Source of the DNA: Undibacterium hunanense
Lineage (GTDB): Bacteria > Pseudomonadota > Gammaproteobacteria > Burkholderiales > Burkholderiaceae_D
Assembly (NCBI RefSeq): GCF_014284335.1
Contig: NZ_JACOGF010000004.1
Location: forward strand, 1-64,000
Length of the DNA: 64,000 nucleotides
Reading direction: 5' to 3'
The position numbers and the translations under genes are program-made. Shown one piece after another: positions 1 through 64,000 of the stretch (its first letter is position 1; each line of letters begins with the position of its first letter). The notes under the pieces were generated by a model. That model was not told where the DNA came from. It saw only the letters and a list, made by a program, of their open reading frames with translations, and did no database searches.

Positions 1-2024
1 CTGGTGCACTGACAGCGCAATCTGCACTGGACGTGACACTGGGCCGTGGCGCCAACTTCCTGAGCCTGGGTGCAGGTGCTGACCGTGTCGTACTGCTGGG
101 TAACTATGTTGCCGGTACCTACAACACGACAGAAAACGGTGTGAACCTCAATGCACAATCCACAGCAACAGCTGTAGCCCGTGTAGTGACAGACACCATC
201 AACCTGGGTAACGGTAACGATACACTGGTTACTTACGGTGCGATCAACCTGGCTGGTGCACAACTGTCTGGTATTGAAAACATTACCTCCAATTCAGCCG
301 TGGTCATTACAGCTAGCCAGTATGCAGCCCTGATCGCTGCACGTGCTGCATTGAACTTGTCCGGCCCTGTACTGACTTTCGCGGGTGCCGGTCCGCATCA
401 ACTGACGATTGTTGATGATGTGGCGGGTGTGAATAATATTGACTTGTCGTTTATCTCCATCACTGGCGGTACGCTGGTGTATGACGTAACGTCGGCTTCG
501 AATGCAACGGGTGGCAGTGTCAACAATAGTACGACTTCCAATGCGATTATTGTTTCCGGTGGTGCATCTGCAACTGCTGGTGTTATTGGTACATCTCCAG
601 TCAATGGCGGAGGGACAGCGCTGGTGCCTACCGCACTGACAGCCGGTGGCGTATTCAACAGCGTTGCGAATGTGAATGACAACTTTACAGGTGCAGCAGC
701 GGCTTTCGTTGGTACTACCATTAACGGTAACAGCAATGATACCGACATCATTACCTTTACCGGCGGTGGCAGTATCGTGATTGGTGGCGGCAATACCATT
801 ACCAATATCAAAACTTTGGCAACAGACAATACATCGACAGACGTGTACTTCAACGTTGCTACTGCAGGTGTTACTACCATCAATGGTGGCAGCGGTAATG
901 ACCGCGTTTTCCTGGCTAACTCTGGCAGCTCCATGCTGGCTGGTAATATCAACCTCGGCAACGGCAACAATCAGTTGACGCTGGAAGGGAAGACTTATAG
1001 CGGCACTTTTACTGCCGGTTCTGGTACAAGTGACATATTGGTATTTGCCAACGGCAGCAATATTTCTGCAGCCAATATTACTGGTTTTGAGCAGGCATTG
1101 TTCACATCAAATGGCTCATTCACGATGACCGCTGCGCAGTGGGCTGGCTTCGCCACGGTGACTGCAGCCGGTACAGAAACCCTCACGCTGACAACAGCGG
1201 GTACGGTTACAGCTCTGGCCAACACTGAAAACTACAACTTGGCTAACGGTACCAATACATTCACCGCTGCTATTAATACAACGAGCGTAGTTGGTGGTAC
1301 AGGCAACGACACACTGAACATCAGCGAAGCAATCTACAATGCTACCATCACTACTATCAACGGTGGCCTGGGTAATGATGTGCTGAATGTTGGTGCCGTA
1401 ACAGCATCAATCGACTTGAGCACAAAAACAACTGGCATTGAAACTGTCAATGTCACTGGAGGTACCAATGCTGCATGGACAGTGACAAATGAAAACGGTG
1501 CCGGCGTGACTTTGAACTTCACTAAGTCTGCTGCTAATAACATCAGCAATGTTGTTTTGGGCACAGGCGGTCAGACGCTGAATATTCTGGGAACAGGTAC
1601 AGGTAACATAACCATCACTGGTGGTTCTGGTGCGGATACCATCAACCTGTCCACAACAGCAACGGGTAATGATCTTATCGCTACCGGTTCTGTTCTGGCC
1701 AATATCGACACTGTGGCAAACTTCAAAGTTGCTGGCGCTGACGCATTCAAAACTGGTACAGCAGCAACAACTTTGAACTTGTTGTCCATCGCTACCGCTG
1801 ATGTATCTACTTTGGCAGCAGCAATCGCTACAGCAGCAACAGCAGCTGGCGCATCCTTGGCAGCGAATACCCAAGCTTACGTCATCACTGTAGCCGCAGG
1901 TACAGCAGCTGGTACTTATGCCTTCCAAAACATCGGTGGCACTGTAGGTACAGTGGATGCAACTGACTTTATCGTGAAATTGGTTGGCGCAGGTTCTATC
2001 GTTGCCGGCGACTTCATCGCTTAA
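1..2024 (+). CDS. RTX/blue-tail type large surface or secreted protein, 3' part
   Basis: The frame is open from the window edge (first full codon at position 3), so the true start lies upstream; at least 674 residues are visible. The protein is rich in Gly, Thr, Asn, Ala and Val and almost without Cys or charged clusters. It carries scattered GGxGxD-type nonapeptide motifs such as NGGSGND (codons near 885), GGTGND (near 1292), NGGLGND (near 1360) and TGGSGAD (near 1617). These are the calcium-binding beta-roll repeats of RTX and S-layer-like proteins. The end, with YVITVAAGTAAGTYAF and a final hydrophobic VAGDFIA, resembles the C-terminal blue-tail region and uncleaved type I secretion signals. 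By family knowledge it is probably exported by a type I ABC exporter and sits at the cell surface; substrate and partner are unknown. A terminator follows. Confidence 0.8.
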   Translation, partial: GALTAQSALDVTLGRGANFLSLGAGADRVVLLGNYVAGTYNTTENGVNLNAQSTATAVARVVTDTINLGNGNDTLVTYGAINLAGAQLSGIENITSNSAVVITASQYAALIAARAALNLSGPVLTFAGAGPHQLTIVDDVAGVNNIDLSFISITGGTLVYDVTSASNATGGSVNNSTTSNAIIVSGGASATAGVIGTSPVNGGGTALVPTALTAGGVFNSVANVNDNFTGAAAAFVGTTINGNSNDTDIITFTGGGSIVIGGGNTITNIKTLATDNTSTDVYFNVATAGVTTINGGSGNDRVFLANSGSSMLAGNINLGNGNNQLTLEGKTYSGTFTAGSGTSDILVFANGSNISAANITGFEQALFTSNGSFTMTAAQWAGFATVTAAGTETLTLTTAGTVTALANTENYNLANGTNTFTAAINTTSVVGGTGNDTLNISEAIYNATITTINGGLGNDVLNVGAVTASIDLSTKTTGIETVNVTGGTNAAWTVTNENGAGVTLNFTKSAANNISNVVLGTGGQTLNILGTGTGNITITGGSGADTINLSTTATGNDLIATGSVLANIDTVANFKVAGADAFKTGTAATTLNLLSIATADVSTLAAAIATAATAAGASLAANTQAYVITVAAGTAAGTYAFQNIGGTVGTVDATDFIVKLVGAGSIVAGDFIA

Positions 2025-2083
2025 TTCAGTAGCAAGCAATGCAATAAGGGGGACTTTGGTACCCCTGAAAAACAAAGCAGGTC

Positions 2084-2116
2084 AACAAAAAACCACCTTC
2101 GCGGTGGTTTTTTGTT
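2084..2116 (+). terminator. Rho-independent terminator after the surface protein gene
   Basis: An ACCACC/GGTGGT stem with a TTCGC loop is flanked by an A-run on the left and a run of six T on the right. It lies about 65 bases after the stop codon. The A and T runs extend the stem and could make it work in both directions. Confidence 0.85.
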
Positions 2117-2201
2117 TTCTTGGTGACATGGTAATTAGCCAATGTTCGAGAAAATGCAAGGGAAAAGGTAAAATGCCGGTATTCCGTCACCGCGAGCTAT
2201 C

Positions 2202-3266
2202 ATGACAACCACGACCTTTGGTAACAACCCGCAACAAATTACGATTACCCGCCCCGATGACTGGCATTTGCATGTGCGCGATGGTGCGGCCCTGGCCAGC
2301 GTGCTGCCGCATACGGCTGCGCAGTTTGCCCGTGCCATCATCATGCCTAATCTCAAACCGCCAGTCACGACCACAGCGCAGGCCGCTGAATACCGTGAGC
2401 GGATTCTGGCGGCGCTGCCTGCCGGCATGACATTTGAGCCATTGATGACACTGTATCTGACAAATAACACACCACCAGATGAAATCCGTCGTGCCAAAGA
2501 CAGTGGTTTCGTGCATGCCGTGAAACTGTATCCGGCTGGTGCCACTACCAATTCTGATGCTGGCGTGACCGATCTCAAAAATTGCTACAAGACCCTGGAA
2601 ACCATGCAGGAAGTCGGCATGCCCTTCCTGGTGCATGGTGAAGTGACCGATGCCGAGATTGATTTGTTTGACCGCGAAGCAGTATTCATCGACCGTGTCA
2701 TGCAACCGCTGCGCAAAGACATGCCGGAACTGAAGGTGGTGTTTGAACATATCACCACCAGCGATGCTGCTGCTTATGTAGCGGAAGCCAGTGGTCCGAT
2801 TGCGGCGACCATTACGGCGCATCATCTGCTGTATAACCGCAATGAAATCTTCAAAGGCGGCATACGCCCGCATTATTACTGTTTGCCTGTACTCAAGCGC
2901 GAAACCCACAGGCAGGCTTTGGTCAAGGCAGCCATTTCGGGCAGTAATCGCTTCTTTCTGGGTACTGATTCTGCACCGCATGCCAAGGGTTTGAAAGAAC
3001 ATGCCTGTGGTTGCGCCGGTTGTTATACTGCTCTGCATGCGATGGAGTTGTATACCCAGGCCTTTGAGCAGGCAGGTGCACTCCATCAGCTGGAAGCCTT
3101 CTCCAGCTTCAATGGCCCGGATTTTTATCAGTTGCCACGTAACAAAGGTACGATCACACTAGTGCGTGAAGACTGGCAAATGCCCGCCGAATTGCCATTT
3201 GCCGACAGCAGTATCGTGCCGCTTAACAGTGGTGAAACCCTGCACTGGAAAATGCGTACAACCTGA
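2202..3266 (+). CDS. pyrC: dihydroorotase (PyrC)
   Basis: Converts N-carbamoyl-L-aspartate to dihydroorotate, the third step of de novo pyrimidine synthesis, in the cytoplasm. It has 354 residues, the usual size of the homodimeric PyrC class. The zinc-binding HxH lies in DDWHLHVRD (H22, H24). The likely carboxylated lysine is in [10 protein letters not shown] (about residue 107), further metal-ligand histidines are in FLVHGEVTD and in the FEHITT region, and a catalytic Asp is in [10 protein letters not shown]. The ATG at 2202 is preceded only by a weak purine stretch. The next gene starts 12 bases downstream, so the two are probably co-transcribed. Confidence 0.96.
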
Positions 3267-3278
3267 GTATTGATACGC

Positions 3279-4076
3279 ATGAACGCCCGCTTTTTTGACG
3301 ACATAGACTGGTCACGACACTGGTATGCCGCTGTATTGCCGGTGGCGCAAGATGTGCTGGCGTGCGCTGATTGGCGCGCACGGATTAATCAGTTGAGTGC
3401 CCAGTCCGGTTTGCAGAACCACCGCGATCTGCCTTTGCAATTTATTGCGCAGGAAGAATTGCCTGAAGGTGTTGCCTATGAAGCGCATATCAGCGTTAGC
3501 GGGCAGGTTCCGACCAGGGAAAATCTGCATGATTTTTTCAATGCACTGGTCTGGCTGAGTTTCCCATGTGTGAAGCGACAGTTGAATGCCTTGCAGGCAG
3601 CTCAGATTGCCACCATGGGTATAGGCAAGTCACGCGGACCGGCACGCGATGCAGCCACCATTTTTGATGAAAATGCGGCATTACTTGTGGTGGAAGACAG
3701 TGAGCAGGGGCAGGCGCTGATTGTATCGCTGCGTGCGCATGCGTGGCAGGATGCCTTCGTCGCTCAGGCAAACAAGTTTGGACAAATTGCTGAAGTCTGG
3801 TGTTTTGGCCATGCCCTGATGGAAAAACTGGTGAAGCCCTATAAAGCCATCACGGCCCATACCTGGGTGCTCATGGTTGATAAGGCTTACTTTGCGCTGG
3901 AAGCGGCAGCCAGGCGTGCTCAGGTAGATCAGTTAGTGGCTTCACAACTGGCCAGTCATCCTTTGACGACCGCAGATTACACGCCCTTGCCGGTACTTGG
4001 CTTACCCGGCTGGTGGCCGGGGCAAGACCAGGCCTTTTATGCTGACCAGCAGGTGTTCAGGGCTAAGCGTAGCTGA
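3279..4076 (+). CDS. DUF3025 family protein
   Basis: A cytoplasmic protein of 265 residues of the DUF3025 family, whose function is not known. Family members often lie next to pyrC in betaproteobacteria, as here. Typical segments are the N-terminal DIDWSRHWYA, the central HDFFNALVWLSFPCVK, and the PLPVLGLPGWWPGQ motif before the C-terminus. I chose the ATG at 3279 over an in-frame TTG at 3270, since it leaves a 12-base gap after pyrC. No signal peptide or membrane segment is visible. Translation is probably coupled to pyrC. Confidence 0.85.
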   Translation: MNARFFDDIDWSRHWYAAVLPVAQDVLACADWRARINQLSAQSGLQNHRDLPLQFIAQEELPEGVAYEAHISVSGQVPTRENLHDFFNALVWLSFPCVKRQLNALQAAQIATMGIGKSRGPARDAATIFDENAALLVVEDSEQGQALIVSLRAHAWQDAFVAQANKFGQIAEVWCFGHALMEKLVKPYKAITAHTWVLMVDKAYFALEAAARRAQVDQLVASQLASHPLTTADYTPLPVLGLPGWWPGQDQAFYADQQVFRAKRS

Positions 4077-4116
4077 GAACACCAGTGTAATTCTCTGGCG
4101 CGGTGCCTGGTATTAC

Positions 4117-4365
4117 TTACGTGCCAGCCTTGCTCTGTAACATATGGAATAACTGGTCTTTCAAGCTGATACGCAACTTTTTCAGGTCTTCCAGCGCAGC
4201 GTCGCCTAGATGTTCTTTACCATTTTCTGCACGATTGACAGCTTTGTCTGTTTCGTCATATTCATTAAACAGCTTTGCAAAATGGGCATTGCCAAGTTTT
4301 AACGTATGAATGACTTCCTTGAATTGAGGAAATTCAGTGGACAGTGGATGATGATCAACTTGCAT
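4117..4365 (-). CDS. YdcH/DUF465 family small protein
   Basis: A small charged helical protein of 82 residues matching the DUF465 (YdcH) family: an N-terminal HPLSTEFPQF segment, then a central HFAKLFNEYDETDKAVNRAE, then a Leu/Lys-rich C-terminal helix (LKKLRISLKDQLFHML). Function is unknown; the predicted fold is an antiparallel helical hairpin. The start at 4365 is set by a strong AAGGAGCGCC ribosome site just upstream; the frame stays open a further 27 codons but lacks such a site. It is transcribed alone, convergent with the pyrC-DUF3025 pair. Confidence 0.85.
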   Translation of the reverse strand: MQVDHHPLSTEFPQFKEVIHTLKLGNAHFAKLFNEYDETDKAVNRAENGKEHLGDAALEDLKKLRISLKDQLFHMLQSKAGT

Positions 4366-4651
4366 GGCGCTCCTTGTTTGAATCGGGGTTATGTTGCTTG
4401 CTTCGATATTAAGCAAACCACGGCTGACGCATATGATCTGGATCAAGTCTGTGCTAAATGCAGCAAGGTCAACAACCCCGGCATACCCATTTTGATTTCA
4501 TGTAGAATATTTGTGCATTGCGATGTATTGTAATGTCTTGCTGGCTTGCCATTCATGAGAGGGAGAGGGCTTTGATTAGCGTATTGACTGAATATCCTGA
4601 ATCTGAGCGCGCTGCCGGCAGCATGCCTGCTTATCTGGACAAACCGTAGCA

Positions 4652-6244
4652 ATGTCCGGCAAGCATACGTATAAACTCGCCGTGCCCGGCAACCGATTTT
4701 CTTCTCTGTCGCTCAGGAATGCGATTGTGCTGGGTATCGCATTGGGAATCGTCATACCGGCGATGCTGCTGGGATCCGTGTTGGCCAGGGATAGTTATGA
4801 GCGTGAATATGAAGTGCGTGTGCGCGGCCCTTTGCGTCAGTATGCCAGCATGCTGGAGCAAACCATGCCTATACCCTTGTGGCAGGTTGATGCCGAAGCG
4901 GCACAGAGTTTTGTCAATTCCGTCATGCTCAATCCGGATGTGGTGCGTATCTCGGTAGAAGATGCTGCACTGGGGCGCTTTGTTCATGCCGAACAAGCCA
5001 ATGCGCAACAACAGGACCTGATTTCGGAAACCCGGGATGTCCGCAAGGATGGTGCCATCATAGGCCGAGTCACAATAGAGATGAGCAGCCACCTGATGGA
5101 GCAGGAATTTCTGAAGAAATTCCTGAAAGGTGGTGCGGCCATTCTTGTGCAGTTACTCATCTCTTTTTTCCTTCTGTGGCTCTTGTTCCAAAGACGTATG
5201 ATGCGCCCTTTGCAACAGTTGCAAAGAGATGTTGATCGTCTGGGAGAAGGGCAGTTTGCAGAACCCGTGCATGTCGCCAGGCCAGATGAACTGGGTAGCC
5301 TGGCACTCGGCGTTGATACCATGCGGGTACGACTGGGCGAGCTGATACAGATACAGGCCGATCATAACTTGACGCTGGAACAGAGGGTTGCAGATCGTAC
5401 GCAAGAGCTGCATGGTTCCAACAAAGAATTACGTACGGCATTGGAAAACCTGAATAATGCACAACTTGAAATCCAGCGTACGGACCGGCTTGCCGCACTC
5501 GGTTCACTGGTTGCCGGTGTCGCGCATGAACTGAATACGCCGATTGGTAATTCTGTGACGGTTGCCAGCACCATTCACGACCTGAGCAATGAGTTCCGCA
5601 AGCGCATGGCGCTGGGCATGACGCGTGCACAACTACAAACATATGTAGAAAAAAACTTGCAGGCCAGCGATATTTTATTGCGCAATCTGCATAGCGCGGC
5701 GGAGTTAATAGGTAGTTTCAAACGGGTTGCAGTAGACAGGACCAGTGCACAAAGAAGAGCATTTTTACTGGATGAAGTGATACGCGAAACTGTGCTGACC
5801 ATGGGTGCCAGCATCAAGCGCAGTATCCATGAGGTACGCATGGACTTGCCTGCCGATATCTGGATGGATTCTTATCCCGGTTTGCTCGGTCAGATCATCA
5901 GTAATCTGATTAATAACGCCATCTTGCACGGCTTTGATGGCAGGGAAAATGGCGTGATCAGTATTCATGCACATCGGGTGGATGTGGAGCCGGCTGCAGT
6001 CGAGTTAAGTGTCAGTGACAATGGCGTCGGTATTTCGGAAGCCAATATGACCAGGATATTTGATCCATTTTTTACCACCAAGCTTGGGCAGGGGGGCAGT
6101 GGCCTGGGCTTGAATATTGTGTACAACCTGATATGCGATGTACTGGGCGGTAGCATTCGCGTAGAAAGCAAGCTGGGTACCGGTGCCAGCTTTATCATGC
6201 ATCTGCCTTTGCATGCTCCCGGACATACCGATGCTGGCGAATAG
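4652..6244 (+). CDS. membrane sensor histidine kinase, HAMP type, orphan
   Basis: A 530-residue inner-membrane kinase. Membrane segment 1 is at about 23-45, followed by a periplasmic sensor region (46-158) without a recognised fold. Membrane segment 2 is at about 160-180, followed by a HAMP linker (MRPLQQLQRDVDRLGEGQF) and a coiled coil. The phospho-accepting His is H292 in VAHELNTPIGN. The ATPase domain shows an N-box (NLINNAILHGF), DNGVGIS, FDPFFTTK and GGSGLGLNIV. The kinase core is intact. No response regulator gene is adjacent, so its partner is elsewhere. It is convergent with a solute-binding protein gene 51 bases away, which could in principle supply a periplasmic sensing partner (inference). 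Confidence 0.92.
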   Translation: MSGKHTYKLAVPGNRFSSLSLRNAIVLGIALGIVIPAMLLGSVLARDSYEREYEVRVRGPLRQYASMLEQTMPIPLWQVDAEAAQSFVNSVMLNPDVVRISVEDAALGRFVHAEQANAQQQDLISETRDVRKDGAIIGRVTIEMSSHLMEQEFLKKFLKGGAAILVQLLISFFLLWLLFQRRMMRPLQQLQRDVDRLGEGQFAEPVHVARPDELGSLALGVDTMRVRLGELIQIQADHNLTLEQRVADRTQELHGSNKELRTALENLNNAQLEIQRTDRLAALGSLVAGVAHELNTPIGNSVTVASTIHDLSNEFRKRMALGMTRAQLQTYVEKNLQASDILLRNLHSAAELIGSFKRVAVDRTSAQRRAFLLDEVIRETVLTMGASIKRSIHEVRMDLPADIWMDSYPGLLGQIISNLINNAILHGFDGRENGVISIHAHRVDVEPAAVELSVSDNGVGISEANMTRIFDPFFTTKLGQGGSGLGLNIVYNLICDVLGGSIRVESKLGTGASFIMHLPLHAPGHTDAGE

Positions 6245-6295
6245 ACAGCGTACGCGCTGATGCGTTGATATTGCGATACCCAGATACTGCGATAC

Positions 6296-7114
6296 TCAGT
6301 TGCCAGATTTGGTGATACCTGACCATCCTTGCGGGCAGTTAACTTGCGCCGATAATTTCTGGTATTCACCTGATGCACGCAGTTTTTTCAAGCCAGTGTT
6401 AAATGCCTTGATCCTGTCTGCGCTGGTGACAAGGCTGCGTGGCAGCATCAGGTGGGTGGTGAAACTCTCTGTCATCAATTTGGGATGAGCGGATAGTTGC
6501 GCGGCTTCGGCTGGCGTAAAATTGCGCGCCAGCAGATCGCAGGTGACGTTTCTCTCCATTGGTGCAATGTCTACCCGCTTTAACATCAGCATGCGCAGTG
6601 CAGCCATGTCGTTCGGCAGTTTTTCCATCTTCAGTACACCCTTGTTGGCCATGGCCCAGATTTCGGGTGTATAGGTATAGTCCTGTATCATCGCAATGCG
6701 ATAGGGGCGCAAGTCATCCAGTTGCGTCCATTTGAAATCAAGGGCATTGCGATAAACGAAAACCCATTGTTCGGTGATGACATTGTCGCTGAGCCAAAAG
6801 CTGATATCGTGTTCCGGTTTGTGGCCCCAATAGGCAGTACCATCCCATTTGCCGTTACGGCTTTCAGCCAGTGCCCGTGACCACGGCAAAAACGTGAACT
6901 CCACTTTATAGCCTTCCAGTTCAAATGCCCGACGCACGATGCTCAGTGCTATCCCTTTATCTGCACGACTTTCAGTGGCGTAGGGCGGCAATTCACCCGT
7001 GGCTATTTTTAATGTCACGGGTACTGGTTTTTGTCCCCAGGCAAGGCTGACAGACAGGCAAAGGCAGCTTGCAAGCAAATAGGACCAGGCTTTTTTCATG
7101 ACGATGGCTTTCAT
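6296..7114 (-). CDS. periplasmic solute-binding protein, family 3 type
   Basis: 272 residues with a signal peptide (KKAWSYLLASCLCLSVSLAWG, cleavage near 28). It then shows the bacterial family 3 solute-binding pattern: an N-terminal IATGELPPYATES, then KGIALSIVRRAFELEGY, then FLPWSRALAESRNGKWDG and the hinge-like IAMIQDYTYTPE. Members bind amino acids or similar small ligands in the periplasm. No ABC permease or ATPase gene is nearby, so it is either an orphan receptor or a sensing accessory. The ATG at 7114 is used; a second in-frame ATG at 7099 would give a shorter, still valid signal peptide. It is transcribed alone. Confidence 0.85.
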   Translation of the reverse strand: MKAIVMKKAWSYLLASCLCLSVSLAWGQKPVPVTLKIATGELPPYATESRADKGIALSIVRRAFELEGYKVEFTFLPWSRALAESRNGKWDGTAYWGHKPEHDISFWLSDNVITEQWVFVYRNALDFKWTQLDDLRPYRIAMIQDYTYTPEIWAMANKGVLKMEKLPNDMAALRMLMLKRVDIAPMERNVTCDLLARNFTPAEAAQLSAHPKLMTESFTTHLMLPRSLVTSADRIKAFNTGLKKLRASGEYQKLSAQVNCPQGWSGITKSGN

Positions 7115-7249
7115 GTAAAAGGTGCTTTGAAAGCCATCATCTTCTTTATTGCTGCTGATAGCAAGTCTGATGTGAGCGCTGCTTCAACGCAGGAATGGAC
7201 AGTGCCAGCTTGAGCGATTTGAGTGCATGGTGAGGAATACCACGACAAA

Positions 7250-7288
7250 TGAAAAACGGGAACCATGGGCTCCCGTTATTTTTCTTGC
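7250..7288 (-). terminator. bidirectional terminator after the DUF2147 gene
   Basis: A near-perfect palindrome (AACGGGA...TCCCGTT, 7255-7277) is flanked by A-runs on the left and T-runs on the right. Read on the minus strand it ends the DUF2147 transcript 22 bases after its stop codon. Confidence 0.75.
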
Positions 7289-7309
7289 TATAGCGATGAA
7301 ATTAACTGA

Positions 7310-7774
7310 TTATTGTTCACGCAACCAGGTCTGGGTGCGGCCAAACATTGGTGCACCAATATAACCGCGCACATTCAGTTTCTTGTTGTTTTCAATCACA
7401 CTGAGTTTGCTGCTGTATAGCTTGCCGTTGCCTGGGTCGAGTATCTTGCCGCCGCTATATTCGTCGCCATCTTTTTTCAGACCGGACAAGATGGTCATGC
7501 CAACGATGGGCTGGTCCTTGTTGGCACCTTCGCATTTGTCGCACTTTGGATTCTTTTCAGGTGCATCTGCTTCCAGAAACAATTTCTCTATCTTGCCCTG
7601 CAATTCGCCACCGGTTTCGGTAATGCGTATCAATGCCTTGGGCTTGCCTGATTTGTCGTCTATGCTCTTCCACAGTCCGACCGGGCTTTCTTCAGCCTGT
7701 GCCAGCAGGGGCAGGCCTGCGAAAGCAATGATTGCGGATAATGCTGATATTGCGAATGGAACTGTTTTTTTCAT
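7310..7774 (-). CDS. DUF2147 domain exported protein
   Basis: 154 residues. The signal peptide (KKTVPFAISALSAIIAFAG, cleavage after LLAQA) is followed by the DUF2147 beta-barrel-like domain: PVGLWKSIDDKSGKPKALIR, the Cys pair NPKCDKCEG, IVGMTILSGLKKDGDEYSGG, ILDPGNGKLYSSKL and a final GYIGAPMFGRTQTW. Family members are periplasmic or outer-membrane associated proteins of unknown function. The start at 7774 is fixed by a GGAGACAGC ribosome site; a longer frame upstream has no such support. Upstream lies valS in the same direction, 116 bases away, so it probably has its own promoter. Confidence 0.88.
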   Translation of the reverse strand: MKKTVPFAISALSAIIAFAGLPLLAQAEESPVGLWKSIDDKSGKPKALIRITETGGELQGKIEKLFLEADAPEKNPKCDKCEGANKDQPIVGMTILSGLKKDGDEYSGGKILDPGNGKLYSSKLSVIENNKKLNVRGYIGAPMFGRTQTWLREQ

Positions 7775-7889
7775 GCTGTCTCCAAAAGAAAAAACCTGGA
7801 CCTCTAAATTATTAGAATTGATTGTACGTGGCAAAAATTCAACCACGTACAATATTTTTAGAGTACCTACTTTATTATTGCCAGGTCGG

Positions 7890-10715
7890 TCAGGCAACTG
7901 GCAATTTAGCTAATTGTTCAAGCAGTTTTTGCAGGGTGGCCTTGAAATTCGCCAGGCGTTCTTTTTCAACCGCGATTACCTGTGCAGGTGCCTTGGCGAC
8001 AAAGCCTTCGTTACCCAGTTTGGTCTCCAACTTGGCAATTTCACCTTCCAGGCGAGCGACTTCCTTGCTGATACGTGCACGTTCTGCTGCGACGTCGATT
8101 TCCACCTTCAGCATCAGCTTCGATTCGCCAACGACGGATACCGGTGCCGGTGATTCAGGCAATGCATCTACCACACTGACCTCTGACAGTTTCGCCAGTG
8201 CCTGCAGGTAAGGTGCAAAAGACTGCAGGCGGGCTTTGTCTTCTGCATTCGCAGCCTGCAACAGCAGTGGCACGCGCAGGGCAGGGGACAATTGCATTTC
8301 ACCGCGCAGGTTGCGACAGGCATCGGTCATGCCTTTGAGTGCCTGCATCCAGGTTTCTGCCGCAGTGTCGACGTTCTCTGCCACGAACAGCGGGTAAGCT
8401 TGAACCATGATGCTGTCGCCAGCCGGGTTCAGTGTCTTGCCTGCCAGCGGTGCCACGGTTTGCCACAAAGCTTCAGTGACAAAAGGAATGATAGGGTGGG
8501 CCAGGCGTAAGATCACTTCCAGCACGCGCAAGAGAGTGCGGCGGGTGGCGCGTTGCTGCGCTTCATTACCTTGCTGTACCTGGACCTTGGCAACTTCCAG
8601 ATACCAGTCGCAATATTCATCCCAGACAAATTTGTAGATGGCTGATGCGATATTGTCGAAACGGTAGTCGGCAAAACCTTTTTCTATCTCTGCCTCGGTA
8701 CGTTGCAGGGTAGAGATAATCCATTTGTCTGCCTGTGAGTATTCAAGGTCAGCATCGGTAACATCAGCACCAAAGCCGCAATCCTTGCCTTCGGTATTCA
8801 TCAGGACAAAGCGGGTCGCATTCCACAATTTATTGCAGAAATTGCGATAGCCTTCGCAACGGCCCAGATCAAAATTGATATTGCGACCCAGTGATGCATA
8901 GCTGGCCATGGTGAAGCGCAAAGCGTCTGTGCCATAGGCAGGGATACCGTCGGCGAATTCCTTGCGGGTAGCTTTTTCTATGCTGGCTGCCTGCTTGGGG
9001 TTCATCAAACCGGCTGTACGCTTGGCGACCAGTTCGTCAACGCTGATACCATCAATGAGGTCGATAGGGTCGAGGGTATTACCCTTGGACTTGGACATTT
9101 TCTGGCCGCTGGAATCGCGCACCAGACCATGTACATAGACTGTATTGAACGGTACCTTGCCGGTGAAGTGCGTGGTCATCATGACCATGCGCGCTACCCA
9201 GAAGAAAATAATGTCAAAGCCGGTGACGAGCACCGAGGATGGCAGGAATTGTTTGATGTCCGGTGTTTCTTCCGGCCAGCCCATGGTCGAGAAAGGCACC
9301 AGCGCAGACGAGAACCATGTATCGAGCACATCATCATCACGCTTCAATGCGCCAGTGTAGCCAGTGGCAGTCGCTTTGGCTTGTGCCCCGGCTTCATCAT
9401 GCGCAACAAAGATTTCACCATTGTCGCCATACCATGCCGGGATTTGATGGCCCCACCACAATTGGCGCGAGATGCACCAGTCCTGGATATTGGTCAGCCA
9501 CTGGTTGTAGGTTGTGGTCCAGTTTTCCGGGATGAATTTGATTTCACCGTCAGCGACTTTTTCCAGCGCGACTTCGGCGATGGATTTGCCAGGGAAATGC
9601 GTGCCTTCAGGTGCGGCTTTGCTCATGGCCATGAACCATTGATCAGTCAGCATGGGTTCGATAACCACATTGGTACGGTCGCCACGCGGCACCATCAGCT
9701 TGTGTGGTTTGACTGATTCCAGCAAACCTTGTGCATCGAGGTCAGCAACGATTTGCTTGCGGGCGACGAAACGGTCCATGCCCTGGTATTGTGCCGGGCC
9801 ATTTTCATTGATCTTGGCATCCAGTGTCAGGATGCTGATTTTTTCGAGGTTGTGACGCTGACCAACGGCGTAATCATTAAAGTCATGCGCAGGCGTGATC
9901 TTTACGCAGCCTGTGCCAAATTCCTTGTCGACATAACTGTCGGCTATCACCGGGATTTCGCGGTCTGTCAGTGGCAGCTTGAGCATCTTGCCAACCAGGT
10001 GGATGTAACGTTCATCCGTAGGGTCAACTGCCACGGCCACGTCACCCAGCAGGGTTTCAGGGCGGGTTGTCGCTACCGTCAGGTGGCCGGAACCATCAAC
10101 AAACGGATAACGGATATGCCACATCGAGCCATCTTCTTCTTCCGACACTACTTCCAGGTCAGACACAGCGGTGCCCAATACCGGATCCCAGTTGACCAGG
10201 CGTTTGCCGCGATAGATCAGGCCTTGTTCTACCAGTTTGACGAAGACATCAGTCACGATTTTGGAGCGTTCGGCATCCATCGTGAAGTATTCGCGATCCC
10301 AGTCGGCTGATGCACCCATGCGGCGCATCTGGCCGGTGATAGTGGAGCCGGATTTTTCTTTCCATTCCCAGACTTTTTTCAGGAATTTTTCACGGCCCAG
10401 ATCATGGCGCGAAATCTTTTGTGCATCAAGCTGGCGTTCCACCACGATTTGCGTAGCGATGCCAGCATGGTCAGTACCCGGCACCCAGGCTGTATTGTGG
10501 CCGCGCATGCGGTAGTAGCGGGTCAGCCCATCCATGATGGTCTGGTTGAAGGCATGGCCCATGTGCAGGGTACCTGTCACATTTGGCGGTGGCAGTTGTA
10601 TGGAAAATGAGGGCTTGCCTTCATCCAGGGTGGCGGCAAAATATCCACGTTTTTCCCACTCACCACGCCAGGATTGTTCGATTTCTGCGGGCTCAAAAGA
10701 CTTGGCTAATTCCAT
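7890..10715 (-). CDS. valS: valyl-tRNA synthetase
   Basis: Charges tRNA-Val with valine in the cytoplasm. 941 residues, the normal length for bacterial ValRS. It has the HIGH-type signature ([15 protein letters not shown]), the tryptophan-zipper-like [16 protein letters not shown], the editing domain ([25 protein letters not shown]), the KMSKS loop ([10 protein letters not shown]), an anticodon-binding domain, and a C-terminal coiled-coil arm rich in Glu and Lys ([20 protein letters not shown]). The ATG at 10715 gives the standard MELAKSFEP start; the frame is open upstream but that extension is rich in Arg and Cys, overlaps a repeat element and is not real. Confidence 0.97.
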
Positions 10716-11237
10716 AATATGATCTGCGGTGATTGCTAAACCTTTGATTATAAATGAGGCGGGTGCAGAAGTTTGGGTTTTACTGCAAGTAAAATTGTGT
10801 AAAAAATAATTTTGTGGTCTGTAAGAACCTGTTTGTGATCTGTAGCGAGCGCGCGTCAGCGGGAGTAAGGGTAACAAAAGCGCAGTACAGAATGCGGAAT
10901 GTACTCTGGTACATGAGCATTTTGAGCAGCGCATGAGCCCCGCGTAGACTACGATTGCGCTCGCGCAGTGAGATCGTGAACAGGTTTTAAGAAAAATTCT
11001 TCCTTTACCTGGCGTCTTGTCTGGTGCATCGCAACATCCATTGTCATCTTTCTTTTGTGCAATAGATTGTGTCTTCGACTTTAAACGACATACCTGAAAC
11101 AGATGGAAAGTCGTATGCTTGTCGCCTATTTATGCTTGGTTTTGGCTGGTTTCGGTAGACTTCGGTTGATTTTCAGCTCTGGCAGATGTTTTGATACTTA
11201 AGCCACATTCACACACTTCTTATCAACGAGGGCATGC
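10716..11237. other. divergent intergenic region valS / TPR-GGDEF
   Basis: 522 bases between two divergent genes. Its middle is taken by a 166-base inverted-repeat element (10823-10988). The remainder should hold both promoters; no clear -35/-10 pair was identified. A GAGGG ribosome site sits at about 11229, just before the ATG at 11238. Confidence 0.5.
10823..10988. repeat. long imperfect hairpin (MITE-like) element, copy 1
   Basis: The ends form an inverted repeat: AACCTGTTTGTGATCT at 10826-10841 and AGATCGTGAACAGGTT at 10971-10986 match as reverse complements at 13 of 16 positions. The apex is a perfect ATGTAC-TCTG-GTACAT hairpin at 10899-10914. The arms in between are partly complementary (AGCGAGCGCGCG against GCGCTCGCGC). 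It has no coding capacity. A structurally similar element lies at 40354-40474. Confidence 0.7.
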
Positions 11238-13367
11238 ATGTTCCAGCTCCGACATCAAAATCAGTGCTTGAGATGGTGTGTATGCATAGCGAGCCTGTTA
11301 CTGGTTTTGCTGCCCCTGACAGTCAGCGCTGACAAACGCGCGGATTTGAGTGAGATTGAAGCCATCCATGACCTGTCAGATCGGGACAACACCGCTGCAC
11401 TCCAGCAGTTAAAGGCTTATAAAGAAAAAATCGGTGCGAATGCTGATTACGGTTTGCGTGCCGAACTGTTGAAAACGCTCATCACCATCCTGTACGACGC
11501 TGGCAAGAACAAGGAAGCCAATGCGACCAATGCCGAACTGATGCAATTGGCACGTGCCAACAAAGATGCTGACATGATTGCCCTGGCTCTGATCGGGGAT
11601 GCATTTCAATTGCTGGATCAGGGTAAATTTGCGCTGGCGCTGGTCAAACTGGGCGATATCCAGCAATCTTTGCGAGACAGCAAGAATTTCGAAGTGCTGA
11701 TGCGTCTGAATATCGCGTTTGCTGCCGTGCATCTGGCAATCGGCAATTTTGACAAGTCCCTGGCCTATTCCCTGGAAGCCTTGCGTCTGACTGACCACAT
11801 ACCAAACCGCCAGGCCCAGGCCCGGCTGTATCGCATGGAAGCCATTTCTCGCCTGTATCTGAACATGCACAATGCAGAAAAGGCATTGGAAACGGCCACT
11901 GATGCACTGGCAATAACGCCCAAAGTTGATTCTCCTAAAACTGTCTCTTCACTGACGATGGCACGTGGCCTGGCACTGACAGACCTGGGCCGGTATGCCG
12001 AGGCACTGGATGCCTACAAGACTGTCTTGCAGATCGCCACCGAGGCCGGCATGCCGGTTGTTGCGGCGACCGCTCTGGGTAATATTTCAGATTATTATTT
12101 GCGTGTTCATCAGTATGATGAAGCCGAACAGGCAGCCAGAAAAGCATTGCAAAAAGCGCAGGAAATTGGCGACCCCTTTGCCGTGGCAATGGCCAAAGCG
12201 AATATAGGATTTGGCCTGGCTGGCCAAAGAAAATTTGCGCAGGGCATCACGTATATCAATGAATCCAAAAAGTATTTCATGGAAACCGGCTCCAGGTCGG
12301 ACATGGAAAGTTTGTTGAGCGAAATCGGATCCATGTACGAAACCGCAGGCATGCACAAAGAGGCGCTGGCAGTCGTACGCGAGCAGCAAAAACTCAGTGA
12401 TGAATTGTTCCGGTCTGACCGCGCCCGCGCAGTGGCGACTTTGCAGGAACAGTTCAATGCACAGCAAAGACAAAAGCAGATTGAATTGCTGGGACGTGAG
12501 AATCAACTCAAGGATGCAGAAATTAAAAATCGTCAGTTGCAACAGATTATTTTAATGCTGGCTGCGGTAGTAATGGTGATGATAGGCATCGTGATTTTTT
12601 TCCTTTACCAGCGAGTGCGCAAGACCAACGAAAAACTGCGTGAAGTGAACCAGCAACTGGAATTTCATGCAGTACGTGATCCTTTGACAGGTTTGTACAA
12701 TCGTCGTTCTTTCGTTGATCTGATGAAGAGCCGTATCATCTTGCCAGAAGGTGAGCGTCGTGAAGGCAGTCTGGAAAATCCGGATTGCCTGATACTCATG
12801 GATATAGATCATTTTAAAAATATCAATGATAGTTATGGTCATGCTGCCGGTGATGTGGTGCTGATGGAAGTAGCTCAGCGCCTGCGCAGTACAGTGCGTG
12901 ATACGGACATGGTGTTGCGCTGGGGTGGAGAAGAATTCTTGATTTATTCACCGCGCTCAAATCCTGCACAATTGAAAAACCTGGTGGAACGCATACTGCG
13001 TATCATTGGCGAAGACAGTGTGGACGTGGATGGTATACCCATCGCGGTGACCATGACCGCCGGCTTCATCAGCCTGCCATTTTCCGGTATTCCCGAAATG
13101 GTTTGCAATTGGGAAAAAGCCCTGCAAATTGCCGACATGGCCCTTTATCTGGGCAAGGTCAACGGACGCAACCGCGCGTATGGCGTCAGCAAATTATTGA
13201 TTGCCTATGAAGATGCCTTGCCGGTACTGGACCACGATTTATCGGCGGCAATCAAGGCTGGCATGGTGGAACTGATCGAAGTTCACGGTCCGGTAAAAGT
13301 GCATGCTGGCAATGTTGTCGAGACCGTAGCAGGGGCGCAATGCCACATTGAGAGGCAGGATAAATAA
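11238..13367 (+). CDS. TPR-containing diguanylate cyclase (GGDEF)
   Basis: 709 residues. An N-terminal signal or anchor (CLRWCVCIASLLLVLLPLTVS) is followed by a long periplasmic helical region with TPR-like repeats (residues about 40-400). A transmembrane helix follows at about 437-460, then a short coiled coil, then the GGDEF domain beginning with DPLTGLYNRRSF (about residue 481). The active-site loop is GGEEF (G563), and an RxxD inhibitory site (RDTD) lies exactly five residues before it, so product feedback by c-di-GMP is expected. It makes c-di-GMP from GTP; the TPR region probably binds a periplasmic protein or peptide signal (inference). The last roughly 50 residues after the GGDEF domain are unassigned. 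Confidence 0.93.
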   Translation: MFQLRHQNQCLRWCVCIASLLLVLLPLTVSADKRADLSEIEAIHDLSDRDNTAALQQLKAYKEKIGANADYGLRAELLKTLITILYDAGKNKEANATNAELMQLARANKDADMIALALIGDAFQLLDQGKFALALVKLGDIQQSLRDSKNFEVLMRLNIAFAAVHLAIGNFDKSLAYSLEALRLTDHIPNRQAQARLYRMEAISRLYLNMHNAEKALETATDALAITPKVDSPKTVSSLTMARGLALTDLGRYAEALDAYKTVLQIATEAGMPVVAATALGNISDYYLRVHQYDEAEQAARKALQKAQEIGDPFAVAMAKANIGFGLAGQRKFAQGITYINESKKYFMETGSRSDMESLLSEIGSMYETAGMHKEALAVVREQQKLSDELFRSDRARAVATLQEQFNAQQRQKQIELLGRENQLKDAEIKNRQLQQIILMLAAVVMVMIGIVIFFLYQRVRKTNEKLREVNQQLEFHAVRDPLTGLYNRRSFVDLMKSRIILPEGERREGSLENPDCLILMDIDHFKNINDSYGHAAGDVVLMEVAQRLRSTVRDTDMVLRWGGEEFLIYSPRSNPAQLKNLVERILRIIGEDSVDVDGIPIAVTMTAGFISLPFSGIPEMVCNWEKALQIADMALYLGKVNGRNRAYGVSKLLIAYEDALPVLDHDLSAAIKAGMVELIEVHGPVKVHAGNVVETVAGAQCHIERQDK

Positions 13368-13391
13368 GCACCACAGCTAAAATAAAAGTCG

Positions 13392-13397
13392 TATAAT
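13392..13397 (+). promoter_or_regulatory. -10 box of the thiC operon
   Basis: A perfect TATAAT lies 47 bases upstream of the riboswitch core, which puts the transcription start near 13404. The -35 region is weak (GCACCA-like at the right spacing). Confidence 0.55.
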
Positions 13398-13440
13398 CTG
13401 GCCTCGTCGTGGCTTTGCTTTTAAAGCCCGAAGAAAAAAT

Positions 13441-15537
<2,097 letters not shown>

Positions 15538-15539
15538 CC

Positions 15540-15740
15540 ATGGTAGACATACAACTCAACGGAGAAAAGCGGCAACTGGCGAGTGCACTGCTGGCGGATT
15601 TGATTGCGGAACTGAATCTGTCACAACAAGCGATTGCGGTGGCGGTGAATCGGCAGATCATTCCAAAGTCGCAGTGGGCCGCGCATCATTTGCAAATTGA
15701 TGACAAGGTTGATGTGGTGCGGGCTATTGGTGGTGGCTAA
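15540..15740 (+). CDS. thiS: sulfur carrier protein ThiS
   Basis: 66 residues with a ubiquitin-like beta-grasp fold: N-terminal VDIQLNGEKRQL, central VAVNRQIIPKSQW, and the obligatory C-terminal Gly-Gly tail (RAIGGG). After adenylation by ThiF the C-terminus carries the thiocarboxylate used by ThiG for thiazole formation. The ATG is 2 bases after the thiC stop, so the two are translationally coupled. The usual neighbour thiO (glycine oxidase) is absent between thiC and thiS. Confidence 0.95.
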   Translation: MVDIQLNGEKRQLASALLADLIAELNLSQQAIAVAVNRQIIPKSQWAAHHLQIDDKVDVVRAIGGG

Positions 15741-15747
15741 AGTTTAA

Positions 15748-15932
15748 CTCCCTCCCCTTGAAGGGGCGATCTGTGGGAATTCACAAAGGATGCTTTGCGC
15801 CACAAATTTCTAAACCGCTTGCAAGCGGCGCGGTGGATGGTCGTGATGGGGATGGGTTTCAGTCGTAAAATCCTTACATTATTTGCGATGGAATCCCATC
15901 CCCACCCTAACCCTTCCCTTGAAGGTGAGGGG
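15748..15932. repeat. GGGGATGGG palindromic repeat, copy 1 (left border of DUF559 gene)
   Basis: A degenerate member of a four-copy family. Left arm: CTCCCTCCCCTTGAAGGGG at 15748-15766. Middle: GATGGGGATGGGTTTCAGTC at 15845-15864. Right arm: the reverse-complement type, with CCCATCCCCACCCTAACCCT and then TTCCCTTGAAGGTGAGGGG (15894-15932). About 75 extra bases, including CCGCTTGCAAGCGG, separate the left arm from the middle. The DUF559 start codon follows 28 bases later. Confidence 0.75.
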
Positions 15933-15960
15933 ATATAGTTAATTTTAGCTTTTCTGAAAT

Positions 15961-16326
15961 ATGAAAAACGCTGCCAACGAAACCTTGATCAAAACAGCAA
16001 AAATCTTGCGCAAAAACATGACCGATGCCGAGAAGAAATTGTGGCAAGGTTTACGTGGCGAACAGCTTGGTGTCAAGTTCAGACGGCAATATCCATTTCA
16101 GCATTTCGTACTGGATTTTGTATGTCTGGAAAAGCTTCTGGTAATTGAAGTCGATGGTGGACAGCATGTTGAGGCGCAGGCGTATGACATGCACAGGACT
16201 GAAGTGCTGAAGAAGGCAGGTTTTACTGTCTTACGCTTTTGGAATAATCAGGTATTGAGTGAGACTAATGCTGTGATGGAAGAAATTTGGCGACGTGTGA
16301 ATCAAGAAAACCCTGAAACAAGCTGA
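15961..16326 (+). CDS. DUF559 (Vsr-like) endonuclease-fold protein
   Basis: 121 residues of the DUF559 family (PF04480), related to the very-short-patch repair and restriction endonuclease fold. Visible motifs: AKILRKNMTDAEKKLWQGLR, VKFRRQYPFQHFVLDFVC (candidate catalytic Asp in LDF), LVIEVDGGQH (ExD motif followed by a His), and VLRFWNNQVL. The catalytic residues of the family look intact, so it is probably an active nuclease; its target is unknown. It lies inside the thi operon between thiS and thiG, with a repeat copy ending 28 bases before its start and another starting 4 bases after its stop. This suggests that gene and repeats arrived as a unit. Thiamine synthesis has no known use for it. 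Confidence 0.88.
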   Translation: MKNAANETLIKTAKILRKNMTDAEKKLWQGLRGEQLGVKFRRQYPFQHFVLDFVCLEKLLVIEVDGGQHVEAQAYDMHRTEVLKKAGFTVLRFWNNQVLSETNAVMEEIWRRVNQENPETS

Positions 16327-16330
16327 GAAT

Positions 16331-16448
16331 ATTCCCTCCCCTTCAAGGGGAGGGCTAGGGCGGGGATGGGTTTCGGTCGATTAAGCGACGCTAGCATTTG
16401 CTAAGGAACCCCATCCCCATCCCAACCTTCCCCTTGAAGGGGAAGGAG
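16331..16448. repeat. GGGGATGGG palindromic repeat, copy 2 (right border of DUF559 gene)
   Basis: Left arm 16331-16377: ATTCCCTCCCCTTCAAGGGG, then AGGGCTAGGGCGGGGATGGG, then TTTCGGT. A roughly 30-base variable middle follows. The right arm, 16407-16448 (AACCCCATCCCCATCCCAAC, then CTTCCCCTTGAAGGGGAAGG), is nearly the reverse complement of the left. Each arm also has its own small CCCCTTCAAGGGG palindrome. Confidence 0.85.
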
Positions 16449-16489
16449 TCAAGCAGCCAAACAGTATCAAAAATTTTTTGGAAAAGACA

Positions 16490-17281
16490 ATGCAAACAGA
16501 AAACAACTCAGGCTTGACCATAGCCGGAAAAACCTACCGCTCGCGCCTGCTGGTTGGCAGTGGTAAATACAAAGACCTTGAACAAACCCGGCTGGCGACA
16601 GAAGCCAGCGGTGCCGAGATCATCACGGTAGCGATACGCCGCGTCAATATAGGGCAAGACCCGAATGCTCCCAGCTTGCTGGATGTAGTGCCACCCAGTA
16701 AATACACCATACTGCCCAACTCTGCCGGTTGCTATAACGCAGAAGATGCGGTCTATACCCTACAGTTGGGGCGTGAGTTATTGGGCGGACACAAGCTGTG
16801 CAAGCTGGAAGTATTGGGCGATGAGAAAACCCTTTTTCCGAATATGCCTGAGACTCTGAAGGCCGCCAGGACACTTGTCCAGGATGGTTTCGATGTCATG
16901 GTGTATTGCAGCGACGACCCGATACAGGCACGCATGCTGGAAGACATAGGTTGCGTCGCCATCATGCCGCTGGCTTCGTTGATAGGCTCAGGCATGGGTA
17001 TTTTGAATCCATGGAATCTGTCGCTGATTATCGAACAGTCCAAAGTGCCGGTGCTGGTCGATGCCGGTGTTGGCACGGCATCTGATGCTGCCATAGCGAT
17101 GGAACTGGGTTGCGACGGGGTATTGATGAATACCGCGATTGCCGGTGCCAAAGACCCGGTACGTATGGCGCGTGCGATGGGCCTGGCGGTTGAGGCAGGG
17201 CGTGAGGCATTTCTGGCAGGACGTATGCCACGCAAGTTTGCAGCTTCACCATCTTCCCCCATGGCTGGCCGCATTGTTTGA
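16490..17281 (+). CDS. thiG: thiazole synthase ThiG
   Basis: Forms the thiazole phosphate ring from deoxyxylulose 5-phosphate, dehydroglycine and ThiS thiocarboxylate. 263 residues. TIM-barrel landmarks: [23 protein letters not shown] (the Schiff-base Lys is in the usual [11 protein letters not shown] segment), [36 protein letters not shown] and [16 protein letters not shown]. Start: ATG 16490 (MQTENNSG); an in-frame TTG at 16478 is less likely. It is separated from thiS by 749 bases of inserted DNA, so it may depend on read-through or a local promoter. dxs at 58141 supplies its deoxyxylulose phosphate. Confidence 0.97.
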
Positions 17282-17313
17282 TATTCATTTGATATCCGTT
17301 TGATGATCGTTTG

Positions 17314-18132
17314 ATGAAAACAACTACACGTCCCTGTGTGCTGGTGTTTGCCGGACATGATCCTAGTGGTGGTGCCGGCATACAGGCGGATATCGAAGCG
17401 ATTGCCGCGCAGGGCGCACATGCCTTGCCGGTGATTACCGCACTGACGGTGCAGGACAATGACCATGTCTATGCGGTGCATGCCGTCGATGTGCAAATTA
17501 TCTTGCAGCAGGCGATGACTCTGATAGCCAGGATACCGGTCAGTGTCGTCAAACTGGGTATTGTCGCGCACAAGAAAAATGCGACGGCGATTGCGAATTT
17601 TATTCAAAAAATGAAACAACAGCATCCGGACCTGCAAGTTATCGTCGACCCTGTGTTGGGTAGTGGTCATGGCGACAGTCTGTCGCTGGATGATGCGGTA
17701 GAGGCTATACAGCCCTTACTAAAGGTAGCGACGCTGATCACGCCGAATTTGCCTGAACTGAAACGCCTTTCACCACTGGCTGCTGATATGCGGGCGCAGG
17801 TAGAAAACCTGATGCAAGCCTGTGAGGCTGATATCTTGTTGAAAGGTGGCCATGCAACAGAAGTGCAGGTAAAAAATATCTGGTTCCAGCATGGACAATG
17901 GCAGACCGCGAAGGAATGGCTGTGGCCGCGTTTGCCGGGTGAATTTCACGGTAGTGGCTGTACGCTGGCATCAGCAATTGCCGGGCAACTGGCAACTGGC
18001 GCAGGCTTGCCTGAAGCACTGCAAAAGGCGCAAAGCTACACGCAACAAAGCTTGCAACATGCATACGCGATTGCCGCCGGGCAGCTCATTCCTGCGCGTC
18101 AGTCTGTGTCGAATACAAGGAAAAAGTCATGA
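17314..18132 (+). CDS. thiD: HMP / HMP-phosphate kinase ThiD
   Basis: Phosphorylates hydroxymethylpyrimidine twice to HMP diphosphate for thiamine assembly. Ribokinase-like fold, 272 residues from the ATG at 17314. Signatures: VLVFAGHDPSGGAGIQADIE near the N-terminus, ALTVQDN, VIVDPVLGSGHGDSL, TLITPNLPE, ADILLKGGH and the anion hole and catalytic Asp region FHGSGCTLASAIAG. There is no evident Shine-Dalgarno site; the 32-base gap after thiG contains three TTTGAT-like repeats. The stop overlaps the thiE start (ATGA). Confidence 0.95.
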   Translation: MKTTTRPCVLVFAGHDPSGGAGIQADIEAIAAQGAHALPVITALTVQDNDHVYAVHAVDVQIILQQAMTLIARIPVSVVKLGIVAHKKNATAIANFIQKMKQQHPDLQVIVDPVLGSGHGDSLSLDDAVEAIQPLLKVATLITPNLPELKRLSPLAADMRAQVENLMQACEADILLKGGHATEVQVKNIWFQHGQWQTAKEWLWPRLPGEFHGSGCTLASAIAGQLATGAGLPEALQKAQSYTQQSLQHAYAIAAGQLIPARQSVSNTRKKS

Positions 18133-18773
18133 CTAAATTCAGTAAGCATCAACTCAGTGGTCTGTATATCGTCACCCCTGACTGGGATGATACTGCCCGG
18201 CTTGTCGAAGTGACGGAACAGGCTTTGCTGGGCGGCGCGAATATCGTGCAATACCGCCACAAGACTGCCAGTCCTGAATTGCGAAAGACCCAGGCACTGG
18301 CCTTGCAGGAACTCTGTCGTCGTTTTAATAAACCTTTTATCGTCAATGATCATCTGCAACTCTGTCTTGATATTGATGCGGATGGATTGCATGTAGGCGG
18401 TACTGATATGTCGGTCACTGATGCAAGAATAAAGCTGGGAGCAGATAAAATTCTGGGCGCATCCTGTTATGGTGATCTGGAACTGGCACGCACTGCGACC
18501 AAAGGTGGCGCCAGCTACATTGCCTTCGGAGGTTTTTATCCTTCACGTATCAAGAAATATGCAGTGACCACACCAACCAGCATCGTGGCTGAGGCAGTAA
18601 AGGAATTTGATTTGCCGAATGTCGTCATCGGCGGCATGACACTGGAGAATTGTCAGCCCCTGATTACTCAGGGGGCTGACATGGTGGCCGTGATCAGCAG
18701 TGTGTATATGGCAGAACAGCCGCAACAGGCTGCGCGTGCATTGACAGAGTTGTTTGTCGCAAGTAAGGTCTGA
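18129..18773 (+). CDS. thiE: thiamine phosphate synthase ThiE
   Basis: Joins HMP diphosphate and thiazole phosphate to thiamine phosphate. 214 residues, TIM barrel. Motifs: GLYIVTPDWDD, GGANIVQYRHKTAS (normally QxRxK), KPFIVNDHLQLCLDIDADGL, HVGGTDM, ILGASCYGDLELA, GASYIAFGGFYPS and the phosphate-binding VVIGGMTLEN. Overlaps thiD by 4 bases, so it is coupled. Last gene of the thi operon; convergent with the next gene, 10 bases away, with no obvious terminator between them. Confidence 0.96.
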   Translation: MTKFSKHQLSGLYIVTPDWDDTARLVEVTEQALLGGANIVQYRHKTASPELRKTQALALQELCRRFNKPFIVNDHLQLCLDIDADGLHVGGTDMSVTDARIKLGADKILGASCYGDLELARTATKGGASYIAFGGFYPSRIKKYAVTTPTSIVAEAVKEFDLPNVVIGGMTLENCQPLITQGADMVAVISSVYMAEQPQQAARALTELFVASKV

Positions 18774-18783
18774 AAGGTGGGAT

Positions 18784-19512
18784 TTATTTGGTTTCGCCCT
18801 GGGTTTCCTTGCTGACGGGTACCGCCGCTTGCGGTTCCAGGTCTTCTACCTTCAATAACTCTGCAGTGGTCAGTATGCCCACGCTGACGATATCGTGGCC
18901 TTCTATGGTTTCACATTTGCGTGGATTGGCCAGGGTGCCTTCCATGCAAAAACGGATATTGCCTTTCTTCTTGTCGGCTCCGGGATAATAGAACAGCATC
19001 ATGTCGTTGGATTTCTTGATATACATGGCCTGATCCAGTAATGTTTCAGGGAACTTGCCATCTGTGGCTTTCAGCAGCCATTCACGCAATTTGGGTATGG
19101 CTTCCGTGCTGACTTCCCGGGTTTCCTTGTTGTGTGGCCCATGAAAGCCCAGTCGGGTATGTGCCAGCTGTTTGCTGTCCAGCATACGTCGCTCTTTACC
19201 TGCCATGAACATGATGGCGCAGGAAGAAAAGCAATTTCCCTGGACTGCGGTATTGATCTTTCTGCCGCTGATCAACTGGGCTATGGTGTATGCTGCATTC
19301 AGGTCACCACCCGGGCTTTCGGTCAGCACGACATTATGCACTTCGCCGCCAGACAGATTGCGACGGAAGCGTTGCGCATCATCCGCTTCCACCTTGCCAT
19401 ATAAAACCAAGGTGTCGTTTGACCTTAGCATGGTCATCGCAGCCACGGGTGCACTATGAAAAATCATGGCCGCAGCCAACAAAGGAAACAGAGGATTCAG
19501 ACGTAGCATCAT
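18784..19512 (-). CDS. exported ClpP/SppA-fold protein (COG3904-like)
   Basis: 242 residues with an N-terminal signal peptide (LNPLFPLLAAAMIFHSAPVA). The mature part resembles ClpP and SppA-like serine proteases of COG3904: VVLTESPGGDLNAAYTIAQ matches the SPGG oxyanion segment, and VQGNCFSSCAIMFMAG carries the candidate nucleophile Ser. A His candidate is in LGFHGPH. Function is unproven; some relatives lack activity. Cys residues in NCFSSC and CMEGTLANPRKC suggest disulfides in the periplasm. Start is ATG 19512 or the adjacent ATG 19509. Confidence 0.8.
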   Translation of the reverse strand: MMLRLNPLFPLLAAAMIFHSAPVAAMTMLRSNDTLVLYGKVEADDAQRFRRNLSGGEVHNVVLTESPGGDLNAAYTIAQLISGRKINTAVQGNCFSSCAIMFMAGKERRMLDSKQLAHTRLGFHGPHNKETREVSTEAIPKLREWLLKATDGKFPETLLDQAMYIKKSNDMMLFYYPGADKKKGNIRFCMEGTLANPRKCETIEGHDIVSVGILTTAELLKVEDLEPQAAVPVSKETQGETK

Positions 19513-19572
19513 TATTCAGAGACAGATAATTGAAGCAGCATTATCCTTTGCTTCGGCGGGCTGGGCAATGGT

Positions 19573-20520
19573 CTATTCAATGATGTCGAGCTGTGCCATT
19601 GAATGCAATAGCTTGCCCGCAGTATCTGCACTTGCTGCCTGCATGGGCGCACGCAGGCAGGCTTGCATGATGCCTGATGTCGCCAGCGCTGCTTTCAGCG
19701 GAGCGGGATTGGGCTCTTCAAACAGCGCCTGCATGACTGGTAGCAAACGGTAGAAAATTTCCCGTGCCTGCTCAAGCTCACCTGCATTGACATATGCCTG
19801 CAAGCGCAGGAACAGATCTGGACGCAAATGTGCAGATGCCAGTATGCCGCCCACACCTCCCAGGCACAGTGTAGAAAGCAACTGATGGTCTTCCCCTGTA
19901 AGCACCTGGATATCTCCATCCATGATGAGTTGCATGGTCGCTTGCAGATTGCCACCACAATCCTTGATGGCGACGATGTTGGGATGCCGGGCCAGCTGTT
20001 GCAAGGTAGTCAGTTCCATGTTCACACCGGTGCGGTAAGGGATGTTATAAAGCAGCACTGGCACGGTCGAAGCATTGGCGATTTCGTTGAAGTACTGCAT
20101 GATACCAGCCTGCGATGGCCTTATATAGTACGGTGGTGTGACCAGTATGCCAGCTGGCTGTCGTTGCCCCACTGATGCCAGCCTGTGCAAGACTTGCTGC
20201 ATGTGGTTACCGCTCAAACCCATGATGACTTGATGTGCCGGAACCACCGCCAGCACTGCATCCAGTACCTGCAATTGTTCTTCTTCACTGAGGGCAGCTG
20301 CCTCGCCGGTAGAGCCGCAGATCACCAGGCCAGCTACACCTTCAGAGATCAGCTTGCTGGCCAGTGCCTGCAACGCAGGGAAATCCACTTCTGCGTTTGC
20401 ATCATCGCAAAATGGCGTGACCAGGGCGACCCAGATGCCGGAAAAATCCTTGCGCCTGACCTGCTGAGTGTGCATTGCTTGAATCTGGGTATTGCTAAGG
20501 GTACTGATGTTGCTGGACAT
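19573..20520 (-). CDS. DapA-family aldolase (dihydrodipicolinate synthase-like)
   Basis: 315 residues, TIM-barrel lyase of the DHDPS/NAL family. The Schiff-base Lys is K186 in VAIKDCGG, the catalytic Tyr is Y158 in LLYNIPYRTG with R163 (the aspartate-semialdehyde ligand in true DapA), and the second Tyr is in TPPYYIRPSQ. The usual DapA GTTGE motif is GSTGE here (residues 69-73), as in N-acetylneuraminate lyase, and there is a roughly 25-residue N-terminal extension. So a lysine-pathway DapA is likely but another keto-acid aldolase is possible. Good ribosome site (AGGAGAAC) before ATG 20520. It is a lone gene. Confidence 0.8.
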   Translation of the reverse strand: MSSNISTLSNTQIQAMHTQQVRRKDFSGIWVALVTPFCDDANAEVDFPALQALASKLISEGVAGLVICGSTGEAAALSEEEQLQVLDAVLAVVPAHQVIMGLSGNHMQQVLHRLASVGQRQPAGILVTPPYYIRPSQAGIMQYFNEIANASTVPVLLYNIPYRTGVNMELTTLQQLARHPNIVAIKDCGGNLQATMQLIMDGDIQVLTGEDHQLLSTLCLGGVGGILASAHLRPDLFLRLQAYVNAGELEQAREIFYRLLPVMQALFEEPNPAPLKAALATSGIMQACLRAPMQAASADTAGKLLHSMAQLDIIE

Positions 20521-20881
20521 GCCTGTTCTCCTGTGGACCGGTTAAAAGACCCGCAGGGAGTTGACACATAGCACAAGGGAAGAAAACCGTTTTGCCATCC
20601 TGTCAGCTCACCTGACGGGACAGCGCGCCCCGGTCAGATGAGCGTCTGTTTCTTGGCTTTGGCAAAGACCATACACAAAGCAGTGCTGCCTTGAGTGTGT
20701 AATTGATCTTTGACTTGGGTTTGCATAATGAAAATGAGAATGAAAGCGAGATGGCGATTGAAATGATTATCAGCGGGTGGGCCAAACCTGTCAAGCCGGT
20801 TTCACTTTCATCGTGCAATAATTTTCAGCAGGTCCGGGAGCGGCATAAAGCGCAGGCGGCATAGTCCCGTATAATCTGCCT
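20521..20881. promoter_or_regulatory. divergent region dapA-like / uvrD with Fur-like A/T repeats
   Basis: 361 bases without a credible gene. At 20728-20745 there is a tandem AATGAAAATGAGAATGAA and at 20762-20773 AAATGATTATCA. Both resemble half-sites of a Fur box (GATAAT hexamers), but neither makes a full 19-base palindrome. The uvrD -10 box lies at the right end. Confidence 0.3.
20870..20875 (+). promoter_or_regulatory. -10 box immediately before uvrD
   Basis: A perfect TATAAT ends 6 bases before the uvrD ATG (20882), so transcription would start at or next to the A of the start codon. There is no Shine-Dalgarno site in the interval. The -35 is not recognisable. Confidence 0.5.
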
Positions 20882-23173
20882 ATGCAAAATTTACTCCATA
20901 ACTTAAATCCCGAACAACTGGCTGCCGTGACCCTGCCGGCGCAGTCTGCCCTGATTTTGGCTGGCGCTGGTTCAGGCAAGACGCGTGTACTGACGACGCG
21001 TATAGCCTGGCTGATACAGACTGGTCAGGTTTCGCCCGGTGGTATTTTGGCGGTGACCTTTACCAACAAGGCCGCCAAGGAGATGTTGACGCGCCTGTCG
21101 GCCATGTTGCCGATTAATACACGTGGCATGTGGATAGGTACTTTCCACGGTCTGTGCAATCGTCTCTTGCGTGCACATCACCGCGATGCCGGTTTGCCGT
21201 CGACTTTCCAGATTCTGGATTCTGGCGATCAGCTATCCTTCATCAAGCGTTTGCTGAAGGCGAACAATATCGATGATGAAAAATTCCCGCCCAAGACTCT
21301 GATGTATTTCATTAACGGTGCAAAGGATCAGGGTTTGCGTGCCGCCCAGGTCGATGCCTATGATGATTTCAATCGCAAACTGGTTGGCCTGTACGATTTG
21401 TATGATGCCCAGTGCCAGCGTGATGGTGTGGTCGATTTTGCTGAATTGCTGTTGCGCACTTATGAATTATTGAGCCGCAACCAGCCGCTGCGTGAACATT
21501 ACCAGGACAGATTCCGTCACATCCTCGTTGATGAGTTTCAGGATACCAATGATCTGCAATACAAGTGGCTGAAGCTGATGGCTGGCGAGGGTAGCAAAAA
21601 AGGTGGTGCCGTGTTTGCCGTCGGTGATGATGACCAGAGTATCTATGCCTTCCGTGGTGCCAATGTCGGCAATATGTCGGCTTTTGAGCGTGAATTCCAG
21701 GTGCAGAATCTGATCAAGCTGGAACAGAATTACCGCTCGCATGGGCACATCCTGGATAGCGCTAACGTACTCATCGAACACAATAGCAAACGCCTGGGCA
21801 AAAATTTGCGTACCGATGCCGGTCACGGTGAGCCTGTGCGCATCATGGAATCCAGCAGCGATATACAGGAAGCCAACTGGATCATAGAAGAAGCCAAAAA
21901 CCTGATACGTGAAGGTTCATTACGTAGCGAAATTGCGATTCTGTATCGTTCGAATGCACAGTCACGTGTCATAGAACATGCATTGTTCACGGCGAATATC
22001 CCTTACCGTGTATATGGCGGCCAGCGCTTTTTTGAACGTGCCGAGATCAAGCATGCCATCGCCTATCTGCAATTGATGGATAACCCGCATAATGATTCTG
22101 CCTTTTTACGTGTGGTGAATTTCCCTACCCGTGGCATAGGTGCACGTTCGCTGGAACAATTGCAGGATGTCGCCAGGCAGCAGAATATTTCCATGTATGC
22201 AGCGGTACCGTATGTGGCCGGCAAGGCCGGTTCTTCGCTGGCGTCCTTCGTTAAATTGATAGAAGGTGCGCGTTTTGAAACCCAGAACCTGCCTTTGCCC
22301 GAGATGGTCAAAATCGTGCTGGAAGTCAGCAGCTTGCTGACGCACTACCAGACTGAAAAAGAAGGCGCAGACCGCATAGAAAATCTGGAGCAGTTGGTGA
22401 GTGCGGCAACCCTGTTTGTATCGGAAGAAGGATTCAATAAAGAAGCCCCCGCCTTTGCCGGCCCTGCCAGCAGTAATGCCGTTTTGCTTGATAGCGGAAA
22501 TGGTGATCAGATCATTGATGCCGACGCTGCGCTGCCAACGGTGATGTCACCCCTGTCGGCTTTCCTGTCCCATGCTTCTCTCGAAGCAGGTGATAATCAG
22601 GCGCAGGCTGGCCAGGATGCCATGCAATTGATGACCGTGCATTCAGCCAAAGGTCTGGAATTTGATGCGGTCTTCATCACCGGTCTGGAAGAAGGATTGT
22701 TCCCGCACGAAAACAGCGCACAGGAAGAAAGTGGCGTGGAAGAAGAGCGTCGTCTTATGTACGTGGCCATTACCCGCGCCCGCAAACGCCTGTACCTGAG
22801 CTTCTCTCAAACTCGCATGTTGCATGGTCAGACGCGTTACAACATGCGTTCACGCTTTCTGGATGAATTGCCGGAAGAATCATTGAAATGGCTGACACCG
22901 CGTGTGCAGCCTACCTGGTTCGGCAATAAAAAATCAGCCTGGGATGAAGCGCCTGATGATGCCGCGAACCGTATCGCTCAGAGTTTCAAACAGAGTGGCG
23001 ACAACATGAACTGGCGCATAGGTCAGAATGTGGCGCACGCAAAATTTGGTGAAGGCGTGATTGTGAACATCAATGGCGGTGGTGGCAGCGGCAGCCTGCG
23101 GGCACAAATCAACTTTGGCAAGTTCGGCATGAAGGAACTGGATCTGAGTATTGCCAAGCTGGAGAAAGTATAG
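20882..23173 (+). CDS. uvrD: UvrD-type superfamily 1 DNA helicase
   Basis: 763 residues. A 3'-5' helicase for nucleotide excision and mismatch repair. Motifs in order: Q-motif LNPEQLAAV, Walker A AGAGSGKTRVL, Ia TFTNKAAKEM, GTFHGLCNRLLR, II DEFQDTN, III VGDDDQSIYAFRGA, IV EQNYRS, V TVHSAKGLEFDAVFITGLEEG (about residue 580), VI YVAITRARKRL. The C-terminus (NWRIGQNVAHAKFGEGVIV) is the Tudor-like RNA-polymerase-binding region of UvrD/PcrA. The N-terminus matches family length exactly from ATG 20882 although no ribosome site is present. Confidence 0.95.
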   Translation: MQNLLHNLNPEQLAAVTLPAQSALILAGAGSGKTRVLTTRIAWLIQTGQVSPGGILAVTFTNKAAKEMLTRLSAMLPINTRGMWIGTFHGLCNRLLRAHHRDAGLPSTFQILDSGDQLSFIKRLLKANNIDDEKFPPKTLMYFINGAKDQGLRAAQVDAYDDFNRKLVGLYDLYDAQCQRDGVVDFAELLLRTYELLSRNQPLREHYQDRFRHILVDEFQDTNDLQYKWLKLMAGEGSKKGGAVFAVGDDDQSIYAFRGANVGNMSAFEREFQVQNLIKLEQNYRSHGHILDSANVLIEHNSKRLGKNLRTDAGHGEPVRIMESSSDIQEANWIIEEAKNLIREGSLRSEIAILYRSNAQSRVIEHALFTANIPYRVYGGQRFFERAEIKHAIAYLQLMDNPHNDSAFLRVVNFPTRGIGARSLEQLQDVARQQNISMYAAVPYVAGKAGSSLASFVKLIEGARFETQNLPLPEMVKIVLEVSSLLTHYQTEKEGADRIENLEQLVSAATLFVSEEGFNKEAPAFAGPASSNAVLLDSGNGDQIIDADAALPTVMSPLSAFLSHASLEAGDNQAQAGQDAMQLMTVHSAKGLEFDAVFITGLEEGLFPHENSAQEESGVEEERRLMYVAITRARKRLYLSFSQTRMLHGQTRYNMRSRFLDELPEESLKWLTPRVQPTWFGNKKSAWDEAPDDAANRIAQSFKQSGDNMNWRIGQNVAHAKFGEGVIVNINGGGGSGSLRAQINFGKFGMKELDLSIAKLEKV

Positions 23174-23273
23174 CCGTGGCAAATAGTGGTGATAAGTGCG
23201 GAACACTTGTCTAATGACACCTGCAGATCAAGATCGGTAAGCTGCCTTGAGCTGCAGGTTCAGACAAAGTGCC

Positions 23274-23906
23274 TTAAATATAATAAGCACTGGCCGTCAT
23301 TATTTTGGCCATGAATTTCATCCCCGCCCTGACAGGGACTGGCAACTCACTGGCACCCAGCGACTGTGCTGCCGCGCCATGCGCAATTTCATCCACACGC
23401 ATCTGTTCCACGATGGCACGCGATCTGACATCTTGCACAGGTAATTTATCCAGATGACTGGCGAGATGCGCTTCTACCTGGCGCTCGGTTTCAACGACAA
23501 AGCCCAGGCTGAGCTTGTCACCACTTTTTGCCGCCAGGGCACCGACTGCATAAGCTCCGGCGTACCACAAGGGGTTTAGCAGGCTGGTATGCGAATTCAA
23601 TTCCTTCAGGCGGCCTGCTGTCCAGGCCAGGTGGTCTTCTTCTTCTATGCCGGAATGTTGAAATTGTTGACGGATATCTTCCGTTTTCGTGAATGCGCCC
23701 TGGGCGTCATACAGGGCCTGGGCACAAATCTCACCTACATGATTGACGCGCATCAGACCAGCGCTATGGGCTTTTTCTTCATCTGACATGTTTGCTTCGG
23801 CAATTCCCTGGGCTGGATTGTCACGCCTGGAACGGGCCTGCCCATTCACCACGCGTAACGCCCGGTCAAGTCCGAGAATGAGATGGTCGATTGCTAAAAT
23901 GCTCAT
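23274..23906 (-). CDS. coq7: demethoxyubiquinone hydroxylase Coq7
   Basis: A di-iron hydroxylase that makes demethylubiquinol in ubiquinone synthesis, attached to the inner membrane. 210 residues. Iron ligands: Glu in MRVNHVGEICAQ, ExxH in IEEEDHLAW, Glu in VVETERQVEAHL and ExxH in RVDEIAHGAAAQ. The start at 23906 (MSILAIDHLILG) matches family N-termini; an upstream in-frame ATG adds 23 residues of unlikely sequence. It is a lone gene, convergent with uvrD. Confidence 0.94.
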   Translation of the reverse strand: MSILAIDHLILGLDRALRVVNGQARSRRDNPAQGIAEANMSDEEKAHSAGLMRVNHVGEICAQALYDAQGAFTKTEDIRQQFQHSGIEEEDHLAWTAGRLKELNSHTSLLNPLWYAGAYAVGALAAKSGDKLSLGFVVETERQVEAHLASHLDKLPVQDVRSRAIVEQMRVDEIAHGAAAQSLGASELPVPVRAGMKFMAKIMTASAYYI

Positions 23907-24245
23907 AAATAAGTCTGGAGAAGTAAGCGTCAATATCACAATTATAGGACAGAACATGGCTTGCTTCAGCGGCATTGCCTGACTGCATGATTTGCATCAA
24001 GGCTTTCAGAAAAATTATGATTCTCATAATAGGAAAGAAGATCCTTGTTGCGGTAACACCACATAAAATTTGCTTAAATACGATCGTTCGCAAATTCTCT
24101 TTGCCCTAAATGTTTTAATTTGTTTCAATGGAATCTAACTTCTTAATCAGCAGGTTTGGAAGTCTTGGCAAGGCTAAATTAGAAAAGCATGACCATGCGA
24201 AAAACGGATGGTCAGTAAAAACATATAATTTTGGAGACTGTTTAA
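23907..24245. promoter_or_regulatory. coq7 / porin 1 divergent region with an ATTATGA palindrome
   Basis: 339 bases between divergent genes. At 24014-24030 lies a perfect 7-3-7 inverted repeat, ATTATGA-TTC-TCATAAT. It resembles a Fur-type or other dimeric repressor site and sits 216 bases before the porin start. The porin ribosome site is GGAG at 24234. A defined promoter could not be picked out of the AT-rich remainder. Confidence 0.4.
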
Positions 24246-25382
24246 ATGAAAAAAACGATACTGGCTTTCGCAGTTCTGAGTGCATTTGCAGCGACAGCGT
24301 CTGCACAATCCTCCGTAACTATCTACGGGATTATCGATGCCGCAGTGGTAGCGACTACTAATCAGACCGCTACTGGTGGCTCCAAATTTTCCATGGATGC
24401 AGGCCAATTGCTGACTTCCCGCTGGGGTATCAAAGGTTCTGAAGATCTGGGTGGCGGTTTGAAAGCCAACTTCAATCTGGAAGGTACATTGGCCAATGAC
24501 ACTGGTACAGCCGGTGCAGGTTTTGGCGGTAATGTTTTTAACCAGACTGGTAACAATACATCCCTGTTTGATCGCCTGTCATGGGTAGGTCTGTCTGGTG
24601 ATTTCGGTTCCGTTACTTTGGGCCGTAACAATATTCTGGGTGTGGATTCTGTTGGTCTGGCTGATCCTATCAGCCTGGCACACGCAGGTTCCAATCCTAA
24701 CGTGATGTTCAGTGCACTGAACTCTGGCGCGTTCTTCGGTGGTTTCGGTACTAACCAGGGCGGTTCAGCACTGCGTCAAAATAACTCCATCAAATATGTT
24801 TCTCCACTGATGTCTGGCTTCGGCGGCGCGCTGATGTACGGTTTCGGTGAAAAAGCTGGCGATAGTACAGCCAGCAACTACGCTGGTTTGTCCGGTTTCT
24901 TCACTGACGGTACAAACGGTGCTGCCTTGTCTTATGCAAAAATGAAAGACAATGCGAATGCAGCTTTCATGACAGGCTTTGCTGGTGGTGCCAAGTTCAA
25001 AGTTGCTCCATCTGTAATGCTGCGCGGTACTTATGCGCAAACCAAGGTTGACGGTAATATCAAGATTGATGCCCTGCCAAGCGCAAACGGCCGCAAGATT
25101 GCTGTAATCGGTCTGGGTGCAGACTTCAGCCTGTCTGATCAGACAACACTGACAGCTGCTTATTACAACACCAAGCGTTCTGGCGACATCGATGGTAAAG
25201 CTGATCAGTACATCGGTTTGGCCAAATATGCATTCAGCAAACGCACAACAGCCTATGCATCCCTGACATATGCAAAAGCCGGTTCTGTGAATGCACAAGA
25301 CGTATCTCTGGCTTTGGGCATCATCGGTGCTGGTAACAGTTCCGCGATGCGTACGGCAGTAGGTGTATTGCACGCATTCTGA
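24246..25382 (+). CDS. outer membrane general porin 1
   Basis: 378 residues. The signal peptide KKTILAFAVLSAFAATASA is followed by QSSVTIYGIIDAAV, the standard start of Burkholderiales trimeric porins (Gram-negative porin type 4, OmpC-like). Family segments: RWGIKGSEDLGGGLKANFNL, LFDRLSWVGLSGDFGSVTLG, QNNSIKYVSPLMSGFGGALM, and a C-terminus ending in Phe (GVLHAF), needed for BAM recognition. It forms a 16-strand beta barrel for passive diffusion of small hydrophilic solutes. Followed by a strong terminator and, 380 bases on, by a paralogue. Confidence 0.95.
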   Translation: MKKTILAFAVLSAFAATASAQSSVTIYGIIDAAVVATTNQTATGGSKFSMDAGQLLTSRWGIKGSEDLGGGLKANFNLEGTLANDTGTAGAGFGGNVFNQTGNNTSLFDRLSWVGLSGDFGSVTLGRNNILGVDSVGLADPISLAHAGSNPNVMFSALNSGAFFGGFGTNQGGSALRQNNSIKYVSPLMSGFGGALMYGFGEKAGDSTASNYAGLSGFFTDGTNGAALSYAKMKDNANAAFMTGFAGGAKFKVAPSVMLRGTYAQTKVDGNIKIDALPSANGRKIAVIGLGADFSLSDQTTLTAAYYNTKRSGDIDGKADQYIGLAKYAFSKRTTAYASLTYAKAGSVNAQDVSLALGIIGAGNSSAMRTAVGVLHAF

Positions 25383-25403
25383 TCATAAGCTGATCGTCGT
25401 ATA

Positions 25404-25443
25404 TGCAAAGGTCGCCCTGGGGCGACCTTTGCAGTTTGTTTTT
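25404..25443 (+). terminator. terminator of porin 1
   Basis: A perfect 13-base stem TGCAAAGGTCGCC with a CTGG loop (25404-25433) is followed by a T-rich stretch. It lies 21 bases after the stop codon. Confidence 0.9.
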
Positions 25444-25518
25444 CTTCAGTTAAAGATGGGTTTTAAGACGATTTTCAGTGATTTTGCACATCAGCAATGT
25501 TGCATCAATAGCACCAAA

Positions 25519-25561
25519 AATGTGTCAATATAAGCAATTTTTGTTGCTTATTTGAGACATT
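25519..25561. promoter_or_regulatory. long dyad in the porin 2 leader region
   Basis: AATGTGTCAATATAAGCAA (25519-25537) pairs with TTGCTTATTTGAGACATT (25544-25561) with one mismatch and one bulge; the inner TAAGCAA/TTGCTTA part is perfect. It lies about 200 bases upstream of porin 2 and beyond the porin 1 terminator. It could be an operator for a dimeric regulator or part of a transcribed hairpin. Confidence 0.45.
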
Positions 25562-25761
25562 TTCTGTCCATATCTTCCTCCGAAGCTGAATTAGCTTGGC
25601 TGTCCAAGGCCAATTTTGGTCAAATACGTTAACTTCTTTTTAGCAGTCTTGTAGATTCATAAGAATTAGCGCGTTTTGTGCGATCAAGTTTTGGCTCAGT
25701 TTTGCGCGAAAATGTGCTTAATGTAGTTCATATTAATGTGAAATCCTTTGGAGAAATATCA

Positions 25762-26823
25762 ATGAAAAAATCACTCATCGCTCTGTCAGTTTTGGCTGCT
25801 GTTGCTGGTACAGCGCAAGCACAATCTTCCGTAACTATCTACGGTGTTGTAGATATGGCTTTGCAACATCAAAACACTGGCGATCCTGCTGGCTCCACTC
25901 TGGCTCTGGATAGTGGTATTCAATCCGGTTCCCGTTTGGGCTTCAAAGGTAGTGAAGATCTGGGCGGCGGTCTGAAAGCCAATTTCCAATTGGAAATGGG
26001 TATCAATGCAGATACAGGTAGCTCTGCACAAGGTGGCCGTTCATTCGGTCGTCAAGCATTCGTAGGTTTGTCTGGTGATTTCGGCGCGGTTAACTTCGGT
26101 CGTCAATACACACCAGCATTCGTTGCTATCGACAGTTTCGATCCATTCAGCACTGGTATCACTAGCGGTACAGCAGGTAGCGGTACTTCCGGCCTGGGCG
26201 CTGCAGCTTACTTCGACCACGGTGGCGTTCGTATGAACAACTCCGCTACATATTCCACAGCTAACCTGGGCGGTTTCACAGGTACTGTTGCTTATGGTTT
26301 CGGTGAAGTTGCCGGTAACAACACAGCTGCTCGTTACATGGGCTTCTCTGGTGCTTACTCTGCTGGCCCATTGTTCGCTGAACTGGCTTACAGCAATGCA
26401 CAAAATGCTGCAGGTAACAACGCAACCAAGAGCTACTTGCTGGCTGGTACATACAACTTTGACGTAGTAACAGCACATGCTGGTTTCTCTTCTATCAAAG
26501 ATGACGCATCTGGCGTATTGGCTCTGGATCGTCGCGTATGGTTGCTGGGTGCGACAGTACCTGTCGGCGCTGGTAACATCATCGCTAGCTACATCCGTTC
26601 CACTAACCAAAACAGCCTGATCAAAGCTGCAAACGGTTCACAACTGGCTGTGGGTTATACATACTCCCTGTCCAAGCGTACTAACCTGTACACTTCGATC
26701 TCTCGCGCAACTAACGACGCAAACATCAACCTGGGTAGCGCAGATTCCACTGCAACTTTCCATCCAGTAACCAACGGCGCGAATGTACGCCTGGTTAACG
26801 TTGGTATCCGTCACAAGTTCTAA
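25762..26823 (+). CDS. outer membrane general porin 2
   Basis: 353 residues. The signal peptide KKSLIALSVLAAVAGTAQA is followed by QSSVTIYGVVDMAL. Same family as porin 1, sharing the GSEDLGGGLKANFQLEMG and RQAFVGLSGDFGAVNFGRQY blocks and ending in a C-terminal Phe (GIRHKF). The start at 25762 has a strong TTTGGAG site 10 bases upstream; a longer frame from 25678 lacks a signal peptide at its N-terminus. Its codon use (many GGT, GCA, CTG, AAC) suggests high expression. It has its own 380-base upstream region and terminator, so it is separately regulated from porin 1. Confidence 0.95.
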   Translation: MKKSLIALSVLAAVAGTAQAQSSVTIYGVVDMALQHQNTGDPAGSTLALDSGIQSGSRLGFKGSEDLGGGLKANFQLEMGINADTGSSAQGGRSFGRQAFVGLSGDFGAVNFGRQYTPAFVAIDSFDPFSTGITSGTAGSGTSGLGAAAYFDHGGVRMNNSATYSTANLGGFTGTVAYGFGEVAGNNTAARYMGFSGAYSAGPLFAELAYSNAQNAAGNNATKSYLLAGTYNFDVVTAHAGFSSIKDDASGVLALDRRVWLLGATVPVGAGNIIASYIRSTNQNSLIKAANGSQLAVGYTYSLSKRTNLYTSISRATNDANINLGSADSTATFHPVTNGANVRLVNVGIRHKF

Positions 26824-26860
26824 TCCTTTGCTGACGCAAGTCAGTTTGGATTAAACGTCA

Positions 26861-26892
26861 GAAAAGCACCTTTCGGGGTGCTTTTTTGTTTT
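26861..26892 (+). terminator. terminator of porin 2
   Basis: An AAAAGCACC/GGTGCTTTT hairpin (26862-26885) is followed by six T. The remaining 270 bases up to the next gene (26893-27165) hold nothing I can support; a 61-codon open frame there has no family or ribosome site. Confidence 0.9.
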
Positions 26893-27165
26893 CTGTGAAA
26901 TGTTTGTATGTTGCGTTGATATGTCCCAGTGCGTGCCTGTGCGTAGCTGTAAGCGTGTCGGCAAGCGGCCTATGTCAGGCAGGTATGCTTACACACATTC
27001 GTTTCGACTTCGTATGGTGGATGTGCAGGGCAGGATGTTGCAGGGCTTTGGGCGCTTGATGCGTTTGGCAACAGGCAGTGTGTGATCAATGATCGGGATG
27101 GTCAGCATTTATGCGGCCAGATCGCAGGGCTGGCCGCCAGTTTCTTCAATGGCTGATGTTGCAGG

Positions 27166-27990
27166 TCAGGCGAAGCTGACACTCAGGCCAGGCAAGGGGA
27201 CGCCAGAAAACGCCGTGCCCCAGGTTTGTCCTGCCTGCACCGGATAGGCATCGGTCCAGGTGCCGGTGGTGATAATCTCACCCGCCTGCAAGGCCGGGAA
27301 CTGTGGTTGCTCTTGCAGCAGGCGATGCAGGTACCAGATGGCATGTAGCGGGCTGTCCAGTACATCGCTGCCATAACCTGCGCTCAGTAAAGAACCGTCG
27401 CAGGATAAAGACACGCTGGCATTTGCCAGCACCTCTCCCAGATGCTGACGGCTGGCACTGGACAGTATCCTTGGTTCGCCAATCAACAGGGTGCCGTGCA
27501 GGCCAAGTGCTGCAATGGCATCTGCCGCTTCAAACTTCCAGTCGGGGTAGGGGCTGACGACGATTTCTATGCCGTGTGCCATCCATTCCAGGCAATCTGC
27601 CAATTCTTCTATGGTGGCATCAGCCGCAGGTGTCCGGCCCAGCTTGAAAACAACCTCAGGTTCTATGCGTGGTTGCAAGGCACCAGTCAGGCTTTGATAG
27701 ACATAGGCATCTTCAACAAAGCGCACGGTACTGTCAAACAGGCTGCTCCAGATAGGGGCGCGTATGGCTTCTCTGGTCCCGTATTTGGACCACAGCTTGC
27801 GATTGGTAAAGCCCAGCTTGCGGCCTATGCGTACTTCACCTTCAGCTATGCGGATGTTGTCCGAAGCTTTGGCGATTTCATAGGCATCATGAATACTCAG
27901 TTCAAATTGTGAAGTCAGTGGGGGTAAAGGCTGGAAACGCGCCCTGGCTTCAAGGAAGGCATAGGCATGGTGTTCGGCTTGTAAGGACAT
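27166..27990 (-). CDS. 2-keto-4-pentenoate hydratase / FAA-hydrolase family protein
   Basis: 274 residues from the ATG at 27990; the frame extends to a GTG at 28050 and neither start has a clear ribosome site. Resembles 2-oxopent-4-enoate hydratases (MhpD/XylJ) and 4-oxalocrotonate decarboxylases. Visible blocks: VRIGRKLGFTNRKLW, PRIEPEVVFKLG (metal-binding ExE), AHGIEIVVSPYPDWKF, ADAIAALGLHGTLLIG, GYGSDVLDSPLHAIWYLHR and EIITTGTWTDAYPVQAGQTW. Members hydrate dienoic acids from aromatic meta-cleavage in the cytoplasm. No other aromatic-degradation gene is nearby, so the substrate is uncertain. Confidence 0.82.
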   Translation of the reverse strand: MSLQAEHHAYAFLEARARFQPLPPLTSQFELSIHDAYEIAKASDNIRIAEGEVRIGRKLGFTNRKLWSKYGTREAIRAPIWSSLFDSTVRFVEDAYVYQSLTGALQPRIEPEVVFKLGRTPAADATIEELADCLEWMAHGIEIVVSPYPDWKFEAADAIAALGLHGTLLIGEPRILSSASRQHLGEVLANASVSLSCDGSLLSAGYGSDVLDSPLHAIWYLHRLLQEQPQFPALQAGEIITTGTWTDAYPVQAGQTWGTAFSGVPLPGLSVSFA

Positions 27991-28138
27991 GGCATCAAGT
28001 TTGGTTGGTTTGAGCACAAAAAAGTTCAGGAAGGCGTTGCGGTGCGTCACTTTCTGTTTCTGGAATGGTTCTTACGGTCAGGTCCGGGCAATACAGCTGC
28101 ATAGTTTCAGTCATGATTCCAAAGAGAGGCCTGCGCCT

Positions 28139-29209
28139 TTAGCTACCGCCCCATAATTCGCCGTTATTGCCCGATCTGGGCATGGTTACACCAAAATGTT
28201 CATAGGCAGATGGAGTCGCTATCCGGCCTCTGGGGGTGCGCTGTAAAAATCCCTGCTGTATCAGATAGGGTTCCAGTACGTCCTCTATGGTGTCGCGTTC
28301 TTCACCGATAGCGGCGGCGACATTGTCCAGTCCTACCGGGCCACCACCAAATTTGAAGAGTATGGCTTCCAACAGTTTTCTGTCCATCAGATCAAAACCA
28401 GCGGCATCCACATCCAGCATTTTCAGTGCGGCATCCGCCATGGGGCGTGTGATCTCGCCATTGCCCTTGACCTCGGCATAGTCGCGCACGCGTCGCAGCA
28501 GGCGATTGGCGATACGTGGTGTGCCACGTGCCCGCTTGGCAATTTCTCTGGCACCATCGGCCTGTATGGGAGCGTTCAGCAGTGAAGCTGAACGGGTAAC
28601 GATCTTGGTTAATTCTTCCGGTGTATAAAATTCCAGCCTGGCGACGATGCCGAAGCGATCGCGTAGAGGGTTGGTCAGCATGCCGGCACGGGTTGTTGCA
28701 CCCACCAGGGTGAACGGCTGTAAATCCAGCTTGACCGAACGTGCAGCCGGTCCTTCGCCAATCATGATATCGATCTGGTAATCTTCCAGCGCCGGGTACA
28801 AAATTTCTTCAACGACCGGTGACAGCCTGTGGATTTCATCGATGAACAAGACATCGTTTGCTTCCAGATTGGTCAGCAGGGCAGCCAGATCGCCCGCACG
28901 TTCCAGCACGGGGCCGGAAGTCTGGCGCAGGTTGACACCCATCTCGCGGGCAATAATATGGGCGAGCGTGGTTTTGCCCAGGCCCGGTGGACCAAACAGC
29001 AATGTGTGATCGAGTGCTTCGCTACGCTGCCTGGCAGCGGTGATGAAAATTTCCAGCTGGCCTCGTATCTTTTCCTGGCCGACATATTCATCGAGTTGCT
29101 TGGGACGCAGAGCCCGCTCTATTGCCTCTTCATTGGGCGAGCTGGGTGTGGCCGAGATAATGCGCGGCTCGCTGAAGTTGGAAGAAAGATTATCTGTCTG
29201 TATCGTCAT
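28139..29209 (-). CDS. ruvB: Holliday junction DNA helicase RuvB
   Basis: 356 residues. AAA+ motor of the RuvAB branch-migration complex. Walker A in [15 protein letters not shown], Walker B in [12 protein letters not shown], sensor 1 in [20 protein letters not shown] (with Arg finger region), sensor 2 in [18 protein letters not shown]. The C-terminal winged helix recognises DNA ([12 protein letters not shown]). The N-terminus is slightly extended before RIISATPSS. It lies 3 bases after ruvA in the same operon. Confidence 0.98.
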
Positions 29210-29212
29210 CGC

Positions 29213-29794
29213 TTAGCCTTTGGACAGTGCTTTCAATGCCAGCTTGATACCGTCAGACACACCGCTGCCGGCGGGTACGGATTTCATGGCCAGCAAGGCT
29301 TCCTTGTCGGAATAACCAAGGGCTTGCAAGGCATTCAGGATATCGGCGCTATGGTCGCCGGCTGCCAGGGCCGCAGTGGCAGTGCCCAGATCTGCACCCA
29401 GCTTGCCTTTTAATTCCAGCAACAGACGCTCAGCGGTTTTTTTGCCTATGCCAGGTACGCGGGTCAGGCGCCCAGCTTCCTGTAGAGTAATTGCCTGCGC
29501 CAGATCAGCCACCGACATGCCGGATAGGATAGACAGGGCAGTGCGGGCACCGACGCCGCTGATCTTGATCAGTTGTTTGAAGGTCGTGCGTTCTTCGGCC
29601 GTGCCAAAACCAAACAGTACATGGGCATCTTCGCGTATCGCGAGATGGGTTAGCAAGATTACTTTTTCGCCAAGATGAGGCAGATTATAGAAGGTGCTCA
29701 TGGGCACATCGACTTCATAGCCTACGCCCTGGCAATCGACCAGCAATTGCGGAGGATTCTTTTCTATCAGAGTGCCTGCAATGCGACCTATCAT
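29213..29794 (-). CDS. ruvA: Holliday junction binding protein RuvA
   Basis: 193 residues. The N-terminal OB fold ([20 protein letters not shown]), two helix-hairpin-helix motifs ([16 protein letters not shown] and [20 protein letters not shown]) and the C-terminal domain III ([15 protein letters not shown]) that contacts RuvB are all present. Tetramers clamp the four-way junction. It follows ruvC by 160 bases and overlaps the ruvB leader, so transcription runs ruvC-ruvA-ruvB. Confidence 0.97.
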
Positions 29795-29954
29795 GAGACT
29801 GCTTTCATACTGTATGAATAAGCAGTGATAGTAAACGATTCTTGGGCGTTTGACGAGGCTCGCAAGTAATTTATAACGATATTACCTGCCTGCAACGCGG
29901 GGTGAGAGTGAGATAGAGAAATACGACCATGTCTGCCATGAGACCGCCAACTCG

Positions 29955-30497
29955 CTAACCCACCAGGCGGCCACCTTTGACGCGCAGCCCTTTTTTTGCC
30001 AGACCAGGTGCCAGTGCGCCCAAAGTCGCCAGCGCATCGCCGCTATGTGCATGGCAGATGGCCACACCCAGCGCATCAGCGGCATCGCTGCCAGGCAGTC
30101 CTGACAGGGCCAGCAGGCGCTGAACCATATCCTGCACCTGTTCCTTCTTGGCACGGCCATGACCGACCACGCCCTGTTTGACCTGCAGTGCCGTGTACTC
30201 TGCCACGGCCAGGTCAGCCGCTACCAAAGCGCATATGGCCGCCCCGCGCGCCTGCCCCAGCAACAAGGTGGATTGCGGATTGACGTTCACGAACACTTTT
30301 TCTATGGCGGCACAATCAGGCTGGTAAGTCTGTACTATTTCAGACACGCCTGCCAGTATGGTTTTCAGGCGCTCCGGCAATGAACCCTCTATGGTCTTGA
30401 TGGTCCCCGATGCGATATACGTCAGTTTGCTGCCCTGTTTATGGATGACGCCAAAACCGGTGGTACGCAAGCCGGGGTCTATGCCTAGGATTTTCAT
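29955..30497 (-). CDS. ruvC: Holliday junction resolvase RuvC
   Basis: 180 residues. RNase H-like endonuclease that resolves Holliday junctions. Catalytic acids: D7 in [14 protein letters not shown], Glu in [15 protein letters not shown], and the C-terminal pair in [15 protein letters not shown]. The [16 protein letters not shown] loop is typical. The ATG at 30497 is followed at once by the canonical KILGIDPG. The 160-base gap to ruvA is wider than usual and contains nothing recognisable. Confidence 0.97.
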
Positions 30498-30712
30498 GAG
30501 GTGTTCTTGTTGATATCGATGGGTCTGATGTTGCCGAGCAGGTATTGCTGATGAGTATAGCGTATCAGTGTGGATTTTTATTTGTGCTTATGTGAGTGGG
30601 TGATTACTTTTTTATTGTTATTTGTGATTGATGTGCGTTGCATGCTGTGAGTTGTTATTGCTTTGGAATCGTACTCGTAGGCGGCGAACGTCACTGGAGC
30701 GCCAGCCCGGTA

Positions 30713-30740
30713 GTCTCCAGCCTGCGCTGGAGCGACGTTA
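30713..30740. repeat. short palindromic repeat, unit A
   Basis: The perfect palindrome CTCCAGC-CTGC-GCTGGAG is followed by CGACGTTAA, and preceded by TAGT. Same stem as unit C at 30949-30984. Confidence 0.75.
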
Positions 30741-30826
30741 ACTTGACCGGTCATTTGCGGATGGTGCTTAGCCCGGTTTGTATCGTTGTATGCCGACAGG
30801 TTGAATAAGTTAGCTCTCTCAAATTC

Positions 30827-30860
30827 GTCATTCCTGCGCAGGCAGGAATCTAGCGGCGTT
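30827..30860. repeat. short palindromic repeat, unit B
   Basis: CGTC-ATTCCTGC-GCAG-GCAGGAAT-CTAGCGGCGTT. The outer flanks CGTC and CTAGCGGCGTT recur, inverted, around unit C, but the stem bases differ. Matches the widespread class of ATTCCTGC...GCAGGAAT genomic repeats. Confidence 0.8.
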
Positions 30861-30948
30861 TATGGTATGCCGAGATGCTAATTGTTCACGAAGATATTTT
30901 TTGTATGTTGGCGTTGAAAGTATTTGCGAATGATATTAGTGACCAACC

Positions 30949-30984
30949 AACGCCGCTAGGCTCCAGCCTGCGCTGGAGCGACGT
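30949..30984. repeat. short palindromic repeat, unit C (inverted relative to B)
   Basis: AACGCCGCTAG (reverse complement of the right flank of unit B) is followed by the stem GCTCCAGC-CTGC-GCTGGAGC and then GACG. Against the reverse complement of unit B, three stem pairs differ and all three changes are compensated on the other side. Confidence 0.8.
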
Positions 30985-31027
30985 CAATTAAATTCAGGTG
31001 ATTTAACAAATCGCATGCTTGTCAGAC

Positions 31028-31309
31028 TCAAACAATATCCAGATACAAATCTCGCCAATAAGGATTGGTTTCTTCAATCAACCGGATCTTCCATTTCCGT
31101 TTCCAGGCCTTGATTTGTTTTTCACGCTGAATGGCAGAAAGCATTGAATCGACTTGTTCAAACCAGACAAGCTGATGAATCTTATATTTCGACGTAAAAC
31201 TGTCTACAAAGTCGTGCTTATGCTGATAAACACGTGCAATCAGATCACTGGTGACACCCACATATAAAGTGCCATTTCTGGCACTTGCCAAGATATAAAT
31301 GTAAGCCAT
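31028..31309 (-). CDS. GIY-YIG nuclease family small protein
   Basis: 93 residues, a single GIY-YIG domain of the YhbQ/UvrC-N type. The signature appears as AYIYILASARNGTLYVGVTS. The conserved Arg is in LIARVYQHK, and the catalytic Glu candidate is in AIQREKQIKAWKRKWK. Such stand-alone proteins are probable DNA endonucleases of unknown role. It is next to a cluster of palindromic repeats (units A-C, nearest 44 bases downstream of its stop) and lies downstream of the purH terminator, so it is not part of that operon. Base composition is more AT-rich than purH. Confidence 0.88.
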   Translation of the reverse strand: MAYIYILASARNGTLYVGVTSDLIARVYQHKHDFVDSFTSKYKIHQLVWFEQVDSMLSAIQREKQIKAWKRKWKIRLIEETNPYWRDLYLDIV

Positions 31310-31327
31310 GGAATAGGAAGCTTGGAA

Positions 31328-31362
31328 TAAAAACGGCTCTAGTTGAACAGAGCCGTTTTAAA
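31328..31362 (-). terminator. terminator of the dusB-fis-purH operon
   Basis: Stem AAAACGGCTCT/AGAGCCGTTTT (31330-31340 with 31349-31359) with an 8-base loop and A/T flanks on both sides. It lies about 40 bases beyond the purH stop and works at least on the minus strand. Confidence 0.88.
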
Positions 31363-31400
31363 CAGAATCGCTAATTGATCAACACCGCATCAATATCACA

Positions 31401-32966
31401 TCAATGACGGAAATGACGCGTCCCAGTATAGACCATGACGACACCACGTTCATCCGCAGCATCAATCACTTCCTGGTCACGCATGGAACCACCGGGATGA
31501 ATGACGCAAGTAGCACCAGCATCCACTACAACATCCAGGCCATCACGGAAGGGAAAGAAAGCGTCAGACGCGACCGCAGAACCAGCCAGTGTCAAACCAG
31601 CGTTTTGCGCCTTGATGGAGGCGATGCGGGCAGAGTCTATGCGGCTCATCTGGCCGGCACCTACACCCAGTGTCATGCCATTGCCGCAGAAGACGATGGC
31701 GTTTGATTTCACATACTTGGCCACGCGCCAGGCGAACATCATGTCAGCCATCTGTTGTGGGGTCGGCTGCAATTTCGAGACGACGCGCAGTTCTTCCTGC
31801 AAGACGTTTTTGGCATCCGGTGCCTGCACCAGCAAGCCACCGCCAACGCGTTTCATATCATATTGATTGAATCCGGCACCCAGGGAAATTTCCAGCAGAC
31901 GCACGTTTTGTTTCGCTGCAAAAATCTGCTTTGCTTCCGCAGTGAAGGACGGCGCGATCAGCACTTCAACAAATTGTTTGGCGACGATTTCGGCTGCCTT
32001 GCCATCCAGTTCGCGATTGAAGGCGATGATGCCACCAAATGCAGAAGTGGGATCCGTCTGCAATGCCTTGCTATACGACTCAAACGGTGTGGGTGCTACT
32101 GCGACGCCGCAAGGGTTGGCATGTTTGACGATGACGCAGGCAGATTCGGCGAAAGACTTTACGCATTCCCATGCGGCATCGGCATCGGCGATATTGTTGT
32201 AAGACAGTTCCTTGCCTTGTAATTGCCTGTAGTTGGCCAGTGAGCCTTCGAGGGATTCCAGATCGCGATAGAAGGCCGCAGACTGATGCGGGTTTTCACC
32301 GTAACGCATTTCCTGTACTTTTTCAAAATGCAGGTTCAGGGTTTGCGGATAAGGGCTGCGTGTGGTGTGCGCCTTGTCTTCACCCAGGCTGGTCAAATAA
32401 TTGGTAATGGCACCATCGTATTGCGCGGTGTGAGCAAATACTTTTTTTGCCAGTGTGAACTTGGTGTCATAGCTGACAACGTTCTGATTCGCCTTCATCT
32501 CTGCCAGCACGACTGCGTAATCAGCAGGGTCTACAATGACGGTCACATCTTTGTGATTCTTGGCAGAAGAACGCAACATGGTCGGACCACCGATGTCGAT
32601 ATTTTCTATCGCATCTTCCAGTGAGCATTCGCCCTTGGCGACAGTCTGCTGAAACGGATACAGGTTGACCACCACCATGTCTATGGTAGGGATGCCATGT
32701 TGTTCCAGTGCTGCTACATGGTCAGGAAAATCACGGCGTGCCAGAATACCGCCATGCACTTTCGGGTGCAGGGTCTTGACGCGGCCATCGAGCATCTCTG
32801 GAAAACCGGTGTAGTCTGCCACTTCAGTCACTGGTAGGCCATTATCGGCCAGCAGTTTGGCCGTGCCACCTGTAGACAGCAACTTGACACCGAGTGCAGA
32901 CAGTTCACGTGCAAATTCGAGCACGCCGGTCTTGTCGGAGACAGAAATGAGGGCTTGTTTGATCAT
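31401..32966 (-). CDS. purH: bifunctional AICAR transformylase / IMP cyclohydrolase PurH
   Basis: Catalyses the last two steps of de novo IMP synthesis. 521 residues. The N-terminal cyclohydrolase ([66 protein letters not shown]) is followed by the transformylase, with [57 protein letters not shown] and a C-terminal [11 protein letters not shown]. The start ATG 32966 matches family N-termini. Last gene of a dusB-fis-purH series, 47 bases after fis. Confidence 0.98.
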
Positions 32967-33013
32967 GATTTTTGGTATGAGTAAGGAAATCGGTGTCAAG
33001 CCTCGCTGATGGA

Positions 33014-33247
33014 TCAGAGCAAACCGTGCTGCTGCAATTTCTTGCGCAAGGTATTCCGGTTAATGCCTAACATATCGGCGGCTTGTGACTGGTTGCTGGA
33101 GGCGCGCGTCATGACCATTTCCAGCATCGGTTTTTCAACGGCTAACACGACCATGTCGTAAATATTGGATGCGGGTTGCTCGCCCAGGTCACGGAAATAT
33201 TTTTCCAGATTTTTATGGACGGCGTCTTGAATACTATCTTTGCTCAT
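33014..33247 (-). CDS. fis: Fis family DNA-binding regulator
   Basis: 77 residues. A C-terminal helix-turn-helix ([20 protein letters not shown]) follows the dimerisation helices ([20 protein letters not shown]). The family bends DNA and acts as a nucleoid-associated regulator of growth-phase genes. The betaproteobacterial form is shorter than the 98-residue enterobacterial Fis and lacks most of the N-terminal beta hairpin. Lies between dusB (80 bases) and purH (47 bases), the conserved arrangement for this group. Confidence 0.95.
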
Positions 33248-33327
33248 GCTGTTTTTATCACTGTTCGGTTATGCCAGGCGGCGGTTTGTCCGTGGATGAC
33301 GGACGATAAGACAAAAGGATGTTCGCC

Positions 33328-34338
33328 TTACGCTGCCAGTTTTTCTTCAAAGGGGCGGTATTGTAACCGCTCCCCAGCCATGTGATCAAAAAAACTGCTG
33401 ACGGCGGCAAGTTGTTCATCACAGTCTGTCAGTAAGTTCATTTGTTGCCGGAAATCTTCACCACCTACCAGGTCTTGCACATACCAGCCTATGTGTTTGC
33501 GTGCCGTTCGTACACCAAGGTAGTCACCATAGAAGGCATAGTGCGCTTTCAAATGGGCATCCATGAGTTCACGAACTTCAGAAATCAGAGGGGCAGGTAA
33601 ATGTTGTCCTGTATTGAGGAAGTGGGCGATCTCGCGAAAGATCCACGGTCGGCCTTGCGCCGCCCGGCCTATCATGATGGCGTCTGCACCAGTGGCCTCC
33701 AGTACATATTTGGCCTTTTCCGGTGTCGTGATGTCGCCATTGGCAACCACGGGGATATTGACTGCAGCCTTGACGGCAGCAATGGTCTCATATTCGGCAT
33801 CACCCTTGTAGCCATCGGCACGGGTGCGCCCATGCAGGGTCAGCATTTGTATGCCAGCCGCTTCTGCCATGCGGGCAATGTTCAGGGCATTTTTATTTGC
33901 CCTGTCCCAGCCGGTACGAAACTTCAGCGTCACCGGCACATCGACTGCGCCGACTACCGCATCCAGTATCTGCCCGACCAGGCTTTCATGCTGCAACAAG
34001 GCAGAACCACACCAGGCATTACAGACCTTTTTAACCGGGCAACCCATATTGATATCGATGATTTGCGCACCTTTATCGACATTATGCTTTGCACATTCGG
34101 CCAGCATCTGCGGATCAGCACCGGCAATCTGCACGGCCTTGGGTTCCATTTCGCCTTCATGGTTGGTACGGCGCGTGGATTTTTCTGTTTCCCAAAGTTT
34201 GGGATTGGACGCTGCCATTTCAGACACGGCATAACCCGCACCCAGTTCTTTGCATAACTGACGGAAAGGTCTGTCAGTCACACCAGCCATGGGAGCAACA
34301 AAAATATTATTACGCAGCACGTAAGAGCCGATTTGCAC
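33328..34338 (-). CDS. dusB: tRNA-dihydrouridine synthase B
   Basis: 336 residues. FMN-dependent TIM-barrel enzyme reducing U to dihydrouridine in the tRNA D-loop. N-terminal VFVAPMAGVTDRPFR-like segment (FVAPMAGVTDRPFRQL), the active-site Cys in INMGCPVKKV, VTLKFRTGWD, LTLHGRTRADGYKG, IPVVANGDITTPEKA and DAIMIGRAAQGRPWIF. A less usual CNAWCGSALLQ replaces the common NxxAGSALL. First gene of the dusB-fis-purH unit. Confidence 0.97.
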   Translation of the reverse strand: MQIGSYVLRNNIFVAPMAGVTDRPFRQLCKELGAGYAVSEMAASNPKLWETEKSTRRTNHEGEMEPKAVQIAGADPQMLAECAKHNVDKGAQIIDINMGCPVKKVCNAWCGSALLQHESLVGQILDAVVGAVDVPVTLKFRTGWDRANKNALNIARMAEAAGIQMLTLHGRTRADGYKGDAEYETIAAVKAAVNIPVVANGDITTPEKAKYVLEATGADAIMIGRAAQGRPWIFREIAHFLNTGQHLPAPLISEVRELMDAHLKAHYAFYGDYLGVRTARKHIGWYVQDLVGGEDFRQQMNLLTDCDEQLAAVSSFFDHMAGERLQYRPFEEKLAA

Positions 34339-34660
34339 GATCAGGGAAGGGGAAATTCGAAGAAGCGCTATTCTACCTGAATCCTGCTTAAATATTCGGC
34401 AAAATCGTTACCACTCGTAAGGAATATTTTTATCTATATGACATGCTGAAGCGATAGTATAAATTTGACTAAATCATCATACTTTTAGACTTACATTTCT
34501 AAATTACTATAGTAAGAGAGATACCGGTCTATACTTCTCTGCATGTGTGTATACTCTAATTACATTTGTCATATTGACTCCTGACAAAAGTGCATTCCCA
34601 TGACCTTGATTCGCTGATCGTCGTCAAGGGAATACATTTTTCTATATTAAGGGAGTTGTC
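34339..34660. other. AT-rich divergent region dusB / ndh
   Basis: 322 bases, markedly AT-rich, holding both promoters. No gene. A ribosome site AAGGGAG (34649-34655) precedes the GTG start of ndh. No specific operator was recognised. Confidence 0.5.
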
Positions 34661-35989
34661 GTGAGCGTGCAAAACAAGGAGGCAGTACATAGAATTACCA
34701 TCGTTGGCGGTGGTGCAGGTGGCCTGGAACTGGCAGTTCGTCTGGGCAAGAAACTGGGTAAGAAAGGCAAGGCGGTCATCACACTGGTGGATGCCAGCCG
34801 TACCCATTTGTGGAAACCCTTATTGCATCAGGTTGCCGCAGGCACCCTCGACAGCCATGCTGACGAGCGCGAATATTTTGCTTTGGCAAGATCGAATCAT
34901 TTTGAATTCCGACTGGGCCGCATGGATGGCTTGTCGCGCGACAAGAAAGAAATCTATCTCGAACCAACCCTGGACGAAAATGGCATAGAGTTACTGCCAC
35001 GTCAGGCCATTCCTTATGACAACCTGGTGATTGCACTCGGTAGCCAGACCAATGACTTCGGCACACCTGGCGCACGTGAAAACTGCATCATGCTGGATTC
35101 CCTGGCAGCGGCAGAGCGCTTCCATCAGAAACTCATCAACTGCTGTCTGCGCGCACAAACCCAGGACCAGGTGGCGGGGGAAGGGCGCTTTACTGTCACC
35201 ATCATCGGTGGTGGTGCCACAGGAGTAGAACTGGCCGCCGAGCTGCACATGACGACCAAAATCCTGTCCAGTTATGGTCTGGTCAATTTCCATCCCGAAA
35301 AAGACTTGAAGATCGTCATCGTCGATGCCTCGCCCCGTCTGTTGCAGATGTTGCCGGAACGCCTGTCAGAGGCTGTAGCCCGTGAATTGCGCAGCATTGC
35401 GGTCGAAGTGCATACCAATGAAAAAGTCGTCGAAGTATCCAAATCCGGTGTGCAGATGGCCAGTGGAAAATTCATCCCTAGCGGTATCGTGGTGTGGGCC
35501 GCCGGGATCAAGGCACCTGAATTTTTAAAAGATCTGGATGGGCTGGAATGCAATCGCATCAATCAACTGGTCGTCAACCGGTCTTTGCAAACTACCCGTG
35601 ATCCGTCCATTTTTGCCCTGGGTGATTGCTGCGCCTGTCCACAGGGCGAGGGTTTGCCGAATGTGCCTCCTCGTGCCCAGTCTGCCCATCAGCAAGCCAG
35701 CCTGCTGGCCAAGTCGCTGACGCGTCAGTTGCAGGGCAAGCCTCTGCTGGACTTCACCTACAAAGACCATGGTTCACTGGTGTCATTAGGTAATTACAGT
35801 ACGGTCGGCAGCCTGATGGGTGCGCTGGCCAGTGGTTCAGTTTTTATTGAAGGCACATTGGCAAAATGGATGTACTGGTCACTGCACAAGCACCATCAGG
35901 TGGCAGTCAATGGCCTGTTTCATACCTGGCTGTCAACCTGGGCAGAAACCATAGACCGGGTGCGCAATCCGCGTATCAAGCTGCATTGA
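34661..35989 (+). CDS. ndh: type II NADH dehydrogenase (NDH-2)
   Basis: 442 residues. Peripheral membrane flavoprotein that passes electrons from NADH to quinone without pumping protons. First Rossmann motif ITIVGGGAGGLELAVRLG (FAD), second VTIIGGGATGVELAAELH (NADH). Quinone-site-like TNDFGTPGARENCIMLD, IVVWAAGIKAPEFL, FALGDCCACPQ and PPRAQSAHQQASLLAKSL are family typical. The C-terminal segment (KWMYWSLHKHHQVAVNG) is amphipathic and probably membrane-binding. GTG start with a good AAGGGAG site. It is a single gene. Confidence 0.93.
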   Translation: MSVQNKEAVHRITIVGGGAGGLELAVRLGKKLGKKGKAVITLVDASRTHLWKPLLHQVAAGTLDSHADEREYFALARSNHFEFRLGRMDGLSRDKKEIYLEPTLDENGIELLPRQAIPYDNLVIALGSQTNDFGTPGARENCIMLDSLAAAERFHQKLINCCLRAQTQDQVAGEGRFTVTIIGGGATGVELAAELHMTTKILSSYGLVNFHPEKDLKIVIVDASPRLLQMLPERLSEAVARELRSIAVEVHTNEKVVEVSKSGVQMASGKFIPSGIVVWAAGIKAPEFLKDLDGLECNRINQLVVNRSLQTTRDPSIFALGDCCACPQGEGLPNVPPRAQSAHQQASLLAKSLTRQLQGKPLLDFTYKDHGSLVSLGNYSTVGSLMGALASGSVFIEGTLAKWMYWSLHKHHQVAVNGLFHTWLSTWAETIDRVRNPRIKLH

Positions 35990-36002
35990 ATTTTTGCAGA
36001 CG

Positions 36003-36030
36003 GGTTCCTGCCTTGCGAGGCAGGACCTTG
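36003..36030 (+). terminator. hairpin after ndh (possible terminator)
   Basis: GGTTCCTGCCT-TGC-GAGGCAGGACC forms a strong stem 14 bases after the ndh stop, but only a short TTGCTTG follows, so termination is unproven. The core is like the ATTCCTGC family of repeats. Confidence 0.4.
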
Positions 36031-36089
36031 CTTGCCCCTGAAATTTGGCCGTGGAACGAGGGGGCTTTTATCACTGGCCCGGTAATACC

Positions 36090-36863
36090 TCAAGCGACAT
36101 TCTTGCCGTACCAAAGCAAAACTGCCAACGCAATGGCGATCAGTGCTAACGGCAATTTCAAATCGACTATCGCGTCCAGCAGTTTTCTCTCTGCACCGGT
36201 TCTTGTATTATTCAAGGCCCCGGCCCATTTCGCTTTTCGCACTTCAAGAAATGGGTCAAAGCCGTTCAGCGTTAACGTATCCCTGTTTTGAAATGCCGTG
36301 CGGGCGACGCCTTGTGATAAATTAAAATTGTTTAAAACAAGCTCAGCTTTATGCCTGTCTTTGATCGCCAGAGTTTTTGCCGAACCATTGTAGAAGTTAA
36401 ATTTGAACAGGGTTTTTTTGTATTTGCCGTTCACTTCATTATGAGTGACTTCGAGCTTGCGCAGTTGGGCAAGGTCATACACGCTGATCTTCCAGGACCT
36501 GGCATCGACTATCGCCAGGGGAAAAAGATAACAGCCGGGAAGAAAATGAAATTTCTTATTGAGTTGATTGCGTTGCCAGATTGCATGTGCGCCATATAAA
36601 ACACCTGTCAACAACAGCGCATACCAGATAATTGCCCTTTGGCCTTCCCACAGTGCGCTGTATGCATCCAGTGCCTCAGAAAATGCCACCAGCCATAACA
36701 GAATGCTGCAAAAGAGGATGAGCAATGCATTCAGTCCGAACCAGATTCTGTTGGATGTCGTGTCGGCATACACCAGGTAATCAGGATTGAAAACTGACTT
36801 TAATAATTGTTTTTTGACGCTACGGGATAGCGTATCAAAATCGAATTGATAAAAGACGCGCAC
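36090..36863 (-). CDS. membrane protein of unknown function
   Basis: 257 residues from a GTG at 36863, chosen because GAGG lies 9 bases upstream; a TTG at 36878 would add 5 residues. Two membrane helices lie near residues 45-65 (FGLNALLILFCSILLWLVAF) and 78-96 (IIWYALLLTGVLYGAHAIW). A cytoplasmic, basic central part follows (residues 100-225, with a predicted beta-rich VTHNEVNGKYKKTLFKFNFY). A C-terminal helix (LPLALIAIALAVLLWYG) closes the protein. I do not recognise the family. The layout is reminiscent of small sensor or PH-like membrane proteins, without proof. Convergent with ndh. Confidence 0.6.
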   Translation of the reverse strand: MRVFYQFDFDTLSRSVKKQLLKSVFNPDYLVYADTTSNRIWFGLNALLILFCSILLWLVAFSEALDAYSALWEGQRAIIWYALLLTGVLYGAHAIWQRNQLNKKFHFLPGCYLFPLAIVDARSWKISVYDLAQLRKLEVTHNEVNGKYKKTLFKFNFYNGSAKTLAIKDRHKAELVLNNFNLSQGVARTAFQNRDTLTLNGFDPFLEVRKAKWAGALNNTRTGAERKLLDAIVDLKLPLALIAIALAVLLWYGKNVA

Positions 36864-37178
36864 GAATTCAATCCTCAAATTTAAAATGTACTGGTTTTAT
36901 TTGCGTTAGAAAACACTATGTAAAGCTTGCAATTATTCAACATTGTCAGTATCACCAATTCTATTGTCCCGGTCAACCTGTGTGTCTGGAAATGATGTTT
37001 TAGGCGCATTGCCATGCCAGAATGCCGTTTTTTTTGTTCTGTCGCCTGTCAAAATGCATCCGTCAGAAATTTCCGGGCACTGATCGACCATCACCCGCTA
37101 TTCATCGCAAACCAGAGGTAAGGGAAAATTCGCATGCGTATATTTCAAGTCTTGAATCATTCTTATGGAGAAGACGTG
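36864..37178. other. AT-rich divergent region before the secreted paralogue pair
   Basis: 315 bases between divergently read genes. AT-rich, no gene and no clear repeats. The ribosome site TGGAGAAG (37165-37172) of the next gene is at its right end. Confidence 0.4.
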
Positions 37179-37811
37179 ATGAGACACTGGAAAGCAGTAG
37201 CAGCAGCCTGCCTGATTGGCTTTGCCATGAATGTCTCGTTTGCAGATGGCATCAAGCTTGGTGCGCCCGAGGGGTGGCAACTATGGGGACCACTGGGTGA
37301 TAAATATGAGATGGGAATAGACCCGGCAGAAAGTACACCTGATCATCCCGCGCTTGTCATTGCCAGCAAAGACACGCCTACCAATGAAACCGTGACTTTG
37401 ATGCAGCAAGTGAATGCCGCAGAATGGGAAGGGGGCATGATTGAATTCAGCATGATGGCTAAAGCGGTAGGGGCGGAAAAGAACAGGGTATGGTTACGCC
37501 ATCTGAAAGGCAGAAACCCCGTTACCGGAGAAAAACGCAGCCTGCCGGAACTGATGCTGAACTCACGCAGCATACCGGACAGCAAAGGGTGGGAGCGGAT
37601 TACCATCATCAGCTATTTGCCGAAAGATTCAGGTGACGAAGACCGGCATTTTGACATCGGTATCTCACTTGCCTCCAAAGGCAAGATATGGGTCAGGGAT
37701 ATTAAATTGGAGCGCAAACCTTTTGTACCTGTCAGCAATCCCGTTGAATTGCCCGCTTTTCGCATGGGCTTACCCACCTATCCTCCCCGCAATCTGAACT
37801 TTAGCGGCTAA
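37179..37811 (+). CDS. secreted protein, paralogue 1 of a tandem pair
   Basis: 210 residues. The start at 37179 is set by TGGAGAAGACGTG. Signal peptide RHWKAVAAACLIGFAMNVSFA, then PEGWQLWGPLGDKYEMGIDP, a pattern (GW..xG....YexGiD) that I associate with uncharacterised beta-sandwich domains found alone or fused to regulators. The rest is predicted mostly beta and ends in NLNFSG. No cysteines follow the signal peptide and no catalytic motif is visible. It shares N-terminus, middle and C-terminal NLNFS with the next gene, 66 bases on. A LytS/LytTR pair follows. Function unknown; probably periplasmic or extracellular. Confidence 0.75.
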   Translation: MRHWKAVAAACLIGFAMNVSFADGIKLGAPEGWQLWGPLGDKYEMGIDPAESTPDHPALVIASKDTPTNETVTLMQQVNAAEWEGGMIEFSMMAKAVGAEKNRVWLRHLKGRNPVTGEKRSLPELMLNSRSIPDSKGWERITIISYLPKDSGDEDRHFDIGISLASKGKIWVRDIKLERKPFVPVSNPVELPAFRMGLPTYPPRNLNFSG

Positions 37812-37877
37812 TTTTTCGACCTTGCGCATGTGCGCAATACAGGTATGCACACAGATTATATGAATACAGGAGTCAAC

Positions 37878-38480
37878 ATGAAGCACTGGAAAATCGTCAT
37901 CGCCGCACTTATGGTTGCGTTTGCCGTCAACTTTTCTTTTGCCGGACCGGTCAAAAATGGTATCCCCAAAGGCTGGATTGGTAGTGGTGCGATCGCTACC
38001 CATTATGAAAGCGGACTGGATGAGTCACAAGGAACCCCGGAGCAACCCGCCTTCTTCATCGCTGCAAAACAGGATACCGTTACAGATGATTTTGCTGCCA
38101 TCACACAAGTGATTGATGCCAGTGCCTACCGTGGGAAAATCATGTTCTTTACCGCATCTGCCCTGCATATAGGCGATCTGGGTGGTTACGAATTCTGGAT
38201 CAGAACCACGGATGAAAAAGGTACTACCTCCATCGCTTCCTCCTGGGCCCGGAAAAGTGATACATGGGAAGCAGTCAGAGTCAGATTGATGGTGCCGGCC
38301 AATGCACAAAAAGTGGAGCTGGGCGTGGGTATCAGGGATAAAGGTAAATTGCTGGTCAAAGGCATGACTTTCAACGAAGCGCAGCCTAGTGTTTTTGTGC
38401 CGGAAAGCAAGCCCATCGCCAATAAAATCACCATGGGCCCAGTCACTGGTACGATACAGAATTTGAATTTTTCTGACTAA
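37878..38480 (+). CDS. secreted protein, paralogue 2 of a tandem pair
   Basis: 200 residues from ATG 37878 (ribosome site CAGGAGTC). Signal peptide KHWKIVIAALMVAFAVNFSFA, then the same layout as paralogue 1: GIPKGWIGSGAIATHYESGL, a beta-rich central domain (ITQVIDASAYRGKIMFFTAS, EFWIRTTDEKG), and a C-terminal TIQNLNFSD. It clearly arose by duplication but the two have diverged widely. Its final codons run straight into a 12-base tandem repeat. Likely co-transcribed with the kinase and regulator genes that follow; whether its product is their target or their signal is not known. Confidence 0.75.
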   Translation: MKHWKIVIAALMVAFAVNFSFAGPVKNGIPKGWIGSGAIATHYESGLDESQGTPEQPAFFIAAKQDTVTDDFAAITQVIDASAYRGKIMFFTASALHIGDLGGYEFWIRTTDEKGTTSIASSWARKSDTWEAVRVRLMVPANAQKVELGVGIRDKGKLLVKGMTFNEAQPSVFVPESKPIANKITMGPVTGTIQNLNFSD

Positions 38481-38550
38481 TTTTCCAGTTGATTTTTCTG
38501 ACTTATTTTTCAGCTTATTTTTCAGCTTATTTTTCAACTTATTTTCAGCC
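38478..38550. repeat. 12-base tandem repeat after paralogue 2
   Basis: Six units of about 12 bases. The last four are clearest: TTATTTTTCAGC (38503), TTATTTTTCAGC (38515), TTATTTTTCAAC (38527), TTATTTTCAGCC (38539). The two before them (TAATTTTCCAGT and TGATTTTTCTGAC) resemble the 3' end of the gene, so the array seems to come from repeated copying of the stop-codon region. It ends 11 bases before the kinase start. Confidence 0.8.
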
Positions 38551-38561
38551 AAGTACGACAG

Positions 38562-39617
38562 ATGCACACAGACATTGCGATATCTCATCAAGATCAACAG
38601 AGTGATAACACAGCCGCCACCTGGCCATTCTTGTCCATGGTGGCGGTGCTGGGTTTGCTTGCTTATGTAGGTTTGAGCACGACCCGCTCTGCCTGGCTGG
38701 CAGATAGCCTGGCTCTATTGCTGGCATATACGCTGGCGCAGGCGGGTTTGTGTCTGTCGCAAAGAATGCTGTGGTTTAAGCATGCCGGCCAGCGCTGGCT
38801 TGTGCTGATGTTGTCTGTCTTGCTGTCTCTGTATGCAGGGGTGCGGGCTGAAGCCATGTTCTGGCCACCCTTGACGACTGGTCATGCAAACTGGTTGCTG
38901 CCCGCCGTCATACTGGCATTTATCTTTGCCACCGTATTGCCGGCAGCCATGGATATGGAAATCAAGCGTCGTACCCAGGCCAGCCTGGCAGCAGAGGCCA
39001 GTAAGTACAAGGTGGAAAGACAAATGCTGGAAGCCAGGCTGGCCGCTTTGCAGGGACAGATAGAACCGCATTTTTTATTTAATACCCTGGCCAATACCCG
39101 TGCCCTTATACATCAGGATGCCGGCCTTGCCGAACAGATGCTGAACCATCTGATCGCCTATCTGCGTGCTGCCATGCCCGACATACGTCAGAACACCACT
39201 ACCTTGGGGCAAGAGCTGGACAGGGCTGCAGCATACCTGCAAATTTTCCAGATACGGCTGGGGCCGCGCTTTCAATTCTCGGTGCAAGCTGCTGCTGATG
39301 TCAGGGCTTGTCTGATTCCACCATTGGCCGTGATGAGCCTGGTGGAGAACGCCATCAAACACGGCATAGAACCACAACCCGGCGATGTGCGCATAGATAT
39401 CAGTGCCAGTAGCGATGCCGGGCAATTGCAGATCACCGTCAGCGACAATGGCCGTGGTTTTCAGGATGAACTGGGCAGCGGTGTGGGTTTGCTGAACGTG
39501 CAGGAAAGATTGCTGGCACTGTTTGGTGAACAGGCAGAATTACAGTTGCAACCGCAAGAGTCTGGTGGTGTACGGGCGAGCATCTGTTTGCCGGCCACGT
39601 CTGGCAGTTTGTCATGA
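38562..39617 (+). CDS. LytS/YehU-type sensor histidine kinase
   Basis: 351 residues. N-terminal four-helix membrane region (FLSMVAVLGLLAYVGL, LALLLAYTLAQAGLC, WLVLMLSVLLSLYAGV, WLLPAVILAFIFATVLP), a coiled-coil linker, then the His_kinase domain (PF06580) with the phospho-accepting H170 in IEPHFLFNTLAN. The ATPase domain has VENAIKHGI (N-box) and DNGRGFQDELGSGVGLLNVQ. It lacks a recognisable extracellular sensor domain, so membrane stress or a small ligand is a likely input. The stop overlaps the regulator start by 4 bases. No clear Shine-Dalgarno site; the tandem repeat lies directly upstream. Confidence 0.92.
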   Translation: MHTDIAISHQDQQSDNTAATWPFLSMVAVLGLLAYVGLSTTRSAWLADSLALLLAYTLAQAGLCLSQRMLWFKHAGQRWLVLMLSVLLSLYAGVRAEAMFWPPLTTGHANWLLPAVILAFIFATVLPAAMDMEIKRRTQASLAAEASKYKVERQMLEARLAALQGQIEPHFLFNTLANTRALIHQDAGLAEQMLNHLIAYLRAAMPDIRQNTTTLGQELDRAAAYLQIFQIRLGPRFQFSVQAAADVRACLIPPLAVMSLVENAIKHGIEPQPGDVRIDISASSDAGQLQITVSDNGRGFQDELGSGVGLLNVQERLLALFGEQAELQLQPQESGGVRASICLPATSGSLS

Positions 39618-40351
39618 GTGTCAACAACCCCACAGTACTGATCGCCGAAGATGAAGCAATTTTGCGACAAGAACTGCAAAGCACATTGCTGCAACTGTGG
39701 CCAGAACTTGACATCATCGCTACTGTGGATGATGGCATCAAGGCCCTGCACGCGATAGCTGAACTACGTCCCGAGCTTGCTTTTCTGGATGTGCGTATGC
39801 CAGGCTTAAGCGGTATTGATGTCGCTCGCCTGGCGCAGCATCCTTGCCATATTGTATTTCTAACAGCCCACAATGATTATGCGGTCGATGCCTTTGATCA
39901 GGGTGCCGTTGACTACCTGCTCAAACCGCTGGACGCAGGGCGTCTGGCCCTGGCTGTGCAAAGACTCAGGCAACGCCTGTCACAGCAACCGGCTGACCTG
40001 TCAGCATTGCAAGTCAAAAAACCGCAGGAGGCACTACGCTGGATACAGGCATCCGTCGGTAACCAGATACGCTTCATCAATGTCAGCGACGTGCTGTGTT
40101 TTCGCGCAGATTCCAAATACACCAAGGTCATCACTGCCAGACTCGAAGCCTATATCCGTACCACCATCAAAGACCTGACAGCGCAACTGGATGCCGACAA
40201 ATTCTGGCAGATATCACGCAGCAATATCGTCAGTGTGGCGGCGATTGATGCGGTACAAAGAAGTGATGGGGGATTGGCCCTGCGTTTGCAGAATGGGGAT
40301 GAATGGCTGGCGGTGTCGCAGGCGTATCAACACCAGTTTCGCCAAATGTAG
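39614..40351 (+). CDS. LytTR response regulator
   Basis: 245 residues. Receiver domain with acidic pocket in LIAEDEAIL and phospho-acceptor D59 in AFLDVRMPG, switch Thr in VFLTAHNDYAV and Lys in DYLLKPLDAGR. A linker (residues 125-140) leads to a C-terminal LytTR DNA-binding domain with VLCFRADSKYTKVIT and FWQISRSNIVSVAAIDAV. It works with the preceding kinase; LytTR regulators usually bind paired 9-base direct repeats upstream of target genes. I could not pick out such sites with confidence in the upstream regions here. Confidence 0.94.
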   Translation: MSVNNPTVLIAEDEAILRQELQSTLLQLWPELDIIATVDDGIKALHAIAELRPELAFLDVRMPGLSGIDVARLAQHPCHIVFLTAHNDYAVDAFDQGAVDYLLKPLDAGRLALAVQRLRQRLSQQPADLSALQVKKPQEALRWIQASVGNQIRFINVSDVLCFRADSKYTKVITARLEAYIRTTIKDLTAQLDADKFWQISRSNIVSVAAIDAVQRSDGGLALRLQNGDEWLAVSQAYQHQFRQM

Positions 40352-40353
40352 TC

Positions 40354-40474
40354 GGAGCCGCTGATTAAGCTACTGCGCGAAGCCATTTTGAGTCGGCGAT
40401 GCTCGTCGTACTTGAGTACGACTGCGCTTCTCAACTCAAACTGACATCGCTCGCTACGCTTACTCAGCGACTCC
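40354..40474. repeat. long imperfect hairpin (MITE-like) element, copy 2
   Basis: Ends GGAGCCGCTGA (40354-40364) and TCAGCGACTCC (40464-40474) match as inverted repeats at 10 of 11 positions. The apex is a perfect GTCGTAC-TTGA-GTACGAC hairpin (40405-40422). The intermediate arms pair partially (for example TAAGC...GCTTA, TTTGAG...CTCAAA). It begins 2 bases after the regulator stop and may also serve as its terminator. Architecture as at 10823-10988. Confidence 0.7.
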
Positions 40475-40558
40475 TTGGGGCGCGCTGGTATCGCATTTAG
40501 CGACGAAGCATGTTTATGAGATATAATATTGTCAATAATTACACAGAATCACTTAATC

Positions 40559-40780
40559 ATGAAAACCAAAAACTTGTCGCTGATGTGCAGTTTGTCTGGT
40601 CTGTCCACGTTATTGTGTATCCTTGTATCAAAGAACAGTGATTTTTCTGTCTTGGGTCTTACGTCAGAATTCGTATCCGGATTCTTTCTGGGCTTGTCTG
40701 TCGTTGCAAGTATCGTGACCATCGTGATTGGCGTCAATTTGGGTGTGGCGGCCAAACGGGACGATTCCATCCACGGCTAA
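40559..40780 (+). CDS. small membrane protein, unknown
   Basis: 73 residues with two hydrophobic segments (MCSLSGLSTLLCILV and FFLGLSVVASIVTIVIGVNL) and a charged C-terminus (AAKRDDSIHG). A TATAAT box at 40522-40527 lies 31 bases before the ATG. There is no clear ribosome site. No family recognised. A real gene is likely because of the membrane topology and the promoter, but this is not certain. Confidence 0.5.
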   Translation: MKTKNLSLMCSLSGLSTLLCILVSKNSDFSVLGLTSEFVSGFFLGLSVVASIVTIVIGVNLGVAAKRDDSIHG

Positions 40781-41051
40781 ATGCTTGACTTCTGGTCATG
40801 GCAAGCGTGCATTCGTGTAATGTTGATCGCGTGCCATATCAGCTTATCCTGATTATCCTTTTCCATAAACGTCTGAAGTTTCCCTCGCGTCACTTCCTAT
40901 TCACGTACCTTGGTTTTCAGCCTGCGTTTGGCTTCGTCTATTCTCATTAAAATCTGCTTGACGTGACATTGTTGGTAATGCAGTCTGGTTCACATGCTAT
41001 AAAAAAATGTATGCGGCTTTGCTTGACTAACTTTAACGGATTTAGCGTTTT

Positions 41052-42287
41052 ATGATCAACATCAAAATATTTGTTTTCTTGCTGGCTATGGCGGGACTGG
41101 TTCATGCCGGAGAAAAAAGCGAAGATATTGTTGTCGGCACCATAGAAACCATACACTCCAATGCCTTGAACGAAGATAAAAAGATTTGGGTGTACGTTCC
41201 GAAGCCTGATGCTGGCCGGGGGCCGGAGAAGCCGGTTTATCCGGTTGTGTATTTACTGGACGGCAGTGATCATTTTCTTTCGATGATGGGTTTGATGGAA
41301 AAGAAATGCCGGGGTATTGGCCATTCTTGTCCCGAAATGATTCTGGTTGCTGTTACCCACAATAACCGTCAGCGTGAACTGACACCGACCAAGGCAGGTT
41401 CGTATGCCCAGCCAGAAAAAATCAATGAAAACTCTGGCGGCGGCGAGGCTTTCTCTGCCTATCTGGAAAAAGAACTGATTCCTTACATTAATGCAAAATA
41501 TCCGGCGGCTCCCTATCGGGTATTGGTTGGTCATTCTCTGGGTGGCTTGACGGTGTTACATAATCTGATCAATCACAGCGCATTGTTCGATGCTTATCTG
41601 GCGATAGACCCCAGCATGTGGTGGGACAATGCACTGCTGGTCAAACAAATGGAAGTCGCGCTTAAGGACAATCGCTTTGCTAACAAATCGCTATATCTGA
41701 CGGTTGCCAATACGCTTGCCAAAGGCGTGTCTATGGATCAGGTCAGATCTGGCAGCGATCAGGAAAGCAGGCATATCCGCTCCATACTCAAACTGGTCGA
41801 TACACTGGATGCCCATCCACAAAAAGGCTTGCGCTGGAAGTGGAAATACTACCCGGACGAAGGTCATGGTTCTATTCCGATTTTGGCCGAGTATGACGGC
41901 TTGAACTTCTTGTTTGATTTTTACAAGCTGGCCGATTTCGCGCGCTTGTATGACGCAAAGATAGATGGCGCAGGTGAAATGAAGCAGCAATTTGAAAAAA
42001 TCAGCGCGCATATGGGCTATCAGCTTTTACCCGATCTGGAAACGATGGATGGACTGGGGCAGCATTTTTTACGTGAGAAAAAATTGAAGAATGCCCATGA
42101 TTTTTTTAGCGCGAATCTGGAAAACTATCCACACAATGCCTTGTCGCATGAAGGTATGGGCGACTATTACCAGGCCACAGGTGATCAGGCCAGGGCAAAG
42201 GAAGCGTATCAACAAGCCGTGAATTTGGATGCCAGCTCCAAAGCCCGGGGGAAGCTGGATAAGTTAAATGGCATCGTGGCTCGCTGA
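41052..42287 (+). CDS. exported esterase (Fes/IroE-like alpha/beta hydrolase) with C-terminal TPR
   Basis: 411 residues. Signal peptide INIKIFVFLLAMAGLVHAG. Alpha/beta hydrolase of the putative-esterase (PF00756) type: KIWVYVPKPDAG, VVYLLDGSDHFLSMMG, nucleophile S162 in VGHSLGGLTVL, DPSMWWDN and a catalytic His region YYPDEGHGSIPILAEYDGL. The C-terminal 100 residues form TPR-like helices (FFSANLENYPHNALSHEGMG, GDQARAKEAYQQAVNLDAS). Relatives hydrolyse siderophore esters or other acyl esters in the periplasm. No siderophore genes are near. It is a single gene. Confidence 0.85.
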   Translation: MINIKIFVFLLAMAGLVHAGEKSEDIVVGTIETIHSNALNEDKKIWVYVPKPDAGRGPEKPVYPVVYLLDGSDHFLSMMGLMEKKCRGIGHSCPEMILVAVTHNNRQRELTPTKAGSYAQPEKINENSGGGEAFSAYLEKELIPYINAKYPAAPYRVLVGHSLGGLTVLHNLINHSALFDAYLAIDPSMWWDNALLVKQMEVALKDNRFANKSLYLTVANTLAKGVSMDQVRSGSDQESRHIRSILKLVDTLDAHPQKGLRWKWKYYPDEGHGSIPILAEYDGLNFLFDFYKLADFARLYDAKIDGAGEMKQQFEKISAHMGYQLLPDLETMDGLGQHFLREKKLKNAHDFFSANLENYPHNALSHEGMGDYYQATGDQARAKEAYQQAVNLDASSKARGKLDKLNGIVAR

Positions 42288-42328
42288 TGGCTATTCGCGG
42301 AAATTAATTATCTGTTCAGTGCGCCATG

Positions 42329-42665
42329 AACGCCGCTGGATTTCTGTCGTCGCGGCACTGCTGCCCGGAATAATGTCCTTGACAAACAATAACGAGTAAA
42401 TTCCCTCCCTTTCAAGGGGAGGGTTAGGGTGGGGATGGGTTTCGGTTGATTAACGATAAATGTAATTACGTCGGAAACCCATCCCCATCCCAACCTTCCC
42501 CTTGAAGGGGAAGGAGCTTCAAGCACGATCGCTGGCAAAGAATGTTCATTTGCAGAATTAAGTTTTCGACCTGGAAAAATCATTAAGACACGGCTCGTGC
42601 TTGATGTTCAGAACGAGTCAAGCACATTATTCTGGCACAACAGTGTGCCTTCGCAGGAATGACGA
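42329..42665. repeat. split ATTCCTGC-type repeat
   Basis: The left half AACGCCGCTGGATTTCTG (42329-42346) matches the left part of the unit C/B type repeat, and the right half CCTTCGCAGGAATGACG (42649-42665) matches its right part, in the same orientation. Joined, they would give one normal unit. About 300 bases, including a GGGGATGGG repeat, lie between them. Confidence 0.45.
42400..42516. repeat. GGGGATGGG palindromic repeat, copy 3
   Basis: Left arm 42400-42446 (ATTCCCTCCCTTTCAAGGGG, AGGGTTAGGGTGGGGATGGG), 28-base variable middle, right arm 42475-42516 (AAACCCATCCCCATCCCAAC, CTTCCCCTTGAAGGGGAAGG). Nearly identical arms to copy 2 beside the DUF559 gene. Confidence 0.88.
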
Positions 42666-42786
42666 TGTGGAAGGTAGCAGGACTAGCTGCCACTTCCGTA
42701 TGAAGAACAATGCGGTGAGCCGGAGAGCGGTTTCGCAATCAGACAGTGGTGTACTAGGCCCACCCGTATTGTCGCAGCATATCAAA

Positions 42787-43455
42787 TCAATGTTTCTCGA
42801 TCTTGGTCTGATTAATCTCATCCAGCCCGTCCGCATCCAGATGGGCGATATCCCCCCATTGCACCAGCTTCACGTCTTTGCCCGCCACTTCAAAACGATT
42901 GATACTGGCGTTGTAAATGGTGACTTCACGTGGTGCATGCAAGGGTAAATCTTTGGCGGCGCGGTAGGCGCATTCCAGTACGCCGCCGTGGGCGACGAGG
43001 GCAATTTTTTTGCCTTCAAATTGCTTCGCATAATGCAGCACATGTTCCATCACACGCTTGTGGAATTGACGTATGGTTTCGCCCTGGTTTTCACCGGTTG
43101 GGAATTCGGCATCGGGCTCATGCGCTTGCCAGGCGTTGTATTCCTTGCGGTACAGGCTGGGCAGTTCACTGTACAGTTTGCCTTCAAAGCCACCAAAGCA
43201 GCGTTCGCGCAGGCCCTTGTCTATACGGGTACTGATACCTTGCAGGCGGGCGATTTCGCCGGCGGTTTGTATGGCACGCTGCAAGTCGCTGGAAACAATC
43301 GCATGCAGTTTTTCATTTTGCAAAGCCCAGGCCAATGCCTTGGCCTGACGTGTGCCTTCAGCATTCAGGGGGATGTCGAGGTGACCCTGCAAACGACGTT
43401 CTGCATTCCAGGCGGTTTCGCCATGGCGTATCAGTAAAATTTCTGTAGGCTTCAT
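42787..43455 (-). CDS. histidine phosphatase (phosphoglycerate mutase-like)
   Basis: 222 residues. Catalytic RHG in TEILLIRHGETAWNAERRLQ, the proton-donor Glu region in LRERCFGGFEGKLYSELP, and the second His in KKIALVAHGGVLECAYRAA. Family members remove phosphate from diverse small molecules; GpmB and CobC are relatives, and the substrate here is unknown. The start at 43455 (KPTEILLIRH) follows the dtd stop by 7 bases, so the two form an operon. A longer frame upstream overlaps dtd and is unlikely. Confidence 0.9.
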   Translation of the reverse strand: MKPTEILLIRHGETAWNAERRLQGHLDIPLNAEGTRQAKALAWALQNEKLHAIVSSDLQRAIQTAGEIARLQGISTRIDKGLRERCFGGFEGKLYSELPSLYRKEYNAWQAHEPDAEFPTGENQGETIRQFHKRVMEHVLHYAKQFEGKKIALVAHGGVLECAYRAAKDLPLHAPREVTIYNASINRFEVAGKDVKLVQWGDIAHLDADGLDEINQTKIEKH

Positions 43456-43462
43456 ATTTTGC

Positions 43463-43903
43463 TTATTTGGTCTTGAGCCAGAAGGTGACTGGGCCATCAT
43501 TGGTCAGCGATACTTTCATGTCAGCACCAAAACTGCCGGTTTCTACCTGGGCATGTTTGCTGCGTGCCTGGGCGACAAAGTAGTCGAATAATTGCCTGCC
43601 CAGTTCTGGTGGCGCAGCCGGTGTGAAAGAGGGGCGGGTGCCAGAATTGGTATCGGCTGCCAGCGTGAATTGCGGCACCAGCAGCAAGCCGCCTTGCACG
43701 TCAGTGACACTCCGATTCATCTTGCCGGCATCGTCAGAAAAGACGCGGTAAGCCAGTAATTTTTTCAGCAAATCATCGGCTTGTTTTTCAGTATCTTCGC
43801 GTTCGGCGCAGACCAGCACCATCAGGCCTGCATTGATGGCACCTATGGTGTTGCCATCGACGACGACTTTGGCTTCAGTGACTCGTTGTAGTAGGGCGAT
43901 CAT
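43463..43903 (-). CDS. dtd: D-aminoacyl-tRNA deacylase
   Basis: Removes D-amino acids (and Gly from tRNA-Ala) from mischarged tRNA. 146 residues. [17 protein letters not shown] at the N-terminus, and the cross-subunit [12 protein letters not shown] Gly-Pro motif at the C-terminus. The usual SQFTL motif reads PQFTL ([18 protein letters not shown]). The rest of the active site looks normal, so it is probably functional. First gene of dtd-phosphatase. Confidence 0.95.
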
Positions 43904-43977
43904 GGGGGGTATTTTTTATTTGATCCAGGTACAGAGGCTTTAACCGGTTCATGAACCGTATTCGTATAAAAGTCTGA

Positions 43978-44107
43978 ATTCCCTCCCTTTCAAGGGGAGG
44001 GGGAGGGTGGGGATGGGGTGCGGTTGAATGACGGTGATATTAATTGCAGCGAGGATTTGTGGCTGAACCCCATCCCCAACCCAACCTTCCCCTTGAAGGG
44101 GAAGGAG
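43978..44107. repeat. GGGGATGGG palindromic repeat, copy 4
   Basis: Left arm 43978-44022 (ATTCCCTCCCTTTCAAGGGG, AGGGGGAGGGTGGGGATGGG), roughly 43-base middle, right arm 44066-44107 (AACCCCATCCCCAACCCAAC, CTTCCCCTTGAAGGGGAAGG). It lies between the tyrS 3' end and dtd, both read on the minus strand. It holds no gene. Confidence 0.88.
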
Positions 44108-44146
44108 TTTCCGCGTTACTCAGGAAGTGGGGCGTGCATCAAGCCA

Positions 44147-45415
44147 TCAAGCCGTCAACGTCACCTTCGCAAATTTACGCTTACCCACTTGTACTACAAA
44201 CGTCCCTGCTTCAACCTTCAAAGCTTTGTCACTGATGACTGTGCCATCAATACGCACGCCACCTTGTTCCACCATACGCAAGGCTTCGGATGTAGAGGCG
44301 CAAAGATTTGTTTGCTTCAGCAACTGACTTATGCCAAGTGGCGCACCACTCAAACTGACTTCTTCCACATCATCCGGTATCCCACCCTTGGAACGGTTTA
44401 CAAAATCCGCCAGCGCATCTTCTGCCGCCTGTCTGTTGTGGAAGCGGGTCACGATTTCCTGGGCGATGGCAACCTTGATATCACGCGGGTTCTGGCCTTC
44501 GGCCACGGCTTTCTTGTAAGCGGCGATCTGTTCCAGCGAGCAGAAGGACAGCAACTCATAGTAACGCCACATCATGGTGTCCGAGATACTCATGATCTTG
44601 GCGAACATGGTGTTGGCAGGTTCCGTGATGGCGATGTAGTTGTTCTTGGACTTGGACATCTTCTCAACACCGTCCAGTCCCTCCAGCAAAGGCATGGTCA
44701 AGATACATTGCGGTTCCTGACCATAATCCTTTTGCAGTTCACGGCCTACCAGCAGGTTGAATTTTTGATCAGTGCCACCCAGTTCCAGGTCAGATTTCAG
44801 GGCGACAGAGTCATAGCCCTGCATCAGCGGGTACAGGAATTCATGCACCGAAATGGGCGTGCCAGCCTTGAAACGCTTGGTGAAATCATCACGCTCCATC
44901 ATGCGGGCAACGGTGTACTTGGATGACAGTTGTATCATGCCACGCGCACCCAGCGGGTCTGACCATTCCGAGTTGTAGCGGATTTCGGTCTTGCTGGCGT
45001 CCAGCACCAGAGAAGCCTGTTTGAAGTAAGTCTGGGCGTTGTCTTCGATCTGCTCGCGCGTCAGCGGTGGGCGGGTGACGTTACGGCCAGACGGGTCGCC
45101 GATCATGGACGTGAAATCACCGATCAAAAAGATGACCGTATGGCCCAGATCTTGCAGCTGTCGCATCTTGTTGAGTACCACGGTGTGGCCCAGGTGCAAA
45201 TCTGGTGCAGTCGGGTCCAGGCCCAGCTTGATGCGCAGGGGTTTGCCGCTTTGTTCGCTGCGTGCCAGTTTTTGCGCGAATTCAGACTCGATTAATAGTT
45301 CGTCCACACCGCGTTTGGTCACCGCCAGTGCGTGTTGCACCGCATCAGAAAGAGGCAGGATTTTGCTGGCCTGTTCGGCCTTGTCAGTAGCGTTTGAATT
45401 TTGTACAGAAGTCAT
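44147..45415 (-). CDS. tyrS: tyrosyl-tRNA synthetase
   Basis: 422 residues. HIGH motif in LDPTAPDLHLGHTVVLNKMR, KMSKS in VEKMSKSKNN, tyrosine-site ARMMERDDFTKRF and YDSVALKSDLELGGTDQKFN. A C-terminal S4 domain (GVRIDGTVISDKALKVEAG) binds tRNA. This is the TyrRS type with an LGHT motif, common in beta- and gammaproteobacteria. Diverges from the M23 peptidase gene across 296 bases. Confidence 0.97.
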   Translation of the reverse strand: MTSVQNSNATDKAEQASKILPLSDAVQHALAVTKRGVDELLIESEFAQKLARSEQSGKPLRIKLGLDPTAPDLHLGHTVVLNKMRQLQDLGHTVIFLIGDFTSMIGDPSGRNVTRPPLTREQIEDNAQTYFKQASLVLDASKTEIRYNSEWSDPLGARGMIQLSSKYTVARMMERDDFTKRFKAGTPISVHEFLYPLMQGYDSVALKSDLELGGTDQKFNLLVGRELQKDYGQEPQCILTMPLLEGLDGVEKMSKSKNNYIAITEPANTMFAKIMSISDTMMWRYYELLSFCSLEQIAAYKKAVAEGQNPRDIKVAIAQEIVTRFHNRQAAEDALADFVNRSKGGIPDDVEEVSLSGAPLGISQLLKQTNLCASTSEALRMVEQGGVRIDGTVISDKALKVEAGTFVVQVGKRKFAKVTLTA

Positions 45416-45711
45416 AGTAAAGTTGCATCAAATTTTTTGTAACACCGCTGGTCGAATTCACAATCTGAATCCATAATCAGCGTTTTGCCAAATTCTGGGT
45501 GTTGGTTAAATTGCCGGGATTAATGATAAGCGTCACAAGTTGCCGGATACTTGCAATTTTACTTGCTCAGTGATTTTCAGGCGGATGTTGTGAATACTTT
45601 ATAATCCCATCCTTGGCCTTGCAGTCTTGCTATGTTGTGCATCTTGTGCACGCTTCAATGACTGCAACAAGCCCGAATTTTCGATAAAAACAGTCAATTT
45701 TAACTTATTGC
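45416..45711. other. tyrS / M23 peptidase divergent region
   Basis: 296 bases, no gene. It must hold both promoters; none is clear. AT-rich at the right end, before ATG 45712. Confidence 0.4.
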
Positions 45712-47079
45712 ATGCGTCCATCAGATAAATTACTTCGTTTAGCTTCTGGTAGCAGACTGTTGTTCGGCACCACGCGCGCTTCGCGCATCGTCTCTGTTTC
45801 CGCTCTTTTCTTTGCTGTCTGCGCATTTGGCGCAGTAGGCGTAGCGCCGCTGGCACCTGATGCTTCGGATCTGCCAGTCAAGAGAATCACCGAAGAACTG
45901 TCCCTGCCAAAACTGGAAGACCAGGTTGCCGCGCTCGAAGCGAGTGAGCAACAATTCACCAGGGAAGCGACCTTCAAGAGCAGTGAACCATTGAGTACAT
46001 TCTTGCAACGCATCGGTGTTGACGATGACGAAGCAAGCCAGTTTATCAAGTCAGACAGTATTGCCCGCAGCATGTTGCAGTTCCGGGCAGACAAGACCGT
46101 TGCAGTCAAAACGGATGATGAAGGTGAACTGTTGTGGTTGCAGACAACCGTCTCAGATGGCCCCGACAAGCCCGTCAGAAATATCGTCATCAAGCGTGAT
46201 ACCGGTGGTAAATTGGTATCTTCCGACATCAGTGCCAGTCTGGAACGACGTGTGGAAATGGCTACTGCCTATATCCGCACGGCGTTTTACCCTGCTGCCG
46301 ATGATGCCTTGATCCCTTATAACGTCACCGAACAGGTCAAGTCCATGTTCGAGACCAATGTTGATTACCAGCGCCTGCAAAAGGGTGATTATTTCAATAT
46401 TGTCTATGAAAGTTTTTGGCAAAACGGTGAACGTGTACGCACGGGCCGTGTACTGGCAGGTGAATTCAGCAATTCCGGCAAGCTGTACCAGGCGGCCTGG
46501 TTTGAAGAAACTGGCGGCAAGGGTGGTTATTACACCTTTGACGGCAAATCCCTGAAAAAAGCCTTCCTGAAATCGCCGATAGAATTTACCCGCGTGTCGT
46601 CTGGTTTCTCCATGCGCGTGCATCCTATCTCAGGTCAATGGAAAGCCCATAAAGGCGTTGATTTTGCTGCTGCTACCGGCACACCGATACGTGCTTCCGC
46701 CGATGGTGTGGTTGATTCAGCTGCCCCCAGCAATGGTTATGGCAATCTGGTCGTGCTCAAGCACTGGAATAACTACAGCACTGCCTATGCCCATATGAGC
46801 CGCTTCGCTGCCGGTATCCACAAGGGCAGCAAGGTTAGTCAGGGTGATGTCATTGGCTATGTCGGCACTACTGGCTGGTCCACAGGCCCGCATCTGCACT
46901 ATGAATTCCGCGTCAACAATGAAGCGCGCGACCCCATGTCCATCAACATGACGGAAGCCGCCCCATTGGCCGCGAATGAAATGAACCGTTTCAAAGGTTT
47001 TGCCGGTGATATGAACCACAGGTTCAATCTCTTGCATCCTGAACGCATGGCTGAAACCATGAAACTGGCATTGCGCTAA
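45712..47079 (+). CDS. M23 family metallopeptidase (MepM-like murein endopeptidase)
   Basis: 455 residues. N-terminal membrane anchor or signal (RIVSVSALFFAVCAFGAVGV, residues about 25-45). A middle domain of the Csd3/MepM type (FLQRIGVDDDEASQFIKSD, then NIVYESFWQNGERVRTGRVL) precedes a LytM zinc domain with HxxxD in RVHPISGQWKAHKGVDFAA and HxH in TGPHLHYEFRVN. Likely cuts peptide cross-links in peptidoglycan during growth. The tyrS-M23-anmK neighbourhood is conserved in betaproteobacteria and ties cell-wall cutting to recycling (AnmK). Confidence 0.93.
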   Translation: MRPSDKLLRLASGSRLLFGTTRASRIVSVSALFFAVCAFGAVGVAPLAPDASDLPVKRITEELSLPKLEDQVAALEASEQQFTREATFKSSEPLSTFLQRIGVDDDEASQFIKSDSIARSMLQFRADKTVAVKTDDEGELLWLQTTVSDGPDKPVRNIVIKRDTGGKLVSSDISASLERRVEMATAYIRTAFYPAADDALIPYNVTEQVKSMFETNVDYQRLQKGDYFNIVYESFWQNGERVRTGRVLAGEFSNSGKLYQAAWFEETGGKGGYYTFDGKSLKKAFLKSPIEFTRVSSGFSMRVHPISGQWKAHKGVDFAAATGTPIRASADGVVDSAAPSNGYGNLVVLKHWNNYSTAYAHMSRFAAGIHKGSKVSQGDVIGYVGTTGWSTGPHLHYEFRVNNEARDPMSINMTEAAPLAANEMNRFKGFAGDMNHRFNLLHPERMAETMKLALR

Positions 47080-47161
47080 GCTTGTATTAAGCCATCAGCT
47101 TGAACAAGTACCCGCCAGTTTCATTCATGCCCGCTCGTTTTGTCACAACCGTGGTGACAGC

Positions 47162-47695
47162 ATGAGCGGGCATGTTGCGTTTACCGTGCGTAAAGCCGTG
47201 GCCGCAGATGCGCCAGCGCTGACGGTGCTGATACTGCAAGTCTGGCTGGATACCTATGCAGTGCATGGCATACGCCCGGCGATTGCCGGTTATGTGCTGG
47301 ATGAACTGACGCTGGCCAGAACCAGTGCTTATCTGGCGCAGGCGCATACCCATATCTTGCTGGCAGAGGCTGATCAGCACCTGGTTGGCTATTGCCAGAC
47401 TACATCGGGCAAGCCCGGTCCACAATCTACAATACCCGACGCTGAGCAGGCCGAAGTCGATCACCTATACGTGCACCCCCGCTTTTTTGGCCATGGTATA
47501 GGGCAAAGATTGCTGGCCGATGCGGAGCTGGCTCTGCAAGCACAGGGGATAAAGCAGGCATGGTTGTCTGTGTGGGTAGGTAATGCACGTGCACTGCAGT
47601 TTTATCCACGGGCGGCTTATCAGGAAACCGCCGTCAGCATATTCCAGATGGGTGAAGAGAAAATCGAAAACAGGATTTTTTCCAAAATGCTGTAA
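47162..47695 (+). CDS. GNAT family N-acetyltransferase
   Basis: 177 residues. GNAT core with the acetyl-CoA motif in VHPRFFGHGIGQRLLADAEL and motif B in AWLSVWVGNARALQFYPRAA. Substrate unknown. Sits between the M23 peptidase and anmK, in the same direction, with gaps of 82 and 42 bases, so it may be co-transcribed with anmK. Related proteins acetylate amino acids, polyamines or ribosomal proteins. Confidence 0.9.
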   Translation: MSGHVAFTVRKAVAADAPALTVLILQVWLDTYAVHGIRPAIAGYVLDELTLARTSAYLAQAHTHILLAEADQHLVGYCQTTSGKPGPQSTIPDAEQAEVDHLYVHPRFFGHGIGQRLLADAELALQAQGIKQAWLSVWVGNARALQFYPRAAYQETAVSIFQMGEEKIENRIFSKML

Positions 47696-47737
47696 TCTTC
47701 AAAATAATCCCTTTCCATCAACCAAGCGAGTGCCAGC

Positions 47738-48898
47738 ATGTCAGACCATTCAGAAAACAGCGTACCCGTCTACCTGGGTTTGATGTCAGGTACAAGCCTG
47801 GATGGCGTTGATGGTGTGCTGGTCAGCTTTCCTGACTCCGCAGATGGCAATGAAGCCACGGCTACCATGCAGATTATCGCCAGCGCCTATGTGCCTTTTG
47901 ATGATGCTTTACGGCAGCAGGCCATGGCCTTGCAACAGCCGGGCGAAAATGAAATTCACCGCGAAGCCTTGCTGGCCAATGCGCTGGCGCATTGCTACGC
48001 AGCCTGCGTCCATGTCTTGCAGGCCAAGTCGCCACGCAGCCGCATACATGCCATAGGCGCGCACGGGCAAACCATACGCCATCGGCCAGAACTGGGCTAT
48101 ACCCGCCAGACCAATAATCCGGCTTTGCTGGCTGAATTGACGGGCGTGGATGTGATTGCCGATTTCCGCAGCCGCGATGTGGCTGCTGGTGGGCAGGGTG
48201 CACCGTTGGTGCCGGCATTCCATCGCGCCGTCTTTGGAAAGCCGGGCAGTTGCCGTGTGGTGGCCAATATTGGTGGCATCAGCAATATCAGCATTCTGGC
48301 GGAAGATGGACATACCCTGGGTTTTGATACTGGCCCTGGCAATGTATTGATGGATGCCTGGATACAAAAACATCAAGGCAAAAGCTATGATCAGGACGGT
48401 GCCTGGGCGGCCCAGGGGAAAGTCATCCCTGCCTTGCTGCAACAATTGATGTCCGAAGCCTATCTGCAATTGCCCGCTCCAAAAAGCACAGGGCGTGACT
48501 TGTTCCATATGGCCTGGCTGCAAGAGAAGCTGCACAGCAAGCAGCACGATTTTGCCCACGCGCAGGCAGTGGACGTGCAGGCCAGCCTGTGTGAATTTAC
48601 TGCCCAGACTTTAGCCAATGACATCGTGCGGCATGCAGCGCAGGCCAGTCATGTGTATGTCTGTGGTGGTGGTGCCTTCAACCATCAACTGATGCAGCGC
48701 TTGCAAAGCTTGCTGGCGGCACAGGCTTGCCGCGCCCGCGTGTGCAGCACGACGGATTTGGGCGTCGCCCCGGAGCAGGTGGAAGCACTGGCCTTCGCCT
48801 GGCTGGCCAGGCAGTTCAGCTTGCGCTTGCCGGGCAATCTGGCAGATGTCACCGGTGCTGCCGGCGACCGCATCCTGGGTGCGTTGTATCCGGCCTGA
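47738..48898 (+). CDS. anmK: anhydro-N-acetylmuramic acid kinase
   Basis: 386 residues. Phosphorylates 1,6-anhydroMurNAc to MurNAc-6-P in peptidoglycan recycling. ATP-binding N-terminal [16 protein letters not shown], catalytic region [33 protein letters not shown] (catalytic Asp), [27 protein letters not shown] and C-terminal [22 protein letters not shown] fold. Its substrate is produced by lytic transglycosylases; the upstream M23 peptidase acts in the same process. Confidence 0.97.
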
Positions 48899-50247
<1,349 letters not shown>

Positions 50248-50366
50248 TCGCAGGGCTTTGATGTGAGTTTTGATGTTCAGGCAAACCAGATGGTGGCGTA
50301 GTGACAGCGCACCACTATCTGGCCCAGGCAAAAATTGCTAAATGATATGCATAGGAGCGGTGCTCA

Positions 50367-51323
50367 ATGAGAACAGGTAATCTTGCATTTGCAGGCGCGA
50401 CGACATTGTGCGTCGCTGCTTTTTTTGTTTTTACTGCTTTAAAAAACGAGCCCAATCAAGAGCCCATCAAACTGCGCAAGGCAGATCACAGCTTTGATTT
50501 TGTCCGCTCGATGGAAGGTACGACGGGTGATGGCAAAATCAGCCAGGATGCCGCCGGTGATTTACAGATCAATGTTGAACTGCGGCTGTTGTTTGATTAT
50601 TACCTGGCCGCCATCGGCGAAAAAAAACTGGATGAAATTCAGGCTGAAATTGAAAGAGTGCTGACCCAGAAACTGGGTAGCAAAGCTGCCCAGCAAGCCA
50701 AAGATTTGTTGGCGCGCTATATTCAATACAAACAGGCATTGCTGGCAGTGGAAAGTAATGCGCAAAATATTAGCCCTGGCAAAACCGGCATGAGTGTCGC
50801 CGCAAGACAGCGCTGGACCGCCATGCAGCAAGTGCGCCAGCGTTATTTCAGCGATCGTGAAAACCTGGCCATGTTTGGCTTTGATGATGCCTATGACCAG
50901 GACGCAATGGCAAGAATGGACATTGCAGAAAATAACAGCCTGTCGGCGGAAGATAAAAAGGCACAACTGAAAGCACTGGATGATGCCTTGCCCGCCGCCT
51001 TGAAAGAAGAAAAGAGTGCGCCTTATCAGGTCGTCCGGCTGGAAGAACAGGCACAAAGCCTGCGTGCCAATGGTGCCAGCGATGAAGAAGTCTTTCGTAT
51101 GCGCGCTGCCGCCACTTCACCCGAAGCTGCTGCCAGATTGGCACAGGTAGACAAGGAAGACGCAGCCTGGAAATCACGCATACAACAATACCTGGACCAA
51201 AAAAATCGCCTGAGTACGGAAATGGCTTTTCATAGCGAATCAGAAAAGCAGGGGGCCCTGCAACAGGTACGCAATCAGTTTTTTAGTGCAGATGAGCAGC
51301 GGCGTTTGTCTGCGTATGAGTGA
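50367..51323 (+). CDS. lifO: lipase-specific foldase (Lif)
   Basis: 318 residues. N-terminal membrane anchor (FAGATTLCVAAFFVFTAL), then a Lif domain of helices wrapping the lipase: the diagnostic ELRLLFDYYLAAIGEKKLDE (consensus RxxFDYxLxAxGE) at about residues 72-90, then repeated charged helices including QRYFSDRENLAMFGFDDAYD and VRNQFFSADEQRRLSAYE at the end. It activates and releases the lipase in the periplasm. Lies 119 bases after the lipase gene in the same direction. Confidence 0.95.
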   Translation: MRTGNLAFAGATTLCVAAFFVFTALKNEPNQEPIKLRKADHSFDFVRSMEGTTGDGKISQDAAGDLQINVELRLLFDYYLAAIGEKKLDEIQAEIERVLTQKLGSKAAQQAKDLLARYIQYKQALLAVESNAQNISPGKTGMSVAARQRWTAMQQVRQRYFSDRENLAMFGFDDAYDQDAMARMDIAENNSLSAEDKKAQLKALDDALPAALKEEKSAPYQVVRLEEQAQSLRANGASDEEVFRMRAAATSPEAAARLAQVDKEDAAWKSRIQQYLDQKNRLSTEMAFHSESEKQGALQQVRNQFFSADEQRRLSAYE

Positions 51324-51352
51324 TGTAGAGGGAAATTGGATATAAACTTCGA

Positions 51353-52207
51353 TTAGATACCATATAATTTACTGAGTATCCAATTTTCTACGAATTTTCC
51401 GTCTTTTGCTTCAAGGCGATAAGTATCTTTTTGCACCCAGTCAATTGCACCTTTAGTAAATGAACTAGTCGTAACAATTACTCCTTTTGTAGCTCTTAGG
51501 TGTTCTACAACGGCTGATAGTTCTCGCAAGTGACTCAGTTGTACTTTCTTGTGCCCGACATATTTTTTTGCTTGCCAAATTGCTTTAACGCTACCTAAAA
51601 TTGGGTCATTGCGTTCTGTGAGAACGTCTATTCCTCCATCTTTGCTTCCTTGCATAACGGTCACGTCCCATCCATTGGACGTTAGTAACTCACCGATTAA
51701 ATGCTCGAATTCGCGCCAGCTTAAATCTGAAAGTAACTTTCCTTCACGCAGTAACTTTGCTGCTAACATCAAATGATTTGGGGAGTTGGAAAGGAATGCA
51801 GGAGGTAGGGCAATAGTATTGTCAGGAATCCAAATTTCTTTTTCTGGTGTCGGCGGTGCCACGACATCAAAGTCGTTGTAATAGACTAAATCTGCAGCTA
51901 GCCACTCGTTAGTTTTTGTCCATGATGACACTTGCTCTTTGAATTTAACGAGCCACGCTTCTGTTACTTTTGCAGTGTTTATATGAAATCCCAATAGCCC
52001 CGGATCCGTCAAGTGGTGTGCCGTTTCAAAGTCAATCAATGGATTTGATAGTAAGAAATCTTCAATTTCCTCGTCGGTCGGCAATTCACTACTTGGTTTT
52101 ACATAGTCATCGTCATTGTTCTCACGGGACCTCCTATGTATTTCAATAGAGTTCAAAATCTCATGCATTACTATATCGCGTAGTGCTTGAGTGGTTAGGG
52201 TAGTCAT
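51353..52207 (-). CDS. Mrr-like restriction endonuclease (PD-(D/E)XK), TIR partner
   Basis: 284 residues from ATG 52207; a TTG at 52327, 16 bases after the TIR gene stop, would add 40 residues. C-terminal Mrr-type nuclease: E in LSWREFEHLIGELL, D194 in KDGGIDVLTERN and the QxK motif QAKKY (Q212, K214), with LRELSAVVEHLRATKGVIVT following. The catalytic set E-D-QxK looks complete. The N-terminal 150 residues (with LPPAFLSNSPNHLMLAAKLL) are of no family I recognise and may sense or bind. Strongly AT-rich with rare codons (TTA, ATA, AAT), unlike its neighbours, so probably acquired. Confidence 0.83.
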   Translation of the reverse strand: MTTLTTQALRDIVMHEILNSIEIHRRSRENNDDDYVKPSSELPTDEEIEDFLLSNPLIDFETAHHLTDPGLLGFHINTAKVTEAWLVKFKEQVSSWTKTNEWLAADLVYYNDFDVVAPPTPEKEIWIPDNTIALPPAFLSNSPNHLMLAAKLLREGKLLSDLSWREFEHLIGELLTSNGWDVTVMQGSKDGGIDVLTERNDPILGSVKAIWQAKKYVGHKKVQLSHLRELSAVVEHLRATKGVIVTTSSFTKGAIDWVQKDTYRLEAKDGKFVENWILSKLYGI

Positions 52208-52343
52208 AAAAGGATTGAAGTACTTATTTTTATATGGCAAAAGTAAATTGCAAGTAAACGCGTTTCGTTTCCATATTTTAAGTCGTAACCTTTTGCGTAA
52301 ATCAATAACATAGTTGATGTATTCCAAGCATTTGGAGCGGGGA

Positions 52344-53348
52344 TCAAATCGCTAGAGCCATTACGTTGCGCAAAATGAGTCTTGGTAATTCCATGAAAAG
52401 AAAATATTCCTCTTTGTCTTCAATTAGGAATTCCTCGACAAATGGATTGCGAGTGCTGCGCATTAGCAATTCTTCTAAATCTTTAATAGCACGCTCGGTT
52501 GTTGCTGGAGCTTTCGAACTTTCTAACTTTTTGAGTAACAAGATTCCTTCATCGTAAACCCATGGCATTTTCTCGCGATATAGGCTAAGAGCCATTTTTA
52601 TGCTAATTTTAGGATCTTTTGAAAATTGAAACATTTCTTCAAACATTCCAGGATGGAATCGCCGCCTTCTACGTTTTCCTTCGGAGTGAGTGGTTTTTTC
52701 AATACGAGAAGGCAAATCTTGAAACATGATTTTAATTTCTTCAAATAGTTTCGCAGACGAGTTCTCAATTTCAATAATGTTCGATGTTGATTCTTTTCCT
52801 GTAATATCTGATGGCCCATCAAGTTTTTTCAAAATTTCGACAACAGTTTGACGAAATTTACCTACTTGAAAATTAATAGTATCTTCGTCTGGCTCAGAAT
52901 TTGGAATTCTTGTTACCAATTGAAAAACTAATTTTGTTAGAGAGTCTTCGTCTCCCCCACAATTCTGAAATTGTGCAAATGGCCCTGATGATGCGTCTTT
53001 AAGCTCAACCCCCAGCGCAACGCCAAGTATTGGGGTATCTAACTTGCCTTTAGCCATACCTGCTTCGAAAAGTATCCATGGTCGATCGATGCTACGTTTA
53101 GTCAGAAGACACACAACATCAGAAGCGCTTTGTATGTTTTTAATTATTTCTGGGTACCATTCCACGCCATATTCAATGCCTTGATTGCCTCGGCGATCAG
53201 ATGTTCTAAATGACTTTAAAACGCCTGCGCTTACGCTTTTTAGTAGGTTGCTAAATGCCTCCGCCAATTCAGCGTCACGTGTGTCATGGCTGATAAATAC
53301 GAGTGGATTTGATAATTTTGCTATTTGCTCAATCTGATTTTCAGCCAT
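52344..53348 (-). CDS. TIR-domain protein, candidate anti-phage NADase/signalling enzyme
   Basis: 334 residues. N-terminal TIR-like domain (12-160): LVFISHDTRDAELAEAFSNL, a BB-loop-like region FRTSDRRGNQGIEYG, and the putative catalytic Glu E95 in WILFEAGMAKG. A charged linker (RRRRR stretch) leads to a helical C-terminal domain (240-334) I do not recognise. Bacterial TIR proteins hydrolyse NAD or make cyclic ADP-ribose messengers. Clear ribosome site AAGGACC. The Mrr-like nuclease follows in the same direction. AT-rich, foreign-looking, placed between housekeeping genes. Plausible roles: defence (Thoeris-like or new). Confidence 0.82.
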   Translation of the reverse strand: MAENQIEQIAKLSNPLVFISHDTRDAELAEAFSNLLKSVSAGVLKSFRTSDRRGNQGIEYGVEWYPEIIKNIQSASDVVCLLTKRSIDRPWILFEAGMAKGKLDTPILGVALGVELKDASSGPFAQFQNCGGDEDSLTKLVFQLVTRIPNSEPDEDTINFQVGKFRQTVVEILKKLDGPSDITGKESTSNIIEIENSSAKLFEEIKIMFQDLPSRIEKTTHSEGKRRRRRFHPGMFEEMFQFSKDPKISIKMALSLYREKMPWVYDEGILLLKKLESSKAPATTERAIKDLEELLMRSTRNPFVEEFLIEDKEEYFLFMELPRLILRNVMALAI

Positions 53349-53709
53349 AACGGGTCCTTGATAAATTGCGCGATTTAATTTTCCCTACTAAATAATAGCA
53401 AAAAATATTTTTATATTGTCAATTTAATGCATGGCAAAGCAAAATATTTGAATACTTATCTACGGTGGTGTTCAACAGTTTAAAACGAAACAGACGAAAA
53501 GAAGGCACTCTTTTCCCTAAGCAAAGTGGAGTTCTTGAACAAGAAGCAGTATTGCTTTCTTTAAAGGGGAAATACTTCTATTTTTGTCCAAAATGTTGTT
53601 GCCAATTGTTGTTTGACACAGTAATCGACAGGCCAAATGTCGTTAACCTACGCGTCTGTAGATTTGAGATTTGAGTCAAAGATTTAAGGAGGGAGATAAA
53701 ACTAAAAAC
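53349..53709. other. AT-rich right flank of the TIR/Mrr island
   Basis: 361 bases without a convincing gene, rich in A/T near 53385-53470. A 69-codon frame (53465-53674) with a CPKCCC motif lacks a ribosome site and family match. The TIR promoter should be here. The DUF1631 gene ends at 53710 with no visible terminator. Confidence 0.4.
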
Positions 53710-56073
53710 TCAAGCCAGGCTGAGTTCTTCAGCCTGTTCTTCTTCAGGCACGTTTTCCAGTGCTTCCATCAATGCGCGATCGACGACCTTGTCGAGTACC
53801 AGTATCTTCGCGCGTTTTTCGCGGAAGGTTTGTTCGAGTTCTTCGGCAGAGACCTGGAAAGTCTTGTCTTTGTCGCCCGTAGTGAAAATGTACAGACTGC
53901 GCATGGGGCTGACCCAGGCCAGTTTGACTTTGTTGGTACCACCGGATTTTTTGGTGAATTCCAGCCAGACGCCGCGTTCCAGTTCGGTGACGGTGTCCAC
54001 ATGTTCATCAGGCGGTGGCGGTGGTTCCTGCTCAACCTTGCTTTCGGCTTCAGCACGTTTTGCCAGGCGGCGTTCAGCTGCTTGCTGGGCGACTTCAACG
54101 GCAATTTCAAGCTGACGTTCTGGTGACAGATCCAGCGGCGCACGCACGATGGATGCATGGCATTCTGCCAGTTCGGCAAAGAACTGCACACGGTCGGCGT
54201 CTTCCCACTTGATCAGGCTCAGCCATTTGTTCAGGCGGGCCAGAATGGCGGGCAGACGATTCAATAATTCCTGGCGCTGTTGCAGAGTGATCTTGGGCTT
54301 GACGCTCCAGATCAGGTCATCCATGGTTTTGATGGCATCTTCAACGGCATAAGGTTTTTCTTCCTTGACGCTATAGGCCAGGGTCAATACCTTGGTCCAG
54401 CGGCTTTCAAGGAATGTTTCTACAAAGGCAACTACTTCACCGGTACCAACACGCAATGCCACTTCATGGGTGGCGGCCATATTGGCCTGTTTGACTTTTT
54501 CTTTTCTCAGCGCTGTGTTGATCGGTGCCTGCAAGGCCTGGGATGCTTCTTCCTCCTCTTTCTTGATGAAAGATTCGAGGTCGTTGACGACTTCATCAAA
54601 GAGCGCGATTTCCTGGTCAAACTCTTGCTGCACACGATGCACATTACGCTGCATGGTCTGGAACAGCGGATCTTGCTGACCCTTTTTCTGATCCCATGCC
54701 AGGCTGTAGCGCGACAGCAATTCAATCAGGCGACGTGCTGGATGGTCTTCCTGGAAAAAAAATTCCTTGTCCAGCAGTGCTGCTTTCAACACTGGTATCT
54801 GCAATACAGATATCAGTTCCTTGATCTGTTGCGGGATGGCTTGATTGCGGAAGACGCTATCGAACACCTGTGACAACAAATCAAGCGTATTTTTTTCTAC
54901 GCCGGTATTGGCCAGTTCGGGCATTTGCTCGCGCATTTGCGACAGGCGCAAGACGTCTTGCGCGCCAGCCATCAATTGCTGCAGCTTGACACTCTTTTGC
55001 AGGTCCGCAAGCTTTTGGAACATCTGGGCACGTGCTGCCACTTGCTGTTGTTCGCCACCAGCGCCAAAACCTGAATAAGGTGTCGCGCCCTGACCGTCGC
55101 CAGATGATCCATCGCCACCATGACCACCGGCCATACCGCCAGCGCCGCCATTACCACCACTCATACCACCCAGGCCACTACCGCCCATGCCGCCAGTACC
55201 ACCGCCGCCTCCGTGACCACCGCTGCCACCGCCACCGTGACCACCGCCATGGGCGAACTGGCCACCATCATTGGCCGCGTTTTGGCCGCCACCAGACAGG
55301 AAGCTACGCAGTTTTTGGGATACGTCGCCGGGTGTTGCTGCTACCGCCGTTGCTTCTTTGCGACGTTCTACACTGCTGCGGCTACGGCGTATGCGGAAAG
55401 ACTCATGCAGATCCGGCAGAATGCCTTTGGCAATCAGTGCTTCATTCAGTGTGTTTAATATCGGTTCAAGGTCAAACAGAATTTCGGCACGAAGCAAAGG
55501 TAATACCAGTTCGTGGGTATTAAGCTCCGGGTCAAATTCACACCAGGCTGCATAGATGGTGTGCAAGAACACTTCGGGGCGGAACGGGTTTTGTGCAATG
55601 CTCAGTGCTTCATGGTCCATCAAGTGGGCAAAGCGCATGTTCAACGCGGCATATTGCTCGGCACTGTCGAGTTCCAGTGTGCGGCTGGAACGGCTCAGGG
55701 CCAGTTTCTTGTCCATTTCTTCATACGTCACCAGGCTCAGGGCGATATCAACAGGTGAGGCTATGGCACGCACACCCTGCAACAGGGCGTCAATTTCTTT
55801 ACGGAAGCCTTTTTCAAACCCGGCAGAAGTCAGGTAATAAAAGGCGTAGGAATTTTTCTTTAGTAATTGGCCGGCGTTGAAGCTAAGGTTGGCTTCACGG
55901 GCATCCATGCTGTGCTCGGACAAGGCAAGGAAGGCATTCGACAAGCGGGCCGAAAAGGCATCCAGCTGCGACACCACCAAATGCGTTGCCAGTGGAATTA
56001 AACCGCGCAATACCTCATCCCGGGACTGCAGGGCAGGTCCGGTAGATGCAGGTTTATTGACGGGATTCGACAT
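53710..56073 (-). CDS. DUF1631 family protein with Gly/His-rich insert
   Basis: 787 residues. N-terminal DUF1631 signature (LIPLATHLVVSQLDAFSARL, ANLSFNAGQLLKKNSYAFYY). The middle (about residues 265-345) is a low-complexity Gly/His/Ser/Met stretch. A helical domain (PARRLIELLSRYSLAW, QEFDQEIALFDEVVNDLES) follows, and a C-terminal PilZ-like beta module (VWLEFTKKSGGTNKVKLAWV, YIFTTGDKDKTFQV). The family is widespread in beta- and gammaproteobacteria and probably cytoplasmic; function unknown, perhaps linked to c-di-GMP because of the PilZ-like end (inference). The Gly-rich insert is likely disordered. Confidence 0.87.
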   Translation of the reverse strand: MSNPVNKPASTGPALQSRDEVLRGLIPLATHLVVSQLDAFSARLSNAFLALSEHSMDAREANLSFNAGQLLKKNSYAFYYLTSAGFEKGFRKEIDALLQGVRAIASPVDIALSLVTYEEMDKKLALSRSSRTLELDSAEQYAALNMRFAHLMDHEALSIAQNPFRPEVFLHTIYAAWCEFDPELNTHELVLPLLRAEILFDLEPILNTLNEALIAKGILPDLHESFRIRRSRSSVERRKEATAVAATPGDVSQKLRSFLSGGGQNAANDGGQFAHGGGHGGGGSGGHGGGGGTGGMGGSGLGGMSGGNGGAGGMAGGHGGDGSSGDGQGATPYSGFGAGGEQQQVAARAQMFQKLADLQKSVKLQQLMAGAQDVLRLSQMREQMPELANTGVEKNTLDLLSQVFDSVFRNQAIPQQIKELISVLQIPVLKAALLDKEFFFQEDHPARRLIELLSRYSLAWDQKKGQQDPLFQTMQRNVHRVQQEFDQEIALFDEVVNDLESFIKKEEEEASQALQAPINTALRKEKVKQANMAATHEVALRVGTGEVVAFVETFLESRWTKVLTLAYSVKEEKPYAVEDAIKTMDDLIWSVKPKITLQQRQELLNRLPAILARLNKWLSLIKWEDADRVQFFAELAECHASIVRAPLDLSPERQLEIAVEVAQQAAERRLAKRAEAESKVEQEPPPPPDEHVDTVTELERGVWLEFTKKSGGTNKVKLAWVSPMRSLYIFTTGDKDKTFQVSAEELEQTFREKRAKILVLDKVVDRALMEALENVPEEEQAEELSLA

Positions 56074-56573
56074 GGCAGCAATAAAATCAAGGTTATTTTA
56101 TTAATACTTGAAATACAAAACGGTAAAAGCCAGGTAAATTCTGCAAGCAGCAGGACTCCTGGCAAGTCGGCAGGCCCAGGGAAACATTGTGGCAGGCTTG
56201 CAGGCTTCAGACATAAGTACAAAACACGCACTATGGTAGAAACATTTTATTACCACCTGATTAAGATTTCAGGCTCATAATTCAGACAGGCATTTTTGGT
56301 AATGTACTTCCACTATATACCGATAATTTCCACATGGAAATGTTCGAAACGCAATTTCTGCGACTTTTTAAGTATATCTTGTAGCGCACTGCTAAAAAAG
56401 AATCCTGTTTGAGGATAGGCCCTAAAATTGCTTATCAGAAACACACTAAATACATACTTTTCCCAAGATTGCTCTAAAATAGCAGGCTTGGCTGGGTTTA
56501 CCCTATTTCAAACGCCGTTTTTTACTTTTGGTTTCACTTTATTTCATTAACGGCGCATGCAAAACATTTCTTT
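56074..56573. other. divergent region DUF1631 / xseB
   Basis: 500 bases, AT-rich, no gene and no repeat that I can support. It must carry the promoters of both neighbours. Confidence 0.5.
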
Positions 56574-56846
56574 ATGACAAAAAAACAAGCAACTGCAAAT
56601 CATTTGGAAACATCACTGCCGGCTGGCATGACATTCGAAGCCGCGATGACCGAATTGACGGCACTGGTTGCCAGTATGGAGGCAGGCGAATTACCGCTTG
56701 AAGCTTCCGTGAGCGCTTACCAACGCGGTTCTGAATTGATTAAATACTGTGCAGCCCAGCTTGACAAGGTAGAACAGCAAGTCAAAGTGCTGGAAGCTGG
56801 AATGCTCAAACCTTTGAGCATTGATGGCGCAGAGGACGCAGCATGA
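56574..56846 (+). CDS. xseB: exodeoxyribonuclease VII small subunit
   Basis: 90 residues. The XseB helical hairpin: TFEAAMTELTALVASMEAGE, LPLEASVSAYQRGSELI, KYCAAQLDKVEQQVKVLE. Part of the single-strand-specific exonuclease complex with XseA, which is elsewhere. The stop overlaps the ispA start by 4 bases (ATGA), so it is coupled to isoprenoid genes as in most proteobacteria. Confidence 0.95.
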   Translation: MTKKQATANHLETSLPAGMTFEAAMTELTALVASMEAGELPLEASVSAYQRGSELIKYCAAQLDKVEQQVKVLEAGMLKPLSIDGAEDAA

Positions 56847-57733
56847 GTGAGGATTTTCGACACTGGATGCGACAAACCCAGGCCGGATGTGAAACCAGCC
56901 TGGCGCGTTTCCTGCCGGATGAAAACACCGTTCCGCAACAATTGCATGCCGCCATGCGTTACGCCACACTGGATGGCGGCAAACGCGTGCGCCCCTTGCT
57001 GGTTTATGCTGCCGGGCAGTTGTTCGACGCACCTGCAGATCTGTTGAGTCGCGCCGCTGCTGCGGTAGAAATGATCCACGCCTATTCACTGGTGCATGAC
57101 GACATGCCCTGCATGGATGATGATGCCCTGCGTCGTGGCAAGCCCACCGTACACGTCAAGTATGACGAAGCCACCGCCTTGCTGGTAGGTGACGCCTTGC
57201 AGGCACAGACATTTTTGGTTTTGTCCGAAGGTGTGGATGGTGATGCCACCAGCCGGTTGGCCATGATGCGCTTGCTGGCGACGGCTGCCGGTTCGGTTGG
57301 CATGTGCGGTGGCCAGGCGATTGATCTGGCCAGTGTCGGCGTCGCCCTGAATCGGGAACAGCTTGAACAGATGCACAGATTAAAAACCGGTGCCTTGCTG
57401 CGTGCTTCGGTATTGCTGGGAGCCATGAGTGGCAAAGCGCTGTCGCCGCAAGAAAATCAGGCGCTGGATCAGTATGCTGCTGCCATCGGCCTGGCGTTTC
57501 AGGTGGTAGATGATGTACTGGATGCGACTGCCGATTCAGCCACCCTGGGCAAGACTGCAGGCAAGGATGCTGCAGACAACAAGCCGACCTTTGTCAGCCT
57601 CATGGGGTTGGAAGCCTCGCGCGCATTGGCAACGCAACTGTGCCATGATGCGCATGCAGCGCTGGCTGAATTTGGCGAAAAAGCCTGGCTCTTGCATGAA
57701 CTTGCCGATTTGATCGTGCAACGCCAGGCCTGA
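56843..57733 (+). CDS. ispA: farnesyl diphosphate synthase IspA
   Basis: Elongates DMAPP with two IPP to farnesyl diphosphate, precursor of undecaprenyl and quinone chains. 296 residues. Conserved GGKRVRPLL, first aspartate-rich motif HDDMPCMDDDALRRGKPTVH, GGQAIDLASVG, KTGALLRASV, second aspartate-rich motif QVVDDVLDATADS and GKDAADNKPTFVSLMG. Translationally coupled to xseB and followed, after 407 bases of repeats, by dxs. Confidence 0.96.
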   Translation: MSEDFRHWMRQTQAGCETSLARFLPDENTVPQQLHAAMRYATLDGGKRVRPLLVYAAGQLFDAPADLLSRAAAAVEMIHAYSLVHDDMPCMDDDALRRGKPTVHVKYDEATALLVGDALQAQTFLVLSEGVDGDATSRLAMMRLLATAAGSVGMCGGQAIDLASVGVALNREQLEQMHRLKTGALLRASVLLGAMSGKALSPQENQALDQYAAAIGLAFQVVDDVLDATADSATLGKTAGKDAADNKPTFVSLMGLEASRALATQLCHDAHAALAEFGEKAWLLHELADLIVQRQA

Positions 57734-57748
57734 AGATAGCTTGTAACA

Positions 57749-57878
57749 CCGTAGGGTGCGCCATGCGCACCACAATGAGCACCACAATGAGCACCACAAT
57801 GAGCACCACAATGAGCACCACAATGAGCACCACAAACCGGCAAGGCAAATCGAACGGTGCGCATGGTGCACCCTACGG
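57749..57878. repeat. inverted GTAGGGTGCGC repeat pair
   Basis: CCGTAGGGTGCGCCATGCGCACC at 57749-57771 (left arm; key parts CCGTAGGGTGCGC and GCGCACC) and its near reverse complement at 57856-57878, with 22 of 23 bases matching. This is a repeat class common in proteobacterial genomes. Each arm has a GTGCGC/GCGCAC palindrome. A 12-base tandem array sits between the arms. A third copy in the left-arm orientation is at 57951-57971. Confidence 0.8.
57769..57835. repeat. 12-base tandem repeat (ACCACAATGAGC)n
   Basis: Five perfect units (57769, 57781, 57793, 57805, 57817) and a partial sixth (to 57835). The array begins within the last bases of the left inverted-repeat arm, so it seems to have grown at its inner edge. 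Confidence 0.9.
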
Positions 57879-57950
57879 GGCCGGCAAGAGTTGTAATGTC
57901 ATCCAGATGAAGATTAAGACCATCTTGAAATGTCTGAAATGTGCAGTATT

Positions 57951-57971
57951 GTAGGGTGCGCTGTGCGCACC
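57951..57971 (+). repeat. third GTAGGGTGCGC repeat copy
   Basis: GTAGGGTGCGCTGTGCGCAC matches the left arm at 57751 except for a few bases in the centre; direct orientation. Confidence 0.75.
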
Positions 57972-58140
57972 GGTACAACGTATTGAATGAAGCAAGTGGT
58001 GTCACAGGGTACCCTGCGAGTAGTGCAAGAGGCGGTTTTGCGTAAGTCCTAAAATAGAAGAATGCGATAACTGTTCTGATCACCGTTCACTTGTTGAATG
58101 CGAGTGATCAGATCTGTTTAGCCAAGTAACGAAAATAACA

Positions 58141-59985
58141 ATGACGACTTTATTGAACACCATTAATTCCCCTGCTGATCTGCGTGGCCTGTCACGTCAG
58201 CAACTCAAGCCGCTGGCTGATGAATTGCGCCAGTATGTGCTTGATTCTGTTTCCAAGACGGGCGGCCATTTGTCGTCCAACCTTGGCACTGTGGAATTAA
58301 CCATCGCCCTGCACTATGTCTTCAATACGCCTGAAGACCGACTGGTGTGGGATGTTGGCCATCAAACCTATCCACACAAGATACTTACCGGTCGCCGCGA
58401 CCAGATGCACAGCCTGCGCCAGTTGAACGGCATATCCGGCTTCCCGCGTCGGGTTGAAAGCGAATACGACACCTTTGGTACGGCGCATTCATCCACTTCC
58501 ATTTCTGCGGCATTGGGCATGGCCGTGGCTGCCCGCACCAAAGGTGAAGACCGCCATGCAGTGGCCATCATTGGCGATGGTTCCATGACCGCAGGCATGG
58601 CTTTTGAAGCGATGAACAATGCCGGTGTGAATGAAGACATCAACCTGCTGGTTGTGCTGAATGACAATGACATGTCCATCTCGCCACCGGTGGGTGCACT
58701 GAACCGTTACCTGGCACGCCTGATGTCTGGCAAGTTTTATGCGGCTGCCCGCAATGTCGGCAAATCCGTCTTGCCATCACCCGTGCTGGAACTGGCCAAA
58801 CGCTTTGAAGAACATGCCAAGGGCATGATCGTGCCTGCCACCATGTTTGAAGAATTTGGTTTCAATTACATCGGCCCTATTGATGGTCATGATCTCGATT
58901 CTTTAATCCCTACGCTGCAAAACATCAGAAACCTCAAAGGGCCGCAATTTTTGCACGTGGTTACCAAAAAAGGTCAGGGCTATAAACTGGCAGAGGCTGA
59001 TCCGGTTTTGTATCATGGTCCAGGCAAGTTCAATCCGGCAGAAGGCATCAAGCCAGCTGCTGCGCCAGTCAAGCAAAGCTATACCCAGGTGTTTGGCCAA
59101 TGGCTGTGCGACATGGCTGCGGCTGACGACAAACTGGTTGGTATTACCCCTGCCATGCGTGAAGGTTCTGGCATGGTGGAATTTGAAAAACAATTCCCAA
59201 AACGCTATTACGATGTCGGCATCGCCGAACAGCATTCGGTCACCTTTGCCGGTGGTCTGGCTTGCGAAGGTTTGAAGCCTGTCGTCGCCATTTATTCCAC
59301 CTTCTTGCAGCGCGCCTACGATCAACTGATACACGACGTTGCCTTGCAAAATCTGGACGTCACTTTTGCACTCGACCGCGCCGGTCTGGTCGGTGCCGAC
59401 GGTGCTACCCATGCAGGTAATTATGATCTGGCTTACCTGCGCTGCATCCCCAATATGGTCGTCATGGCGGCTTCCGATGAAAACGAATGCCGCCAGATGT
59501 TAAGCACTGCTTACCAGTATCCCGGCCCTGCCGCCGTGCGGTATCCGCGTGGTGCCGGCATAGGTGTGCCGACCGATAAAAACCTCAACACCATCCCCCT
59601 GGGCAAAGGCGAAATCAAACGCCAGGGTACGCGCATCGCCATCCTGGCCTTCGGCTCCATGGTTCAACCGGCATTAAAAGCGGCAGAACAACTCGATGCC
59701 ACGTTAGCCAATATGCGCTTCATCAAACCGCTGGATGTGGAACTGGTCAAATCCCTGGCTGCCAGCCATGACATATTGGTGACCGTAGAAGAAGGCTGCA
59801 CCATGGGCGGTGCAGGCTCTGCCGTGGCTGAAGCACTGGCCGAAGCTGGCATCACCAAACCCTTGCAGGTACTGGGTTTGCCCGACAAGTTTGTCGATCA
59901 TGGCGACCCCGGTGTACTGCTGGCGCAATGTGGTCTGGATGCCGCAGGTATCGAGCGGTCAGTGCGGGCGCGCTTTGGTGATTGA
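58141..59985 (+). CDS. dxs: 1-deoxy-D-xylulose-5-phosphate synthase
   Basis: Condenses pyruvate and glyceraldehyde 3-phosphate, the first MEP-pathway step; its product also feeds ThiG. 614 residues, normal length. TPP-binding [18 protein letters not shown] with downstream [35 protein letters not shown], and pyrimidine-domain [29 protein letters not shown] and a C-terminal [16 protein letters not shown]. Next to xseB-ispA, the standard isoprenoid cluster. Followed by a terminator. Confidence 0.98.
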
Positions 59986-60022
59986 TGTTTGACCCAAGGT
60001 CAAAGCATTCACCATCATCTAT

Positions 60023-60048
60023 AAAGGCTGCTTGCGAGCAGCCTTTAT
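60023..60048 (+). terminator. terminator of dxs
   Basis: AAAGGCTGCT-TGCG-AGCAGCCTTT, a perfect 10-base stem followed by ATTA, 38 bases after the stop codon. Confidence 0.82.
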
Positions 60049-60202
60049 TACGAATGCTTATACAGAATGCTTATGCAAGACTACAGGGAAGGGAAATCGC
60101 CAGAAGGGCTAAACAATTCCCCGACGCGTGTCAGCGCCTGGTTTTCAAAGTGAATAATTTCGGGTACTGTCGTTGATATGGTTACGTTAGTAGAGGACTT
60201 GA

Positions 60203-60586
60203 ATGGATGCCACCGAAATTCGCGCTTTGATAGATCGCTATATAGACGCCTATAACCGCAAGGATATTGCAGCGATGTTGCTGACTATTCATACCGAGGT
60301 AGAGTTCAGCAACATATCCATGGGTGTCGTCAATGCGCACACCGTTGGCGTCGCCGAATTTAAAGCACTTGCAGAGCAATCAGTTGCACTGTTCAGCGAA
60401 CGGTATCAAGACATCATATTTTTCGAAAGCGGCGAAAACACCGCAGTGGCAGGTATCAAGTTTCGTGCAGTGGTCGCCATTGATTTGCCAAATGGCCTGA
60501 AGAAAGGGCAAGTATTGGAAATGGACGGGCGTTCGGAATTTGAATTTCGTGATGGTCTGATTTCAAGAATCAAGGATATCAGCTAA
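60203..60586 (+). CDS. SnoaL/NTF2-like fold protein
   Basis: 127 residues. A short helical start (ATEIRALIDRYIDAYNRKDI) precedes the cone-shaped NTF2 beta sheet (AAMLLTIHTEVEFSNISMGV, FFESGENTAVAGIKFRAVV, MDGRSEFEFRDGLISRIKD). Typical of the SnoaL-like family, which includes isomerases, ring-closing enzymes and binding proteins. No family-specific catalytic residues can be assigned. Single gene. Confidence 0.85.
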   Translation: MDATEIRALIDRYIDAYNRKDIAAMLLTIHTEVEFSNISMGVVNAHTVGVAEFKALAEQSVALFSERYQDIIFFESGENTAVAGIKFRAVVAIDLPNGLKKGQVLEMDGRSEFEFRDGLISRIKDIS

Positions 60587-60720
60587 GCTTGATCAACTTG
60601 CCTATTCAAGGATTTGCCCCGAATGATGACTACGATGGGGAAGTCCAGTTCAAACTGATGAAGCCAGTATGAACTGCCAGAAAATGCGGTGAAGATCAAT
60701 ACCAATTTCATTTGCCTGTA

Positions 60721-61008
60721 ATGACGACTGAATCCAAAGAATCCACGGGGATAACAATTTGTGATGGTCCTGGCCACCCCACAGTGGCGGCATCAGAACA
60801 TGCCAATCTCAAGCTTTGCTTTGGTCCTAAGGCTGGTCTGACAGATGCACAGATAAAAACCATATTGTGGTTACGTCACCTGGGGACGCGGACTTCAATG
60901 AAAAAGAATAAAGTCACCCTGGTACTCAATCGCGCGACGTCTGAGCGCGACGACAGAATTGTCACGATTTTGCAGAAAGAGGCCATACCTTTTGAATTGC
61001 TGCCATGA
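60721..61008 (+). CDS. hypothetical protein
   Basis: 95 residues from ATG 60721 (TTG 60712 in frame upstream). Polar N-terminus, then AGLTDAQIKTILWLRHLG and a basic segment RTSMKKNKVTLVLNRATSER. No signal peptide or membrane helix. I do not recognise a family. No clear ribosome site, so its reality is moderate; the downstream gene starts 71 bases on. Confidence 0.45.
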   Translation: MTTESKESTGITICDGPGHPTVAASEHANLKLCFGPKAGLTDAQIKTILWLRHLGTRTSMKKNKVTLVLNRATSERDDRIVTILQKEAIPFELLP

Positions 61009-61078
61009 ATTCAAAAGAAGTATATGGCGAGTTACCTATGTCGATACGCATTAAATAATCAAGAAGGGAAATTGCTTC

Positions 61079-61693
61079 ATGCAAGAAACGTCTTTTACTG
61101 GTGGGGCACGTATAGGCTGGATCAACGCTTCCTGGCCGTTTGCGAAGCTGAATGTGTCACGAGAGAAAATTGTACTGACGACTTTGGGTAAATATGAATT
61201 CAGTCCGGATCAAGTGGTTTCATTTGAACCGCACGGCCTGATTCCCGTCATCGCCAGCGGCATACGCATCAATCACAATCGCCCGGATTATCCCGGCACC
61301 ATTATTTTCTGGTATCCGGGGCTGCGTAACACGGTACTGAGCAGCTTTGCACAGTGCGGTTTTCAAGCCAGTGGTAAAGCCCAGGCAAGGCCACAGGGCA
61401 TGCCCATGCGCTGGAGTGTGATTATCGCCATGATACTCATCTGGAATGTATTGTTTTTTCTTGATCTTCCACCGCAGCTTTCTCCTGGCAGCGCTGAACC
61501 TGGCCCCTTCCAAATACTTGCGCTGGTATCTGCATGTGCTTTTGCAACAGCTGCGAAATTATCGACCAGGCTGCAAAATCTGATCATGGGCGAAGGGCGC
61601 TACTTCGGTGAAGTGAAATCGTTTTTTGTGCTGATGCAATTGCTGACTGGAGCTTTGGCAGTGGGGTTTGGGTTGATGTATTTCTTGAGATGA
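61079..61693 (+). CDS. membrane protein, unknown
   Basis: 204 residues. A cytoplasmic N-terminal domain (SWPFAKLNVSREKIVLTTLG, EFSPDQVVSFEPHGLIPVI, PGTIIFWYPGLRNTVLSSF) resembles PH-like membrane-bound domains. It is followed by three hydrophobic segments (MRWSVIIAMILIWNVLFFLD, FQILALVSACAFATAA, LMQLLTGALAVGFGLMYFL). No assigned function. Likely a real gene because domain layout and membrane helices are coherent. Confidence 0.6.
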   Translation: MQETSFTGGARIGWINASWPFAKLNVSREKIVLTTLGKYEFSPDQVVSFEPHGLIPVIASGIRINHNRPDYPGTIIFWYPGLRNTVLSSFAQCGFQASGKAQARPQGMPMRWSVIIAMILIWNVLFFLDLPPQLSPGSAEPGPFQILALVSACAFATAAKLSTRLQNLIMGEGRYFGEVKSFFVLMQLLTGALAVGFGLMYFLR

Positions 61694-61803
61694 GATTGGA
61701 AGTTCGGATTCAACAACAGAATTTTGATATATATAGTTTTTGTGTATTCATCATGCTTTGAATTTTATGCTGGATTAACTTTCGTTGCGCGCGCTGTAAT
61801 TTA

Positions 61804-62136
61804 TCAAGACGATGTTGACCAGCAATACCAGATAAGCGTATCGCCCACATTGATTGCTACTTCGCATTCATTCCATTCATCCTGAAATAATAAACTCTCC
61901 CGCCATTGCGACGGGTGAGGTAAATCGATGTTCGCAAACTGTTTTAAATTGCGGACAATTTCGAAGTGGTTGGGCCATGACTTCATGATACCAATAGCCT
62001 TTGACGTATCCACCTGACAAGCGGCAAGAAAATGCGTCAAATCCCCGTGTTGCACGGGGGAAGAAATAATGAAATTCAGAACTGAGCCATAATCTGCATT
62101 ACCCAGTTCATGGTAGTCACAAGAAATTCGTCGCAT
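61804..62136 (-). CDS. hypothetical protein
   Basis: 110 residues, cytoplasmic, with no family I recognise. Features: a Cys/His-containing start (CDYHELGNADYGSVLNFI), FLAACQVDTSKAIG, LPHPSQWRESLLFQDEWNEC and a C-terminal TLIWYCWSTSS. Flanked by AT-rich DNA on both sides. Possibly a small accessory protein. Confidence 0.5.
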   Translation of the reverse strand: MRRISCDYHELGNADYGSVLNFIISSPVQHGDLTHFLAACQVDTSKAIGIMKSWPNHFEIVRNLKQFANIDLPHPSQWRESLLFQDEWNECEVAINVGDTLIWYCWSTSS

Positions 62137-62217
62137 TGGAAATTTTTTAAATGATTATTTTGGCAATCTAACCCTGAGCGAGATTTTTTCGCCTAAGCTT
62201 GGAAAAGATTTTGAAAA

Positions 62218-62769
62218 TTATCTTTCCCGCTCTTTCTCCCACAACACATCACTCCCCCCCGCATAGCGGTTCAATACCCGCGACAACACAAACAGCAAAT
62301 CTGACAGCCTGTTCATATACTGCCTTGGGGCTTCGTTAATCGTTTCGGTAGCACCGACGCTGACGATGGCGCGTTCTGCGCGGCGGCAGACGGTGCGGCA
62401 GACGTTGGCGGTGGCGGCGGCGCGTGATCCGCCGGGCAGGATGAAATCCTTGAGCGGTGGCAGGTCGGCATTGTATTTTTCCAGCAGGGCGTCCAGCCTT
62501 GTGACCTGGGCTTCGGTGATCATGGTGTAGCCGGGGATGCAGAGTTCGCCGCCCATGTCGAACAGGTCATGCTGGATGGACACCAGTTCATGCTTCATCT
62601 GTTCTGGCATGTCTTCGCACAGTAATACACCGATCTGTGAGTTCAGTTCATCCACATCGCCCATGGCGTGCACGCGCAGGGCGTCTTTGGCGATGCGGCT
62701 GCCGTCACCCAGGCCGGTGGTGCCGGCATCGCCGGTACGTGTTGCAATTTTTGAGAGTCGATTACCCAT
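62218..62769 (-). CDS. cob(I)alamin adenosyltransferase, PduO type
   Basis: 183 residues. Makes adenosylcobalamin from ATP and cob(I)alamin (or cob(I)yrinic acid diamide). N-terminal ATP-binding TRTGDAGTTGLGDGSRIAKD, LNSQIGVLLCEDMPEQ, IQHDLFDMGGELCIPG, the FILPGGSRAAATANVCRTVC motif, CRRAERAIVSV and YMNRLSDLLFVLSRVLN are all typical of trimeric PduO/MMAB. Divergent from the FAD-linked oxidase gene, 95 bases away. Confidence 0.94.
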   Translation of the reverse strand: MGNRLSKIATRTGDAGTTGLGDGSRIAKDALRVHAMGDVDELNSQIGVLLCEDMPEQMKHELVSIQHDLFDMGGELCIPGYTMITEAQVTRLDALLEKYNADLPPLKDFILPGGSRAAATANVCRTVCRRAERAIVSVGATETINEAPRQYMNRLSDLLFVLSRVLNRYAGGSDVLWEKERER

Positions 62770-62864
62770 GGCACATGAAATAAGGAGAGAAGTTGGAAAG
62801 GATACGGCAAATTCTGGCCGAACACAGCATAATAGAGCGCATCACGACTAATCTGGACTGCATT

Positions 62865-64000
62865 ATGAATCATCCTGCCCCTATCGCAAGTGTCAGAACG
62901 CCTTTACCCGCCAGCTTGCTGCAAGCCTTGCAGAGCCTGCTGGAAGACCGTTTCAGCACCGCCCAGGCCGTGCGTTTGCATCATGGTCGTGACGAATCTT
63001 CTTATGACCCCATGCCGCCGGAAGGGGTAGCATTTGCCCAGAGTACGGAAGAGGTGGCGGCCATTGTCAAGCTATGCCATGAGCAGGGCGTGCCGGTGAT
63101 ACCGTATGGTGCGGGGTCGTCGCTGGAAGGCCATATCCTGGCATTGCACGGCGGTATTACCATTGATTTGTCGCAGATGAACAATATGGTGGCCGTGCAT
63201 GCCGAAGACCTGACTGCCACCGTGCAGGCAGGTGTCACGCGCAAGCAGTTGAATGTGGAGATTCGTGATACCGGCCTGTTTTTTCCTATCGACCCCGGTG
63301 CGGATGCCAGCCTGGGTGGTATGGCTGCAACGCGGGCTTCGGGTACCAATGCAGTACGCTATGGCACCATGCGTGAAAATGTGTTGGCGCTGACGGTGGT
63401 GACAGCAGACGGGCGCATCATTCGCACCGGTTCACGCGCCAAGAAATCGTCTGCCGGTTACGACCTGACACGCGTCTTTGTCGGCAGTGAAGGCACGCTG
63501 GGCATTATCACCGAAGTGACAGTCAGGCTCTATCCTTTGCCAGAGGCAATTTCGGCGGCGGTATGCAGTTTCCCGGATAATGCCGATGCGGTGAATACGG
63601 TTATCCAGACCATACAGATGGGTGTGCCGATTGCGCGGGTAGAATTTCTGGATGCGAATGGCGTGCGCGCCATCAACGCGCACGATAAACTGAACCTGCC
63701 TGTCAAGCCTTTGCTGCTGTTTGAATTTCATGGCAGCGAGAACGGTGTCAAGGAACAGGCGGAGCTGGTGCAAGAAATTGCCGCTGCCAACGGTGCCGGT
63801 GATTTTGAATGGGCTACCAAGCCGGAAGAGCGTTCGCGTTTATGGGCGGCCAGGCACAATGCTTATTTTGCCCTGTTGCAATTGCGCCCGGGTTCACGGG
63901 CAATTTCCACGGATTGCTGCGTACCGATTTCACGCCTGGCTGAATGTATCAGTGAAACCCAGATCGATTGTGAAAACCATGGCATCCTGTATTCCATCAT
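62865..64000 (+). CDS. FAD-linked oxidase / D-lactate dehydrogenase-like, 5' part
   Basis: Open to the window edge; 378 complete codons visible from ATG 62865. FAD-binding PCMH domain: EGVAFAQSTEEVAAIVKLCH, IPYGAGSSLEGHILALHGGI, VQAGVTRKQLNVEIRDTGLF, DPGADASLGGMAATRASGTN, TADGRIIRTGSRAKKSSAGY and FVGSEGTLGIITEVTVRLYP. The start of the C-terminal FAD-oxidase domain follows. Matches D-lactate (cytochrome) and D-2-hydroxyacid dehydrogenases (GlcD/Dld-type); the substrate cannot be fixed from this part. Cytoplasmic or membrane peripheral. Confidence 0.9.
   Translation, partial: MNHPAPIASVRTPLPASLLQALQSLLEDRFSTAQAVRLHHGRDESSYDPMPPEGVAFAQSTEEVAAIVKLCHEQGVPVIPYGAGSSLEGHILALHGGITIDLSQMNNMVAVHAEDLTATVQAGVTRKQLNVEIRDTGLFFPIDPGADASLGGMAATRASGTNAVRYGTMRENVLALTVVTADGRIIRTGSRAKKSSAGYDLTRVFVGSEGTLGIITEVTVRLYPLPEAISAAVCSFPDNADAVNTVIQTIQMGVPIARVEFLDANGVRAINAHDKLNLPVKPLLLFEFHGSENGVKEQAELVQEIAAANGAGDFEWATKPEERSRLWAARHNAYFALLQLRPGSRAISTDCCVPISRLAECISETQIDCENHGILYSI

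Follow-up and report, generated by a model that had tools for sequence, protein, structure and literature searches.

A widespread TIR-domain protein with a conserved C-terminal helical module, encoded beside an Mrr-type nuclease gene in Undibacterium hunanense

The window that we analysed, a stretch of 64,000 nucleotides from Undibacterium hunanense, contains two neighbouring genes on the minus strand. One of them (52344..53348, minus strand) starts at an ATG and encodes a protein of 334 aa, with a TIR domain at the N-terminus and a helical module at the C-terminus. The second gene (51353..52327, minus strand) encodes an Mrr-type nuclease, and its longest ORF of 324 aa begins at a TTG codon. 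An alternative in-frame ATG at 52207, which would result in a protein of 284 aa, seems the likelier start. The GC content of the TIR and Mrr genes is 0.388 and 0.395, respectively. GC3 was 0.31 for the TIR gene and 0.36 for the Mrr gene, compared to 0.555 (sd 0.046) in the remaining 37 window ORFs of at least 200 aa, in a mechanically derived, non-overlapping set (n = 39, including both genes). The codon-adaptation score gave the same picture as GC3, with the two genes ranking as the lowest two of the 39 ORFs. We looked for a terminator-like site between the two genes and found none, and since they lie close together on the same strand, co-transcription is plausible.

The TIR protein was matched by the Pfam family PF13676 (TIR_2) at residues 17-128 (E 5.1e-7; 30.7 bits, cut-off 28), and structure matches in the VIA list spanned mainly residues 12-157. 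The Pfam and structure matches indicate that a TIR fold is present, and the domain extends over residues 14-150, approximately (52899..53309, minus strand). Glu95 (codon 53064-53066) is part of the motif WILFEAG and sits in a helix formed by residues 90-102 in the predicted structure. This residue was invariant in all 29 rows of an alignment of the window protein with 28 close relatives, and remained so in the 39 rows (window and 38 others) of a wider alignment. We infer that Glu95 is the counterpart of the catalytic Glu seen in other TIR domains. No match was obtained at E 1 when the TIR family profile was compared with the sequences of solved structures. Comparison of the window TIR gene with the copy at locus L122 gave pN of 0.127 and pS of 0.901, indicating that the protein is under amino-acid constraint across species.

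The catalytic domain of the nuclease, Mrr_cat (PF04471, E 3.7e-23), which contains the D and QxK residues, is located at 51395..51730 (minus strand), and identical coordinates were returned by a family search for Mrr_cat. The D, Q and K residues were invariant in all three Mrr proteins that were aligned. PADLOC models matching the protein were mREase_IV (2.8e-16) and PDC-S02 (1.3e-11), and no match to the sequences of solved structures was seen at E 1. Mrr_cat is shared with the Mrr-type type IV restriction enzymes, but the Mrr_N domain was absent from the window protein in the Pfam scan, which also detected no recognised signal-binding part. The N-terminal part of the protein (51731..52207, minus strand) had no Pfam match, and no relative was found for it. 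A search of 392 genomes of the family, including its own, otherwise returned two weak matches to LysR regulators (E 2e-4 and 6e-4), which we judged to be due to chance. The original prediction of an AT-rich, codon-shifted pair, composed of a TIR protein with a putative catalytic Glu at position 95 and a nuclease with a complete D-QxK set and an unassigned N-terminal domain, was borne out by these analyses.

Both genes lie in an accessory-gene spot (51324..53705), flanked by a lipase chaperone gene (50367-51323, plus strand) and a DUF1631 gene (53710-56073, minus strand). Neighbours of the TIR gene recognised by Pfam were a lipase-like hydrolase, the lipase chaperone, Mrr and DUF1631, and the TIR and Mrr genes are the only ORFs of at least 80 aa in the spot, besides one frame that overhangs across the DUF1631 gene. 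We fetched eight loci from the same genus, in seven of which both flanks were present, with differing content between them. The spot was taken as empty in two of these seven relatives (a gap of 275 bases in L073 and of ~0.1 kb in L078), and in L071, L074 and L075 it contained two or three ORFs (140-246 aa). Such variation in the content of the gap suggests that accessory genes come and go at this position. As to signs of a mobile element, no tRNA was found in the window, and the repeats at the spot were only short and present in two copies. A single ORF of 235-238 aa, which appeared HicB-like by eye, was seen in the spot in L072 and L076.

The cargo carried by the spot in relatives was not identified as defence genes, and one could therefore propose that the two accessory genes of the window currently contribute nothing to defence against phages, the TIR protein serving, for instance, in regulation or stress and the nuclease being a relic. 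We consider this quite improbable, given the constraint on the amino acid sequence of the TIR protein across species, the intact catalytic residues of both TIR and Mrr, and the presence of defence genes beside some TIR relatives. A defence role for the genes is plausible.

Matches to the TIR protein at E 0.001 were seen in 6 of 147 relatives, including its own genome, with the best of the others showing 82% identity and belonging to the same genus. In the class sample, 9 of 369 genomes contained a match. In the genome with the 82% identical protein, the TIR gene is located between fdhD and thrC, with an ORF of 227 aa on the thrC side; these gene names were read by eye, and FdhD was also present in the Pfam tally. 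A species-genome collection (84,980 genomes) was scanned using two peptide patterns derived from a four-row alignment, and 67 related loci were identified, of which 31 (L122-L151 and L169) were called close, with an identity of 44-81% in their best segments. Record titles of the 31 close relatives in this single pattern scan were from at least ten phyla. We generated a tree with 32 rows (the window, 28 close and 3 distant proteins), in which the window TIR grouped with those of Undibacterium, Nitrosomonas and Oxalicibacterium (100/100), followed outward by an Omnitrophota MAG (98/89) and then by a Bacteroidota clade. The 11 phylum labels needed 15 changes on this tree (minimum 10), compared to a mean of 18.6 for shuffled labels, and none of 200 shuffles gave a value as low. 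The labels are thus clustered and yet incongruent with the tree, which fits horizontal spread, and contamination of MAGs and paralogy may be alternative sources of the incongruence.

We monitored the presence of Mrr genes across this scattered family. In the genome carrying the 82% identical TIR, no Mrr match was found at E 0.001. Across the 67 loci, tblastn of the Mrr protein gave a match at E 0.1 or better in L136 alone, and a profile of the Mrr catalytic domain (built from 59 domains), compared with all frames of at least 60 codons in 860,236 bases, matched only L136 besides the window. The Mrr gene of L136 lies 198 bp downstream of the TIR gene on the same strand and encodes an Mrr_N domain, unlike the window Mrr. 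The viral contig L192 encodes, in a row on one strand (4958-8300), a DUF2971 protein, a TIR protein, an ORF of 115 aa and an Mrr_cat protein. The gene for the latter is at +411 bp downstream of the TIR gene, and its catalytic domain (4.1e-6) is at the N-terminus. An Mrr_cat gene is therefore present beside 2 of the 32 other close TIR loci, and the Mrr proteins of the window, L136 and L192 have three different architectures. No Mrr_cat was detected near the other 30 loci, 25 of which had at least 1.5 kb of downstream sequence covered. Overall, coverage of at least 1.5 kb was available downstream in 26 and upstream in 27 of the 32 close loci, L136, with a downstream stretch of 1.24 kb, being outside the 26. 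Genes beside L127 and L144 that appeared by eye to encode putative nucleases had no Pfam or PADLOC match, and so were not counted as nucleases.

Of 150 genomes sampled from the phylum to which the window belongs, 60 contained Mrr_cat, with one to three in each, leading to a rough chance expectation of 0.006 Mrr_cat in 42,260 downstream bases if a genome size of about 3.6 Mb is assumed. The two downstream Mrr_cat genes compared to ~0.006 expected are more than pure chance would provide, and general clustering of defence genes could be the simpler cause of this excess. An obligate system, in which a product of the TIR protein or contact with it would activate the nuclease to cut DNA, would also account for two adjacent genes on one strand with a shared foreign composition, and for the similar juxtaposition in L136 and L192, with Mrr_cat downstream on the same strand. 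We regard such a system as highly improbable, since no Mrr match was seen in the genome that encodes the 82% identical TIR protein, Mrr_cat is lacking from the stretch covered at 30 of the 32 other close loci, the domain layout differs among the three Mrr proteins, and the TIR protein of L136 groups with that of L131 and not with the window TIR (though the support of 91/68 is not strong). No orthologous TIR/Mrr pair was found elsewhere in the genomes and loci searched, and neither a TIR/Mrr system nor the C-terminal module was recognised from titles and abstracts among the literature matches listed. The proposal that TIR and Mrr constitute a defined two-gene system conserved across unrelated genomes was thus not supported, the nearest likeness being the presence, at 2 of 32 other close loci, of Mrr_cat genes with a different layout. 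Restriction of the pair to this species holds for the orthologous pair in the data searched, whereas a looser arrangement, with a TIR gene of this family next to any Mrr_cat nuclease gene, was also seen elsewhere.

Other genes were found beside the TIR relatives. A gene for ThsB, together with one for a further protein, was seen next to the TIR gene at 4 of the 31 close loci, the partner of ThsB being ThsA_Macro in L131, SLATT in L133, DUF4231/SLATT in L145 and 8xMP in L150. These four loci may constitute Thoeris-like units of three genes, two of them encoding TIR proteins, and they suggest that the TIR protein may not always act alone. Additional defence neighbours were Hachiman genes (L130) and HEPN (L169), and some close relatives were flanked, as judged by eye, by housekeeping-like genes or a transposase. 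Among 144 neighbouring ORFs located within 3 kb at the close loci, no PADLOC family was found more than 3 times, the maximum for any Pfam family was 4 (ThsB_TIR), and no common partner gene was shared by more than 4 of the 67 loci.

These neighbours could reflect a loose modular partnership, in which a nucleotide signal generated by the TIR protein would be coupled to whichever local effector had been acquired, namely the Mrr nuclease in the window, and ThsB with SLATT, Macro or 8xMP elsewhere. The presence of ThsB and a membrane or Macro protein at 4 of 31 close relatives, of Mrr_cat at 2 of 32 close loci, and of short-spaced downstream genes on the same strand at many loci is in keeping with this arrangement. 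We nevertheless think it unlikely, because several close relatives have a transposase or housekeeping-like genes as neighbours, the loci with ThsB may themselves constitute separate Thoeris-like units, and the window Mrr contains no recognised signal-binding part.

The C-terminal module of the TIR protein comprises residues 197-334 (52347..52760, minus strand), with helices predicted from residue 234 to 333, and block means of pLDDT in the structure model were 84-96 from residue 231 onward. A Pfam scan of the C-terminal part gave nothing above the cut-off, in agreement with the original prediction that this domain is unassigned, but it is a conserved module, since profiles of the N- and C-terminal parts both matched a single ORF in the window, and did so at 54 of the 67 loci as well (including L151, a split gene). 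The TIR part and the module were in separate frames in L125 and L187. Breakage of the TIR gene into two ORFs was seen in the relatives L125 and L151. In a viral scan performed with the C-terminal module, three loci were obtained. L193 corresponds to the L192 contig described above, L194 encodes a distant form of the TIR protein, and no ORF of L195 matched the profile.

Importantly for the modularity of the protein, the C-terminal profile alone matched L166 (2.8e-47) and L171 (9.2e-44). Two further proteins with the module and without TIR (L197 and L198) came from the three matching genomes in a set of 349, the third of which encodes a TIR form (L196). The N-termini of L166, L171, L197 and L198 gave no match to the profile of the TIR part at E 10. 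Identity to the N-terminus of L166 was 57-68% for the other three proteins, and the four N-termini aligned at 33-36% to a Tritonibacter protein, which scored 28.5 bits with Nuc_deoxyrib_tr, just below the cut-off of 28.8 (E 1.8e-6). L166 and L171 had no match in a Pfam scan, and L166 had none to the sequences of solved structures at E 1. L166 (3.6e-8), L171 (1.8e-8) and the Tritonibacter protein were all matched by an effector model of PADLOC that carries the description TIR. The N-terminal domain of these four proteins is predicted to be deoxyribosyltransferase-like, a term that we use because of the alignment to the Tritonibacter protein with its sub-cut-off Nuc_deoxyrib_tr match, and not because of a direct match to the family. 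PMC9503650 places TIR, DrHyd and SLOG together in a class of nucleotide N-glycosidase folds, and a swap of TIR and deoxyribosyltransferase-like domains on the C-terminal module fits that class. We tentatively suggest, at somewhat less than even odds, that the module is a shared trigger for a broad range of single-protein defence enzymes with two chemistries in many phyla, with occasional recruitment of a nearby effector by the TIR form. The module would then serve in sensing or clustering, and the recruited effector would be a nuclease (Mrr here) or a membrane protein; we hold these details equally tentatively.

We compared the window TIR with known systems. The PADLOC model TIR-TM (PDLC03016) aligned to residues 57-293 (2.4e-11), far weaker than its scores for the TIR protein of the P2-like phage AC1 (2.7e-118) and for L155, L153 and L003 (3.8e-122 to 7.8e-115). 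In the 2TM-1TM-TIR system of AC1 the TIR domain is N-terminal in a protein of about 300-340 aa, as in the window, but ORFs corresponding to the 2TM and 1TM partners are absent beside the window TIR gene, and the AC1 TIR protein did not match the profile of the C-terminal module at E 10. Judged by sequence, AC1 TIR is a distant relative of the window protein. According to PMC9122126, E. coli is protected by the AC1 TIR protein if its gene is cloned together with those for the two membrane proteins. SpbK of Bacillus subtilis, as described in PMC12847820, is a TIR NADase switched on by clustering on a phage portal protein. The matched TIR of SpbK is at residues 111-266, whereas that of the window protein is N-terminal, and identity is 16% over the aligned part; by analogy, SpbK may serve as a model for the switching on of a TIR NADase by clustering. 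Thoeris also has a TIR domain, but matches of the window TIR to ThsB profiles were weak (best 2.4e-4), and the ThsA effector is absent beside it. With respect to the TIR-APAZ proteins of SPARTA, no APAZ or Argonaute match was seen in a Pfam scan of TIR, Mrr and three flanking proteins.

The reading that we favour, with modest confidence, is that the TIR protein is a self-contained defence enzyme controlled by its C-terminal module, and that Mrr is an independent neighbouring nuclease. The TIR gene would be a horizontally spread, self-contained defence gene whose product may cluster on infection, upon which the TIR domain would probably cleave NAD+ and infected cells would stop growing. The C-terminal helical module probably controls the TIR domain, through either sensing or oligomerisation. 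Mrr would be an independent nuclease of the restriction type, whose gene was likewise acquired at this small accessory spot, and the two proteins may add up in defence without forming an obligate system. If this is correct, a widespread TIR family would represent a one-gene immune enzyme with a swappable helical control module at the C-terminus. Activation of solitary TIR enzymes in bacteria would then become directly accessible, as domains could be exchanged experimentally between the TIR protein and the other type of enzyme that carries this module. A further lesson would be that adjacency by itself is not sufficient for defining a two-gene system.

Elsewhere in the window, a TPP riboswitch is present at 13434-13543 (plus strand), which was the only Rfam match above the gathering score. 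A tandem array at 57763-57835, with a unit of 12 bases in 6.1 copies (98% matches), is flanked by genes that appeared by eye to be polyprenyl synthase-like and dxs-like.
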